Part shown: positions 1 through 49,462 of the stretch, piece by piece
Position numbering within the stretch: the stretch's first letter is position 1
Layout: every line of letters begins with the position of its first letter
Translations under genes and position numbers: made by a program
Notes under the pieces: model-generated
The model's input: the letters and a program-made list of their open reading frames with translations, nothing else
What the model was told of the DNA's origin: nothing
Database searches by the model: none
From: Candidatus Brevefilum sp.
Lineage (GTDB): Bacteria > Chloroflexota > Anaerolineae > Anaerolineales > Anaerolineaceae
DNA: 49,462 nt
Assembly: GCA_029210815.1 (NCBI GenBank)
Contig: JARGGB010000016.1
Span: 1-49,462 of the forward strand
Reading direction: 5' to 3'

Positions 1-979
1 TGCCAGCCATCGGGAAAGCGCTGATGCCGCAGGCACCAATCAAGGGATTGACCTTTCCACCGCTCAAAACCGACATCAATTTCCCAAATAATAAGCCTGT
101 AACCGTGTCTAAAATAAAGGCAATCAAACCCAAGCCTAAAATCATCAAAGTTTGCAGGTTGAGAAATGAATCTGCCTTCATCGTCGCCCCAATTGCCAAC
201 CCTAAGAATAAGGTGGCAATATTGATAATTTCATTTTGGGCTGCTTTGTTCAGCCGATCCACAACCAGGCTCTCTCGCAGCAAGTTCCCCAGCATTAACG
301 AAGCAATCAAGGGGGCAGCATCGGGCGCCACCAGGCTGACGACCAGGGTTACAAAAATCGGGAACACAACCAGGGTCAAACGTGAAACTGGTCGCGGCGC
401 ATACTCCATTCGGATCAACCGTTCTTTGCGAGTGGTGAGAAGCTTCATGATCGGCGGTTGGATGATCGGGATCAGGCTCATGTAGGAATATGCTGCAACT
501 GCTATCGGCGCTAAAAGATCAGGCGCTAACTTGCTGCCAACAAATATCGCGGTTGGGCCATCAATCGCACCAATCACACCAATTGAGGCTGCTTCATTCA
601 TCGGGAAACCAAGCAGCAGCGCCAACAAAAGCGTGCCATAGATACCAAACTGACCTGCTGCACCTAACAACACCATTCTGGGTTGTGCCAGCAAGGGACT
701 GAAATCAATCATCGCCCCAACGCCTACAAAGATCAGCAGCGGGAACAGCTCCGTCTTGATGCCCGCATCATAAATGACTTTCATAAAGCCAACATCTGTG
801 GACATGCCAATGTTTGCCATGATGCAGCCAAAACCGATCGGCAGTAATAAAACCGGCTCGTATTCTTTGATCACTGCCAGGGCAATCAGCACGACGCCGA
901 CAATAACCATAACCCCATTTTGCCAGGTGAAGTTGGCAATGCCCCGGGTGATTTCTTCTATCAGGAATTCAAAATCCAT
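1..979 (-). CDS. mmdB: Na+-translocating decarboxylase beta subunit (OadB/MmdB family), partial
   Basis: This is the integral-membrane sodium pump of biotin-dependent decarboxylases. It decarboxylates carboxybiotin and uses the energy to export Na+. The start ATG at 979 lies 13 nt after the biotin carrier stop; the frame stays open to the window edge, giving 326 residues and a missing C-terminus. Hydrophobic helices fill the protein. Family-typical stretches are visible, including VGVGAMIDFSPLL near residue 90 and GAIDGPTAIF near residue 140, the conserved Asp region linked to Na+ coupling. Family assignment is firm. Whether the enzyme is a methylmalonyl-CoA, oxaloacetate or glutaconyl-CoA decarboxylase rests on its neighbours, which favour methylmalonyl-CoA. 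Confidence 0.93.
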   Translation of the reverse strand, partial: MDFEFLIEEITRGIANFTWQNGVMVIVGVVLIALAVIKEYEPVLLLPIGFGCIMANIGMSTDVGFMKVIYDAGIKTELFPLLIFVGVGAMIDFSPLLAQPRMVLLGAAGQFGIYGTLLLALLLGFPMNEAASIGVIGAIDGPTAIFVGSKLAPDLLAPIAVAAYSYMSLIPIIQPPIMKLLTTRKERLIRMEYAPRPVSRLTLVVFPIFVTLVVSLVAPDAAPLIASLMLGNLLRESLVVDRLNKAAQNEIINIATLFLGLAIGATMKADSFLNLQTLMILGLGLIAFILDTVTGLLFGKLMSVLSGGKVNPLIGACGISAFPMAG

Positions 980-992
980 TAGCAGTCTACCC

Positions 993-1430
993 TCATTCTT
1001 CGAAAGTCATCAGAGCATGACCATGATTAACCTGGTCGCCGACATTAACTGCAATCGAAGCGATCGTTCCCTCACGGTTGCTGCGGATCGCGTTTTTCAT
1101 CTTCATCGCTTCTAGAGTACAGAGTTCCTGGCCGTGTTGAACCCTGTCACCCGGTTTTACCAGGATGGCAACGATCACGCCCGGCAGCGGTGAGAGCACT
1201 TCCTTCGCCGATCCACCCTGCGGTGCTGCCGCAGCAGACGCCGGCGGCTGTTGGGCATCAGGAACAAAGATTTCAGGAGATCTTGCAAAAGCTTGTTGAC
1301 CGGCGTCAGTTGATTCCTCAGGCCAAACTTCGTACTTTTCACCTTCAACATGTGCAATTACCGGTCGGTCATGGATATTTTCAATTTCTACCTGGTAAGT
1401 TTGAGCATCAATAATTACTTTCAATTTCAT
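993..1430 (-). CDS. mmdC: Biotin carboxyl carrier subunit of the decarboxylase
   Basis: A 145-residue biotin carrier protein that shuttles the carboxyl group from the carboxyltransferase to the membrane pump. The C-terminal biotinyl domain (about residues 75-145) carries the EAMKM motif, with Lys110 as the predicted biotinylated residue. It is preceded by an Ala/Pro/Gln-rich flexible linker (about 57-73) and a small N-terminal beta-rich segment. The Ala/Pro linker is typical of swinging biotin arms. The gene lies 4 nt after the OadG-like gene and 13 nt before the pump gene, so all are probably translated from one mRNA. BirA ligase would be needed in trans and is not in the window. Confidence 0.93.
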   Translation of the reverse strand: MKLKVIIDAQTYQVEIENIHDRPVIAHVEGEKYEVWPEESTDAGQQAFARSPEIFVPDAQQPPASAAAAPQGGSAKEVLSPLPGVIVAILVKPGDRVQHGQELCTLEAMKMKNAIRSNREGTIASIAVNVGDQVNHGHALMTFEE

Positions 1431-1434
1431 GGTC

Positions 1435-1788
1435 TTATCCTCGCCTCTTTATGCGATTGAATTGTCTTGGACGATGAACTGCCTGCCAGGGGCTGAGGTC
1501 CCCGCTGCGGTCTTCACTTGTTTGTACAGCTTTAATTTTTTGGGCAGATAAAGCGATGCCAACAGCTGCGGCAGCGGCAGCAGCACGTCGCTGGGATTCT
1601 GTTTTTTCGATTTCGGGTACCAACGGCATGCCCATTTCAGATGCTTCTGCCGTTGTGTCCTGTTCCTGCTTTCTCCCCGAGGTTACGCGCATCATCAATG
1701 CCATTAATCCCCACAAGAAGATAATAACCGCAAAAACAAGCCCCATCCCAATGGCAGTAATCAATAAACCTTGCTGAAATTCACTCAT
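1435..1788 (-). CDS. OadG-like gamma/delta subunit of the Na+ decarboxylase
   Basis: A 117-residue protein with one transmembrane helix near the N-terminus (about residues 8-33, rich in Ile, Leu, Val and Phe) and a polar cytoplasmic tail containing an Ala-rich run (about 68-80). This matches the OadG/MmdD family, which holds the carboxyltransferase to the membrane pump and stabilises the complex. Sequence is weakly conserved in this family, so the call rests on size, topology and its place between the carboxyltransferase (11-nt gap) and the biotin carrier (4-nt gap). Confidence 0.8.
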   Translation of the reverse strand: MSEFQQGLLITAIGMGLVFAVIIFLWGLMALMMRVTSGRKQEQDTTAEASEMGMPLVPEIEKTESQRRAAAAAAAVGIALSAQKIKAVQTSEDRSGDLSPWQAVHRPRQFNRIKRRG

Positions 1789-1799
1789 TGATCTTCCTC

Positions 1800-3344
1800 T
1801 CAGACCGGCATATTGCCATGTTTTTTCAGGGGACGATCTTCAGATTTATTCCTGATTGCTCTCAGGGCTTTGATGATCATCATCCGGGTTTCAGCCGGCT
1901 CAATCACATCATCAATATAGCCGGCATTCGCAGCAGCATAGGGGGTCAGGTAATTCTTGCGGTATTCCTCTTCTAATCGCTCCCTTTCGGCTTCGGGGTC
2001 CGCTGCTTCAGCTAATTCTTTTCGATAGAGGATATTTGCCGCACCGGATGGCCCCATCACAGCAATTTCTGCGCTCGGCCAGGCATAATTGATATCTGTT
2101 CCCAGGTACTTACTGCTCATCACCACATACGCACCGCCGTAAGCCTTGCGGGTGACAATGCTGATCTTTGGTACATTCGCCTCTGAATAAGCATATAGAA
2201 CTTTTGCACCATGGCGGATAATGCCACCGTGCTCCTGGCTGACACCCGGCAAGAAGCCAGGGGAATCAACAAAGGTCACCAGCGGAAGGTTGAATGCATC
2301 GCAAAAACGCACCGTCCGGCAGATTTTATCCGCTGAGTCGATATCCAATACACCCGCCATCACACTTGGCTCCTGGGCAATGATCCCAACAGGGCGGCCG
2401 TCAAACCTGGCTAAACCAACAATCGCATTCCTGGCATATCCAGCTTGGAGTTCAAGGAAGGAGCCCCGATCCACCACAGCCTCGATGACTGTATGCATGG
2501 CATAAGGTTCGGTGGGATCAACCGGCACAAGATGATTCAATTCTTCAGTTTTGCGAAAAGGGCTGTCATCAACCGCATGTACCGGACCGTTTTCGACATT
2601 ATTTGAAGGCAAATAGCTCAGCACATAACGCGTTAAAGCCAGAGCCTTTTCCTCATCCTTGGTGATCAGGTGGGCTGTACCGCTCAAATTCAAATGCACC
2701 TGCGCGCCGCCAAGGGATTCAAAATCCGTTTCCTCACCGGTAACTGTTTTAATAACTTGTGGTCCCGTCAAAAACATGAAGGACTGCTTCTCCACCATGA
2801 TGATCATATCAGTTACAGCCGGTGAATAAGCCGCCCCGCCTGCGCACGGACCAAGGATCAGGCTGATCTGCGGTACAACGCCTGAATACTGCGCGTTGCG
2901 CTTGAAAATTTCAGCATACCCGCCAAGGCTTTTGACGCCTTCCTGAATGCGAGCGCCGCCGGAATCAATCAGCCCAACAATGGGGCTGCCGTTTGCAACA
3001 GCCAGGTCCATCACCCGGCAAATTTTTCGGCTGTGCATCTCGCCCAAGGCACCGCCCTGGACAGTGAAGTCCTGGGCATAAACATAAATGGTTCGCCCAT
3101 CTACGGTGCCATATCCGGTCACAACGCCATCGCCATAAATATCTTTTCCATCGGGATCATTTTGAGACACTGTGAAAGCTTCTAATTCAGTAAAGCTCCC
3201 CTCGTCTAACAACAAATTCAGTCGTTCTCGCGCTGTTAATTTGCCCTTTGCATGCTGTCGATCAATGCGAGATTGGCCGCCTCCCGTCAGGGCTTTTTCT
3301 CGTTTTTCTCGCAGTTCTGCAATCCTGGGATCCTCTTTTTCCAT
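1800..3344 (-). CDS. mmdA: Carboxyltransferase alpha subunit (MmdA/PccB family)
   Basis: A 514-residue acyl-CoA carboxyltransferase with two crotonase-like halves. It moves the carboxyl group between an acyl-CoA, most likely methylmalonyl-CoA, and biotin. The glycine-rich oxyanion segments are visible (GGARIQEGV around residue 130, GPCAGGAAYSPA around 165, RKAYGGAYVVM around 400), and its length is normal for the family. I chose the ATG at 3344, not the in-frame ATG at 3356, because a GGAG Shine-Dalgarno lies between the two, 5 nt before the second. It is the first gene of the decarboxylase operon. Without the pump genes downstream it could equally be a propionyl-CoA carboxylase beta subunit; context favours the Na+ pump. 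Confidence 0.9.
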   Translation of the reverse strand: MEKEDPRIAELREKREKALTGGGQSRIDRQHAKGKLTARERLNLLLDEGSFTELEAFTVSQNDPDGKDIYGDGVVTGYGTVDGRTIYVYAQDFTVQGGALGEMHSRKICRVMDLAVANGSPIVGLIDSGGARIQEGVKSLGGYAEIFKRNAQYSGVVPQISLILGPCAGGAAYSPAVTDMIIMVEKQSFMFLTGPQVIKTVTGEETDFESLGGAQVHLNLSGTAHLITKDEEKALALTRYVLSYLPSNNVENGPVHAVDDSPFRKTEELNHLVPVDPTEPYAMHTVIEAVVDRGSFLELQAGYARNAIVGLARFDGRPVGIIAQEPSVMAGVLDIDSADKICRTVRFCDAFNLPLVTFVDSPGFLPGVSQEHGGIIRHGAKVLYAYSEANVPKISIVTRKAYGGAYVVMSSKYLGTDINYAWPSAEIAVMGPSGAANILYRKELAEAADPEAERERLEEEYRKNYLTPYAAANAGYIDDVIEPAETRMMIIKALRAIRNKSEDRPLKKHGNMPV

Positions 3345-3384
3345 AAGACTCCTCATTTATTCCTCTTTTTGGCTTTGACAATCA

Positions 3385-3393
3385 ATTGTAACA
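3385..3393 (-). promoter_or_regulatory. Candidate extended -10 promoter of the decarboxylase operon
   Basis: Read on the minus strand this is TGTTACAAT, an extended -10 element (TGn plus a 5/6 match to TATAAT) about 40 nt upstream of the mmdA start. No good -35 hexamer is visible, which is acceptable for extended -10 promoters. Prediction by eye only. Confidence 0.35.
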
Positions 3394-3487
3394 TTAATCA
3401 TAGGGGGAATAAGAGAGAAGTGACATGTATCTGCACAAGATGTGAGGGACCTTATTTTTTTAGAAGCACATGCGATTTGCTTAACCC

Positions 3488-3512
3488 AAAAAGGGGTGAA
3501 ACACCCCTTTTT
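3488..3512 (-). terminator. Intrinsic terminator between the PP2C-like gene and mmdA
   Basis: A perfect hairpin, GGGGTG/CACCCC with an AAA loop, is flanked by A5 and T5, so it can act on either strand. It lies 32 nt past the stop of the gene at 3544-5949 and about 95 nt before the decarboxylase promoter, so it should end transcription of the former and insulate the latter. Confidence 0.85.
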
Positions 3513-3543
3513 CTAATTATAGACTCCACAAAACGGTGATTAA

Positions 3544-5949
3544 TTATTCTACATAAGCATAGAAAACCTGGTGACCAAAAGCTAAAAATGCGATTCGATC
3601 AATGCCAATGGTGAAGGCTGTGGCAACAGGGGATTCCAATTCAAAATCGCCCATTTCAGGTCTAAGCCGTTTATACAGCCTGAAACGCAGTGAAAACCTG
3701 TATATATCCGCATTAATTGCGTCAAGTATGCTGATAGAGGGGTCGGGTGGGCTTGTATAAAGAATGCCGCGATAACTTGACTCAGGCATGGTGAAAACCA
3801 GGTCCTCTTTTCCAGGACGCCCATCAATATAATCCACAGGGTTCACACAGGTGACCGGATTGGCACCCAATCCGCTAGTGGTGCAATCTATCAATTTGCC
3901 ATCATTTTGCAGCAAATACAACGACGGACCGTTCACCGCGAGGTCCTCAACAGTACTTATATTTGGCGTATTATCAACGCCTTCGAAAAAGCTTGAGGGA
4001 AGATCCAAATATTGTCCGTTTGTTGGTCGGTAAACAAGGATGGTGCTGCTTGCTGGTAAAAGTACATATAAATAATTGATGTCATAAGCAATGCTTTTAA
4101 TTTCACCAAAATTACCGTTCATCGAAGGCAGGGTATGAATAACAGGGTTTTGCCCGGGACCACAATATGCCGCATTCCCCAGCGCATCAACAGCCAGGAT
4201 GTGCGCCTGGAAGGGATTATTAATCGGCAAGGATACCATATCTACCAGTGCTTCAATTCTCCCCCCGCTGTAATTCCCTGCAGCGCAAACAAAATCAGGA
4301 TCTATCTCATATCCCTGGCTGACACGTTCTGCATGTATAACTCTCCCGCCCGTAGAATCCAACATGTAAAGATCAGGTCCGTAAGAAATAATCTCAGTGA
4401 TGTTTATTTCAGAATAAAGTGAGCCGATAATCGCTGGCTGGTAAGCCAACCTCACGGCACCGTCCAGTTGATCGAGGGCATCCCGAGCCTGCTCACGAAG
4501 TTCGGTAATTTCATCCGTCTCTTTGTAAGATTCAGCCTGGTCCAAATATGCCAGGCTTTGGTGCCAGGCTTCCCGTGACTGATTGGGGTCTTCAGAACTT
4601 AAGGCGACTGCCGCCGAAAGTTGGGCTTGTTCGAAATAAGACTCGTACTGTAAAGACCTTCCCCTTGCAAAATAGACACTGGCGCCAATAGCCACTACGA
4701 TCAAAGGTATAAGTACTGTCACCAGCAGCATCGTGCCTCTTGAAAGCATCGGGGTGCCGTCAGAGTCTGCAGGTGTCCAACGGCTGATCAGGTCCATAAA
4801 AAATGTGCTGACTTTTTCTCGGAATGACCGCCATCCTGATAGTATCGCTGCAAGGCCTTTCAAGCTTCGTTCCCTTATTTGGTCTCGTTCAGCAATCACC
4901 TTGCTGCTTGATTTTTTCATTTTCTCTTGTTTTTTGGATTTGGCAAGTTGGGGTTCAGCAATCGTCTCTGCATCTTCAATATCTTCTTCAGCATGTGACT
5001 CGAAAGCAGCTTCATGAGCAAAGTCCTCTTGCAGTACCTCAGGCTTAAGACTATCTGATATCTCAGCCTCAACGAGGTCTTCTTCAGGTGCCTCGTCCTC
5101 TGTATCAGGCAATACAATTTCAACTGAATCCGATTCTGGTTTGATTTCTCGTGTATCAAACAACGTGTCTTCTTGTGGCTCAGCTGTGACCTCCGGCAGC
5201 GTCTCAGGTATGACGTGGCTGTCCTCATCTTTCACATCTTCCCCTTCAATGGCCGCTGGGATCTGGGGACCTTGAATCTGGACATTGCCTTCCCCTGGAA
5301 GAATTTGCGCCAAATCCATTCTGAAGGACTGCGGTGCCTGGTTTAACAACCTGCGGCGCAATTGATCCAACGATGGATAACCGCCTGTAAATATTGCATC
5401 CTCAGTCCATGTCTCTGGCGGAGAATCCGTTGTGAAGAAATAACTTCCCCGACCAATTTCTGCCTGGTAATAGCGAATGTTGGGTGAACGGCTAAAACCC
5501 AATCCCCGATCTGACCGACTTGTGTCATAAAAATGCGCAAGCCCCTGCTGATTCAAAACAAAAGCGTGAGAAAAACCGCTTTGGGCAATGTAGAGAATTC
5601 TGCGATGGATTGCAGCAAGGTTTATCGCGGCAGTGGTTGGTCCTGCATCTCGTCCGGACTTTAAGTTCTTTTCCATCAACGTCAGGTTCAGGGTTTCGAT
5701 CAGGGTTCGCATTGCGGAAGTTACCGAACCACCGGTCTTAAAAAAGGACTGGATCAAATTATCCAACCAGGATTTTTGGATCTCTGAAGCAGTTTGGACA
5801 TCACCCTTAAATGATAAAGATAAAATCAGCATGTCTTCAGAGCGGCTGCGAGAAGCGCGTCGGGGCGGTGCTGAGGCGGTAAATCCCAAAGACACGAATT
5901 CTTGCTGTCCTTGATCCAATTTTAGCGGTAGCATTTTTAAATCATACAT
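3544..5949 (-). CDS. Membrane protein with degenerate PP2C-like domain and putative propeller ectodomain
   Basis: About 800 residues. Positions are counted from the GTG at 5955; the ATG at 5949, preceded by AGGTG, is the more likely start. Residues 20-215 resemble a PPM/PP2C phosphatase (RSEDMLIL, GPTTAAINLAAIHRRILYIA, SYFFTTDSPPETW), but the usual GD and SDG metal-binding motifs read QSG and TDSP, so catalysis is doubtful. Residues 235-340 are an acidic Glu/Asp-rich linker, 340-390 are basic, and 408-429 form one transmembrane helix. A charged, helical stretch (about 435-500) follows, then about 300 residues of repeated beta-strand-like segments that look like a propeller. The inside phosphatase-like, outside sensor architecture suggests signalling, but the function is unknown. 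Confidence 0.6.
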   Translation of the reverse strand: MYDLKMLPLKLDQGQQEFVSLGFTASAPPRRASRSRSEDMLILSLSFKGDVQTASEIQKSWLDNLIQSFFKTGGSVTSAMRTLIETLNLTLMEKNLKSGRDAGPTTAAINLAAIHRRILYIAQSGFSHAFVLNQQGLAHFYDTSRSDRGLGFSRSPNIRYYQAEIGRGSYFFTTDSPPETWTEDAIFTGGYPSLDQLRRRLLNQAPQSFRMDLAQILPGEGNVQIQGPQIPAAIEGEDVKDEDSHVIPETLPEVTAEPQEDTLFDTREIKPESDSVEIVLPDTEDEAPEEDLVEAEISDSLKPEVLQEDFAHEAAFESHAEEDIEDAETIAEPQLAKSKKQEKMKKSSSKVIAERDQIRERSLKGLAAILSGWRSFREKVSTFFMDLISRWTPADSDGTPMLSRGTMLLVTVLIPLIVVAIGASVYFARGRSLQYESYFEQAQLSAAVALSSEDPNQSREAWHQSLAYLDQAESYKETDEITELREQARDALDQLDGAVRLAYQPAIIGSLYSEINITEIISYGPDLYMLDSTGGRVIHAERVSQGYEIDPDFVCAAGNYSGGRIEALVDMVSLPINNPFQAHILAVDALGNAAYCGPGQNPVIHTLPSMNGNFGEIKSIAYDINYLYVLLPASSTILVYRPTNGQYLDLPSSFFEGVDNTPNISTVEDLAVNGPSLYLLQNDGKLIDCTTSGLGANPVTCVNPVDYIDGRPGKEDLVFTMPESSYRGILYTSPPDPSISILDAINADIYRFSLRFRLYKRLRPEMGDFELESPVATAFTIGIDRIAFLAFGHQVFYAYVE

Positions 5950-5987
5950 GGTCACCTGGCCATTTTCTCGATAGGGTCTACAACTTC

Positions 5988-6017
5988 ATTATACACACTC
6001 TCAAGCTAAGGTATAAT
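5988..6017. promoter_or_regulatory. Symmetrical divergent promoter
   Basis: ATTATAC (5988-5994) and GTATAAT (6011-6017) form a perfect 7-bp inverted repeat separated by 16 bp. On the plus strand TATAAT at 6012-6017 is a perfect -10 for the gene at 6025; on the minus strand TATAAT at 5993-5988 is a perfect -10 for the gene starting at 5949. Each strand's -35 position (17-bp spacer, TTATAC) falls on the other strand's -10. Confidence 0.7.
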
Positions 6018-6024
6018 CTTTTTC

Positions 6025-7050
6025 ATGGAATTTAAACGATACAATACATTCGCAGAACTGGCAAATTACAAACAGGACTGGCATGCCCTCTTATCACAAA
6101 GTGCAAGTCATGTACCATTCCTGACTTATGAATATTTAAAGATCTGGTGGGAAACTCGCGGCGGCGGTGAATGGCCGCAAGACAGTCAGCTGGTTTTGGT
6201 GGCTGCTTTCCAGGAAGATCATTTGGTGGGCATCGCACCACTCTTTTATTCAAAAAACATCCTTGGCAAACCCGCTTTAATGTTTATCGGTGCAATCGAG
6301 GTCTCTGATTTTCTGGACTTTATTGTCAAGCCCGAGGACTTACAAACCTTTACCACAGGCTTGATCGATTTTCTGTTGAAGTCTGATCTTCCCCTTTGGG
6401 AGGTTTTGGATCTTTATAATCTACTGGAAGAATCACCCACATTAGCCGTCTTAAAATCGGAAGCAGAAACTCGAGGATGGAAACACCAGGAGATTCACCT
6501 GCAGCCTTCGCCTTATATCCCCCTGCCAGGTAACTTTGAATCCTACCTTGCACAAATTGACAAAAAACAACGCCATGAGATTCGTCGTAAGATGCGCAAT
6601 GTCGATCAAAGCCTGGCGAAGCCCGGGCTGTACTTTACAGAAGATGAAGAGAAACTTGAAGCAGATGTTCAGGCTTTTATTGATATGATGGCACAGGACC
6701 CTAACAAACGAGATTTTCTATCCGACACCATGTGCCAGCACATCCACAACACTGCCCGCCTAGCTTTTGAACAGGGCTGGCTCCAGTTGGCATTTTTCAC
6801 TTTGGATGGGGAGAAAGCAGCTGCAAACCTTTCTTTTAATTTCAATAATCGTCTCTGGCTCTATAACTCTGGTTGGGAATGGGAATACCGGGACTATTCT
6901 CCAGGATGGGTGCTGCTGGCATACCTGATCGAATGGGCTGCCGAAAACGGCATCCGTGAATTCGACTTCATGCGCGGCGACGAACCTTATAAGTATAAAT
7001 TCGGCGGTGTAGACCGCCATGTTTTCAGAGTGACGATTGAAAGGGAGTAG
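6025..7050 (+). CDS. FemAB/CelD-like GNAT-fold acetyltransferase
   Basis: A 341-residue protein of the BioF2-like/CelD (Acetyltransf_6) and FemAB superfamily. Members transfer acyl or aminoacyl groups to cell-envelope or polysaccharide precursors. The central basic segment DKKQRHEIRRKMRN (about residues 179-192) and the C-terminal DFMRGDEPYKYKFG (about 315-328) are hallmarks of this family; the latter closes the second GNAT fold. The substrate cannot be told from sequence. The gene stands alone, and its ATG lies 7 nt after a perfect TATAAT, so the mRNA is probably leaderless with no Shine-Dalgarno. It is divergent from the PP2C-like gene, and co-control through the shared promoter is possible. 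Confidence 0.8.
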   Translation: MEFKRYNTFAELANYKQDWHALLSQSASHVPFLTYEYLKIWWETRGGGEWPQDSQLVLVAAFQEDHLVGIAPLFYSKNILGKPALMFIGAIEVSDFLDFIVKPEDLQTFTTGLIDFLLKSDLPLWEVLDLYNLLEESPTLAVLKSEAETRGWKHQEIHLQPSPYIPLPGNFESYLAQIDKKQRHEIRRKMRNVDQSLAKPGLYFTEDEEKLEADVQAFIDMMAQDPNKRDFLSDTMCQHIHNTARLAFEQGWLQLAFFTLDGEKAAANLSFNFNNRLWLYNSGWEWEYRDYSPGWVLLAYLIEWAAENGIREFDFMRGDEPYKYKFGGVDRHVFRVTIERE

Positions 7051-7064
7051 GTAAAAGGTACCTA

Positions 7065-7139
7065 GTACCTGATCGCCCAATACCTGATCACCCAATACCT
7101 GATCGCCCAATACCTGATTGCCTAATACCTGATTGCCCA
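7065..7139. repeat. Five tandem copies of a 15-bp unit
   Basis: The unit ATACCTGATCGCCCA is repeated head to tail at 7065, 7080, 7095, 7110 and 7125 with one to three substitutions per copy, with a degenerate partial unit on each side. It begins just after the acetyltransferase stop and ends about 50 bp before the hrcA promoter. No in-frame gene uses it on the plus strand. It resembles the short tandem minisatellites seen between genes in several bacterial phyla; its role is unknown. Confidence 0.9.
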
Positions 7140-7186
7140 ACACCCATTTCTAACAAATCTTTTACATTTAATCCACTAAATTTTTC

Positions 7187-7215
7187 TTGACGCTAAATTT
7201 TGCCCATGGTAACAT
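7187..7215 (+). promoter_or_regulatory. hrcA operon promoter
   Basis: TTGACG (7187-7192), a 17-bp spacer and TAACAT (7210-7215) fit a vegetative sigma-70 promoter (5/6 and 4/6 matches). The predicted start near 7222 puts the CIRCE operator in the first tens of bases of the transcript, the usual position for HrcA repression. Confidence 0.65.
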
Positions 7216-7227
7216 TAAGTTTGTGCT

Positions 7228-7260
7228 ATTTTAGCACTCTCACCTTGAGAGTGCTAAAAT
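7228..7260 (+). promoter_or_regulatory. CIRCE operator (HrcA binding site)
   Basis: TTAGCACTC (7231-7239), a 9-bp spacer and GAGTGCTAA (7249-7257) match the CIRCE consensus exactly. The symmetry extends three more bases on each side, giving 12-bp arms. It lies just before hrcA, so HrcA should repress its own operon, with relief on heat shock. Confidence 0.97.
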
Positions 7261-7277
7261 CGTAACTGAGGCAATTT

Positions 7278-8309
7278 ATGCAACTGACTGACCGACAAAA
7301 ACTGATCTTAACCCTGATCATCCACGAACACATCCGCACGGCGCAGCCGGTCGGCTCAAAATCCCTTGTGGAAAAGTACAATCTTGCGATGAGTTCAGCA
7401 ACGGTTCGCAACGAGATGTCCGCGCTGACCGATTATGAACTGCTGCGGCAGCCTCACACATCCGCGGGTCGTGTCCCAACGGAAGAAGGATACCGCTTCT
7501 TTGTTGGTAACCTGGTTCAGAAAAGTGGCCTCCCCACCAACACACGACGCACGATCACACACCAGTTTTATCAGTCGCGCCAGGATATTGAGCAATGGCT
7601 CAGGTTGGCAGCCTCTGTGCTTGCGAACCAATCCCAGGCAGCTTCACTGGTAACAGCCCCTCATGCAGAAAAAGCGATTTTCAAGCATCTGGAACTGATT
7701 GCTACCAGGGGGCGCCAGGTGTTGATGGTGCTGGTTCTGATGGGCGGTGAAATTCGACAGCAATTCATTTCCTTAAGCGAACCTGTTTCACAGGATAGGC
7801 TTTCTGTAATTGCAGCGCAAATCTCGAACATGTGCACCCGTTGTGACGTCGAAAAAATTTCTCGGATGCGCTTCCAAATGGATTCCCTGGGTAAGGATAT
7901 CCTGGACATTCTTATTGCTGAAATGACATTAATTGAAGAGTCCACGACCGGTGAAATTTACCTGGACGGTATGACTAATGTCCTCTCAGAGCCGGAATTT
8001 GCTGAGTCAGATGAAGCACGGCAGGCATTGCACATTTTAGAAGAACGTTCTTTGTTGGAAAATTTGCTGGCAAGCACAGTAATGAATACAGACGTGGGCG
8101 GCATCCAGGTTTTGATCGGCGGCGAAGGCACCTGGCAGGAATTGCGCCAGTGCTCAATCGTCCTTGCCCGGTATGGCGACCCGAACACACTGACCGGGTC
8201 CATCGGCGTCCTTGGACCTATCCGGATGCCGTACGACCGAACAATCTCTACCGTGCGTTTTGTCGCAAATGTCCTCAGTGATTTGGTAACCGAAACACTG
8301 GCAGTTTAA
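7278..8309 (+). CDS. hrcA: Heat-inducible transcription repressor HrcA
   Basis: A 343-residue dimeric repressor that binds CIRCE and controls the dnaK operon; its activity depends on the GroE chaperonin in known cases. The N-terminal winged-helix domain (about residues 1-75) has the family pattern HIRTAQPVGSKSLVEKY and SSATVRNEMSALTDYELLRQPHTSAGR shortened across residues 16-62. A GAF-like middle domain and a C-terminal segment ending in a conserved GPxRMPYDR-type stretch (residues about 313-321) complete it. The start at 7278 has GAGG 6 nt upstream. It is the first gene of hrcA-grpE-dnaK and lies 17 bp after the CIRCE operator. Confidence 0.97.
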   Translation: MQLTDRQKLILTLIIHEHIRTAQPVGSKSLVEKYNLAMSSATVRNEMSALTDYELLRQPHTSAGRVPTEEGYRFFVGNLVQKSGLPTNTRRTITHQFYQSRQDIEQWLRLAASVLANQSQAASLVTAPHAEKAIFKHLELIATRGRQVLMVLVLMGGEIRQQFISLSEPVSQDRLSVIAAQISNMCTRCDVEKISRMRFQMDSLGKDILDILIAEMTLIEESTTGEIYLDGMTNVLSEPEFAESDEARQALHILEERSLLENLLASTVMNTDVGGIQVLIGGEGTWQELRQCSIVLARYGDPNTLTGSIGVLGPIRMPYDRTISTVRFVANVLSDLVTETLAV

Positions 8310-8354
8310 TACGGAATTATTCAAAACAACGTCATCATTGATATGGAGAAATTT

Positions 8355-8951
8355 ATGGATAAAGATAAACAAAGAAAATCAAAAAATAAAGAGGAAGAAA
8401 AAATGGATCAGCAAGACAGCAGCCCTTCTAAAGAAGAAAGCAGTGCGGACGAAAAACAAACCATGGTCGCGCTGACTTTTGATGAATATGATGCCCTGGA
8501 AAAGGAAATCGAGAATCTCCAGGAGCAAATTGAAGAGCATAAAGACGGCTGGCTCCGAACACGTGCAGACTTTGATAATTACAAAAAACGAGTTCAGCGA
8601 GACGCTGCCCGATCTTACCAGGATTCCATGACAAGCATTGTTAAGGTATTCCTGGGCGCTGTTGACGACCTTGAACGCGCGCTTAAAAACAAACCAAAGG
8701 GAAAAGATGTAGACAGTTGGGTTAACGGCATTGAATTAATTCACCAAAAACTGATCACCCAGATGAAAAATTTAGGTGTTGAACCCCTGGAGGTCAACCC
8801 CGGTGATGAATTCGACCCAAACATCCACGAAGCTATTACGCAAGAAGAACACGAAGAATTCAAAGAAGGCCAGATCATCGATGTTGTCCAACAAGGCTAT
8901 CGTATCTCTGACCGCATTATTCGCCCCGCTATGGTGCGGGTCGCACGATAA
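8355..8951 (+). CDS. grpE: Nucleotide exchange factor GrpE
   Basis: A 198-residue co-chaperone that releases ADP from DnaK. The N-terminal third is charged and disordered (Lys/Glu/Ser-rich), followed by a long helix (about residues 45-90, EKEIENLQEQIEEHKDGWLR then RADFDNYKKR), and a C-terminal beta domain with the conserved NPGDEFDPNIHEA stretch. Of three in-frame ATGs, 8355 has a GGAG exactly 6 nt upstream; the ATG at 8343 overlaps that ribosome site, and 8403 would shorten the acidic tail. It lies between hrcA (45-nt gap) and dnaK (18-nt gap). Confidence 0.96.
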   Translation: MDKDKQRKSKNKEEEKMDQQDSSPSKEESSADEKQTMVALTFDEYDALEKEIENLQEQIEEHKDGWLRTRADFDNYKKRVQRDAARSYQDSMTSIVKVFLGAVDDLERALKNKPKGKDVDSWVNGIELIHQKLITQMKNLGVEPLEVNPGDEFDPNIHEAITQEEHEEFKEGQIIDVVQQGYRISDRIIRPAMVRVAR

Positions 8952-8969
8952 TTTATAGGAGGCATAAAA

Positions 8970-10871
8970 ATGGGAAAAATCATAGGTATCGATCTCGGAA
9001 CAACCAACTCTGTCGCTGCAGTGATGGTCGCTGGCGAACCCGTTGTCATTCCATCCGCAGAAGGTGAACGTCTTGTCCCTTCTGTGGTTGCAGTCAATAA
9101 GAATGGGGAGCGCCTTGTAGGGCGTGTCGCTCGTAACCAGGCAATCACCAATCCTGAAAACACCATTTTCTCAATCAAACGCTTTATGGGGCGTAAATAT
9201 GACGACCCGGAAGTCCAGCGTGCGATAAAACTCGTACCCTACCAGGTAGCAAAAGCCCCCAATGGTGACCTGCGGGTCAAATTGGCTGGCAAAGAATATT
9301 CGCCGCCAGAAATTTCTGCGATGATCCTTTCAAAAATAAAACGGGATGCAGAAGCTTACCTGGGTGAACCGGTGACGCAGGCAGTCATTACTGTACCTGC
9401 ATACTTCAATGATGCCCAGCGCAATGCGACCAAGGATGCTGGTAAAATTGCGGGTTTGGAAGTGCTGCGAATCATCAATGAGCCAACCGCATCTTCACTG
9501 GCTTATGGACTGGATAAAAAGAAAAACGAAGTGATTGCGGTCTATGACCTGGGCGGCGGTACTTTCGATATCTCCATCCTGGATGTTGGCGAAGGTGTCT
9601 TCCAGGTGCGATCCACCAGCGGTGATACTTTCCTTGGTGGGGATGACTTTGATCAACGCATCATCGACTATATCGCAGATGAATTCAAGCGAGAAAATGG
9701 CATTGACCTGCGCAACGATCGCCAATCCCTGCAGCGCTTGAAAGAAGCAGCTGAGAAAGCCAAAATTGAATTATCCTCAACCATGCAGGCCGAGATCAAT
9801 CTGCCCTATATTACAGCAGATTCATCAGGTCCGAAGCACCTGGTGATGACCTTAACCCGTGCCAAACTCGAGCAGCTCACCGAGGATTTGGTTGAACGCA
9901 GCCTGACCCCTGTAAAACAGGCAATCAATGACGCCAACCTTTCAAAGAGTGAAATTGACGAGATCGTCCTCGTGGGTGGGATGACCCGTGTGCCGAAGAT
10001 CCAATCTGAAGTTGAAAAATTATTCAACAAAGAACCCCACAAAGGTGTCAACCCGGATGAGGTCGTCGCTGTTGGCGCCGCCATTCAAGCCGGCGTTTTG
10101 GGCGGCGAAGTTAAAGATATCCTCTTATTGGATGTCACCCCCCTGACCCTTTCAGTTGAAACCCTGGGCGGTGTCGCAACCCCCCTGATCAAGCGTAACA
10201 CCACCATCCCAACACGAGAAAGCCAGGTATTCTCGACAGCCAGCGACAGCCAGACACAGGTTGAAATTCATGTCCTGCAGGGTGAACGTCCCATGGCTGC
10301 CAACAACAAATCCCTTGGAAAATTCGTTCTTGACGGCATTCCGCCTGCGCCGCGCGGCGTTCCTCAAATCGAAGTGACCTTCGATATCAATGCCAATGGC
10401 ATTTTGGAAGTTACAGCACAGGATAAAGCCACCGGTCGCAGTCAGAATATTACCATCACCGCTTCCTCAGGTCTCAGTGAGGATGAGGTCGAAAAGATGC
10501 GTCAGGAAGCAGAACTGCATGCAGAAGAAGATCGTAAACGCCGTGATTTGATTGAAGCAAAAAATCGAGCGGATAACATGGTTTATTCATCTGAAAAGAC
10601 CCTCAAAGACCTTGGCGACAAAGTGCCCGGTGACCTTAAGCAAAAGGTTGAAGACGCAGCAGCAAAGGTCCGTGAGGTCAAAGAAGGTGAAGACATCAAC
10701 GCGATCAACTCGGCAACAGATGCCTTAACCGAAGTTCTCCAGCAGCTTGGCAGCGCAGCTTACCAGGCACAGGGCGAAACACCAGGGCAAGAAGCCTCTG
10801 GCGGCAAGTCCCCTGACGAAGGACCCGCAAGCGATGAAGATGTTGTTGACGGAGAATTCAAACAAGTTTAA
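8970..10871 (+). CDS. dnaK: Molecular chaperone DnaK (Hsp70)
   Basis: A 633-residue Hsp70 of normal length. The ATPase domain starts with [10 protein letters not shown] (residues 4-13) and contains the phosphate-2 motif [10 protein letters not shown] (about 191-200). The interdomain linker [12 protein letters not shown] (about 385-396) precedes the substrate-binding domain, a helical lid, and an acidic tail ending [11 protein letters not shown] strong AGGAGG site lies upstream of the ATG. It acts with GrpE, encoded just before, and DnaJ, encoded just after from a separate promoter. CIRCE/HrcA control is inferred from the operon structure. Confidence 0.98.
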
Positions 10872-10896
10872 TTAAACTTGATGGCAAATATAAAGA

Positions 10897-10926
10897 CAGG
10901 TGTCCGGGCATAATTCCGGACACCTG
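10897..10926 (+). terminator. Strong hairpin after dnaK, probable terminator or processing site
   Basis: CAGGTGTCCGG and CCGGACACCTG form a perfect 11-bp stem with an 8-nt loop, 25 nt past the dnaK stop. The T-tract is weak (GTTATAGGTTTT), so termination may be partial; the stem could instead stabilise the 3' end of the hrcA-grpE-dnaK mRNA. Confidence 0.6.
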
Positions 10927-10953
10927 GTTATAGGTTTTAGCCAAAGGCGAAAT

Positions 10954-10982
10954 TTGACAGTTTTCCTAATTCTGAGTAAACT
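10954..10982 (+). promoter_or_regulatory. dnaJ-prmA promoter without CIRCE
   Basis: A perfect TTGACA (10954-10959), a 17-bp spacer and TAACT-like TAAACT (10977-10982, 4/6) lie 56 bp before the dnaJ start. No CIRCE sequence occurs between it and dnaJ, so this transcript is probably not under direct HrcA control. Confidence 0.6.
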
Positions 10983-11037
10983 TATCCGGATTTGGAAACA
11001 AGGTAGAAATATCCCGCAAAGAAGATAAGCATTAATT

Positions 11038-12159
11038 ATGGCAAAACGTGACTATTATGAAGTACTGGGTGTCTCTCGAGGTGCAAGTGAAGACGAATTG
11101 AAATCCGCCTTCAGAAGCCTGGCACGCCAGTACCATCCCGATGTGAGCGATCACCCGGACGCTGAAGAAAAATTCAAAGAGATCAATGAAGCCTACGCTG
11201 TACTTTCAGACAGCGACAAACGCGCGGCATATGATCGATACGGCCATGCCGGGGTAAATACCCAGGGTATGCCCGACTTCAACAATATCGATCTTTCTGA
11301 TATTTTAGAAGGCATCTTTGGTTTTGGCGGCTTTGGCGGTATGGGTGGGCGTCGGTCACGCAATGCCCCCCGCCGGGGAGCAGACCTTTCAAGCAAAGTC
11401 AGGTTGACATTTGAAGAAGCTTCCTTTGGCGTGGAAAAAGAGGTTAAAATCACACGGGATGAAGAATGCCACACCTGCAATGGTTCAGGGGCAAAACCAG
11501 GCACTTCACCCCATACCTGCCCAAATTGTAATGGACAGGGTGAAGTTAGGCAGGTGCACCAGACCCTGCTGGGTTCAATGGTGCAGGTGGTGACCTGTCC
11601 CCGATGTAATGGACGGGGTGAGGTTATCGACACACCCTGCCCTACCTGCAGCGGCAGAGGGTTGGAGCGAAAAACAATCGCCAAGATGGTCACCATTCCA
11701 GCCGGTGTTTCCAATGGTGTTCAAATTCGCCTCGCTGGTGAAGGACAACCCGGGAGCAATGGCGGACCAAACGGCAATTTCTACATTGAAATCGAAGTAG
11801 AAAGCCATCCCTTCTTCCGCAGACAGGGGGACGATATCCTCCTTGATTTAGACATCAACATTGCCCAGTCAGTCCTTGGCGATGAGATCCGTGTCCCTAC
11901 CCTGAGTGGCGATGTCGATCTGCGAATCCCGCCAGGAACGCAGCCTGGGAAGACTTTCCGATTACGAGACCAGGGCATACCCCACTTACGCGGCGGCGGC
12001 AAAGGTGACCAACTGGTCACGGTCTCCGTCCAGGTGCCCAACCGCTTAACCGCTGAACAACGTGAATTATTTGAAAAACTCGCGAAAACAATGGATCCTG
12101 ATATAAAAATTCAGGAGCAAAGTTTCTTTGACAAATTAAAAGAGGTCTTTGGTGGCTGA
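11038..12159 (+). CDS. dnaJ: Chaperone DnaJ (Hsp40, type I)
   Basis: A 373-residue type I J-protein that delivers substrates to DnaK and stimulates its ATPase. The J domain (residues 1-70) contains the invariant HPD (YHPDVS, about residues 32-37). A Gly/Phe-rich linker follows (about 75-105, [10 protein letters not shown]). Next comes the zinc domain with four CxxCxGxG-type repeats ([32 protein letters not shown]; residues about 143-210), then the C-terminal substrate domain. The last codons overlap the prmA start, indicating translational coupling. Confidence 0.97.
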
Positions 12160-13087
12160 TTCAGATTATAAAACCCATTGGATGCAAATAAAAATTCAAA
12201 CAGATGGCGAGATAGCTGAAGCCCTGGCAGAAGTGCTGGGGCGTTTTATTTCTGACGGGGTCGTGGTGGAAAGCATCACAAAATTTAACCCACACACCCA
12301 GGAGAATGAGCCCACAGGAGAGGTCGCTGTTTCCGGCTATCTGAAAGTGGATGGCACCCTTGAAACAAAAAAACAAGCGATCGAACAGGCTTTGTGGCAT
12401 CTCAGCCAGATAAGCCCCATACCCCAACCGGATTACACCCTCGTCAAAGACCAGGATTGGATGTCTGCCTGGAAGGAAAACTACAACCCCATACCTCTGG
12501 GGGAAAGCCTGTTGGTATTACCTGCCTGGCAGGAGCCCAAAGCTGGAGAAAAGCGACACATCATCCGCATCAATCCAGCCATGGCTTTTGGCACCGGCAC
12601 CCACCCAACAACACAATTATGTTTGCGGTTGTTGGAGAAAAACATTCAACCTGGGATGCATGCAATCGATGTTGGATGCGGGTCGGGTATCCTTTCCATA
12701 GCCGCATTGAGATTGGGGACAAGTCATGTCATTGCAGTGGATACAGACGAACAATCTGTCAAATCAACCCATGAAAATGCGGAATTGAACCAGGTTTCTC
12801 CAAGCGATCTTGAGATTGGAAAAGGCTCCGTCAAGGACATTCTTTCGGGGCGGTTCAGCTTCCAGGAAGCACCCATGGTTATGGTCAACATTCTTGCACC
12901 AATTATCATTCGATTATTCGAGCAGGGTTTGGAAAAAATTGTGCAGGAGGATGGCATCCTCCTTATATCGGGTATCCTTGATCACCAGGAAAATGATGTG
13001 CTTGAAGCAGCCCAAGATGCAGGATTTTCTATCATAAAAAAATTATCCGACGCAGATTGGGTTAGTTTTGCGCTCCGTAAAGGGTAA
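12152..13087 (+). CDS. prmA: Ribosomal protein L11 methyltransferase
   Basis: A 311-residue SAM-dependent methyltransferase that trimethylates ribosomal protein L11. The N-terminal substrate-recognition domain is followed by a Rossmann methyltransferase domain with the SAM motif [14 protein letters not shown] (about residues 173-186) and the active-site MVNILAP stretch. FGTGTHPTT upstream of it (about 146-154) is a PrmA signature. I place the start at GTG 12152, 6 nt after AGAGG and overlapping the dnaJ stop by 8 nt; a TTG at 12149 and an ATG at 12182 are in frame. The dnaJ-prmA linkage is common in many bacteria. Confidence 0.92.
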
Positions 13088-13149
13088 GAAAATAGTCTCA
13101 ACTCGTCGGTTAAAAGGCTAATCTAAAAACTTTATTTAGAAAATAAATC

Positions 13150-13587
13150 ATGAAAAACAAAATTTCAGGACAACTAAAATTCCTCATTGCATATTATGGT
13201 CTGCTGCAAAGCCTGCACCTGCTGGTGTTGATTCGGGCAGGATTTCTGCTGCTCCAGGGCGAAACCGCCCCCTTCCCCATTCTCCCCCCGCCGGGTGGAT
13301 GGCAGGAACAGACCTTGCCCTTTATGTTCGGCCTGGCTGGCATGGATGTGATCGGGATTATCCTTGGTATCTATTACAGCTTTACGACCCTTTTCAAGCA
13401 GGAAAACAACGCGTTGTTGGGCATCCTTTCCTTAACCATATTTATTTCAGGTGCAGTTGTTTTTGCAGCCGGTACAGTCCCCAGCGGCGCTTGGACTGCA
13501 CATCCCATATCCTATTGGAGTATGGTCAGTCTTTTCGCACCGGTACCGTACCTTTATGTTAAACTTTTACAATCAAAGACAAAATAG
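13150..13587 (+). CDS. Small four-helix membrane protein of unknown function
   Basis: A 145-residue protein with about four predicted transmembrane segments (near residues 10-30, 58-75, 86-105 and 115-135) joined by short loops; a Pro-rich loop (FPILPPPGG, about 42-50) follows the first helix. I do not recognise the family. There is no clear Shine-Dalgarno before the ATG. It lies 62 bp after prmA and is followed by a gene-free stretch, so it may be a tail gene of that operon or a separate unit. Coding is supported by the clean hydrophobic pattern and the absence of a competing frame. Confidence 0.65.
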   Translation: MKNKISGQLKFLIAYYGLLQSLHLLVLIRAGFLLLQGETAPFPILPPPGGWQEQTLPFMFGLAGMDVIGIILGIYYSFTTLFKQENNALLGILSLTIFISGAVVFAAGTVPSGAWTAHPISYWSMVSLFAPVPYLYVKLLQSKTK

Positions 13588-13907
13588 ATTTATTCGGGAA
13601 CATTAAATGATCGAATATGTCATCATGTGGAATGAGAACTTTAGTCCGCTAATTTTTCAATTTCCAATTTAAATTTGGATTATCACTAATATTCTAGAAA
13701 AATAAAAACCGGGTCGAAACCCTCACGCCGACATGACCAATTGTTTTAGGTTGGTGAAAACGATTTAATTTTCAAAAATATTAATAACTTTCCCTCATTT
13801 TTTCATCCCGCTTTTAAGATGTCCCTTCTCCTGCCAAATTAATTCCGCCTTAGTGAATTTTTAATGTAAAATAAAGTTATCACCAGGAGTTGAAACGGAG
13901 GCGCATA
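13588..13907. other. Gene-free, AT-rich stretch before ppk2
   Basis: About 320 bp without a credible gene. It contains a minor GGGT-CGAA-ACCC tetraloop hairpin (13711-13722) and, near its end, TAAAAT (13867-13872), a possible -10 for ppk2 without a clear -35. No terminator with a T-tract was seen. Confidence 0.5.
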
Positions 13908-14822
13908 ATGGACATCAATGGGGATATGCAAGAAGAAAAAATGAATTCGGATGATCAAGCTCAAGAGGCAGTGATAGAAACCACTGATGAAGAACAAAAC
14001 ACATCAGTACCAGAAGAACAGCCTGAAGAAAATACCACAGCCAAGAAGAAACTGAAGAAGAAATTTTACGAACAGGAATTAAGCCGCCTTCAGGTTGAAC
14101 TTGTTAAGCTCCAGGAATGGGTCAAGCATAAGGGCTTGAAGGTGGTGGTTGTTTTCGAAGGACGGGATGCCGCAGGCAAAGGGGGGGTGATCAAACGCAT
14201 CACCCAGGTTCTTAACCCCCGCTATGCGAGAGTCGTCGCCCTGGGCGTGCCAACCGAACGAGAAAAAACACAGTGGTATTTTCAGCGCTATGTAACCCAT
14301 CTGCCAGCCGCCGGCGAAATCGTGCTCTTCGACCGGAGCTGGTACAACCGTGCAGGTGTCGAACGCGTGATGGGCTTCTGCACCGATGACGAATACTGGG
14401 AATTCATTCGGTCTTGCCCGGATTTCGAAAGGATGCTCGTACGATCCGGAATAATCCTCATCAAGTATTGGTTCTCAGTCAGTGATGCGGAACAGGAAAA
14501 ACGATTTACAGCTCGTCTGAAAGATCGGACCAAACGATGGAAATTGAGCCCAATGGATGTAGAAGCTCGCAGCCGCTGGGTTGAATATTCCAAAGCCAAG
14601 GATGTCATGATGCAGTATACCGATATCAGCCAGGCGCACTGGTACGTCGTCAACGCGGATGACAAGAAAAGAGCACGATTGAATTGCATCTCACACTTGT
14701 TGAGCAAAATACAATACAACGACCTCACCCCACAAAAAGTGGAACTGCCATCACGCCAGGAGAACCCGGGTTACGTTCGTCCACCCTATGAAAAACAAAA
14801 TTTTGTACCCGAAATCTATTGA
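13908..14822 (+). CDS. ppk2: Polyphosphate kinase 2 family protein
   Basis: A 304-residue PPK2, which transfers phosphate between inorganic polyphosphate and nucleotides. The core has the Walker A motif FEGRDAAGKGG (about residues 84-94) and the Walker B/lid segment FDRSWYNRAGVERVMGF (about 142-158). The single-domain length and C-terminal tail rich in Pro, ending NFVPEIY, resemble class I enzymes that act mainly on nucleoside diphosphates; the class is an inference. An acidic N-terminal extension of about 45 residues precedes the catalytic domain. The ATG at 13908 has GGAGG 6 nt upstream; an upstream in-frame TTG at 13890 would put that site inside the gene. Confidence 0.93.
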   Translation: MDINGDMQEEKMNSDDQAQEAVIETTDEEQNTSVPEEQPEENTTAKKKLKKKFYEQELSRLQVELVKLQEWVKHKGLKVVVVFEGRDAAGKGGVIKRITQVLNPRYARVVALGVPTEREKTQWYFQRYVTHLPAAGEIVLFDRSWYNRAGVERVMGFCTDDEYWEFIRSCPDFERMLVRSGIILIKYWFSVSDAEQEKRFTARLKDRTKRWKLSPMDVEARSRWVEYSKAKDVMMQYTDISQAHWYVVNADDKKRARLNCISHLLSKIQYNDLTPQKVELPSRQENPGYVRPPYEKQNFVPEIY

Positions 14823-14878
14823 TCGCCGATTGGATATCCAGACACATCAGCCTATTTTTCAGGTCTTGATTTAACTGC

Positions 14879-16132
14879 ATGCACATCAATCAAGCACTGG
14901 CAGCGCGCATCAAAGCAGAATCAAGGGATGCTTTTTCCTTCATGCGTCAAATCCGACGCGATCTTCACGCGCACCCGGAATTGTCGGGGAACGAATCCTG
15001 GACAGCTGCTTACCTCGCAAATGCATTGGATAAATTAGGGCTTGAGGTGCATCGAGATATCGGTGGGCATGGTTTGTTTGCCGATCTGATCACCGACCCC
15101 AGTAAACCCATGGCAGCCTTGAGAGTGGACATGGACGCCCTCCCGATCGCTGAAGCCAACAAAGTCCCATATTGCTCAAAATTTCCCGGCATCATGCATG
15201 CCTGCGGTCATGATGCCCACAGTGCCATCGGCGTGGGTACAGCAGCAATAATGACTAAACTTTCCGATGTAATCTCCGGCAATCTTCGCTTTATCTTCCA
15301 GCCCGAAGAGGAAGAAATCACCGGTGCCTTGCGCATGATCCATGCAGGTGTGTTAACCAGGCCGGTGCCAAAAGCTATTCTTGGCTTACATGTCGCACCG
15401 CTCCCTGCCGGTGACATCGCATGGACGGATGGCTTATTCCTCGCCGGGTTTGACCACTACCTTGCGAGCCTTTCGCCGAAAGAAAACGCGTCACTTTCAT
15501 ACCCTGACCTGGATGCTGTTGCAAAACGCTGCTGCAGGACAATCCTGCACTTTAATCATTGGCAGCTGCCGGAAACCTGGCAGGAAATGCAGAACTTTTG
15601 GGGGCTTCTTAAATCACCCCCAAAAACGCTTCAAGATTTTATCGTTTATGACGCTTCCCTGTCTGATGAACACCCGGAAGCCTGGCATGGTCAGTTTGGC
15701 ATTGGTGTGAAAGCTGCCACGCCTCACTTGCGGCGCGCTGCCCTGGGGCGAATTCGAGCAGCATTGAGTAGAATTTGCAGATTGGCACAAACAAATTATC
15801 GCATCGAACATGTGGGATCAATGATGGATATGCAGAATGATGCTCAACTGGTCCATTCCGTCTTTCCAGCGCTCAAAGCCTCTGTCGGAGAAAATCACAT
15901 AATCCACCTGAAAGCTGCTTTTCCCTTTAACTGCGAAGATTTCGCTTACTACACGAAAGAAATTCCCGGAGCAATGTTTTGGCTTGGCGCAGGAAACCCG
16001 GAAGAGAAGAAATATGCGCTCCTGCATACCCCCGATTTTGATATCGATGAAAGCAGCCTGATAACCGGTGCTGCCGCAATGACAAGCATGCTGTTAGAGG
16101 CTTTAGCTTTTCACGAAATGTCTTTACCGTAA
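14879..16132 (+). CDS. M20-family amidohydrolase with an atypical lid domain
   Basis: A 417-residue metallo-hydrolase of the M20D (amidohydrolase/aminoacylase) family. Metal-binding residues of the core are present: Cys109 and His111 (MHACGHDAH), Glu144-Glu145 (QPEEEE), His171 (GLHV) and His383 (LLHTPDFD). The part normally occupied by the dimerisation/lid domain (about 190-300) lacks the usual GGHG histidine and instead holds unrelated sequence including HFNHWQLPETW. The enzyme may still hydrolyse N-acyl amino acids, or it may have changed substrate or oligomer. It starts 56 bp after ppk2 with no strong ribosome site. Confidence 0.85.
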   Translation: MHINQALAARIKAESRDAFSFMRQIRRDLHAHPELSGNESWTAAYLANALDKLGLEVHRDIGGHGLFADLITDPSKPMAALRVDMDALPIAEANKVPYCSKFPGIMHACGHDAHSAIGVGTAAIMTKLSDVISGNLRFIFQPEEEEITGALRMIHAGVLTRPVPKAILGLHVAPLPAGDIAWTDGLFLAGFDHYLASLSPKENASLSYPDLDAVAKRCCRTILHFNHWQLPETWQEMQNFWGLLKSPPKTLQDFIVYDASLSDEHPEAWHGQFGIGVKAATPHLRRAALGRIRAALSRICRLAQTNYRIEHVGSMMDMQNDAQLVHSVFPALKASVGENHIIHLKAAFPFNCEDFAYYTKEIPGAMFWLGAGNPEEKKYALLHTPDFDIDESSLITGAAAMTSMLLEALAFHEMSLP

Positions 16133-16234
16133 AGTTTACTGCGTCCTCCCTTTAGTAGGTGATCTCAGGGGATTCAATTGCTTTTCTATTGTGCATACTT
16201 CAGCTGCAATAACCTGTCACAAATCTATCATTTG

Positions 16235-16264
16235 TTAACAATTTTGTGGTAATCTTCATAAAAT
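16235..16264 (+). promoter_or_regulatory. Candidate promoter of the protease pair
   Basis: TTAACA (16235-16240), an 18-bp spacer and TAAAAT (16259-16264), each a 5/6 match to consensus, lie about 90 bp before the S41 protease start. It would drive both the S41 protease and the zinc peptidase downstream. Confidence 0.5.
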
Positions 16265-16352
16265 ACTTGCAAAACAACACAAAATCTAAGGTAAGTCCTT
16301 CCTCTTCCGGATAGGATAAACCTTAAGCTAATTATCCTTATTAGGAGTGAAT

Positions 16353-17672
16353 ATGGAAAATAAAGGTTTGAAATCCTGTTTAATCGTAGGCATTGGGATC
16401 CTCCTTATCGCTGGCGTTTTTGCTGCCGGCGTCGGTACAGGTTACTTCGCGCAAAGGCTTTTAAATCCAGCAACCATTGTTTCTGAGTCGTCAGAGTGTC
16501 CACCGTGTCCAGAACAAAGTTTTACCCTGGAACCTGAGCTGGAAAGCACAGAAGAAGTTATACCTTGCCCTGAATGCCCATACATTGACCCCTCAGGCTC
16601 AACCCCTGAAGAATACCAGGAATTGTTCGCCCCATTCTGGGAAACCTGGGATATTGTCCATCAGGAATACGTGGATCAACCAGTCGACGACCTGGCATTA
16701 ATGCGCGGCGCGATTGAGGGCATGCTTAACGCCCTGGGTGACCGGCACACCTCTTATATGAACCCTGATGAATTTGAACAGGCAAATGAATCCCTTGAAG
16801 GTGAATATGAGGGTATCGGCGCCTGGGTCGACATCACAGGTGACTATGTGCAGATCATCAGCCCGATGAAGGGCTCCCCCGCAGACGAAGCCGGCTTACA
16901 GCCAAATGACAAAGTAGTCGGCATTGATGGTGAAGATACGACCGGTGTACCCGGGGATCTTGTCCTTCAGCGAATTCTCGGCCCAGCAGGAACTGATGTG
17001 ACCCTCACTATCGAACGCGAGGATGAAATCTTCAATGTCACCATCACCCGGGGAAATATCGTTGTACCCACTGTCGATTATGAGATATTAGAAGACAATA
17101 TCGCTTATGTGGCACTTTACACATACGGTGATAATACAACAGAGCAGCTTCGTGAAGCCTTGACAGAATTGTTAAACCAGGATCCAGACGGATTGATTCT
17201 TGATTTACGGGATAACGGCGGCGGTTACCTCAACACAGCCATTCAAGTTGTCTCGGAATTCATTGGCGAAGGTGTGGTCATGTACGAACAATACGGAGAT
17301 GGTGAGACTTACAGCTACGAAGCCATTCCCGGTGGACTTGCCACAGAAATCCCCATGGTGGTACTTGTCAACGGCGGCACTGCTTCAGCTTCCGAAATCA
17401 CCGCTGGTGCTATTCAGGACCTGGAACGTGCGCCATTAGTGGGTACAACCACTTATGGTAAGGGTTCCGTGCAGACCTGGATCACCCTCGAGGATAATGC
17501 GGGCGGCGTACGTGTTACCATCGCCCGATGGCTCACCCCTGAGGGTCGTCAAATAAGCGAACAAGGATTGGAACCAGAATATATCGTTGAAATGACCCAG
17601 GAAGATTACGAACAGGGCTTGGATCCTCAGCTTGATAAAGCCATTGAGGTTCTGAAGGAGATAATTCAGTAA
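16353..17672 (+). CDS. C-terminal processing peptidase (S41, CtpA-like)
   Basis: A 439-residue secreted or membrane-anchored serine protease. Residues 8-35 form a signal/anchor helix. A short Cys/Pro region follows with two CxxC pairs (ECPPCP about 47-52 and PCPECP about 71-76), an S41 N-terminal helical domain, a PDZ domain (about 145-225) and the catalytic S41 domain. The Ser lies in GGTASASE (about 346-353) and the Lys in TTYGKGSVQT (about 370-379). It probably cleaves C-terminal tails of envelope proteins. The ATG at 16353 has AGGAG 5 nt upstream; the in-frame GTG at 16347 overlaps that site. Confidence 0.93.
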   Translation: MENKGLKSCLIVGIGILLIAGVFAAGVGTGYFAQRLLNPATIVSESSECPPCPEQSFTLEPELESTEEVIPCPECPYIDPSGSTPEEYQELFAPFWETWDIVHQEYVDQPVDDLALMRGAIEGMLNALGDRHTSYMNPDEFEQANESLEGEYEGIGAWVDITGDYVQIISPMKGSPADEAGLQPNDKVVGIDGEDTTGVPGDLVLQRILGPAGTDVTLTIEREDEIFNVTITRGNIVVPTVDYEILEDNIAYVALYTYGDNTTEQLREALTELLNQDPDGLILDLRDNGGGYLNTAIQVVSEFIGEGVVMYEQYGDGETYSYEAIPGGLATEIPMVVLVNGGTASASEITAGAIQDLERAPLVGTTTYGKGSVQTWITLEDNAGGVRVTIARWLTPEGRQISEQGLEPEYIVEMTQEDYEQGLDPQLDKAIEVLKEIIQ

Positions 17673-17693
17673 GTAACATTCAGGAAGGTGAAT

Positions 17694-18395
17694 ATGTTTC
17701 TACCCATGTTTAATATCAACTATTTGATCTACATGCTGCCAGCGCTCATATTTAGCATGATCGCACAGTTCTACATCAACAGCAGGTACGCCCATTGGGG
17801 GCAGGTGCGAAATCGTGCCGGTCTCACCGGGGTGCAGGTGGCACAACGATTAAGCGAGCGCCTGGGTATGTATGATTTAAAACTCAAAGGTGTCCAGGGA
17901 CAATTAACAGACCATTACGACCCACGCAATAATGTCCTCAGCCTTTCAAGGGACATCGCCCAGGGGCCAACAGTGGCTTCCATGGCGATCACTGCACATG
18001 AATTAGGGCACGCACTGCAGGATAAAGAAAATTATTTACCGATGAAAATTCGGTCTGCAATGGTGCCTGCCGTAAATATTGGTACGTCCCTTGGCTGGAT
18101 CCTGATCCTGATCGGCTTGCTGCTTAACCTTGGGAATTTAGCCTGGCTGGGTGTTTTCGCATTTTCCGCCGGTGCAATTTTTTCATTTGCAACACTGCCG
18201 GTTGAATTGAATGCTTCAAAGCGAGCAAAAAATATGCTGACTCAGAGCGGCATTATCCAATCGGAAGAAGAACGTAAGGGTGTCAGCCAGGTATTAAACG
18301 CCGCCGCCCTGACCTATGTCGCAGCCATTGCGTCTTCCGTCATGCAGCTTCTCTATTTTGCATCGCTTGCAGGCGGAGGCCGACGACGCAGGTAA
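17694..18395 (+). CDS. Neutral zinc metallopeptidase, YugP family
   Basis: A 233-residue membrane protein of the Zn_peptidase_2 (YugP) family. An N-terminal helix (residues 5-25) is followed by a soluble stretch with the zinc motif TAHELGHALQ (HExxH, about residues 101-110) and then two or three hydrophobic helices (about 125-175 and 205-225). The C-terminus is basic (GGGRRRR). Its substrate is unknown; family members are membrane metalloproteases. It begins 21 bp after the S41 protease stop, so the two are very likely one operon. The ATG at 17694 is preferred over GTG 17688 because AGGAAGG lies just before it. Confidence 0.9.
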   Translation: MFLPMFNINYLIYMLPALIFSMIAQFYINSRYAHWGQVRNRAGLTGVQVAQRLSERLGMYDLKLKGVQGQLTDHYDPRNNVLSLSRDIAQGPTVASMAITAHELGHALQDKENYLPMKIRSAMVPAVNIGTSLGWILILIGLLLNLGNLAWLGVFAFSAGAIFSFATLPVELNASKRAKNMLTQSGIIQSEEERKGVSQVLNAAALTYVAAIASSVMQLLYFASLAGGGRRRR

Positions 18396-18412
18396 TTTAA
18401 GAGTAATAAATG

Positions 18413-18440
18413 AAACGCCCCCAGATCGGGGGCGTTTTTT
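18413..18440 (+). terminator. Intrinsic terminator between convergent genes
   Basis: AAACGCCCCC and GGGGGCGTTT form a 10-bp stem with a 5-nt loop, followed by more T residues (T6 in total). It ends the protease operon and lies 8 bp from the stop of the converging TspO-like gene. Confidence 0.93.
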
Positions 18441-18447
18441 GTTTCTA

Positions 18448-19218
18448 CTAGACGTTGACATTTTCTAACTTCTTTGGCTTATAAAAGAAAGCTCGTCCCA
18501 GAGCAAGTGCAGCGATTAGAATCGCCAGGATCAGGGCAGCAATCGCGACCAGGTTGGTATTCCCCTGCTGCTTGACCCAGATGCCCACAAAAGCCCAGGT
18601 CAACACCAGGGTGTAAGCAACCTCACTCCGCTGAAAGATCATTATCGCCCCCAAAGCGGCAGCGATTAGGAGCATGATCACAGTCCAGATCGGCTGAGAA
18701 ATCGGGCCGCCTCGCCAACCAGAAACATACAAAACCTGGGCAGCATTTGCCACCGTCGCGACGGTAATCCAACCGAGATAAATGCTGAAGGGTGCAGCAA
18801 CAACAAGCTTTTCTGTGAGGATGAACTTTGCCTTTCCAATGCTTAATTTGAGATAAATGCCAATCAATGAAGCCAGCAGACCCAGCATGATGATGAGGGT
18901 GATTGGGAATTGCTCATAATGCCAGAAGAAAACCCAGGCACCATTGAACAGGTTTGCTGCCACAAACCACCAGGCGATAGAATCAATTTTTTCACTCGCC
19001 ATACCCTTTTTTGTCACACTATAAATGGCAAAAGCGACCAGAACTAAATAAATCAAGCCCCAAATTGAAAAGACGTATCCCGCAGGAACAAATAATACCG
19101 GGTATCGATCAGAAACTTCCCCCGTTGTTAACCCATTAATGGGTAATATATTCGCCAGGGCGTTCACCGTTAAAGTAAATACCAGGCTGACAATCATAAA
19201 AATTCGTTTAGGTTTCAT
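18448..19218 (-). CDS. TspO/MBR-like tryptophan-rich membrane protein
   Basis: A 256-residue membrane protein with about seven hydrophobic helices and many Trp residues, matching long 'tryptophan-rich sensory protein' relatives of TspO/MBR (classical TspO has about 160 residues and five helices). FSIWGLIYL (about residues 50-58) and WWFVAANLFNGAWVFFWHY (about 83-101) resemble the conserved Trp-rich segments. TspO proteins bind porphyrins and act in stress signalling; the ligand here is unknown. A strong AAAGGAG lies 6 nt before the ATG. It is divergent from the deacetylase gene. Confidence 0.75.
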   Translation of the reverse strand: MKPKRIFMIVSLVFTLTVNALANILPINGLTTGEVSDRYPVLFVPAGYVFSIWGLIYLVLVAFAIYSVTKKGMASEKIDSIAWWFVAANLFNGAWVFFWHYEQFPITLIIMLGLLASLIGIYLKLSIGKAKFILTEKLVVAAPFSIYLGWITVATVANAAQVLYVSGWRGGPISQPIWTVIMLLIAAALGAIMIFQRSEVAYTLVLTWAFVGIWVKQQGNTNLVAIAALILAILIAALALGRAFFYKPKKLENVNV

Positions 19219-19273
19219 ATAATCTCCTTTTTAATTTGATATTTAAGTCTATCATAATATACCAAAATTTTAA

Positions 19274-19301
19274 TTGACAGCTTAAGCGTTGCTAATATTA
19301 T
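19274..19301 (+). promoter_or_regulatory. Promoter of the deacetylase lipoprotein gene
   Basis: A perfect TTGACA (19274-19279), a 16-bp spacer and TATTAT (19296-19301, 5/6) point towards the deacetylase gene. A second possible start is the extended -10 TGTTATAAT at 19347-19355. From the first promoter the 5' leader would be about 135 nt. Confidence 0.6.
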
Positions 19302-19444
19302 AAGTAAGCCTGCACGAGGGTTAAGATGAAATTCTCAATTCAAAGGTGTTATAATATAACCTGATAAGAATTGTCATATTAACCGATGTCTTTTGTTTTC
19401 TAACAAATCAAAAACAATAGGTTTAATTGAAGGCTGCTGTTCAC

Positions 19445-20368
19445 ATGTCTAAATTTCGAGTTCGGTTCTTTATATTAACCGCCCTTCTTTCAAGCATACT
19501 ATTATTAAACGCTTGCAATCCTGCTCAGGGAAGATCGCTTGTGACAATCACAGTTACATCAACTGAAGAGTCAACGCCTACATCTGCCCCGCCAACTGCA
19601 ACCCAAACAATTCCACCGACCAGTACAGCAACCATCACACCGCTGCCGCCAACGCCTACAACCACGAATACGCCCACACCCAAATTGGTTTACAACGAAG
19701 CTGGGCAGATTGTTGCTCCCATCCTGCTCTACCACCACGTTGAGGGGCAGGAATTCAACAACCGGTACACCGTCTCCATTCCAGATTTCCGAGCGCAAAT
19801 AAAAGCTTTATCTGAGATGGGTTATACAACGATCTCTTTATCCTTATTCCTGGACGCTCTTTTAGAAGGTGCAGACCTGCCAGAAAAACCAATCCTGATA
19901 AGTTTTGATGATGGTCATAGAAGTGTCTATGAAAATGCCTTCCCAATAATGAAAGAATTCAACTTTACCGGGGTATTTTACATCGTTGCGAATCGCCTTG
20001 GCGGCGTTGAGAATTTTGTGGATGTCAAAGAGCTGAATGAAATGATGGATGCCGGGTGGGATATCGGCAGTCACGGTTTTTCCCATATAGATCTGACCCA
20101 GGCGCATGACAGCGTCGCAAAAGAAATCGGCGAATCCAAATCTCAGCTGAGCAATGCACTATCGACCCAGATACTAACCTTTGCATACCCCTTTGGCACC
20201 ATTGATCCGTTTCTCGCACAAAAAGTTAATGATTCCGGCTATCGGGCAGGGATGGGCCTGGGAACGAATATCGTTCATACCTGGCGTAATCTTTTCTATT
20301 TAGAACGTATCGAAATTTACGGTAATTACTCTCTCGAAGAATTTAAAGCCCGAATTTCGACGAACTAA
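19445..20368 (+). CDS. Polysaccharide deacetylase lipoprotein (NodB domain)
   Basis: A 307-residue lipoprotein. The signal peptide ends in the lipobox LNAC with Cys24 as the lipidated residue, so the protein is exported and membrane-anchored. A Thr/Pro-rich linker (about residues 35-80) leads to a NodB carbohydrate-esterase 4 domain with the metal and catalytic motifs ISFDDGHRS (about 152-160) and SHGFSH (His-x3-His, about 206-211). It probably removes acetyl groups from cell-surface or external glycans. The ATG at 19445 gives a standard signal peptide; an upstream in-frame TTG (19427) would add six residues before it. Confidence 0.92.
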   Translation: MSKFRVRFFILTALLSSILLLNACNPAQGRSLVTITVTSTEESTPTSAPPTATQTIPPTSTATITPLPPTPTTTNTPTPKLVYNEAGQIVAPILLYHHVEGQEFNNRYTVSIPDFRAQIKALSEMGYTTISLSLFLDALLEGADLPEKPILISFDDGHRSVYENAFPIMKEFNFTGVFYIVANRLGGVENFVDVKELNEMMDAGWDIGSHGFSHIDLTQAHDSVAKEIGESKSQLSNALSTQILTFAYPFGTIDPFLAQKVNDSGYRAGMGLGTNIVHTWRNLFYLERIEIYGNYSLEEFKARISTN

Positions 20369-20389
20369 CCAGCGAATATTCTAAAATAA

Positions 20390-21373
20390 TTACATGACCA
20401 AGGTCAGAAGTTGGTCCATATCCCCAACGACCTCCAGGCCGCCATTTTTCCCGGTCCCTTGATATAACACATCTCCCTTTACATTCGTTAACCGGATAAA
20501 AATTTCTGCATCCAGCGTCTCCAGGATTCGTCTGCCCATCTCTACTTTGGTAGGTGCATGCAGCACTCCTCCTCCCGCCCTAAAGGCTTGAATCTCCAAA
20601 TGATAATTCGTGTTCTGAACAACCAGGTTAACCTGTTCATCGTCAACTGATAAATGTTCGATTTTACTCCGGGTGTAAGTTGCAAAGCGCAAAATTTCCC
20701 CCTGGTACAACAATCCAATGATGAAACCGCCAAAGGAATTACGCAACCAGGGAATCACTGCAACCGAGAGCACCAGGCTCACGCCTGGAACATCAAAATG
20801 GTTACTCTGTCCCCATATCCACGCTGAAGGAAATTGCTTTCCCCAATCCTTTTCGATATAACCTTTACCGCCCGAAAAATCCACCAGTTGACCATCCATT
20901 TCTAAATGACCATCAATGGAATGATCCATACTAACCACACCATGATAACACTCCATAAACGGCACCCATGCAAACCAGCCCATCGCCCCGGGTGAGCTTA
21001 ATCGTACAGGCCACCGATTTAATCCTTCAAAAGTTAAGCTGCCCTGGACCTTCTGAAGATCATCATCCATTGCCAGGGTGATCTTCCCTGAAGCAAAAGT
21101 GTTAGAGCCAATTTGGATCTCAAATAAATCTTCTGCTGCGCTGAAGGCTTCGATGGGAAAGCGATGATAATGCACCCGTCGTTTCTCAGAATTAAAAAAT
21201 TGGATAAAACTATGGCTTTTTGTTTTGTCTTCAGATAAAAAGACTCCGGGAATAACTGCCAATCGCTGCTTTTCATTCTTACTGACCAGTTTGTAATACC
21301 ATCCCTCAAAAAAGGGAGGCTTTGTCTCAAAGCCATGATATCGCGAAGGATGTAAAATGTTTGACTTTATCAT
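20390..21373 (-). CDS. Tocopherol cyclase family protein
   Basis: A 327-residue protein with the two signature parts of the tocopherol-cyclase family: an N-terminal HGFETKPPFFEGWYYKL (residues 13-29) and a central KGYIEKDWGKQFPSAWIWGQ (about 170-189) in a beta-barrel/lipocalin-like fold. In plants and cyanobacteria these enzymes close the chromanol ring; in non-photosynthetic bacteria relatives have unknown roles. No tocopherol or plastoquinone genes are present here. No signal peptide or membrane helix is visible, so it is probably cytoplasmic. It shares an intergenic region with the head-GIN lipoprotein gene. Confidence 0.85.
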   Translation of the reverse strand: MIKSNILHPSRYHGFETKPPFFEGWYYKLVSKNEKQRLAVIPGVFLSEDKTKSHSFIQFFNSEKRRVHYHRFPIEAFSAAEDLFEIQIGSNTFASGKITLAMDDDLQKVQGSLTFEGLNRWPVRLSSPGAMGWFAWVPFMECYHGVVSMDHSIDGHLEMDGQLVDFSGGKGYIEKDWGKQFPSAWIWGQSNHFDVPGVSLVLSVAVIPWLRNSFGGFIIGLLYQGEILRFATYTRSKIEHLSVDDEQVNLVVQNTNYHLEIQAFRAGGGVLHAPTKVEMGRRILETLDAEIFIRLTNVKGDVLYQGTGKNGGLEVVGDMDQLLTLVM

Positions 21374-21460
21374 GAAAAACCTTTAGGGTTAGTTAACAAA
21401 GGTTCAATATTTATTTCGTTGATTTTATCCTTTATTTAGGATTACAGCAAACACAGGAAT

Positions 21461-21506
21461 TTTATACGTTCCTTATTGCAACTTTTCAAATTCAATATCG
21501 TATACT
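21461..21506. promoter_or_regulatory. Overlapping divergent promoters
   Basis: On the minus strand TTGAAA (21489-21484), 17 bp and TATAAA (21466-21461), both 5/6 matches, point to the tocopherol-cyclase-family gene. On the plus strand TTGCAA (21476-21481), a long 19-bp spacer and TATACT (21501-21506) point to the head-GIN lipoprotein gene. The two overlap, so polymerase binding to one should hinder the other. Confidence 0.5.
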
Positions 21507-21537
21507 TAAGTAGAAATAAAAAAGTGAAAGGGAAAAA

Positions 21538-22284
21538 ATGAACTGGAAAAAAGTACGAACGATATCAATCATAATCATGAGCAGCATCTTGCTGAGTGCT
21601 TGCGGAATCCCATACATCAATGTGACTCGCGGATCAGGCGTGGTCATAACACAAACCAGAGATGTCAGCGGCTTTGATTCCGTGCAGGTTGACGGTGCCG
21701 GTCAAATAATCATCCTCCAGGGAGAAGAAGAATCCCTTGAAATTCAGGCTGAAGATAATATTATTGACAGGCTTACATCTGAAGTTCAGGGGAACACCCT
21801 CGTTTTAGGCTACCGGGATTCTTTCTGGCGGAATTCAATCATCCCAACAAAAAAGATTGTCTATACAGTGACCATTGACGATTTGTCAGAAATAACGATC
21901 AACGGAGCAGCAGACCTGGAGATTGACTCCCTGGAAACTGGCACACTGGCATTGACCATTAATGGTGCAGGACAGGTTTCAATTGACCAATTATTCGCTG
22001 AAAGCTTAAATGTGAAGATCGCCGGTACGACTGACATGACGATCGCTGGACAGGTCACTCAGCAGCTTGTCAGCATTGAAGGCGCTGGCAATTATAAAGC
22101 TGGCGACCTCCAAACCAGCACCACATCCATCGAGATTGACGGTTTGGGCAGTGCCACAGTTTGGGCATCTGAAAGCCTTGACATCTCAATTGACGGCGGC
22201 GGCAACCTGCGTTATTACGGATCTCCCAACGTCACCCAGGATATCAATGGCTTTGGCGATATCGATAACCTTGGCGAAAAATAA
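21538..22284 (+). CDS. Head-GIN (DUF2807) domain lipoprotein
   Basis: A 248-residue exported lipoprotein. The signal peptide ends in the lipobox LSAC (Cys22). The rest is a right-handed beta-helix of the DUF2807 'putative auto-transporter adhesin, head GIN' type, starting GSGVVITQTRDVSGFDSVQV (residues 33-52), with repeated GAGQ/GAAD/GAGN and GLGS turns about every 20 residues. The function of this family is unsettled; an adhesive or scaffolding surface role is often proposed. The gene is followed by a hairpin and a small membrane-protein gene, possibly the same unit. Confidence 0.9.
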   Translation: MNWKKVRTISIIIMSSILLSACGIPYINVTRGSGVVITQTRDVSGFDSVQVDGAGQIIILQGEEESLEIQAEDNIIDRLTSEVQGNTLVLGYRDSFWRNSIIPTKKIVYTVTIDDLSEITINGAADLEIDSLETGTLALTINGAGQVSIDQLFAESLNVKIAGTTDMTIAGQVTQQLVSIEGAGNYKAGDLQTSTTSIEIDGLGSATVWASESLDISIDGGGNLRYYGSPNVTQDINGFGDIDNLGEK

Positions 22285-22304
22285 ATTTACAATTCTTCAT
22301 TAAC

Positions 22305-22330
22305 GAAGCCTGGGGATTGACTCAGGCTTC
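22305..22330 (+). terminator. Hairpin after the head-GIN gene, weak terminator at best
   Basis: GAAGCCTG and CAGGCTTC form an 8-bp stem with a 10-nt loop, 21 nt past the head-GIN stop. It is followed by TAGAAATAATC, not a T-tract, so it may attenuate or stabilise RNA more than terminate it. Confidence 0.4.
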
Positions 22331-22360
22331 TAGAAATAATCAATTGAAAAGGAGTACGTC

Positions 22361-22867
22361 ATGAATCGTAGAGCAAGTATTGTAAGCGGTTTCTTTCTTA
22401 TTTTGCTTGGTATCTTATTCCTCATCAGGGAGATTGCCCCACAGTATTTCCAATTTTGGGATTGGCCTTTTATTATCATTGGTCTGGGCTTTTTGTTCAT
22501 CATTTGGGCAATCGCAAGTGGGACAGGCGGACTGGCTGTCCCAGGTTCCATCCTTGCTGGCCTTGGCGGCATTTTCTATTACCAAAACATGACCGGGGAC
22601 TGGGAAAGCTGGACTTATATTTGGGCACTCATTCCAGGTTTTGTTGGCATCGGCATTATCATCAGCAGCCTGATTGATCGTAATTTCAAACAATCCATCA
22701 GTGCTGGTTTGATCCTGATTTTAATCAGTGCAATTATGCTGTTTTCCTTTGGGGCTGCTTTTGGATTGGACCCAGAATTCACAAAATATTGGCCGGCACT
22801 GCTGATTGCACTTGGGCTAATCTCATTGGTTCGTGCGCTTGTTGCCGGGAGTAAACGAAAGGTGTGA
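22361..22867 (+). CDS. Small multi-pass membrane protein (LiaF/DUF5668-like)
   Basis: A 168-residue protein made almost entirely of hydrophobic helices: about five, near residues 8-24, 33-52, 58-72, 86-106 and 115-165 (the last probably two). The opening pattern (basic N-terminus, GFFLILLGILFLI, then WDWPFIIIGLGFLFI) resembles the N-terminal membrane module of LiaF-type and DUF5668 proteins, which often sit beside head-GIN or cell-envelope stress genes. An AAAGGAG site lies 7 nt before the ATG. It lies 76 bp after the head-GIN gene; a shared envelope role is a guess. The exact family is uncertain. Confidence 0.7.
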   Translation: MNRRASIVSGFFLILLGILFLIREIAPQYFQFWDWPFIIIGLGFLFIIWAIASGTGGLAVPGSILAGLGGIFYYQNMTGDWESWTYIWALIPGFVGIGIIISSLIDRNFKQSISAGLILILISAIMLFSFGAAFGLDPEFTKYWPALLIALGLISLVRALVAGSKRKV

Positions 22868-22884
22868 AATTTCACCACACATCC

Positions 22885-22913
22885 TGGTATGAGGCCTTCA
22901 GGCCGATAGAATC
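22885..22913. repeat. Half copy of the inverted-repeat element
   Basis: TGGTATGAGGCCTTCAGGCC and the next bases match the left arm of the elements at 22946 and 23085, with the internal hairpin GGCCT-TC-AGGCC. No right arm follows, so this is a solo left end or a decayed copy. Confidence 0.75.
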
Positions 22914-22945
22914 GTCACAACAAAACGAATTGTCCAACCAAAAAC

Positions 22946-23039
22946 TGGAGTGAGGCTTCAGGCCGATAGGATCGCAATCTCGCAACATCAAGATATGTGG
23001 TGATAATCCAAGTATTTCGGGCTAAAGCCCCTCACTCCA
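22946..23039. repeat. Short inverted-repeat element, copy A (94 bp)
   Basis: The element begins TGGAGTGAGG and ends CCTCACTCCA, a perfect 10-bp terminal inverted repeat. Inside each end is a small palindrome, near GGCTTCAGGCC on the left and GGGCTAAAGCCC on the right. No coding capacity. The right 27 bp (23013-23039) are identical to copy B. Confidence 0.85.
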
Positions 23040-23044
23040 ATGGT

Positions 23045-23079
23045 ACACCTCTAAGAGCGCAGTAAAACTCCTTCAATAA
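23045..23079. repeat. 35-bp companion repeat, first copy
   Basis: This segment, starting ACACCTCTAAGAGCGC, is 30/35 identical to 23230-23264. Each copy follows one of the inverted-repeat elements, so the element plus companion look like a duplicated larger unit. Confidence 0.75.
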
Positions 23080-23084
23080 TAAAC

Positions 23085-23179
23085 TGGTATGAGGCCTTCA
23101 AGCCGATAGAATCAAATTCTCGCAATATCGAAATAACTTATAAAATTTCAATTATTTCGGGCTAAAGCCCCTCACTCCA
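23085..23179. repeat. Short inverted-repeat element, copy B (95 bp)
   Basis: Same layout as copy A: left end TGGTATGAGG (two changes from copy A), right end CCTCACTCCA, with internal palindromes near each end. The middle is AT-rich and diverged. The right 27 bp (23153-23179) match copy A exactly. Confidence 0.85.
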
Positions 23180-23229
23180 AGATTATCTATCGATTTTTTA
23201 TTTCTTCTTCATCCACGACCTAGAATGAC

Positions 23230-23264
23230 ACACCTCCAGGAGCGCCGCAAAACTCCTTCAGTAA
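23230..23264. repeat. 35-bp companion repeat, second copy
   Basis: Second copy of the segment at 23045-23079 with five substitutions. It lies 50 bp after copy B, whereas the first lies 5 bp after copy A, so about 45 bp were gained or lost between the two units. Confidence 0.75.
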
Positions 23265-23269
23265 AACGT

Positions 23270-23290
23270 CGGGATGAAGACCGCATCCCG
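23270..23290 (-). terminator. Probable terminator of the HIT gene
   Basis: CGGGATG and CATCCCG form a 7-bp stem with a 7-nt loop. Read on the minus strand it is followed by ACGTTTTA, a short T-tract. It lies 56 bp beyond the HIT stop. Confidence 0.5.
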
Positions 23291-23345
23291 CTCTACAATA
23301 CTTTAGTCTGCAAAAATTTTCTCAATTCCCCCAAAAAAATCAAAC

Positions 23346-23834
23346 TTACCCAATCGCCTCCCAGCTTTCTTTTACACGTCGATAAGTTTCCGGCAGGGAC
23401 TCGGGTAAAACCCGGGTATCTCCCACCGCTGACATAAAATTCGTATCCCCCATCCAGCGCGGCACGATATGCATGTGTAAGTGATCGGCAACACCGGCAC
23501 CTGCAACCTTCCCCAAATTTAAACCGACATTGAAGCCTTCAGGTGCATAAACTTTTTGCAGTACCGCCACAGCCTTGCTGGTAAAATCCATCATCTCCAC
23601 TCTGATTTGCCGGGATAATCCTTGCAAAGTGCTTTCATGAATGTAAGGCACGCACATTACATGTCCGCTTGTATAAGGATAGCGATTCAAAATCATAAAA
23701 ACATGCTCCCCACGGAAAAAGACCAGATTCTTAAAATCATCCTCGCCCGCAGCTGCAGAGCAAAAAATACATTTCTCTTTATCATGATTTTCTTGAATAT
23801 ATTTCATACGCCAGGGTGTCCAGATATGATCCAA
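23346..23834 (-). CDS. HIT-family nucleotide hydrolase/phosphorylase
   Basis: A 162-residue histidine-triad protein with the active-site motif HLHMHIVPRW (about residues 117-126) and an N-terminal CIFC pair (about residues 22-25) that may bind zinc. The opening HIWTPWRMKYI is typical of the Ap4A phosphorylase-like HIT branch, which acts on dinucleoside polyphosphates or nucleoside phosphoramidates. The only start I can place is a TTG at 23834, after an AAGGGA; no in-frame ATG precedes it before a stop. It is divergent from xseA. Confidence 0.92.
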   Translation of the reverse strand: MDHIWTPWRMKYIQENHDKEKCIFCSAAAGEDDFKNLVFFRGEHVFMILNRYPYTSGHVMCVPYIHESTLQGLSRQIRVEMMDFTSKAVAVLQKVYAPEGFNVGLNLGKVAGAGVADHLHMHIVPRWMGDTNFMSAVGDTRVLPESLPETYRRVKESWEAIG

Positions 23835-23878
23835 ATTTTTTATCCCTTAATGTTTTTATCGGCTGTCAGGTAAGATTA

Positions 23879-23920
23879 ATTGTATCAGATTATGAAATGC
23901 CCTGATTTGTTTGTTATACT
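23879..23920. promoter_or_regulatory. Divergent HIT / xseA promoters
   Basis: Minus strand: TGATACAAT, an extended -10 (TACAAT at 23884-23879), for the HIT gene. Plus strand: TGTTATACT, an extended -10 (TATACT at 23915-23920), for xseA, predicting a start near 23927, only about 6 nt before the ATG. Neither has a good -35. Confidence 0.5.
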
Positions 23921-23932
23921 TAGGCAGTAACC

Positions 23933-25171
23933 ATGATTGAACAATACACGCTTTTTCAACGCAAAAATATCCTGAGTGTCAGTCAGCTCAACAGCTACCT
24001 GCGTCAATTGCTTGAAAGTGATGAAATCCTGCAGGACATCTGGGTAAAGGGAGAGATATCCAATCTTTCTCAACCTTCATCCGGGCACCTGTACTTCACA
24101 TTAAAAGACCCCGAGGCAGCGATACGCTGTGTGATGTGGCGCAACACCGCTGCCAGGCTGACCTTTAGACCACGAGAGGGCATGGCGGTTGAAGTCCATG
24201 GCAGCATGAGCGTCTATGAAGTCAGCGGCCAGGTCCAACTCTATTTAGACACCATGCAGCCCGCAGGTGAGGGCGCTCTTTACCAAGAATATTTACGCTT
24301 AAAGGCGAAGTTGGAAGCTGAGGGTTTATTTGATCCTGAACGCAAACGCCCTCTCCCCCTGATGCCCAAGCTGATTGGCATCGTGACCTCTCCGACGGGG
24401 GCAGCCTTGCAGGATATGCTCAACACGATCCAACGGCGATTTCCCATCGCAATAGTCCTGTTAGCGCCAACTGCAGTCCAGGGCAGCGAAGCACCACCAG
24501 GCATCGTGAATGCACTTACAAGGATCAACCAGGAAGCCAAACCTGACGTGATCCTGATCGGTCGCGGCGGTGGTTCCATTGAGGACTTGTGGGCATTCAA
24601 TGATGAAGCGGTGGTCAGGGCTGTGGCAGCATCAACTGCACCGGTCATCTCGGGGGTCGGCCATGAAACCGATTTCACCCTGACCGATTTTGCGGCTGAT
24701 TTTCGAGCACCGACGCCAACTGCAGCAGCTGAAATCGCCACACCCGATCAAACTGAACTGCTTGGCATTATTACTGAGCTCATCAACCGGCAGACAAACT
24801 TATTATCCGAGAAAATATCAGACTTGCGCTGGGAACAGGGACAATTACAGAAGGACCTGGAACGTTTATCCCCTGCGCACAAAATTGAGACCTACATCCA
24901 GCGTTTGGATGAGTTGATCCATCGTCTTGATCGAGGAATCCAATCTGACCTTGAACGCAAAAAACTATATCTTGAGAACTTCAGGCAATCCCTTCGAGGC
25001 TTAAATCCACAGGCCGTTCTTCAACGAGGATATGCCATCGTCACCCATCACAAAGATGGAAGTATTATTAGTGATGTTAAACAGGTCCAACCTGACGAAT
25101 TCGTACACATCAAAATCAATCGTGGTGAAATGGACGCTCGAATCACCCAAATCAATACAGGAGAATCCTGA
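23933..25171 (+). CDS. xseA: Exodeoxyribonuclease VII large subunit
   Basis: A 412-residue catalytic subunit of ExoVII, which degrades single-stranded DNA from either end. The N-terminal OB fold (about residues 8-105) includes WVKGEISNLSQPSSGHLYF (34-52). The nuclease domain shows GIVTSPTGAALQDML (about 145-159), GRGGGSIEDLWAFNDE (about 203-218) and the conserved SGVGHETDFTLTDF (about 235-248). A long coiled coil (about 275-350) assembles with XseB. Its TGA overlaps the xseB ATG by one base, so the two are translationally coupled. Confidence 0.97.
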   Translation: MIEQYTLFQRKNILSVSQLNSYLRQLLESDEILQDIWVKGEISNLSQPSSGHLYFTLKDPEAAIRCVMWRNTAARLTFRPREGMAVEVHGSMSVYEVSGQVQLYLDTMQPAGEGALYQEYLRLKAKLEAEGLFDPERKRPLPLMPKLIGIVTSPTGAALQDMLNTIQRRFPIAIVLLAPTAVQGSEAPPGIVNALTRINQEAKPDVILIGRGGGSIEDLWAFNDEAVVRAVAASTAPVISGVGHETDFTLTDFAADFRAPTPTAAAEIATPDQTELLGIITELINRQTNLLSEKISDLRWEQGQLQKDLERLSPAHKIETYIQRLDELIHRLDRGIQSDLERKKLYLENFRQSLRGLNPQAVLQRGYAIVTHHKDGSIISDVKQVQPDEFVHIKINRGEMDARITQINTGES

Positions 25172-25410
25172 TGTTAGAAAATGATGAATTACAAGCAATA
25201 AAAGAGATGGATTTTGAAGCAGCATTTGAAGCGCTGCAAGAAAATGTCAAAGAACTAGAGGGAGAGGGCTTATCTCTTGAAGAATCCCTCAAACGATATC
25301 AACGTGGGCAAGCACTGGCAAGACGCTGTGCTGAGTTGCTGGAAGAGGCAGAACTCCAGGTTCGCACGCTTGCAGCGGAATCAACACAACCCATAGAAAC
25401 CGAAGAATAA
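25171..25410 (+). CDS. xseB: Exodeoxyribonuclease VII small subunit
   Basis: A 79-residue helical subunit that wraps the coiled coil of XseA. The family pattern is clear: FEAALQENVKELE-type start (here FEAAFEALQENVKELEGEG, residues 11-29), then LSLEESLKRYQRGQALARRC (30-49) and a second helix of heptads. Its ATG overlaps the xseA stop (TGATG). Normal length for the family. Confidence 0.96.
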   Translation: MLENDELQAIKEMDFEAAFEALQENVKELEGEGLSLEESLKRYQRGQALARRCAELLEEAELQVRTLAAESTQPIETEE

Positions 25411-25415
25411 AGCTT

Positions 25416-25877
25416 ATGCCGCTGACAGGAATTCTCAATAACCCCGTTTTCATTGCATGCATTACAGCATCAGTACTTGCACAAATCCTGAAATTACCCC
25501 TGGAATATTTGAGAACCAAAAAATGGGATTGGTCCCTTATATTCGGTACTGGAGGTGTGCCCAGCTCCCATTCAGCGGTTGTCACAGCTGCAGCAGCAGG
25601 TGTGGGACATTATGTTGGTTTTGATACGCCCTTATTTGGCCTGGCTTTTGCCATCGCAACCGTGGTCATTTATGATGCAACCAACATTCGCCGACAGGCG
25701 GGTTTTCATGCCCAGCAAATTAACCGGATCATCGAAGAGATCTTCGCAGGCAAGGTTAAACCTGTGGATGAATTCAATGAATTGCGGGAAGTTTTAGGCC
25801 ATTCACCTGGTGAGGCTGTCGGCGGAATCATTTTAGGGATAATTATCAGCTGGATTACATGGCAGATCTGGCCGTGA
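25416..25877 (+). CDS. DUF212/DivPAP family membrane phosphatase-like protein
   Basis: A 153-residue membrane protein related to acid phosphatase/vanadium haloperoxidases (DUF212, YuiD-type). GGVPSSHSAVVTA (about residues 46-58) is the signature motif, and RRQAGFHAQQINRI (about 91-104) supplies a second basic/His segment. About three to four membrane helices are seen, the last at the very C-terminus. It may act on lipid phosphates such as undecaprenyl-type diphosphates, but no substrate is established for this branch. It begins 5 bp after xseB and is likely the last gene of that operon; no terminator follows. Confidence 0.88.
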   Translation: MPLTGILNNPVFIACITASVLAQILKLPLEYLRTKKWDWSLIFGTGGVPSSHSAVVTAAAAGVGHYVGFDTPLFGLAFAIATVVIYDATNIRRQAGFHAQQINRIIEEIFAGKVKPVDEFNELREVLGHSPGEAVGGIILGIIISWITWQIWP

Positions 25878-26150
25878 CCATTACTTAAATATCGAGACAA
25901 TTCTAAATCAAATCGTTCTCTTTATCATAGCCCTGATAATTACAGGATATTTACTCGATAAATTAAGAAAAGTGTCTTCTACTCTTTTATCTCTCCAAAA
26001 TCATGAAAGTAAATTTTCATAGATAAGCATATTGGCACCTTCATGATTAATATAAATTCCAAAAATCATATTTTATTTCTCTTTGATGATTAATTAATCA
26101 ACTTTAAGAAATAAAATAATTGTTTTGTGGAGCATTGATCTATTAAATTC

Positions 26151-27212
26151 CTATTTCTCTAACACCCGCATACGATTTCTTAACCAAAGTGATGCTTCAG
26201 CTTGATATCGACGAACGATTAACATTGAGCATTCAACCTCTTCAATTAATGTATCATTCAAAGATCCAAAAAGATACTTGTGTGAAAATGCCTCACTCCC
26301 TGCACCAATCATTAGTAAATCGTAATTTCCTGCCTTGGACTCATCCAATATTCCATTACTCATAAAAGCAGTTTGCACGACTTTAATGTCCATCCATGGG
26401 GGAATTTCCCCCAGCGTTTCTTCAATTATCTCCTGAACATATAAACTAGCATCTTCTTTTCCCTCTTCATCCAAATCCAGAGGTGCTAGATGCAGAGCAG
26501 TCACATGGACATCTGGCGAATAAGCTAAGGATTGTGCCAAATTCAGCAGCAAACGAGAGTTCGGTCCACCAGTAAAAGGCATGAGAAATTTTTTCAATCC
26601 ATTAATGCCTCGATTGCGAAACACAACAACATCGCCGCGTGCATTCACCATCACTTCTTTGATGATATTATGTGGAATTCTTAGCTTTGTTTCCAGGCTC
26701 GGCCAACCCAACATAATCAGCTTGACAGGATTGGGTGATTTCCACTCTTTATAAATTGCACTTTCAACATTGTTAGCAACTTTTGTTTTGGTTGAAATTG
26801 CTACATTACGTTTCTGAGCAATAGGCGCGGTCCTTTGAAGAAGGGCTATCCGATCTGATTTACACTTTTGAATGATCTCATTGATCTCCTTCTGTGAAGG
26901 CATCGAAGGCACTTTAACAACTGACAGCAAACTAATGCTTGTATCTTCCTGGTGTTCTGCTAAACGAGAAGCCAAATCAACTAAACCCTCAGCAGTTTTG
27001 GGGTTGATTGCAGCAACAAGGATGCGCCCGCCGCCAATAGCCTCTTCAAGCTGTGCCTCAATAATCATTCTTTTCTTAAAATATTGGGACACAAAATAGA
27101 CAATCGCCAAAATGACAATCACACCCCCTAAGAAAATCAATGCTGTAGGATTGGCAAACGAAATGATCAATAAACCGCTGCCTGCTGCTAAAATTGCCGT
27201 CAAAGGAAACAA
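26151..27212 (-). CDS. C-terminal part of a frameshifted permease-UspA protein
   Basis: This frame encodes about 350 residues that continue the upstream permease in the -1 frame. It begins, with no ribosome site of its own, at LFPLTAIL, supplies two more membrane helices (about residues 5-45), then two universal-stress (UspA) domains: about 60-190 (GGRILVAAINPKTAEG onwards) and about 205-345, ending with SMLIVRR. UspA pairs on APC permeases are thought to sense adenine nucleotides or regulate transport. The split is best explained by one missing base at about 27213-27216. If the base is truly missing the product is not made; if it is a sequencing error this is one intact gene with 27200-28372. 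Confidence 0.85.
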   Translation of the reverse strand: MFPLTAILAAGSGLLIISFANPTALIFLGGVIVILAIVYFVSQYFKKRMIIEAQLEEAIGGGRILVAAINPKTAEGLVDLASRLAEHQEDTSISLLSVVKVPSMPSQKEINEIIQKCKSDRIALLQRTAPIAQKRNVAISTKTKVANNVESAIYKEWKSPNPVKLIMLGWPSLETKLRIPHNIIKEVMVNARGDVVVFRNRGINGLKKFLMPFTGGPNSRLLLNLAQSLAYSPDVHVTALHLAPLDLDEEGKEDASLYVQEIIEETLGEIPPWMDIKVVQTAFMSNGILDESKAGNYDLLMIGAGSEAFSHKYLFGSLNDTLIEEVECSMLIVRRYQAEASLWLRNRMRVLEK

Positions 27213-28372
27213 GGGCGTTTAAATGGGCGCTCAATATCAGGATATTTTTTTCGTAAGTTCACCATAGATAGGGATGCCCAAAATAGGACAAACATATACC
27301 CGGCACTTGAGATAAAACTCAGAAAATCCACCAGACCAATGATGGTGATCAACCCGCTGATGAGCATCACAAAGAATATGGAGACATAGGGTGTCCGCCA
27401 CCGGCTCAGGCGAGAAAGGATTGGCGGCCAAACCTGGTCCCTGCTGAGTGTGAAAGCCTCTATGGTTGCAGAAAGCATCGCTGAGTTGACAGATGTTAAT
27501 GTGGCTATGATACCCGCAGCAGCCATTACTGGCACCCCAACTTTTGGCCAAAATACCCTTGCTGCATCAGTTAAGGCTGTTTCGGAACCGGCAAGCTCAG
27601 AATAAGGAATAACACCTATGGTCACATAGGATACCAAAGTGTAGATCAGTGTTGTTAATCCCAGGCTGACTAGAATGCCAATTGGAATATTTTTGCTTGG
27701 TTGTTTTATCTCTTCAGCATCATCAGCAATGACCTCAAAACCAACATATGCATTATAAATCAAAGCCACGGTTGTCAGCATCCGCCCAATATTTGCCCAA
27801 ATGGATTGGTTTTCAAATAAAACCCTGCCTGACATGAAAATTTCTCTGTCAAACCCACTTTCGCGTGTCAGTCCCAAAAAAACAAACAAACCAAACACAA
27901 CCAGCAAAAACACCCCCATGCCAATCTGCAAATTACCAACCTGGGTGATACCCCGTACGTGCAGGATTGCAACAAAGACGATAACAAGCAGAGCAACGGG
28001 AATAATTGGTAATGCAGGGATAAAAATCTTTAGAGAATAAGCAAAACCAACTGCGGACAAAGCAGCATAAAAGGTGCTTGAGAGTCCATCCAACGATCCC
28101 ACTAAAAACATGAGGGGACCATTCCCAAACCCCTCTTTGACATAGGTCATTGCCCCGCCAGTGACCGGGTATGTCGTGGCTAACTCCGCATAATTTAGAG
28201 CAATGCTCAGCGAAAGAATACCGCCGATGATAATCGCCAATACAGCATCTGGCCCTGCAATACCAGCAGCATGACCCGTCAGAACAAATATTTCCGCCGC
28301 AATTGTGCCGGCTGTACCCAGCATAATCACGTGAATCAAATTCAATTGCCGCTTTAATTTTCTTTTTGCCAT
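27200..28372 (-). CDS. Amino acid/polyamine (APC) permease, N-terminal part
   Basis: About 390 residues of an APC-superfamily transporter with ten hydrophobic helices. It begins MLGTAGTIAAEIFVLTGHAAG (from residue 17; the broken-helix TM1, written here in part) and has family-like TM6 FEVIADDAEEIKQPSKNIP (about 218-236). It ends abruptly at RPFKRPCFL, where a full protein would continue with RPLFPLTAIL into TM11-12, found in the overlapping -1 frame downstream. Substrate unknown. Upstream is a long leader with a TTGTAA-N16-TATAAT promoter. Functional only if the frame is restored. Confidence 0.88.
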   Translation of the reverse strand: MAKRKLKRQLNLIHVIMLGTAGTIAAEIFVLTGHAAGIAGPDAVLAIIIGGILSLSIALNYAELATTYPVTGGAMTYVKEGFGNGPLMFLVGSLDGLSSTFYAALSAVGFAYSLKIFIPALPIIPVALLVIVFVAILHVRGITQVGNLQIGMGVFLLVVFGLFVFLGLTRESGFDREIFMSGRVLFENQSIWANIGRMLTTVALIYNAYVGFEVIADDAEEIKQPSKNIPIGILVSLGLTTLIYTLVSYVTIGVIPYSELAGSETALTDAARVFWPKVGVPVMAAAGIIATLTSVNSAMLSATIEAFTLSRDQVWPPILSRLSRWRTPYVSIFFVMLISGLITIIGLVDFLSFISSAGYMFVLFWASLSMVNLRKKYPDIERPFKRPCFL

Positions 28373-28712
28373 CTTTAATGAACCAGGCTTTCGTTGATTG
28401 AAAGATAAAGAATAATTTGGCTACCGACTATTGTTAAAATCTTCGCACCTGATGTAAAAATTATTTATAAGATTGACTTCCCAGCAGGATATTAAGATTT
28501 TCAAAACTTTAATACGAAAGAAAAAACAGGAAGTTATGCATCAAGTCGAATAAAAATATCCACAGAATCATTATAGTGACAAATTTATTATTTACAATAG
28601 ACAATTTGAGAATCTTACTGGCAAGATTTACCATCAATAGCCGCGCAATAACACCAGGACTGGATACAACAATCTTTACAAAATTAGGAAAACCGAACCG
28701 GAATAAATACTG
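28373..28712. other. Intergenic region: murJ 3' end and permease leader
   Basis: About 340 AT-rich bases without a credible gene. On the minus strand TTGTAA (28597-28592), 16 bp and TATAAT (28575-28570) make a good promoter for the permease; its predicted leader is about 190 nt. I recognise no riboswitch in it and found only a very small CCG/CGG hairpin with a T run as a possible murJ terminator near 28700. Confidence 0.5.
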
Positions 28713-30311
28713 TTACTTTCGTATCTTGCGCATGAGCGTGCGGAACATCCCCAGCAGTTCCGGCATCCTCAACATCCACATCAAACCAACATAGATCGCA
28801 AGCCCGATCCCCAGGGCGCCAAACAATTCAAACCAACGAGAGCGGCTCTCAAACAAAGCACCCCAACCCATCACCGCGCCAGCCATTAAAGCTGTCCCCA
28901 ACAAAGCGATGCTGACACCCTTCCAAATATATCCACCATTTAAACCCTGCAGCCGTCTGCGCATCAAGAAAATTAAAACCATACTTTCCAGGGCAGTTGC
29001 TAAAGAATTTGCCAGTGCTAAGCCGCCGTGCGGCAGCCAACCAACGTGTTCAAATACCGCAGAAAACAACAAACTCAAACCAATGTTCAGACCCATAGCA
29101 CCCACACCGACGATCACTGGGGTGCGTGTATCATGCAATGCATAAAATGCCCTGCTGAGGATCTCTACCAGCGAGTGCCCAACCAGGCCGGCGGCATACC
29201 ACAACAAAGCCCAGGCAACCAATTCGGTTGATCGGTCAGTAAAAGCGCCGCGCTGATAGAGCGCTGCCACTAAAGGCGTCCGCAATAAAATCAAACCCAC
29301 GGAAGCGGGGATCGCCAGGAGTAAAACAGCCCGCAGTGTCGACGCCAGCGACTCACGCATTTCATCAAATTTTCCCAAGGCTGCCTGCGCCGAAAAAGTT
29401 GGTAAGGATGCAATCGCTGCAGACTGCGCCACTGCCATCTGCGGCATGAGCATCAAGGAAAAAGCCAGGGTGATGGCGGTTACACTACCCTCCGGCTGTC
29501 CTAAAGCAATGATGGTATTAACGATGAAATTCATTTGCACAACGGCAACACCCAATAACCGTGGCCCCATCAGCCGAAAGACGCCAATCACTGCCTTGTC
29601 CCTAAAACCTAGATAGGCATGATAGGCGCGTTCTTGCAGTTTCAACAAACGGGGAAGCTGCACCAGCAAATGCAACAGCGCGCCTGCAACAACGCCGTAT
29701 GCCAGCCTCTGAATACCCCATGCTTCTGGTAAAAGAATTGTCCCCAAAATCATTCCAATGGAATACATCGCCGGTGCAATCGCTGGGATCAGAAAAACCT
29801 GATGCGCATTGAGAATGCCCATCACCAGTCCGCTCAAGCCGAAGATAACAACCGATGGCAGCATGAGCCGCAGCAATGACGCGGTCAAAGCTTCCTGAAC
29901 AGGGTCAGAACCTGGCACCAATAAATAGAGACCTTCTGAGACGATGAAGGGTGCAAAAATCCAGGATAGAATACTGATTATTACCAGGGCTAAAAACACA
30001 AGATTAACCACGCCCGAAGCCAATCGCCAGGCACCTGGACGGTCTTCATGTGTTAGAAAGCCAGTGAATGCCGGAATAAACGCCGACCCCAGGGCTCCAC
30101 CAGCGACAAGATTAAACAGCAATTCTACAATTCGGTTGGCTGCATTAAAAGAATCCAGGTCAGATGAAGTACCGAAAGCATCCGTAATTACAACGCCGCG
30201 TATTAAGCCAACCAGGTTGCTGACGATAAAGGCAAGCATTACCGTGCCGGCAGCTCGAGCGATTTGCTGGTTGGCAGTTGCCTGTCCTTCTAGCGGTGGA
30301 TTGGGCGTCAT
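28713..30311 (-). CDS. murJ: Lipid II flippase MurJ
   Basis: A 532-residue polytopic protein of the MOP/MviN family, with about 14 helices, which moves lipid II across the membrane for peptidoglycan synthesis. Family features include FGTSSDLDSFNAANRIVEL (near residue 45, after the first helix) and repeated Gly/Ala-rich helices. I place the start at ATG 30311: its ATGA overlaps the mazG stop by 4 nt, and GAGG lies 8 nt upstream. A longer reading from 30347 would run 40 bases into mazG. Confidence 0.95.
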   Translation of the reverse strand: MTPNPPLEGQATANQQIARAAGTVMLAFIVSNLVGLIRGVVITDAFGTSSDLDSFNAANRIVELLFNLVAGGALGSAFIPAFTGFLTHEDRPGAWRLASGVVNLVFLALVIISILSWIFAPFIVSEGLYLLVPGSDPVQEALTASLLRLMLPSVVIFGLSGLVMGILNAHQVFLIPAIAPAMYSIGMILGTILLPEAWGIQRLAYGVVAGALLHLLVQLPRLLKLQERAYHAYLGFRDKAVIGVFRLMGPRLLGVAVVQMNFIVNTIIALGQPEGSVTAITLAFSLMLMPQMAVAQSAAIASLPTFSAQAALGKFDEMRESLASTLRAVLLLAIPASVGLILLRTPLVAALYQRGAFTDRSTELVAWALLWYAAGLVGHSLVEILSRAFYALHDTRTPVIVGVGAMGLNIGLSLLFSAVFEHVGWLPHGGLALANSLATALESMVLIFLMRRRLQGLNGGYIWKGVSIALLGTALMAGAVMGWGALFESRSRWFELFGALGIGLAIYVGLMWMLRMPELLGMFRTLMRKIRK

Positions 30312-31786
30312 TCTTCTTTCCTCATCGCTTTTCCAGCCTGCGACCATAAGCCTTCTTTTCGTTCCTTTGAAAGATTCACCAGAGATTCGCCCCTTTTAAT
30401 GGCTGACGCTTCCATGATCCCAAATTGTTCCCTGAAGCGAGCCAGCGCTTCTCTCAAAAGGCTTTCTGCATCCATCTCATGTTTGTACGCTAAAGCTGAA
30501 AAACCAAGTAATAAGTCCTCAAGAAATTTATCTTTCTCTTCAGCTGTTCCAAACTGATTAATCTGTTCAATTAGATAAGCAGGGTCAGCCTTATTATGCA
30601 AATAATCAAACCCTACACGCCTGGTACGTTTAATGATTTCACCCGCTTGGGTTAAAGCTGGCAGGGCTTTAGGAACGCCATCCAGCAAGCCTTTTTTAGC
30701 CTCATCACCATTATCTTTGCGTTCTTCAGCTTTGATTTCCTCCCAATTATGAAGCACGCCTGAAACGCCGCTTACCTTTTTATCGGCAAAGACATGTGGA
30801 TGCCTGCGGACCAGCTTGGATCCAATGCCATCCAACACATGGTGAATATTGAAATCACCTTCTTCATTAGCGATTTGCGCATGAAGTAAAATTTGCAAAA
30901 GCAAATCGCCTAATTCTTCTTCAAGGTCCCGCATATCCTGTCGATCTAAAGCATCCAGTGTCTCATAAGTTTCTTCAAGCAAAAAAGGCCGCAAGCTCTC
31001 ATGCGTTTGTTCACGATCCCAGGGGCAGCCATCAGGTGCCCGTAATTTTGCAATAATTTCCTGAAATGACTCGAAAGATGTATAAGGTGAAAGGGGCGGC
31101 ACAAATAAAGCACTCAACAAGCCCAGGTGTTCGCTGTGGTCAATCGCATATAGAGGCAAGTCTTCAACCAATTCTTTATCCGTCCCTGCCCCATGGACCA
31201 GCCTGACCGGGTGGTCATCGGGATAGGTGGTCATTAATGTCAACTTGACATCAGATGCCACCAATCTTGAGTAGATTTGGGCGATCAAAACCGGTGATGA
31301 GGGAGGTGTCTGCGGTGTTTGCGAAATTCCCATACTCAGGGCATCTGCAAGTACCAAATCCGGGAATGGGTCCAACGCCAATGCTTTAAAGGTTGGTCCT
31401 AAAAAACTCAAGCCTTCAATAACCCGCACAGGAATATCTTCAATCTTTGCCCGTCGGAAAATTTCCGGGCAGGTTGCTTCTGCGACAAAAGGATGTCCGG
31501 GCACTGCGTACGTAATACCACCAGACACTTTTCCCAGGCTTAACATACGATCGATAATTTCTTCGTAAACTTCTTCAAAGCCTTCGTGCTTTTCATATAG
31601 ATCATCAAAACTGATCAATTCCAGGTGTTCAGGCAAATGCGCCACTGTCGGATGCTGAGAGGTACGCAAATATAATACCTTTATTTGCTTCAACCAGGCC
31701 AGAGCCTCAAGTGTCAAGTATTTAGGGTCACCGGGGCCCAGACCTATTAAGGTTATACCGGTCGCCCGATTTTCAACCTGTGTCAT
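30308..31786 (-). CDS. mazG: Fused tetrapyrrole methylase-like / MazG nucleotide pyrophosphohydrolase
   Basis: A 492-residue two-domain protein like YabN. Residues about 8-230 form a SAM-dependent methylase-like domain (ITLIGLGPGDPKYLTLEAL, 11-29) of unknown substrate. Residues about 245-490 form a MazG domain that hydrolyses NTPs to NMP and pyrophosphate, cleaning aberrant nucleotides; LRAPDGCPWDREQTHESLRP (about 248-267) and the metal-binding EEELGDLLLQ (about 288-297) are visible. Coupled by a 4-nt overlap to murJ. Confidence 0.95.
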   Translation of the reverse strand: MTQVENRATGITLIGLGPGDPKYLTLEALAWLKQIKVLYLRTSQHPTVAHLPEHLELISFDDLYEKHEGFEEVYEEIIDRMLSLGKVSGGITYAVPGHPFVAEATCPEIFRRAKIEDIPVRVIEGLSFLGPTFKALALDPFPDLVLADALSMGISQTPQTPPSSPVLIAQIYSRLVASDVKLTLMTTYPDDHPVRLVHGAGTDKELVEDLPLYAIDHSEHLGLLSALFVPPLSPYTSFESFQEIIAKLRAPDGCPWDREQTHESLRPFLLEETYETLDALDRQDMRDLEEELGDLLLQILLHAQIANEEGDFNIHHVLDGIGSKLVRRHPHVFADKKVSGVSGVLHNWEEIKAEERKDNGDEAKKGLLDGVPKALPALTQAGEIIKRTRRVGFDYLHNKADPAYLIEQINQFGTAEEKDKFLEDLLLGFSALAYKHEMDAESLLREALARFREQFGIMEASAIKRGESLVNLSKERKEGLWSQAGKAMRKEE

Positions 31787-31815
31787 TTTCTTTCCTTATT
31801 TTCCCTGATTAACAA

Positions 31816-31841
31816 ATAGAGACGTCATAAAACGTCTCTAT
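31816..31841 (-). terminator. Probable terminator of the ribosomal operon
   Basis: ATAGAGACGT and ACGTCTCTAT form a 10-bp stem with a 6-nt loop, about 115 nt past the rpsI stop. Read on the minus strand a short T-rich tail (TTTGTTAATC) follows. It also separates the ribosomal operon from mazG-murJ. Confidence 0.6.
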
Positions 31842-31956
31842 CAATACTTCTAATAATATTATCCATTAGATAAGGCATCAATATCTGCCTCACATAAGGG
31901 AGATCACTGCTGCCATATAGCTAACATGGATATCCCAGAAGATTAATGGAATTGCT

Positions 31957-32352
31957 TTAGCGCTTGGTGTAAGTAGGAGCCTTACGCGCTCGTTTGAGAC
32001 CTGGCTTCTTGCGTTCCTTGACACGTGGGTCTCGTGTCAGGTAACCGTTGTGTCGCAGGGGTGCTCGTAACTCCTCGTCCATTTTAACCAAAGCACGGGA
32101 TAAACCTAGCTTGACAGCATCTCGCTGACCGGTCACACCGCCGCCGTTGACTAAAACAGTTACATCGTATATTTCATTTGATTGGTTAGCGATCTGGAAT
32201 GCCTTAAGAATTGCTTCCATATCACCAAGTCGGGTGAAATAAGCGTCGATTTCTTTTTCGTTGACCGTGAAAGCACCAGTGCCTGACATGAGCCGAACAC
32301 GGGCTGAGCTTTCTTTTCGACGACCAATACCTTCATAATATCGTTTATCCAT
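31957..32352 (-). CDS. rpsI: 30S ribosomal protein S9
   Basis: 131 residues, the last gene of the operon. YEGIGRRKESSARVRL (residues 6-21) is the S9 start pattern, and the basic tail KKPGLKRARKAPTYTKR ends in the conserved KR that reaches the P-site tRNA. It lies 9 nt after rplM; the rplM-rpsI pair is conserved in bacteria. Confidence 0.97.
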   Translation of the reverse strand: MDKRYYEGIGRRKESSARVRLMSGTGAFTVNEKEIDAYFTRLGDMEAILKAFQIANQSNEIYDVTVLVNGGGVTGQRDAVKLGLSRALVKMDEELRAPLRHNGYLTRDPRVKERKKPGLKRARKAPTYTKR

Positions 32353-32361
32353 AAATCTTGA

Positions 32362-32796
32362 TTACTCCTCTGACTCAACTAACTCAGGTGTCTGAGCGTA
32401 GTGCGGATGTTCTGGACCAGCATAAACATGCAAATTTTTAAAAATGCGGCGCCCAAGCTTGTTCTTGGGGATCATACCCTTCACAGCATGCTCAATAACA
32501 CGTTCTGGGTGCCTCTCCAGCTGTGTTCGTAAATCAATAGATTTCAAACCACCGGGATAATTTGAGTGATGATAATAAATTTTACTGTCCAAACGGGTGG
32601 GATACACGGCAACCTTCTCCGCGTTTATCACAACCACATTGGCACCAGTCACCACACCAGGCGTGTAATTGGGCTTGTGTTTTCCAATTAACAATTGGGC
32701 AATTTTTGTTGATAAACGTCCCAGGTTCTGACCTTCGGCGTCAATCAACAGCCATTCTTGTTCAACTTTTCCTTTAGGTACAAATGTTTTTCTCAC
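32362..32796 (-). CDS. rplM: 50S ribosomal protein L13
   Basis: 144 residues. The family hallmarks are [20 protein letters not shown] (residues 17-36), then [11 protein letters not shown] (75-85) and [19 protein letters not shown] (about 107-125). An early-assembling large-subunit protein. It is separated from truA by 74 nt, with only a small AAATCT/AGATTT hairpin between. Confidence 0.97.
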
Positions 32797-32870
32797 TGTC
32801 TAACTCTCCATCATTCAAAGATCCCTGCTCAAGGTCACCAAACCCAAAGCTGAAATCTAAATAGATTTTC

Positions 32871-33611
32871 TTACGAATAACGTACTTCTTTCAATACAAG
32901 CCCCGTTGCAGGAGCAAGACCTGTCAGAGATAAATTCCCGGATTGGAGGCTCTCCAAAAGTATATCCGGGGAAACTTCACCCTGACCAATCTTCACGAGC
33001 ACAAATACAATTCGCCGAACCATGTGGTACAGAAATGCATTTGCACTTATCTCAAAGGCATAAGCCTCACCATCTTGCTGCCAGTGAAGGTCAAACACTT
33101 CCCGAATGGTGACACCCTTCTCGCTGGTTGGACTGCCAAAAGCCTGAAAATCGTGTACGCCTATCAGCATTTTTCCTGCTTTTTGCATCCGTTCCATGTC
33201 GGGTTCTGGCCAGACCCTCCAGGCAAAGACTTCTCGAATCGGATCTCGCACTGGCGAAGGGAATGCCCGGTACCGGTAACATCGTCGCTGCGCATCAAAA
33301 CGAGGATGAAAAGCTTCATCAGCCATTTCAACCGATTGCACAGCCATGTCCTCCGGAAAATAATAATTGAGGGCATTTCTCAGATCTTCAAGACTGTGCT
33401 GCCAATCGAGGTGAAAGCTAACCACCTGACCCACAGCATGCACCCCAGTATCCGTGCGGCCGGCAGCTAAGATACTTTTTCCCTGCCAGCCAAGTTTGCG
33501 CAAGCCTGCCTCAAATTCGCTCTGCACAGTTCGTGCATCCTTTTGCCGTTGAAAGCCAGCAAATTCTGAGCCGTTGTATGAAAGAATAACTTTGTAATGT
33601 GCTAAACCCAT
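32871..33611 (-). CDS. truA: tRNA pseudouridine(38-40) synthase TruA
   Basis: 246 residues. TruA changes uridines 38-40 of the tRNA anticodon arm into pseudouridine. The catalytic motif GRTDTGVHA (residues 51-59) holds the nucleophilic Asp54. YNGSEFAGFQRQ (12-23) and ANAFLYHMVRRIV (about 200-212) are family signatures. It lies 22 nt after rplQ, a common place for truA, and so is co-expressed with ribosomal genes. Confidence 0.96.
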   Translation of the reverse strand: MGLAHYKVILSYNGSEFAGFQRQKDARTVQSEFEAGLRKLGWQGKSILAAGRTDTGVHAVGQVVSFHLDWQHSLEDLRNALNYYFPEDMAVQSVEMADEAFHPRFDAQRRCYRYRAFPSPVRDPIREVFAWRVWPEPDMERMQKAGKMLIGVHDFQAFGSPTSEKGVTIREVFDLHWQQDGEAYAFEISANAFLYHMVRRIVFVLVKIGQGEVSPDILLESLQSGNLSLTGLAPATGLVLKEVRYS

Positions 33612-33633
33612 CCGGTGTTAAATCCGGGCTGGA

Positions 33634-34017
33634 TTACTCTTCAACCAGTTCAATCAGCACCATCTCAGCTCCATCGCTGCTGCGGGGACCTAACTTCAAA
33701 ATACGGGTATATCCGCCATTTCGTTTTGTATAGCGAGGGCCAATATCATCAAATAATTTCTGCACAATCGGACGTGAACCATTGCCAAGTTTTGCTGAAG
33801 CCTTACGGCGAGCGTAAACGGCTGCTGATTCTTCAAGATCCTGGCTGTTTCGAGCCAATGTGATCAATTTTTCAGCATCTGCCTGGATTGATTTCGCTTT
33901 GGGAAGCGTTGTTTTAATCCGTTCGTTTTCAAATAATTGTCGGATCATCGTCCGTCGCATGGCTGTTCTGTGACCGCCGCTGCGGTTTAAGCGATATCCC
34001 TTAATTTTATGTCGCAT
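33634..34017 (-). CDS. rplQ: 50S ribosomal protein L17
   Basis: 127 residues. MRHKIKGYRLNRSGGHRTAM (1-20) is the conserved start, and RNGGYTRILKLGPRSSDGAEM (around 97-117, shortened in the family to GGYTRI) the conserved C-terminal loop. It lines the exit-tunnel side of the 50S subunit. It lies 4 nt after rpoA, the normal alpha-operon order. Confidence 0.97.
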   Translation of the reverse strand: MRHKIKGYRLNRSGGHRTAMRRTMIRQLFENERIKTTLPKAKSIQADAEKLITLARNSQDLEESAAVYARRKASAKLGNGSRPIVQKLFDDIGPRYTKRNGGYTRILKLGPRSSDGAEMVLIELVEE

Positions 34018-34021
34018 AACT

Positions 34022-34996
34022 TTAACTCTCCGTTATTTCTTCCTCTTCCTCGTCCAGGAAGCCTTTCTCAACCAGCTTATCCCTCAGCTCCACAAGGCTC
34101 TTCTCGCCGAAATTACGAATAGCGAGGATTGCTTCTTCACCTTTATCAAGGAGTTCGAGGACGTCAGCTACAGTTGTTATACCGGTACGCTTGAGTGAAT
34201 TGAATACCCGAACTGTAAGATCAAGATTTTCAATCGGCATCTCTGCTGCTTCGTTGTTGACCACAGGTTGTGGTTCCGCTTGCTCAATCGGTACGGACAA
34301 TAATTCTTCACTGATCCCTGCAATAAAGCGCAGGTGATCAATTAATATCTTTGAGGAGTCACTCATCGCCTGTTCAGGAGAAACGGTCCCATCGGTCCAA
34401 ATTTCAAGCATCAGTCGGTCATAATCCGTACTCTGACCAACACGTGCAGAACCAATTGTCCAATTAACCTTTCGAACAGGTGTGAAGATCGCATCAACCG
34501 GCAGCTCGCCTATGGGCAGATTATCATTACGATCATTTGCCGGTAAATAGCCGCGTCCGCGTTCTACAGTCAGGTCCATCTCAAGATCGACCTTACCGCT
34601 GTCAACTGTAAACAAATACAGATCCGGGTTGACAATTTCAACCTCAGGCGGGCAGATAATATCCGCTGCTGTGACGGTACCTTCACCGCTAACTTCCAGA
34701 TGCAAATGTGCAACATCAACATCAAACAAGATCATACGCAATTGTTTTAACTGCAGAATAATCTGAATGACATCTTCCCGCACGCCTTCAATTTCACTGA
34801 ACTCGTGCAGCACATCTGTAATGCGTACAGATGTGATCGCTGCACCTTCCAGGGAGGAAAGCAAGACTCGGCGCAGGGCATTACCAATGGTCGTACCAAA
34901 GCCGCGTTCAAGCGGGCTGATTGCGAATTTGCCATAATTCCGAGCTTCTGCAACTCGTTCAACTTTAGGTTTTACCATATTCATTATTCCAGACAC
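34022..34996 (-). CDS. rpoA: RNA polymerase alpha subunit
   Basis: 324 residues. The N-terminal dimerisation domain has the conserved LERGFGTTIGNALRRVLLSS (about residues 28-47). The C-terminal domain (about 255-315) keeps the VRVFNSLKRTGI helix; its Arg and Asn correspond to those that contact UP-element DNA. The GTG at 34996 has AGGGG 6 nt upstream; an in-frame ATG at 34984 is possible. Part of rpsM-rpsK-rpsD-rpoA-rplQ. Confidence 0.97.
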   Translation of the reverse strand: MSGIMNMVKPKVERVAEARNYGKFAISPLERGFGTTIGNALRRVLLSSLEGAAITSVRITDVLHEFSEIEGVREDVIQIILQLKQLRMILFDVDVAHLHLEVSGEGTVTAADIICPPEVEIVNPDLYLFTVDSGKVDLEMDLTVERGRGYLPANDRNDNLPIGELPVDAIFTPVRKVNWTIGSARVGQSTDYDRLMLEIWTDGTVSPEQAMSDSSKILIDHLRFIAGISEELLSVPIEQAEPQPVVNNEAAEMPIENLDLTVRVFNSLKRTGITTVADVLELLDKGEEAILAIRNFGEKSLVELRDKLVEKGFLDEEEEEITES

Positions 34997-35044
34997 GTCA
35001 TACCCCTTACCAGTGCATCCTTTTGCACTAACCAGTGAGCCACT

Positions 35045-35680
35045 TTATCGTGAGTAATATTCAACGATAAGTTGTTCATTCAAATTGCCGTCAATTTCAG
35101 CACGTTCGGGTAAACGGATAACACGGCCAGTCAGCTTGTCCAAATCAGAATCGACCCAGGCTGGTGGTGTGCGCGTTTCCTCAGATTGCCTTAGTATCTT
35201 AAAATAAGTGTTTTGTTTTGAGTTTTCCTTTACCAAAACAGTATCACCTGGTTTAAGAATGGTTGAAGCAATATCATTGCTGCGTCCATTGACCATAAAG
35301 TGACCATGATTCACCAATTGGCGAGCCTGGCTTCGACTTTCGGCAAAACCTGAGCGATAAACAACATTATCCAAACGAGATTCGAGAACCTGCAATAAGT
35401 TTAAGCCCGTCAAACCCGGCTTACTTTGAGCGTGCCGGAAATAGCGCCTGAATTGACGTTCAAGCACGCCGTAAATGCGTTTTGCTTTCTGTTTCGCGCG
35501 TAATTGGCGCTGGTAGTCCGATTCACGACCTCTTCGTCCACTAAAACGTCCATGTTCCCCGGGGGGATATGCTCGTTTTTCAAAAGAACATTTCGGGGTG
35601 AAACAACGTTCACCTTTCAAAAATAATTTTTCACCTTCACGCCGGCACAATTTACACGCCGGACCAGTATATCTTGCCAT
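35045..35680 (-). CDS. rpsD: 30S ribosomal protein S4 (zinc-binding form)
   Basis: 211 residues. The N-terminus carries four cysteines (Cys9, Cys12, Cys26, Cys31) of the zinc-containing C+ form. The S4 RNA-binding domain follows ([20 protein letters not shown], about 102-121; [10 protein letters not shown], about 123-132). S4 starts assembly of the 30S subunit and, in other bacteria, represses the alpha operon. It ends 48 nt before the rpoA start. Confidence 0.97.
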
Positions 35681-35703
35681 TTATTCCTCTCTTAATCTTA
35701 TTA

Positions 35704-36108
35704 CTAAACGCGGCGTCGCTTGGGTGGTCTGCATCCATTATGCGGTACCGGAGTCACGTCCTCAATAGAACGCACGGTAATCCCCATACCTTGCACAGCA
35801 CGAATGGTCGCTTCACGACCGGGGCCAGGGCCTTTGATGATCACATCAACTTCCTGGATACCAAAGCTTTGTGCTGTTTTCATGACCTGTTCTGTTGCCA
35901 AACGTGCAGCAAAGGGTGTGCTCTTTCGAGAGCCCTTGAAACCAGCTGCCCCAGCGCTTCCCCAACACACTGTATTACCTTGCTGATCTGTCACAGTAAT
36001 AATCGTGTTGTTGAAAGAAGCCATCACATGCACCTGGGCAGATGACATCTGGCGTTTAATTTTGCGGGATCCACTTGTTCGCCGCGCTTTTTGTGGTTTT
36101 TTAGCCAT
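35704..36108 (-). CDS. rpsK: 30S ribosomal protein S11
   Basis: 134 residues. [20 protein letters not shown] (about 27-46) and the C-terminal [20 protein letters not shown] (about 114-133) are the S11 signatures; the latter lies in the 30S platform. A basic N-terminal extension is normal. It is preceded by an unusually long 108-bp gap after rpsM that holds a hairpin. Confidence 0.97.
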
Positions 36109-36147
36109 AGTACCTCACTAATTCAATCTCTTTACCCATCCAATGCT

Positions 36148-36188
36148 GCTTCTCGCCGCGGGGAGAAAGGAAGGAGAACCCCAGAAGC
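36148..36188 (-). promoter_or_regulatory. Hairpin in the rpsM-rpsK gap
   Basis: Read on the minus strand: GCTTCT and GGGG pair with CCCC and AGAAGC, the halves separated on one side by GCGGCG, with a pyrimidine-rich 15-nt loop. This lies about 40 nt before rpsK. It could be an RNA processing site or an S4/S11-type feedback element; there is no T-tract for termination. Confidence 0.4.
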
Positions 36189-36216
36189 AAAGCTTGGAAG
36201 GAATTTGCTATAATAA

Positions 36217-36606
36217 CTATTTCTTACCAACACCACGACGTCGGCCGCGTCCTGCCACGGTCTTCTTCGGACCCTTACGGGTTCGGGCATTGGTCTTGGT
36301 TCGCTGACCATGCACGGGTAATCCGCGTCGGTGACGCAGGCCGCGATAGGTCCCGATTTCGATCAGGCGCTTGATATTCATTTGTACTTGCCGGCGTAAG
36401 TCACCTTCCACAGTGTAACTGCTGGCAATATAATCGCGCATTTTCGAAACATCATTATCTGATAGGTCACGAACGCGTGTGTCAGGATCAACACCAGTCG
36501 CTTCAATAATTTCATTTGCCCGGGTTGGGCCAACGCCATAAATATATCTCAGACCAATCTCAACGCGTTTGTCGCGAGGCAGGTCAACACCTTCAATACG
36601 TGCCAT
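36217..36606 (-). CDS. rpsM: 30S ribosomal protein S13
   Basis: 129 residues. [19 protein letters not shown] (1-19), the helix-hairpin-helix [13 protein letters not shown] (22-34) and [20 protein letters not shown] (about 90-109) are the family motifs; the basic tail reaches the P-site tRNA and bridges the subunits. It lies 12 nt after rpmJ. Confidence 0.97.
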
Positions 36607-36618
36607 AGTATAAATTCC

Positions 36619-36732
36619 TTATCCTTGTCGCTGTTTATGTTTCGGATTTTCGCAAATCACATACAATCGTCCATTGCGTTTCACAATCTGGCATTTTGCA
36701 CAGCGTTTCTTTATTGATGCTGATACTTTCAT
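36619..36732 (-). CDS. rpmJ: 50S ribosomal protein L36
   Basis: A 37-residue protein starting at ATG 36732 and ending at TAA 36619. It begins [14 protein letters not shown] and contains the zinc ribbon ligands C11, C14, C27 and H32 (CxxC, C, H), followed by a basic tail ending KQRQG. It is the normal zinc-binding L36. It is located between map and rpsM, where infA often precedes it; here only 76 bp separate it from map. Confidence 0.96.
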
Positions 36733-36808
36733 TTTCTAACTCCTCAATCTTGCCGCAAAGTTATTATTATACTTGCTACAATTAAGTTCGTCCAGTTTTA
36801 TGCGTTTA

Positions 36809-37579
36809 TCAAAACGTTAAAATCTCTGGTCCATTGGCAGTTACAGCCACTGTATGCTCAAAATGAGCTGTCATTGAGCCATCAGCGGATGCAACCGTCC
36901 ATTCATCATCCATGACCATTGTTCTGGATGTACCGCCCAAGACCATGGGTTCAAGGGCAATCGTCATCCCTTCCCTGAGGCGCATGCCTTTGCCAGGCCT
37001 TCCGTAATTGGGTACCTGGGGACCTTCATGCATCTTTCTGCCCACGCCATGCCCGGTATAAGTTCGAGTGATGTAAAAACCCTGGCTTTCGACAAAGGTT
37101 TCTACAGCATAACCGATATCACCAACCGTATTACCCGGCACCATTTTTGAGACGGCGATATCCAACGCTTGTTTGGTCACTTCAAGCAATCGTTTTGTCT
37201 GTGGGTCAATCTCGCCGACAGCCACAGTAACTGCCATGTCACCAACAAAACCCTGGTAGACAGTTCCCGCATCCATGCTGATGATGTCGCCTTCTTTAAG
37301 TACACGTTTACCGGGAATGCCGTGTACCAGCTCCTCATTTACACTGGTGCAGATGCTCGCTGGATAGGGGTAAGGACCTGGATAATTTTTAAAGGGCGAG
37401 TAAACATCATACTTCTTTTGAACGGATTCAAAAATTTCGTTCAATTCGGCTGTGGTTACGCCAGGTTTCACCAAATCAACTGCCGCATACAATGCTTCAG
37501 CATTAATCCGACCAGCCTCTCGCATAATATCAAGCTCAAAAGGTGATTTGATATTGATCGATTTTTCCCAGGATACCAC
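36809..37579 (-). CDS. map: Methionine aminopeptidase, type I
   Basis: 256 residues. Removes the N-terminal Met from new proteins. The metal ligands of the pita-bread fold are present: Asp in SMDAGTVYQGFVGDMAVT (about 100-117), His in GHGVGRKMHEGPQVPNYG (about 175-192) and Glu in IALEPMV (about 206-212). The GTG start at 37579 directly follows the adk TAG, so the two are coupled. Confidence 0.95.
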   Translation of the reverse strand: MVSWEKSINIKSPFELDIMREAGRINAEALYAAVDLVKPGVTTAELNEIFESVQKKYDVYSPFKNYPGPYPYPASICTSVNEELVHGIPGKRVLKEGDIISMDAGTVYQGFVGDMAVTVAVGEIDPQTKRLLEVTKQALDIAVSKMVPGNTVGDIGYAVETFVESQGFYITRTYTGHGVGRKMHEGPQVPNYGRPGKGMRLREGMTIALEPMVLGGTSRTMVMDDEWTVASADGSMTAHFEHTVAVTANGPEILTF

Positions 37580-38233
37580 CTAAACCGCCTCGATTTTTTT
37601 CATAATATCTGCAAAAACATCGTCAATGGATTGCGTCCCATCGATCTCGACCAAAATATCCTTGTCTCGATAATAGGCAATCAAGGGTGCTGTTTGCTCG
37701 TTGTAAACTTCTATCCGATGACGAACGGTGCCAGGTTTATCATCTTCACGTTGATAGAGCTGAGACCCATCAATGTCATCAATCCACTTAACAGTTGGTG
37801 GATTAAATTTCTCGTGATACACACGCCCTGAGGGGCTCATCCAGCGGCCGCTCAATCGCTCCACCAGTACATCATCCGGAACTTTGATAAATGGCACAAG
37901 ATTGACCTCGCCGTCAAATTTCTCAAGCAGCGAGTCCAATGCCTCCGCCTGGTCATCCGTGCGGGGAAAACCATCAAGGACTGCGCCAACCTCACAATCA
38001 GGCCTTGAAAGCCGCTCCTCAACCATGCGGATGGTGACATCATCAGGCACTAACTCACCCTGGTCCATATATTGCTGTGCCAGTTTCCCAAGTTTTGTTT
38101 CATTCTTCAGATTCTCTCGAAAGAGATCCCCTGTCGAGACATGAACCAGAGCCAGTTCCTGCGCTAAGCGTTTTGCCTGTGTGCCTTTTCCAGCCCCTGG
38201 AGGTCCTAACATTACAATATACATCGGTGCCAT
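37580..38233 (-). CDS. adk: Adenylate kinase
   Basis: 217 residues. Interconverts ATP, ADP and AMP. The P-loop is LGPPGAGKGTQAKRLA (residues 9-24); VLDGFPRTDDQAEAL (about 84-98) and GRMSPSGRVYH-type lid region (here SGRWMSPSGRVYH, about 127-139) follow. The lid lacks the four Cys of zinc-type enzymes. It begins 11 nt after secY; the ATG at 38233 has GAGGA upstream, and ATG 38224 is also possible. Confidence 0.96.
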   Translation of the reverse strand: MAPMYIVMLGPPGAGKGTQAKRLAQELALVHVSTGDLFRENLKNETKLGKLAQQYMDQGELVPDDVTIRMVEERLSRPDCEVGAVLDGFPRTDDQAEALDSLLEKFDGEVNLVPFIKVPDDVLVERLSGRWMSPSGRVYHEKFNPPTVKWIDDIDGSQLYQREDDKPGTVRHRIEVYNEQTAPLIAYYRDKDILVEIDGTQSIDDVFADIMKKIEAV

Positions 38234-38244
38234 AGTCTTCGTCC

Positions 38245-39579
38245 TCAGCTGATCAAGCGGTCATCATAACCGTGCATCTTCAGATCTGTTTCGATGATCT
38301 GGAAGGTGTCACGAACAACACCAACAACAATCAATAAACCTGATGAGGAAACAAGGAAAATATTTGTCTGCTGCAAACCTGCAGGTAGGAATAAACCCAA
38401 AACATAAGGCATTGCAGCTACCAAACCCAGGAATAATGCGCCGGGCAATGTGATTCTGCGTTGAACCTTTGTCAGGTACCGTTGGGTTGGGCCGCCGCGA
38501 GCAACACCCGGGATTTGCGCACCTTGTTTCTTTAAGTTTTCACCATAATTCTGTTGTGCGAACAGGATATCTGTGTAGAAGAAGGTGAAAAGCACTACCA
38601 TGATAAAGAACAAAATTGGATAGATAACACCTTCACCACTCAACACGCTTTGAATCCACGCAGCAGCGTTTGCCAGCCATTCCACGTTTGAATTGTTGAA
38701 AAAACTCGCCAAAATCGTCGGAAATGTCATAATCGATTGGGCAAAGATGATCGGGATCATACCAGCCATATTGACCATCAAGGGTAAACTGCTCTTTACG
38801 GGCATGGACATTCGGCTGCCAACACGGCGGCCGGGGAACATGACCGGAACATGGCGGCGTCCTTGCTGAACGTAGACCACAGCAAAAATAGTCACAACGA
38901 GCAATGCCACCACGATAAAGATCAACCACCAATAATTCGGGTCACTCAATAAGCGATACAGGTTTTGTGGGATTTGTGACACAATGCCCGCAAAGATGAT
39001 CAGCGATAAACCTTGCTGCCTGATTCCAAACTCTGAGATTAATTCACCCAGCCAGACGCCAAACATGGTGCCAGCCATCATTGAAATAACCGTTGCCAGG
39101 GTTGGGATCAATACATCACCAGAAAAGCCAAACTGAGCCACCACCGATTGACCTAAGATAGCATTAAAGATATTGATCTGACCAACAGCAGACAATGCTG
39201 CCATCGGTACTGTTAAAATAATTGTCCACTTCTCCATCCAGCGACGACCTTCTCGGGGATCATCTTGCATTCTTCGCTCTAACGCGGGGATGATCGGGAT
39301 CAAGAGCTGGAGAATAATTTGGGCGGTAATATAAGGATAAACACCCATCGCCAGCACCGAGAAATTCGATACTGCACCACCGGACAGCATGTCCAGTAAA
39401 TTGATCAAGCCACCTGCTGCGCCGCCGGTTTGGGTCAATTGTGCAACCAGTGTCCGGTCAATACCGGGCACCGGGACATTTGATGCCAAACGATAGATGG
39501 CAAGTAAGGCTAAGGAAATGATTAATTTCCGCCGAATGTCATGTGATTTCCAAAGGTGACGCCAAGCCGACCGCTTCAT
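38245..39579 (-). CDS. secY: Preprotein translocase subunit SecY
   Basis: 444 residues with ten helices forming the protein-conducting channel of the Sec system. VPVPGIDRTLVAQL (about 36-49) and the cytoplasmic loop IFAVVYVQQGRRHVPVMFPG (about 230-249) are typical. In the usual place of the spc operon after rplO (34-nt gap) and before adk. Confidence 0.97.
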   Translation of the reverse strand: MKRSAWRHLWKSHDIRRKLIISLALLAIYRLASNVPVPGIDRTLVAQLTQTGGAAGGLINLLDMLSGGAVSNFSVLAMGVYPYITAQIILQLLIPIIPALERRMQDDPREGRRWMEKWTIILTVPMAALSAVGQINIFNAILGQSVVAQFGFSGDVLIPTLATVISMMAGTMFGVWLGELISEFGIRQQGLSLIIFAGIVSQIPQNLYRLLSDPNYWWLIFIVVALLVVTIFAVVYVQQGRRHVPVMFPGRRVGSRMSMPVKSSLPLMVNMAGMIPIIFAQSIMTFPTILASFFNNSNVEWLANAAAWIQSVLSGEGVIYPILFFIMVVLFTFFYTDILFAQQNYGENLKKQGAQIPGVARGGPTQRYLTKVQRRITLPGALFLGLVAAMPYVLGLFLPAGLQQTNIFLVSSSGLLIVVGVVRDTFQIIETDLKMHGYDDRLIS

Positions 39580-39613
39580 ATTTTGGTCTCCTTCATTGCC
39601 TCAAAGACAAAAT

Positions 39614-40069
39614 TTACTCCTGGATGATTTCCACACTGCCGCCAGCGCCTTCAATCTTTTCTTGCGCGCTTTTGGTAATCGCATGTGTTTTGACCTTCAG
39701 AGCCACGGACACATCACCACGGCCAAGGATCTTGACGGGCATGGAAAGGTCATTGACCAAACCTGACTCAAGCAAAACCTCGGGGGTAATTTCTGTATCT
39801 GCATCAAATTGATCCAATTTTTCCAGGTTCACTTCCGCATATCGTACACGGTTTACGACGTTCATACCTTCACCACGTTTAAAGGGAAGCTTCCTGAAAA
39901 AAGGAAGGTTGCCACCCTGGTGATACAGAGGAACGCCGCCCCCTGCACGAGAATTCTGGCCTTTCATACCGCGCCCACAGGTTTTTCCCTGCCCTGCAGC
40001 GGTACCGCGGCCAACACGGTTTTTATCTTTACGTGCACCTTCATTTGGTTTTAAATCATGTAATTGCAT
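39614..40069 (-). CDS. rplO: 50S ribosomal protein L15
   Basis: 151 residues. MQLHDLKPNEGARKDKNRVG (1-20) and the Gly/Arg-rich GRGTAAGQGKTCGRGMKGQN (about 21-40) are hallmark L15 regions that thread into 23S rRNA. A late-binding protein needed for subunit assembly. It lies 8 nt after rpmD. Confidence 0.97.
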   Translation of the reverse strand: MQLHDLKPNEGARKDKNRVGRGTAAGQGKTCGRGMKGQNSRAGGGVPLYHQGGNLPFFRKLPFKRGEGMNVVNRVRYAEVNLEKLDQFDADTEITPEVLLESGLVNDLSMPVKILGRGDVSVALKVKTHAITKSAQEKIEGAGGSVEIIQE

Positions 40070-40077
40070 AATAACAC

Positions 40078-40272
40078 CTATACCTCTTCAACCACGACCA
40101 GGTGGGACACTTTATCAATCATGCCGCGAACGGCATCATTATCAACCTGTACCACGGTCTGATTAATTTTCTTGAGGCCCATTGCTTTTAATGTTGCCTT
40201 TTGTCGTTTTGAATACCCAATTGGGCTCTTGACAAGGGTAACTGATAATTTCACTTCTTTTTTCTTAGCCAT
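40078..40272 (-). CDS. rpmD: 50S ribosomal protein L30
   Basis: 64 residues starting [20 protein letters not shown], then the usual [20 protein letters not shown] (about 21-40). The ATG at 40272 lies inside the last codons of rpsE (8-nt overlap). A longer in-frame reading from 40320 would add 16 non-conserved residues overlapping rpsE and is not believed. Confidence 0.95.
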
Positions 40273-40786
40273 TCGTCTCTCGCTCCCAATAAGGTTTAAT
40301 CGCATCAAGAGATTTTCCACGATACGCTGCTTGTTCTGCGGGTGACTTCAGCTGGTCAAGGGCATTAAAGGTCGCACGAACAACATTTAAAATATTTTTG
40401 CTTCCTAATGACTTGGTCAAAATATCATGAACACCTACAGCTTCCAATACCGCACGCACACCACCGCCAGCAATAACACCGGTACCGGTGCTGGCAGGGC
40501 GTAATAAAACCTTCGCACCGCTCTGCTTCCCAATAACCTCATGGGGAATGGAAGTGCCGTTCAAGTTAACTCTGTGCATATTTTTGCGAGCTTTATCGCT
40601 TGCTTTGCGAATAGCATCGGGAACAGCGTTTGCTTTTCCCATGCCGAAGCCAACGCGACCTGCATTATCGCCAATCACCATAACCACCCGGAAAGAAAAC
40701 CGGCGGCCACCCTTTACAACTTTGGCTACTCGCGCAATATCAATAACTCGCTCATCAAATTGATTCTCGTTTTGGTAGTCCGACAT
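40265..40786 (-). CDS. rpsE: 30S ribosomal protein S5
   Basis: 173 residues. The N-terminal double-stranded-RNA-like domain has [18 protein letters not shown] (about 22-39) and [17 protein letters not shown] (about 42-58); the C-terminal half has [19 protein letters not shown]. The start at 40786 follows AAGAGGCG; 15 residues upstream in frame overlap rplR and are not part of the family. Involved in decoding fidelity. Confidence 0.97.
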
Positions 40787-40799
40787 ATTCGCCTCTTTC

Positions 40800-41165
40800 T
40801 TAGAAATCCAAGCCGCCTTCACGGGCAGCATCAGCCATGGCTTTCACACGGCCAATATACTTGTATCCACCACGGTCAAAAACGACCTGGGTGATTCCTG
40901 CTTCTTTCGCGCGTTCAGCGATCGTCTGACCTACCTTTTGCGCCTTTTCCATATTTGACAGCCCTTCCATATCTGGGCGTAATTCTGCATCAATGCTCGA
41001 CGCTGAAGCCAGGGTAATACCCTGCACATCATTAATGACCTGTGCATAAATCTCAGATGAACTGCGAAAGACATTCAATCGCGGTCGATCTGGTGTGCCA
41101 AAGATATTCTTACGCACACGACGATGTCGGCGTAAACGAGCCTCATTCCGTGTTTTCTTTGCCAT
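40800..41165 (-). CDS. rplR: 50S ribosomal protein L18
   Basis: 121 residues. R-rich N-terminus [19 protein letters not shown] (about 6-24) and the conserved [18 protein letters not shown] (about 27-44) and [20 protein letters not shown] (about 96-115). It binds 5S rRNA with L5. Spacing to rpsE is 13 nt. Confidence 0.97.
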
Positions 41166-41184
41166 ATTATTTCACCTTCAAACT

Positions 41185-41733
41185 TTATAGTGTAGTCTTG
41201 CCAGCTTTACCCGGTTTGCGGCGAATATATTCACCCTGATAGCGAATACCTTTGCCTTTGTAGGGTTCAGGCGGGCGAATCTTTCGAATGTTCGCAGCAA
41301 CCTGGCCGACAGCCTGTTTATCATAACCAAGAACTTTAATCTGGCGTGTTTTCAAATCTGCTTCAAAGCTGATACCTTCAGGGGGTTCAACAACAACGGG
41401 GTGTGAATAACCAACGTTGATAACCAGATTATCGCCATTCATCTCAGCGCGGTAACCCACGCCTTCAATCTCCAACACTCGTTCAAAGCCTTTACTAACA
41501 CCAACCACCATGTTATCTATAACTGTTCTTGTTGTGCCATGTAAGGCACGATGCATTGGTTGATCGGTAGGGCGCTCAACAAGGATCGATCCATCTTCTT
41601 GTTTGATGCTGATCTCAGGATTAAAGGTAAATTCCATTTCACCTTTAGGTCCTTTGACTTTGACATGAGCACCGTCGATTTTTACTTCAACGCCTGCTGG
41701 CACTTCAATCGGTAAACGTCCAACTCGAGACAC
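41185..41733 (-). CDS. rplF: 50S ribosomal protein L6
   Basis: 182 residues in two L6 repeats. [19 protein letters not shown] (1-19) and, near the C-terminus, [20 protein letters not shown] (about 151-170) are the family signatures. It sits near the sarcin-ricin loop and is needed for elongation-factor function. Gap of 27 nt after rpsH. Confidence 0.97.
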
Positions 41734-41760
41734 GTCTCGTTCCTCCTATAGCGCCAGGCG

Positions 41761-42174
41761 CTACCATATTTTGCACAATAATTCACCACCCACGCCCATT
41801 TTCCGAGCGCGTTGGCCTGTCATAACACCCTTGGGGGTGGACAAAATTGCCACACCAATGCCCGAAAGCACCCAGGGGATATCCGTTTTCTTGGTGTAAA
41901 CCCGGCACCCAGGTCGGCTTACACGTTCAAGTCCCGTGATCAATGGCCGACGGTGTCGTCTCTCACCAATATATTTCAAACGAATTCGCAATACTTTTTG
42001 ATAAGGTTGATCACCATCAACGACGTCGTAACTATCAACATAGCCCTCTTCTGTAAGAATTCGAGCAATTTCTGCTTTAATCTTTGAACTGGGCATGCTT
42101 ACCAGCGTTCCGTTGCTTATCGCAACGTTCCGGATACGGGTCAACATATCAGCAATAGGGTCTGTAACATTCAT
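41761..42174 (-). CDS. rpsH: 30S ribosomal protein S8
   Basis: 137 residues. VTDPIADMLTRIRNVAIS (3-20) and the C-terminal GVGIAILSTPKGVMTGQRAR (here GIGVAILSTPKG, about 107-118) are typical. In E. coli S8 is the repressor of the spc operon; whether that holds here is unknown. It lies 19 nt after rpsN. Confidence 0.97.
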   Translation of the reverse strand: MNVTDPIADMLTRIRNVAISNGTLVSMPSSKIKAEIARILTEEGYVDSYDVVDGDQPYQKVLRIRLKYIGERRHRRPLITGLERVSRPGCRVYTKKTDIPWVLSGIGVAILSTPKGVMTGQRARKMGVGGELLCKIW

Positions 42175-42193
42175 AAATAATACCTCCGCCGAT

Positions 42194-42376
42194 CTACCAC
42201 GACGATTTGGTTACACCAGGAATTTTTCCTTGCAAGGCTAATTCCCGAAAACAAATACGGCACAAACCAAACTTGCGAATATAACCTCTGGGACGCCCAC
42301 AGCGTCGGCATCGGTTAACAACTTGATTGGGATATTTCCGCCGCTTCTCGCGATATATCATACACTTTTTAGCCAT
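42194..42376 (-). CDS. rpsN: 30S ribosomal protein S14, zinc (type Z)
   Basis: A 60-residue short form. Four zinc-binding cysteines are present (Cys23, Cys26, Cys39, Cys42), and the C-terminus ends [11 protein letters not shown], the normal S14Z tail. It follows rplE by one base. The short zinc form is the usual one in Gram-positive and Chloroflexota genomes. Confidence 0.98.
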
Positions 42377-42377
42377 A

Positions 42378-42920
42378 CTATCCTTTCCTGAACGGCATTC
42401 CGACTTTTGTTAATAACGCACGAGCCTGATCATCATTCTCAGCCGTTGTCACAATTGTGATTTCCATACCTCGAATTGTCCCGACATCATCGTAATTGAT
42501 CTCAGGGAAAATCAATTGCTCCCGCAAGCCCAGGGTGTAGTTCCCACGTCCATCAAATGAGTCTGCGGAAATTCCACGAAAGTCACGTACACGGGGCAGT
42601 GCAACATTGACCAGACGATCCAAAAACGCCCACATTCGGTCACCACGCAGTGTTACCTTGGTGCCAATCACGCGACCTTCTCGTAATTTGAAGTTCGCAA
42701 TCGATTTTTTGGCTTTGGTAACAACAGGACGCTGACCTGTGATTGTCGTCAAATCCCGTACTGCTTCATCGAGCGCCTTTGGGTTATCGATCGCTTCACC
42801 AACGCCGATATTTAACACAATCTTCTCAATATTCGGGATCTGCATCACATTTTCGAGGTTCAATTCCTCAAAAAGGGCTGGTGCGATCTCTTCCTTATAT
42901 ATTTCTTTTAATCTGTTCAT
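42378..42920 (-). CDS. rplE: 50S ribosomal protein L5
   Basis: 180 residues. [18 protein letters not shown] (4-21), then [13 protein letters not shown] (about 31-43), [20 protein letters not shown] (about 56-75) and the C-terminal [19 protein letters not shown] (about 151-169). It binds 5S rRNA and touches the P-site tRNA. Normal length; 23-nt gap after rplX. Confidence 0.97.
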
Positions 42921-42943
42921 TTATAACTCCAAATGGCAATCCA

Positions 42944-43267
42944 CTAATCAATTTTCGTGCCACTGCGTTTTGCAATTCGAACCGGTTTTCCATCTTTCCG
43001 TTCAAGCCGGACTCGAGTGGGCTTGCCGTCCTTAGGATCCACAAGCATCACATTTGAGATCGCAATAGGTGCCTCAAATTCGATCTTACCTGCCGGTATG
43101 GTCTTGCCACCGGACTGCGTCTGGGGTTGATGCTTGATGCGAATATTCACACCTTGAACAACCACACGTGATTCATCCGGAATGACCCGAATAACTTCAC
43201 CCACAGTGCCTTTATCTTTACCGCTGACGACAATAACTCGGTCGCCTTTTCGTATCTTCTGCTTCAT
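42944..43267 (-). CDS. rplX: 50S ribosomal protein L24
   Basis: 107 residues. The KOW motif lies at the start ([20 protein letters not shown], residues 4-23) followed by [14 protein letters not shown] longer reading from 43378 would add 37 residues overlapping rplN and is not credible; ATG 43267 gives the family start MKQKIRKGD. An assembly initiator of the 50S subunit. Confidence 0.97.
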
Positions 43268-43289
43268 CTCATAACTCCTATTAACCTGG

Positions 43290-43661
43290 CTATAGAACTT
43301 CAGGTGCCAGTGAAACGATCTTGGTGAAGCCCTTTTCACGAAGCTCACGAGCGACAGGCCCAAAGATACGTGATCCACGAGGGTTTACGCCATCATTGTC
43401 GAGGATAACAACAGCATTATCGTCAAAACGTATGCTGGAGCCATCTTCTCGGCGCCACTCTTTTGAAGCCCGTACAATAACTGCCTTCACAATCTCACTC
43501 TTCTTGACAGTGGCTTGAGGTGTGGCACTTTTTACCGTACCAACAACAATGTCACCGACATAGCCGTAACGTTGGCGAGAACTGCCGGTGATGTGAATAA
43601 CCAGCATAAGTTTTGCGCCGGTATTATCGGCAACTTTCATTACAGTTTCTTGTTGAATCAT
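43290..43661 (-). CDS. rplN: 50S ribosomal protein L14
   Basis: 123 residues. [19 protein letters not shown] (1-19) is the L14 start, and [20 protein letters not shown] (about 68-87) and [14 protein letters not shown] (about 97-110) are typical. It sits at the subunit interface. Only 3 nt after rpsQ. Confidence 0.98.
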
Positions 43662-43664
43662 AGC

Positions 43665-43946
43665 CTAAACTCCTAATTCCTCAACAGTATCGTCTTGAGA
43701 CCGTTCTTCAACTCGTAGGATTTCTTCCACAACCCAATATTTCGTTCGTGAAATTGGCTTACTTTCTACAATTCTCACTTTGTCACCAGGTGTGGCACCA
43801 AGCTCATCGTGTACTTTAAATGTTTTTGCTGTCCGGACAACCTTACGATATAAAGGGTGCCTGAAAACGCGTTCCACTTCAACCACAACGGTTTTCGCCA
43901 TCTTATTACTGACAACAGTTCCAACCAATCGACGTCGATTGTTCAT
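43665..43946 (-). CDS. rpsQ: 30S ribosomal protein S17
   Basis: 93 residues of OB fold. RRLVGTVVSNKMAKTVVVEV (5-24) and then HPLYRKVVRTAKTFKVHDE with GDKVRIVESKPISRTKYWVV (about 54-73) match S17. Its ATG overlaps the rpmC stop by 4 nt, so it is coupled to it. The C-terminal tail is slightly longer and acidic. Confidence 0.97.
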   Translation of the reverse strand: MNNRRRLVGTVVSNKMAKTVVVEVERVFRHPLYRKVVRTAKTFKVHDELGATPGDKVRIVESKPISRTKYWVVEEILRVEERSQDDTVEELGV

Positions 43947-44158
43947 GCTTCACTCTCCTCAGCCGTCTCAGCCAATTGTCGTTCTCTCATGATGGTCTCC
44001 ATCCGAGCAATATCCCGACGCACAACACGAATTCTGGTGGTATCGGTTAACTGACCGGTGATCGTTTGGAATCTCAGGTTCAGCAACTCGTGACGAGCCT
44101 CCGTAAGCTGTTCTTCTAATTCAGCATCTTTTAATTTACGAATTTCTGCTGCTTTCAT
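43943..44158 (-). CDS. rpmC: 50S ribosomal protein L29
   Basis: 71 residues in two helices: MKAAEIRKLKDAELEEQL (1-18) and ELLNLRFQTITGQLTDTTRI (about 24-43), then RVVRRDIARMETIMRER. It lies near the exit tunnel where trigger factor and SRP bind. It starts 2 nt after rplP and overlaps rpsQ. Confidence 0.97.
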   Translation of the reverse strand: MKAAEIRKLKDAELEEQLTEARHELLNLRFQTITGQLTDTTRIRVVRRDIARMETIMRERQLAETAEESEA

Positions 44159-44160
44159 TA

Positions 44161-44583
44161 TTACGCTTCTCCTGCCACATCACGCGAGACGATCTTTGTC
44201 TTCACGGATAATTTATATTTTGCACGGAGGAGCGCCTCTTTGGCGGTTTCCGGATCCGTGCCGCCTACTTCAAACATAATACGACCTGGTTTGACAACTG
44301 CAACCCAGTATTCTACGGGGCCTTTACCCTTACCCATTCGGGTTTCTTGAGCTCGCTTGGTATAAGGTTTGTCCGGGAAAATTCGGATCCACACCTTACC
44401 ACGTCGTTTCATTTCATGGACGATCGCACGACGTGCAGCCTCAATTTGTCGAGCACTGACCCAACCTGGCTCTAAAGCCTGTAAGCCATATTCTCCAAAG
44501 GAGACTTCAGAGCCGCGGTAGGCTTTACCCGTCATGCGTCCCCGCATTTGCTTACGATACTTCACTCGTTTTGGCATTAACAT
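44161..44583 (-). CDS. rplP: 50S ribosomal protein L16
   Basis: 140 residues. [20 protein letters not shown] (1-20), the conserved [20 protein letters not shown] (about 52-71) and [20 protein letters not shown] (about 84-103). It helps place A-site tRNA in the peptidyl-transferase centre. A 45-nt gap separates it from rpsC. Confidence 0.98.
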
Positions 44584-44628
44584 AATGACTTCCTCACTAA
44601 CTGCCGGACGCCCTTGCCGGCATGCTAA

Positions 44629-45306
44629 TTACTCGCTGACGTAGACACCTTCAGTGGATTCTGCTTCCTCTTCCACCTGAGGCATGATCTCACCTTTATA
44701 AATCCAAACCTTGACACCAATTTGTCCATAGGTTGTCAGGGCTTCTGTTTGGGCGTAATCAATATCGGCACGGAGCGTCTGCAAAGGCACACGTCCCTCT
44801 CGCAGCCAAACACTGCGGGACATTTCAGCGCCGCCTAAACGGCCGGAAACCATCACCTTGACGCCTTCAGCGCCCTGGCGCATTCCTTGCTGAATTGCAC
44901 GCTGCATCGCTCGTCGATAGCTGATTCGGCGAACAAGCTGACCTGCAATATTTTCAGCGACAAGATAAGCATCCAGATCGGGTGTCTTGATCTCTTTGAC
45001 TTCAAGATCAATCTTCTCGCCTGTGAGAGCTTCCAAATCACTTCGCAGATCTTTTACATTTTCGCCGCCGCGCCCGATCAAAATACCAGGTTTTGCGGTG
45101 TGGACAAAAATTTTCACTTTGCCAGGAAAACGTTCGATTTGAATATCAGAAACGCCTGCTCGGTCATTTTTCTCGCGGATCAATTTGCGGATCGCAAGAT
45201 CCTGATGCAGTTGATTTTGAAAATCGATGCCTTCTGCATACCAGCGTGCTTTCCAAGGCTTATTAATTCCTAATCGAAATCCAGTCGGATGTACTTTACG
45301 ACCCAT
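44629..45306 (-). CDS. rpsC: 30S ribosomal protein S3
   Basis: 225 residues. MGRKVHPTGFRLGINKPWKA (1-20), a KH domain (GILIGRGGENVKDL, about 77-90) and the C-terminal domain GVKVMVSGRLGGAEMSRS (about 147-164). It guards the mRNA entry channel. The C-terminus is a short acidic tail. Gap of 42 nt after rplV. Confidence 0.98.
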   Translation of the reverse strand: MGRKVHPTGFRLGINKPWKARWYAEGIDFQNQLHQDLAIRKLIREKNDRAGVSDIQIERFPGKVKIFVHTAKPGILIGRGGENVKDLRSDLEALTGEKIDLEVKEIKTPDLDAYLVAENIAGQLVRRISYRRAMQRAIQQGMRQGAEGVKVMVSGRLGGAEMSRSVWLREGRVPLQTLRADIDYAQTEALTTYGQIGVKVWIYKGEIMPQVEEEAESTEGVYVSE

Positions 45307-45348
45307 AATTACTCCTGGCTCTTCTCAATAATAGTATCCAGCATTTCT

Positions 45349-45690
45349 TTACTCCATTTCTCGCAAGACCACTGTGACGTGAGACTTTCGTCGCAGTATC
45401 GGCTTGAATCTGCCTCGTGCTCCAAAACGCCGCCATTTCCGGGTAGGCGCTTCATCTGCAAAAATCGTGTGCACATACAGATCATCTCTTGAGACACCAA
45501 AGTTTTCCTCTGCATTGGCAATTGCTGATTGGATCAGCTTATGAACCGGTTTTGCAGCTTTGTTTGGTGTAAACTTCAAAATTGTCAACGCCTCTTCCAC
45601 AGGTTTACCACGGACCAGATCAACCACAAGACGGGCTTTCTGGGCTGACGTATCAAGATTGCTTAATTTCGCTCGAATATCAGTAGCCAT
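45349..45690 (-). CDS. rplV: 50S ribosomal protein L22
   Basis: 113 residues. AQKARLVVDLVRGKPVEEAL (17-36), the beta-hairpin that lines the exit tunnel (FADEAPTRKWRRFGARGRFK, about 77-96) and the C-terminal HVTVVLRE. The tunnel loop looks normal, without a macrolide-type insertion. It lies 15 nt after rpsS. Confidence 0.97.
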   Translation of the reverse strand: MATDIRAKLSNLDTSAQKARLVVDLVRGKPVEEALTILKFTPNKAAKPVHKLIQSAIANAEENFGVSRDDLYVHTIFADEAPTRKWRRFGARGRFKPILRRKSHVTVVLREME

Positions 45691-45705
45691 TTCTTATCAC
45701 CCTTC

Positions 45706-45993
45706 TTATTTATTGGCGCGCTTTTCAGCTCGTCCAGCGACAACGTGGCCACGGAAAAATCGTGTTGGGGCAAATTCACCCAGGCGATGACCGACCATGT
45801 TTTCCGTGATGTAGATCGGCACATGACGACGTCCATCATGAACGGCAATGGTATGACCTACCATCTGGGGGAAAATCGTACTGGCACGACTCCAGGTGCG
45901 GATAACTTTCTTTTCACCTTTGTCGTTCATTGTTTCGATTTTTTTCAATAACTTCGGGGCGATATAGGGCCCCTTCTTCAGCGATCGCGACAT
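45706..45993 (-). CDS. rpsS: 30S ribosomal protein S19
   Basis: 95 residues. [20 protein letters not shown] (1-20), then [20 protein letters not shown] (about 31-50) and VTENMVGHKLGEF-type segment (here [20 protein letters not shown], about 62-81). It binds S13 at the head of the 30S subunit. A 32-nt gap follows rplB. Confidence 0.98.
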
Positions 45994-46025
45994 AATTGCG
46001 TCCTCTTTCTCGCTATAATAATCGG

Positions 46026-46871
46026 TTACTTACGTCGCCGTTTCGCTTGAGAGCGATGGCGAACAATGTACTTGTCTGTTCGTTTGTTATGACGGGTCTT
46101 CTTGCCTAAAGTGGGTTTACCCCATGGGCTCTTCGGACTGGGCATACCAATGGGTGATCGACCTTCCCCACCACCATGTGGATGGTCGCGTGGGCTCATC
46201 GCAGAACCGCGCACCTCAGGACGCCGACCCATATGGCGCTTGCGTCCAGCTTTGCCAAGTTTTATGTTTGAATGATCCACATTGCCTACCTGGCCAATGG
46301 TTGCTCGGCAATTTTGCAAAACAAGTCTGACCTCACCCGATGGCAATCGTACCTGTGCATATTTACCTTCTTTTGCAAGCAGTTGCGCTGAGGTTCCTGC
46401 TGAACGGACCATCTGGCCGCCCTTTCCGGGCTGCAATTCAATATTGTGAATTGTTGTACCGACAGGAATGTTCGCCAGGACCATGCTGTTGCCAGGACGA
46501 ATATCGGCAACCTCACCGGATAAAACCTTATCGCCAACCATCAAGCCAACAGGAGCAACAATGTAGCGCTTCTCGCCGTCTGCATAATGCAATAAAGCTA
46601 AACGGGCAGTCCGGTTTGGATCATATTCAATGGCGGCAACTTTTGCAGGTATTTCGAGCTTATCCCGCTTGAAATCAACCAATCGAATATGTCGCTTATG
46701 GGCACCACCACGATGGCGCACAGTTATACGGCCGTACATGTTTCGTCCAGAACGCTTTTTCAATGGAACAATTAATGAACGTTCCGGCGTTGTCTTGGTA
46801 ATCTCTTCAAAAGTGTAGCTTGTCTTATGACGAGTACCGGGTGTTTTTGGTTTATATACTTTTACTGCCAT
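46026..46871 (-). CDS. rplB: 50S ribosomal protein L2
   Basis: 281 residues. Conserved blocks include [19 protein letters not shown] (about 42-60), the central KOW-like region and the C-terminal [20 protein letters not shown] (about 225-244), whose His is close to the peptidyl-transferase centre. Its ATG overlaps the rplW TAA by one base (TAATG), so it is translationally coupled. Confidence 0.98.
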
Positions 46872-47176
46872 TACTCCACCCCTTCAAAAATCGGGATGCG
46901 CTCGCCTTCAGCCAGGGTCACGATTGCTTTTTTATAAGCGCTTGAGCGAGTCCGCATTCGACGGTTTCGCATGCTTCGTGATTGTTTGGCGGGCACGATC
47001 ATTACATTTACTCGCTCTACCTTGACATCGAAAATCGTTTCAACTGCATCTTTAATGCTTGTTTTTGTCGCATCAAGATCAACTTCAAACACATATTGAT
47101 TCAGATATGAAGACTGATAATTCGACTTCTCGGTGACGATCGGTCGGCGGATGATGTCAAATACTGATTTTTTCAT
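46871..47176 (-). CDS. rplW: 50S ribosomal protein L23
   Basis: 101 residues. [16 protein letters not shown] (6-21), [20 protein letters not shown] (about 28-47) and [17 protein letters not shown]. It is the docking site for trigger factor at the exit tunnel. It begins 13 nt after rplD. Confidence 0.97.
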
Positions 47177-47189
47177 GATTCCTTCCTAC

Positions 47190-47819
47190 CTATCCGAGAT
47201 AACTTTCGATTACATCCAATGACGCAACGGGCATGACAATATTCTTATAACCCAAAAGATCACGGATATTCAAATAACTAGCTATCAGGGTCTTTACATT
47301 GGCGAGGTTGGCACAAGCCTTTTTTACATCGCTGTATTCCGGGCTGTTTTCCGGGATCACCAATAAAACGGTGCTCTCGCCTGCAACTGCCTTGAATACT
47401 TCTGCCATTTTACGGGTCTTCACTTCATCCAATTTGAACTCATCCATCATGATGATTTCGCCTTCTGAAGCTTTTACTGTTAAAGCAGACCGTAAAGCAG
47501 CCCTGCGCATCTTTTTAGGCATTGCCTTTTCGTATGAGCGTGGTTTGGGGGTAAAAATTTTACCGCCGCCAACCCATTGCGCAGCTCGGATAGAGCCTTG
47601 CCGGGCACGCCCTGTACCTTTTTGGCGCCAGGGTTTACGACCACCACCGGAGACTTCACTGCGACCTTTTGTCGAATGCGTCCCAAGGCGGCTGTTAGCC
47701 ATCTGCCTGACATATGCCTGATGCATCAAATCAACTTTTACTGGGGCTTCAAAAATTGCAGCAGGTAGATCTACCGTGCCGACTTTTTTACCCTGCATGT
47801 TGAAGACATCAACTTCCAT
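47190..47819 (-). CDS. rplD: 50S ribosomal protein L4
   Basis: 209 residues. The loop that reaches into the exit tunnel is present ([20 protein letters not shown], about 48-67, then [18 protein letters not shown]). In gamma-proteobacteria L4 represses the S10 operon by binding its leader; here a structured leader lies two genes upstream, before rplC, making L4 and L3 obvious candidates for such feedback. Confidence 0.98.
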
Positions 47820-47862
47820 GATTACTCAACTCCCATTACTGGCTATCGCCCAACCGGGCTTC

Positions 47863-48492
47863 TTATTGTTTCCGGGCAGGCTTGATCACAACCATGCCGC
47901 CCCTTGGGCCTGGCACGGAGCCATCAACTGCTAATAAATTACGTTCCGGGTCTACCAACACCACGCGAACATTCGACGATGTCACGATCTCGTTTCCCAT
48001 TCGCCCAGGGCCACGTTTGCCTTTCCAAACACGACCGGGGGTCGTGCCGGAGCCCAGGGAACCGGGTGCGCGCCATCGGTCTGACTGACCGTGTGTTTTC
48101 GGACCACCTGCAAAACCATAGCGTTTCACCACACCGGCGAAACCCCGGCCCTTGCTGGTTCCGACAATATCTACATGTTCGTCCTTCTCAAAGACATCAG
48201 CCTTAAGCTGGTCGCCTTCTGAGACGTCCGGTGATTTCGTCTTAAATTCTCGTAGTACTTTTAATGGTGGCAAATTATTGCGTTTGAGGTGACCAAGCTC
48301 CCCCCCAGTTAAACGATCAGGCTTCACCTCTTCAAACCCAATTTGAACCGAAGTATAACCATCCTTTTCATCGGTCTTAACCTGGGTTACATAACAAGGC
48401 CCAGCTTCGATGAGTGTTACCGGGAACGCAGCCCCATTTTCATCGAAAACCTGGGTCATACCAACTTTTCGTCCAATCAGCCCTTTAAACAT
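47863..48492 (-). CDS. rplC: 50S ribosomal protein L3
   Basis: 209 residues. MFKGLIGRKVGMTQVFDENG (1-20), the central extension (KRYGFAGGPKTHGQSDRWRA, about 123-142, with the Gln that is methylated in some species) and PGRVWKGKRGPGRMGNE (about 152-168). An assembly initiator near the peptidyl-transferase centre. AACAGGAG lies 8 nt upstream. It is preceded by an unusual 288-bp gap with its own promoter. Confidence 0.98.
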   Translation of the reverse strand: MFKGLIGRKVGMTQVFDENGAAFPVTLIEAGPCYVTQVKTDEKDGYTSVQIGFEEVKPDRLTGGELGHLKRNNLPPLKVLREFKTKSPDVSEGDQLKADVFEKDEHVDIVGTSKGRGFAGVVKRYGFAGGPKTHGQSDRWRAPGSLGSGTTPGRVWKGKRGPGRMGNEIVTSSNVRVVLVDPERNLLAVDGSVPGPRGGMVVIKPARKQ

Positions 48493-48665
48493 ATTCGATA
48501 TTCTCCTGTTACAAATTATTTTGACGAGACTGTCAGCCTGGGCACGGCTGCATCATCTCCGACCGCAGCACAGTCAACCTTTCCTCCGCGACCCTTCCGT
48601 ATTCTTTGGGACTACGGCAAGAAATGTTCTTATGCCACCTTAAAAGTTGGGCTTTAAGCCCAAAC
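48493..48665 (-). ncRNA. Candidate structured ribosomal-protein leader upstream of rplC
   Basis: On the minus strand, from a predicted start near 48665, several paired elements appear in order: TTGGGCTT/AAGCCCAA at the 5' end (48647-48663), GGC-AAGAA/TTCTT-GCC (48616-48636), CCGTA/TACGG (48597-48617; it shares two bases with the previous stem, so the two compete or stack), then GACTGT/ACAGTC (48575-48570 with 48533-48528) enclosing GCTGC/GCAGC and the alternative CAGCC/GGCTG (48534-48550). The ribosome site follows about 30 nt later. No T-tract terminator is seen, so control of translation or RNA stability is more likely. Confidence 0.55.
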
Positions 48666-48671
48666 CTGCCT

Positions 48672-48700
48672 ATTTTACCATCTTAAGGTAAGTTTGCCAA
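48672..48700 (-). promoter_or_regulatory. Strong internal promoter before rplC
   Basis: Read on the minus strand: TTGGCA (48700-48695), a 17-bp spacer and TAAAAT (48677-48672), both 5/6 matches to consensus. It starts a transcript near 48665 independent of tuf-rpsJ, covering the rest of the superoperon. Confidence 0.7.
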
Positions 48701-48780
48701 GTATCAATTTTTATTGATTCCCTGCAGTTGAATTTCAATTTTGTCGAAATTCAGCTTCAGACAACCTTACGACACAAATG

Positions 48781-49089
48781 CTAAATCTTAATTTCGATAT
48801 CGACGCCAGCCGGCAAATTCAGGCGCATCAACATATCAATGGTTTTTGAGTCTGGGTCCATAACATCAATCAAACGATTGTGGGTTCGAATCTCAAAATG
48901 CTCCTGCGAGTCTTTATCGATAAATGGTGAACGCATCACTGTAAATCGTTCAATTTTGGTCGGTAAAGGTACCGGACCAGCAACCTGTGCGCCGCTGCGC
49001 TCAGCTGTTTCCACAATCCGCCTTGCAGATTGATCGATGACTCGATGATCATAAGCCTTCAGACGTATACGAATCTTTTGTTTTGCCAT
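48781..49089 (-). CDS. rpsJ: 30S ribosomal protein S10
   Basis: 102 residues. [20 protein letters not shown] (4-23), then [20 protein letters not shown] (about 38-57) and the C-terminal [21 protein letters not shown]. Besides the ribosome it is NusE in antitermination in well-studied bacteria. It lies 19 nt after tuf, and 288 nt before rplC; in most bacteria that second gap is only a few tens of bases. Confidence 0.98.
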
Positions 49090-49108
49090 AATTTATTCCT
49101 AATAAACC

Positions 49109-49462
49109 TTACTCAATAATCTTTGAGATAACGCCAGCGCCTACCGTCAGACCACCTTCACGGATAGCGAACTGTGAACCGTTTTCCAAAGCCACAGGCA
49201 CAATCAGCTCTACTTCAATGGTCACACGATCGCCAGGCAATACCATCTCAACACCTTCCGGCAATGTCACCGTTCCGGTCACATCCATCGTCCGGATGAA
49301 GAACTGCGGTCGATAGCCGCTGAAGAACGCACTGTGTCGTCCACCTTCTTCTCGGGTTAAGACGTACACTTCACCTTCAAACTTGGTGTGCGGGGTGATG
49401 CTGCCTGGTTTGGATACAACCATACCGCGCTCCACCTCATCTCGACCAATACCGCGCAGCAG
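49109..49462 (-). CDS. tuf: Elongation factor Tu, C-terminal part (cut by window edge)
   Basis: The last 117 residues of EF-Tu, which brings aminoacyl-tRNA to the ribosome. The frame is open to the window edge, starting [20 protein letters not shown], then domain 3 with [20 protein letters not shown] and [18 protein letters not shown]; it ends [15 protein letters not shown]. The GTP-binding domain lies outside the window. It forms tuf-rpsJ with the S10 gene. Confidence 0.97.

Follow-up and report, generated by a model that had tools for sequence, protein, structure and literature searches.

Few ribosomal operons of Escherichia coli are as long as the S10 operon. In the parts of the published accounts drawn on here, its expression is described as controlled by the ribosomal protein L4 (PMC10931766), and its leader as a structured RNA of 172 nt (PMC7186457) that sits before rpsJ (PMC2704228) and also uses a terminator (PMC10931766). 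Eckert and Weinberg (2020), who assign the ligands of ribosomal-protein leaders by precedent, include two further systems of interest: a candidate L4 leader of Archaeoglobi, placed before rplC-rplD-rplW-rplB, and the S10 leader of Firmicutes, a known type named for S10 (PMC7247131).

We analysed a window of 49,462 nt from Candidatus Brevefilum sp., the whole stretch of DNA under study, in which the minus strand carries tuf, rpsJ, a gap of 288 nt and then rplC, rplD, rplW and rplB. With rpsJ ending at 48781 and rplC starting at 48492, the gap has precisely the length given in the original prediction, which was made from the sequence of this window; the remaining gaps among the ORFs read as rplO to tuf, the stretch measured, are all shorter than 50 nt. 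The identities of rplC, rplD, rplW, rplB and rpsJ were confirmed with NCBIfam, the names of the further S10 and spc genes come from a reading of the ORFs, and the tuf (EF-Tu) ORF is a fragment truncated by the window end.

On comparative sequence evidence, the rpsJ-rplC gap holds a structured, conserved RNA leader (Table 1). It resembles the E. coli S10 leader in being structured and of comparable length, in lying in the same operon and in having L4 encoded downstream, but it sits between rpsJ and rplC, and no intrinsic terminator-like site was found in positions 48300-49200 of the window. As placement before rpsJ and an intrinsic terminator are two defining features of the E. coli-type S10 leader, we do not assign the present RNA to that type. 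The Archaeoglobi candidate shares the placement before rplC-rplD-rplW-rplB and has L4 as its ligand by precedent, but it is archaeal, rated borderline by its authors (PMC7247131) and likened here by placement rather than by alignment, whereas the Firmicutes S10 leader belongs to another phylum and is likened by description. Searching the window against Rfam 15 gave no match, and lowering the threshold to E-values of up to 10 for positions 48400-48850 gave four matches, all far below gathering scores, in line with the undescribed leader that had been suspected. The parts of the open-access literature drawn on here (PMC7247131, PMC10931766, PMC2864571, PMC3766115, PMC7186457, PMC2704228) describe no such leader for this lineage. 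The RNA is thus apparently an undescribed member of a familiar kind, the ribosomal-protein leaders. Sitting one gene deeper in the operon, and retained through an order and in some members of a class, it would solve the same control problem independently and would show which protein another phylum uses to count the output of its S10 operon.

Table 1. Coordinates of the leader, its promoter and the adjoining genes in the window.
Feature	Position	Strand	Remarks
Promoter: -35 TTGGCA (48700-48695), 17 nt, -10 TAAAAT (48677-48672) after TGG	48672..48700	-	predicted start ~48665
5' hairpin P0 (GGTTTGGGCTTAAAGCCCAAC)	48646..48666	-	directly 3' of promoter; by-eye comparison
Helix A, 5' strand	48631..48638	-	94.4% of cells paired; 7/8 pairs with both-side changes
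AAGA strand, helix A/B internal loop	48628..48631	-	nearly invariant, 47 sequences
Helix B, 5' strand	48619..48628	-	84.7% of cells paired; 10/10 pairs with both-side changes
Helix B, 3' strand	48576..48585	-	comparative alignment
UGACU strand opposite AAGA	48576-48572	-	outermost A-U at either end paired by RNAalifold
Helix A, 3' strand	48565..48572	-	comparative alignment
Hairpin C, motif core, ~35 nt	48526..48560	-	98% of cells paired; models R2, R3
Hairpin C, outer helix	48559-48555/48530-48526	-	
Hairpin C, internal loop GAUG / ACA	48554-48551 / 48533-48531	-	
Hairpin C, inner helix	48550-48546/48538-48534	-	
Shine-Dalgarno-like AGGAGA of rplC	48502..48507	-	
rplC (L3)	47863..48492	-	first gene downstream of leader; NCBIfam
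rplD (L4)	47190..47819	-	candidate ligand; identity from NCBIfam, ligand role inferred

The conserved fold consists of two parts, helix A/B spanning 48638-48565 and a separate hairpin C at 48560-48526. Members of the order carry an internal loop in each part, with an AAGA strand facing UGACU between helices A and B. In hairpin C, the GAUGAUG of the 5' strand and the CAGUC of the 3' strand each recur in 79 of 80 class-wide sequences, and the apical loop is free to differ in both its length and its letters. Folding the window sequence alone yields a minimum-energy structure that includes, for the most part, helix A/B and hairpin C, at an unremarkable folding energy (z -1.21; 27 of 200 shuffles fold equally well). 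It is the comparative evidence, not the folding energy, that sets the leader apart from chance.

This evidence appears strong in sum and modest pair by pair. Across 50 sequences of hairpin C (47 distinct), 98.1% of cells pair and seven of nine pairs show changes on both sides, with 46 double-change cells against 11.9 in shuffles. RNAalifold, applied to the 47 sequences with helix A/B (alignment A1, in which L046, L048 and L057 have no row since no helix A/B was found there, and in which rows L019, L027, L035, L043, L052 and L053 were anchored by hand), returned 28 pairs, 24 of them with double changes. Scored separately, the same structure has 222 double-change cells against 70.0 in shuffles; sliding this structure by one column lowered pairing from 92.5% to below 38%. 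Alignment A2 omits L003 and L004, which are near-copies of L002. Class-wide, in 80 loci picked for spread and all with rplC downstream (A4), 98.5% of the hairpin C cells are paired and double-change cells number 74 against 17.6, while 67 of 500 shuffles have at least as many pairs with changes in both strands (7). The comparison of related intergenic regions that the original prediction had proposed did reveal compensatory changes: on a tree built from the alignment under test, we counted 69 double compensatory events in the structure against a null mean of 8.65 (sd 2.91, maximum 18, 0 of 200 reaching the observed value); in the wide set, hairpin C has 19 such events against a null of 2.12. 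Some pairs with at least three events also occur outside the structure, both in A1 (29 of 6993, against 13 of 28 inside) and in A4 (4 of 893, against 4 of 10). A stricter, R-scape-like pair test retained a single significant pair in each of these alignments, in both cases the same outer one of hairpin C, and no pair beyond the structure passed it. Overall, conservation and compensatory changes bear out the structured leader of about 170 nt that had been proposed.

Upstream of the fold, the TTGGCA-N17-TAAAAT promoter named in the original prediction is present, and its place is conserved in close relatives. It is of the sigma-70 type and matches 10 of 12 consensus bases; taken alone it does not exceed chance, as positions 48300-49200 hold three promoter-like sites against a mean of 1.8 in shuffles. 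In an alignment of 18 chosen genus and family rows, out of 24 prepared, the -10 letters TA-A-T never vary and keep a constant spacing to P0, and all 12 same-genus rows in it carry the TTGGCA -35 element. L013, L024 and L042 were left out for a misplaced anchor, and L018, L021 and L030 also stand outside this alignment, though all three have TATAAT at the same place. By a simple score, 31 of 47 order loci have a good promoter candidate and 11 have none, so the promoter is supported for close relatives rather than for the whole order. The arms predicted for the hairpin at the 5' end, TTGGGCTT and AAGCCCAA, were found at 48663-48656 and 48654-48647; judged by eye in 17 of the 24 prepared rows, many members of the family have a P0 stem with altered letters in this position.

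The predicted folded RNA is kept by most members of its order and, more widely, by some of its class, which we took as Anaerolineae from the titles of matching sequences. Among 61 genomes, rplC was located in 58, the window's own included, and each of these loci was inspected upstream of the gene. A hairpin C stands before rplC in 52 of the 55 order loci with rpsJ upstream and in all three in which rpsJ was not found upstream (L026, L044, L054), that is in 55 of 58 order loci, the three without a hairpin C before rplC being L055, L058 and L059; the proposed place before rplC-rplD thus holds for most of these loci. Since hairpin C is kept where rpsJ was not found, the motif travels with rplC and not with rpsJ. 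In L121, where rpsJ starts some 2 kb upstream, the motif still stands directly before rplC.

Covariance models extended this picture beyond the order and are now usable for annotating the class. Model R3 found hairpin C in 239 of 261 order genomes (not in 22) and in 110 of 346 class genomes (not in 236), nearly always with one match per listed genome, in runs whose stricter filters lose weak matches and with a model built partly from the same groups. Across the phylum, model R2 matched 40 of 400 genomes. The three of these from outside the class (G472, G555, G763; 22-25 bits) were taken as chance, with no rplC in the fetched stretches. We fetched the surroundings of 40 model matches, 39 from beyond the order (picked from 74 such) and one from a family member: rplC lies directly downstream of 35, and the other five score 22.5-24.4 bits with none of 13 tested genes nearby. 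When R3 was run on 52 rplC loci, 46 from outside the class and six from matchless class members, nothing scored above 11.4 bits. Complementarily, a pattern scan of the genome collection, covering the longer-loop variant only, returned 87 stretches, of which the 81 that match R2 all bear Anaerolineae or other Chloroflexota titles and the six that do not (L097, L118, L142, L169, L172, L174) bear titles of other phyla.

Beyond the order, the motif also keeps close to the ribosome-binding site of rplC. Over the 33 loci measured there, a median of 17 nt (range 10-25) separates the end of the hairpin C CAGTC from the start codon, and in 32 of them a Shine-Dalgarno-like string lies in between. The corresponding distance in 46 other loci, mostly from the order, has a median of 33 nt (range 16-155). 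Within the order, the Shine-Dalgarno sequence follows about 20 nt after hairpin C, and its occlusion would therefore be less direct there. In three order loci (L033, L035, L036), hairpin C stands 96, 72 and 155 nt from the start codon, placing the Shine-Dalgarno sequence far off. With no terminator-like site in positions 48300-49200 of the window and, beyond the order, the hairpin close to the ribosome-binding site, control at the translational level is favoured, and we consider it probable.

We therefore propose a cis-acting ribosomal-protein leader, most likely responding to L4, that would repress translation of rplC and the genes following it, and to this reading we assign a probability of about 0.62. 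RNA polymerase would start at the internal promoter, near 48665, and the transcript would fold into P0, helix A/B and hairpin C, the last two backed by comparison. Once an operon protein, most likely L4, exceeds the free rRNA, it would bind the internal loop of hairpin C, and in this order the helix A/B loop would probably assist binding. Binding would clamp the stem next to the ribosome-binding site of rplC, block translation of this gene and, through coupling, also repress rplD-rplW-rplB and the genes after them. Hairpin C suggests itself as a specific binding site because its internal loop is nearly invariant and its apical loop is free to vary, and its compact core of about 35 nt makes the proposal directly testable. 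Graded part by part, the region is almost certainly a structured cis-regulatory leader, and feedback by a ribosomal protein is very likely. The choice of ligand is more tentative: L4 is our best guess because of precedent, L3 is a possible candidate by virtue of its position, and another product of the operon is a somewhat weaker one.

A leader of the same structure that senses L3, the product of the adjoining rplC, is the alternative that fares best, and we regard it as unlikely rather than remote. Good matches stand directly before rplC wherever genes are visible, and beyond the order hairpin C nearly touches the rplC ribosome-binding site, both as expected for L3, but the precedent in this operon is for L4. 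The two internal loops (48631-48628/48576-48572 and 48555-48551/48533-48530) are somewhat alike, with UGA.. opposite an A-rich strand. As variants of one module they could be two sites for one protein. A leader that senses L3, or that responds to two proteins by means of its two internal loops, with rpsJ (together with tuf) escaping a feedback that acts from rplC onward, is likewise an unlikely alternative to the L4 leader.

Looking for rRNA mimicry, as a means of deciding between the candidate ligands, gave no significant match. Running R2 on the organism's own 23S region gave a best match of 8.7 bits (E 0.18). The single match of R3, which was run on the own 16S region and on two 23S regions, lay on the antisense strand (8.9 bits, E 0.62), and scanning with short strings found nothing convincing. 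By eye, one 23S region (L217; Rfam consensus GGG-UGAUAGU-CCC-GUA), the H19 hairpin, at which L4 binds, looks like hairpin C minus its inner helix. In a joined consensus-strand test, 97% of shuffles for the own 23S and 71% for L291 scored at least as well, and the H19 site took top place in only two of nine 23S sequences or pieces. On these results we do not claim that hairpin C mimics H19; the own 16S, which reached a higher value in the joined-strand test (22), likewise leads to no claim of mimicry.

A leader acting without protein control, whether it tunes translation in a fixed way, serves RNA stability or processing, or senses another kind of ligand, seems distinctly improbable. Protein binding is read here from sequence, and Eckert and Weinberg, in the part of their work drawn on here, allow for RNAs of ribosomal-protein genes that bind no ribosomal protein (PMC7247131). 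The nearly invariant internal loop next to a varying apical loop nevertheless resembles a specific binding site, and the tie to one ribosomal operon also speaks against such an element.

The original prediction had placed a GACTGT/ACAGTC stem at the base of a branched fold. Both strings are present in the window (48575-48570 and 48533-48528, minus strand), but the stem they would form shows one double compensatory event where 1.7 are expected, with a covariation score no better than in shuffles, and the conserved fold assigns ACAGTC to the 3' strand of hairpin C. Furthermore, no GACT stands 8-30 nt before GATGATG, the placement used in our scan (whose script missed L011, though GACT is present there), in 30 of 33 loci from beyond the order that retain hairpin C, so we rejected this stem as the main fold. 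The same data weigh on a two-state switch, in which the GACU of the helix A/B loop would pair with the AGUC of hairpin C in one of the states. The two strings (48575-48572 and 48531-48528) are indeed nearly invariant and complementary across the 47 A1 sequences, but each is accounted for by its own loop, and we judge the switch even less probable than a leader without protein control. Within the order, GACU and AGUC may still form an alternative or tertiary pairing. Finally, an ordinary long spacer with a promoter, conserved by recent common descent only, would agree with the near-chance folding energy and the single pair passing the strict test, but it is hardly credible given stem letters that change while 98% of cells stay paired, 69 double events against 8.65 and conservation extending beyond the order.

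Other Chloroflexota carry different sequences at the same place. Six loci of another family (L237, L239, L241, L242, L243, L253) have in common another conserved hairpin, GGCAGCCGCTGCGC...GACGCA.GCTGCGGAGGT, immediately ahead of rplC; it ends in a Shine-Dalgarno-like string and may be a leader of its own at this site. In a further family (L244, L247, L248, L249), a GCCATAGCCAATACGGC...CTATG stretch that could form a hairpin precedes rplC.
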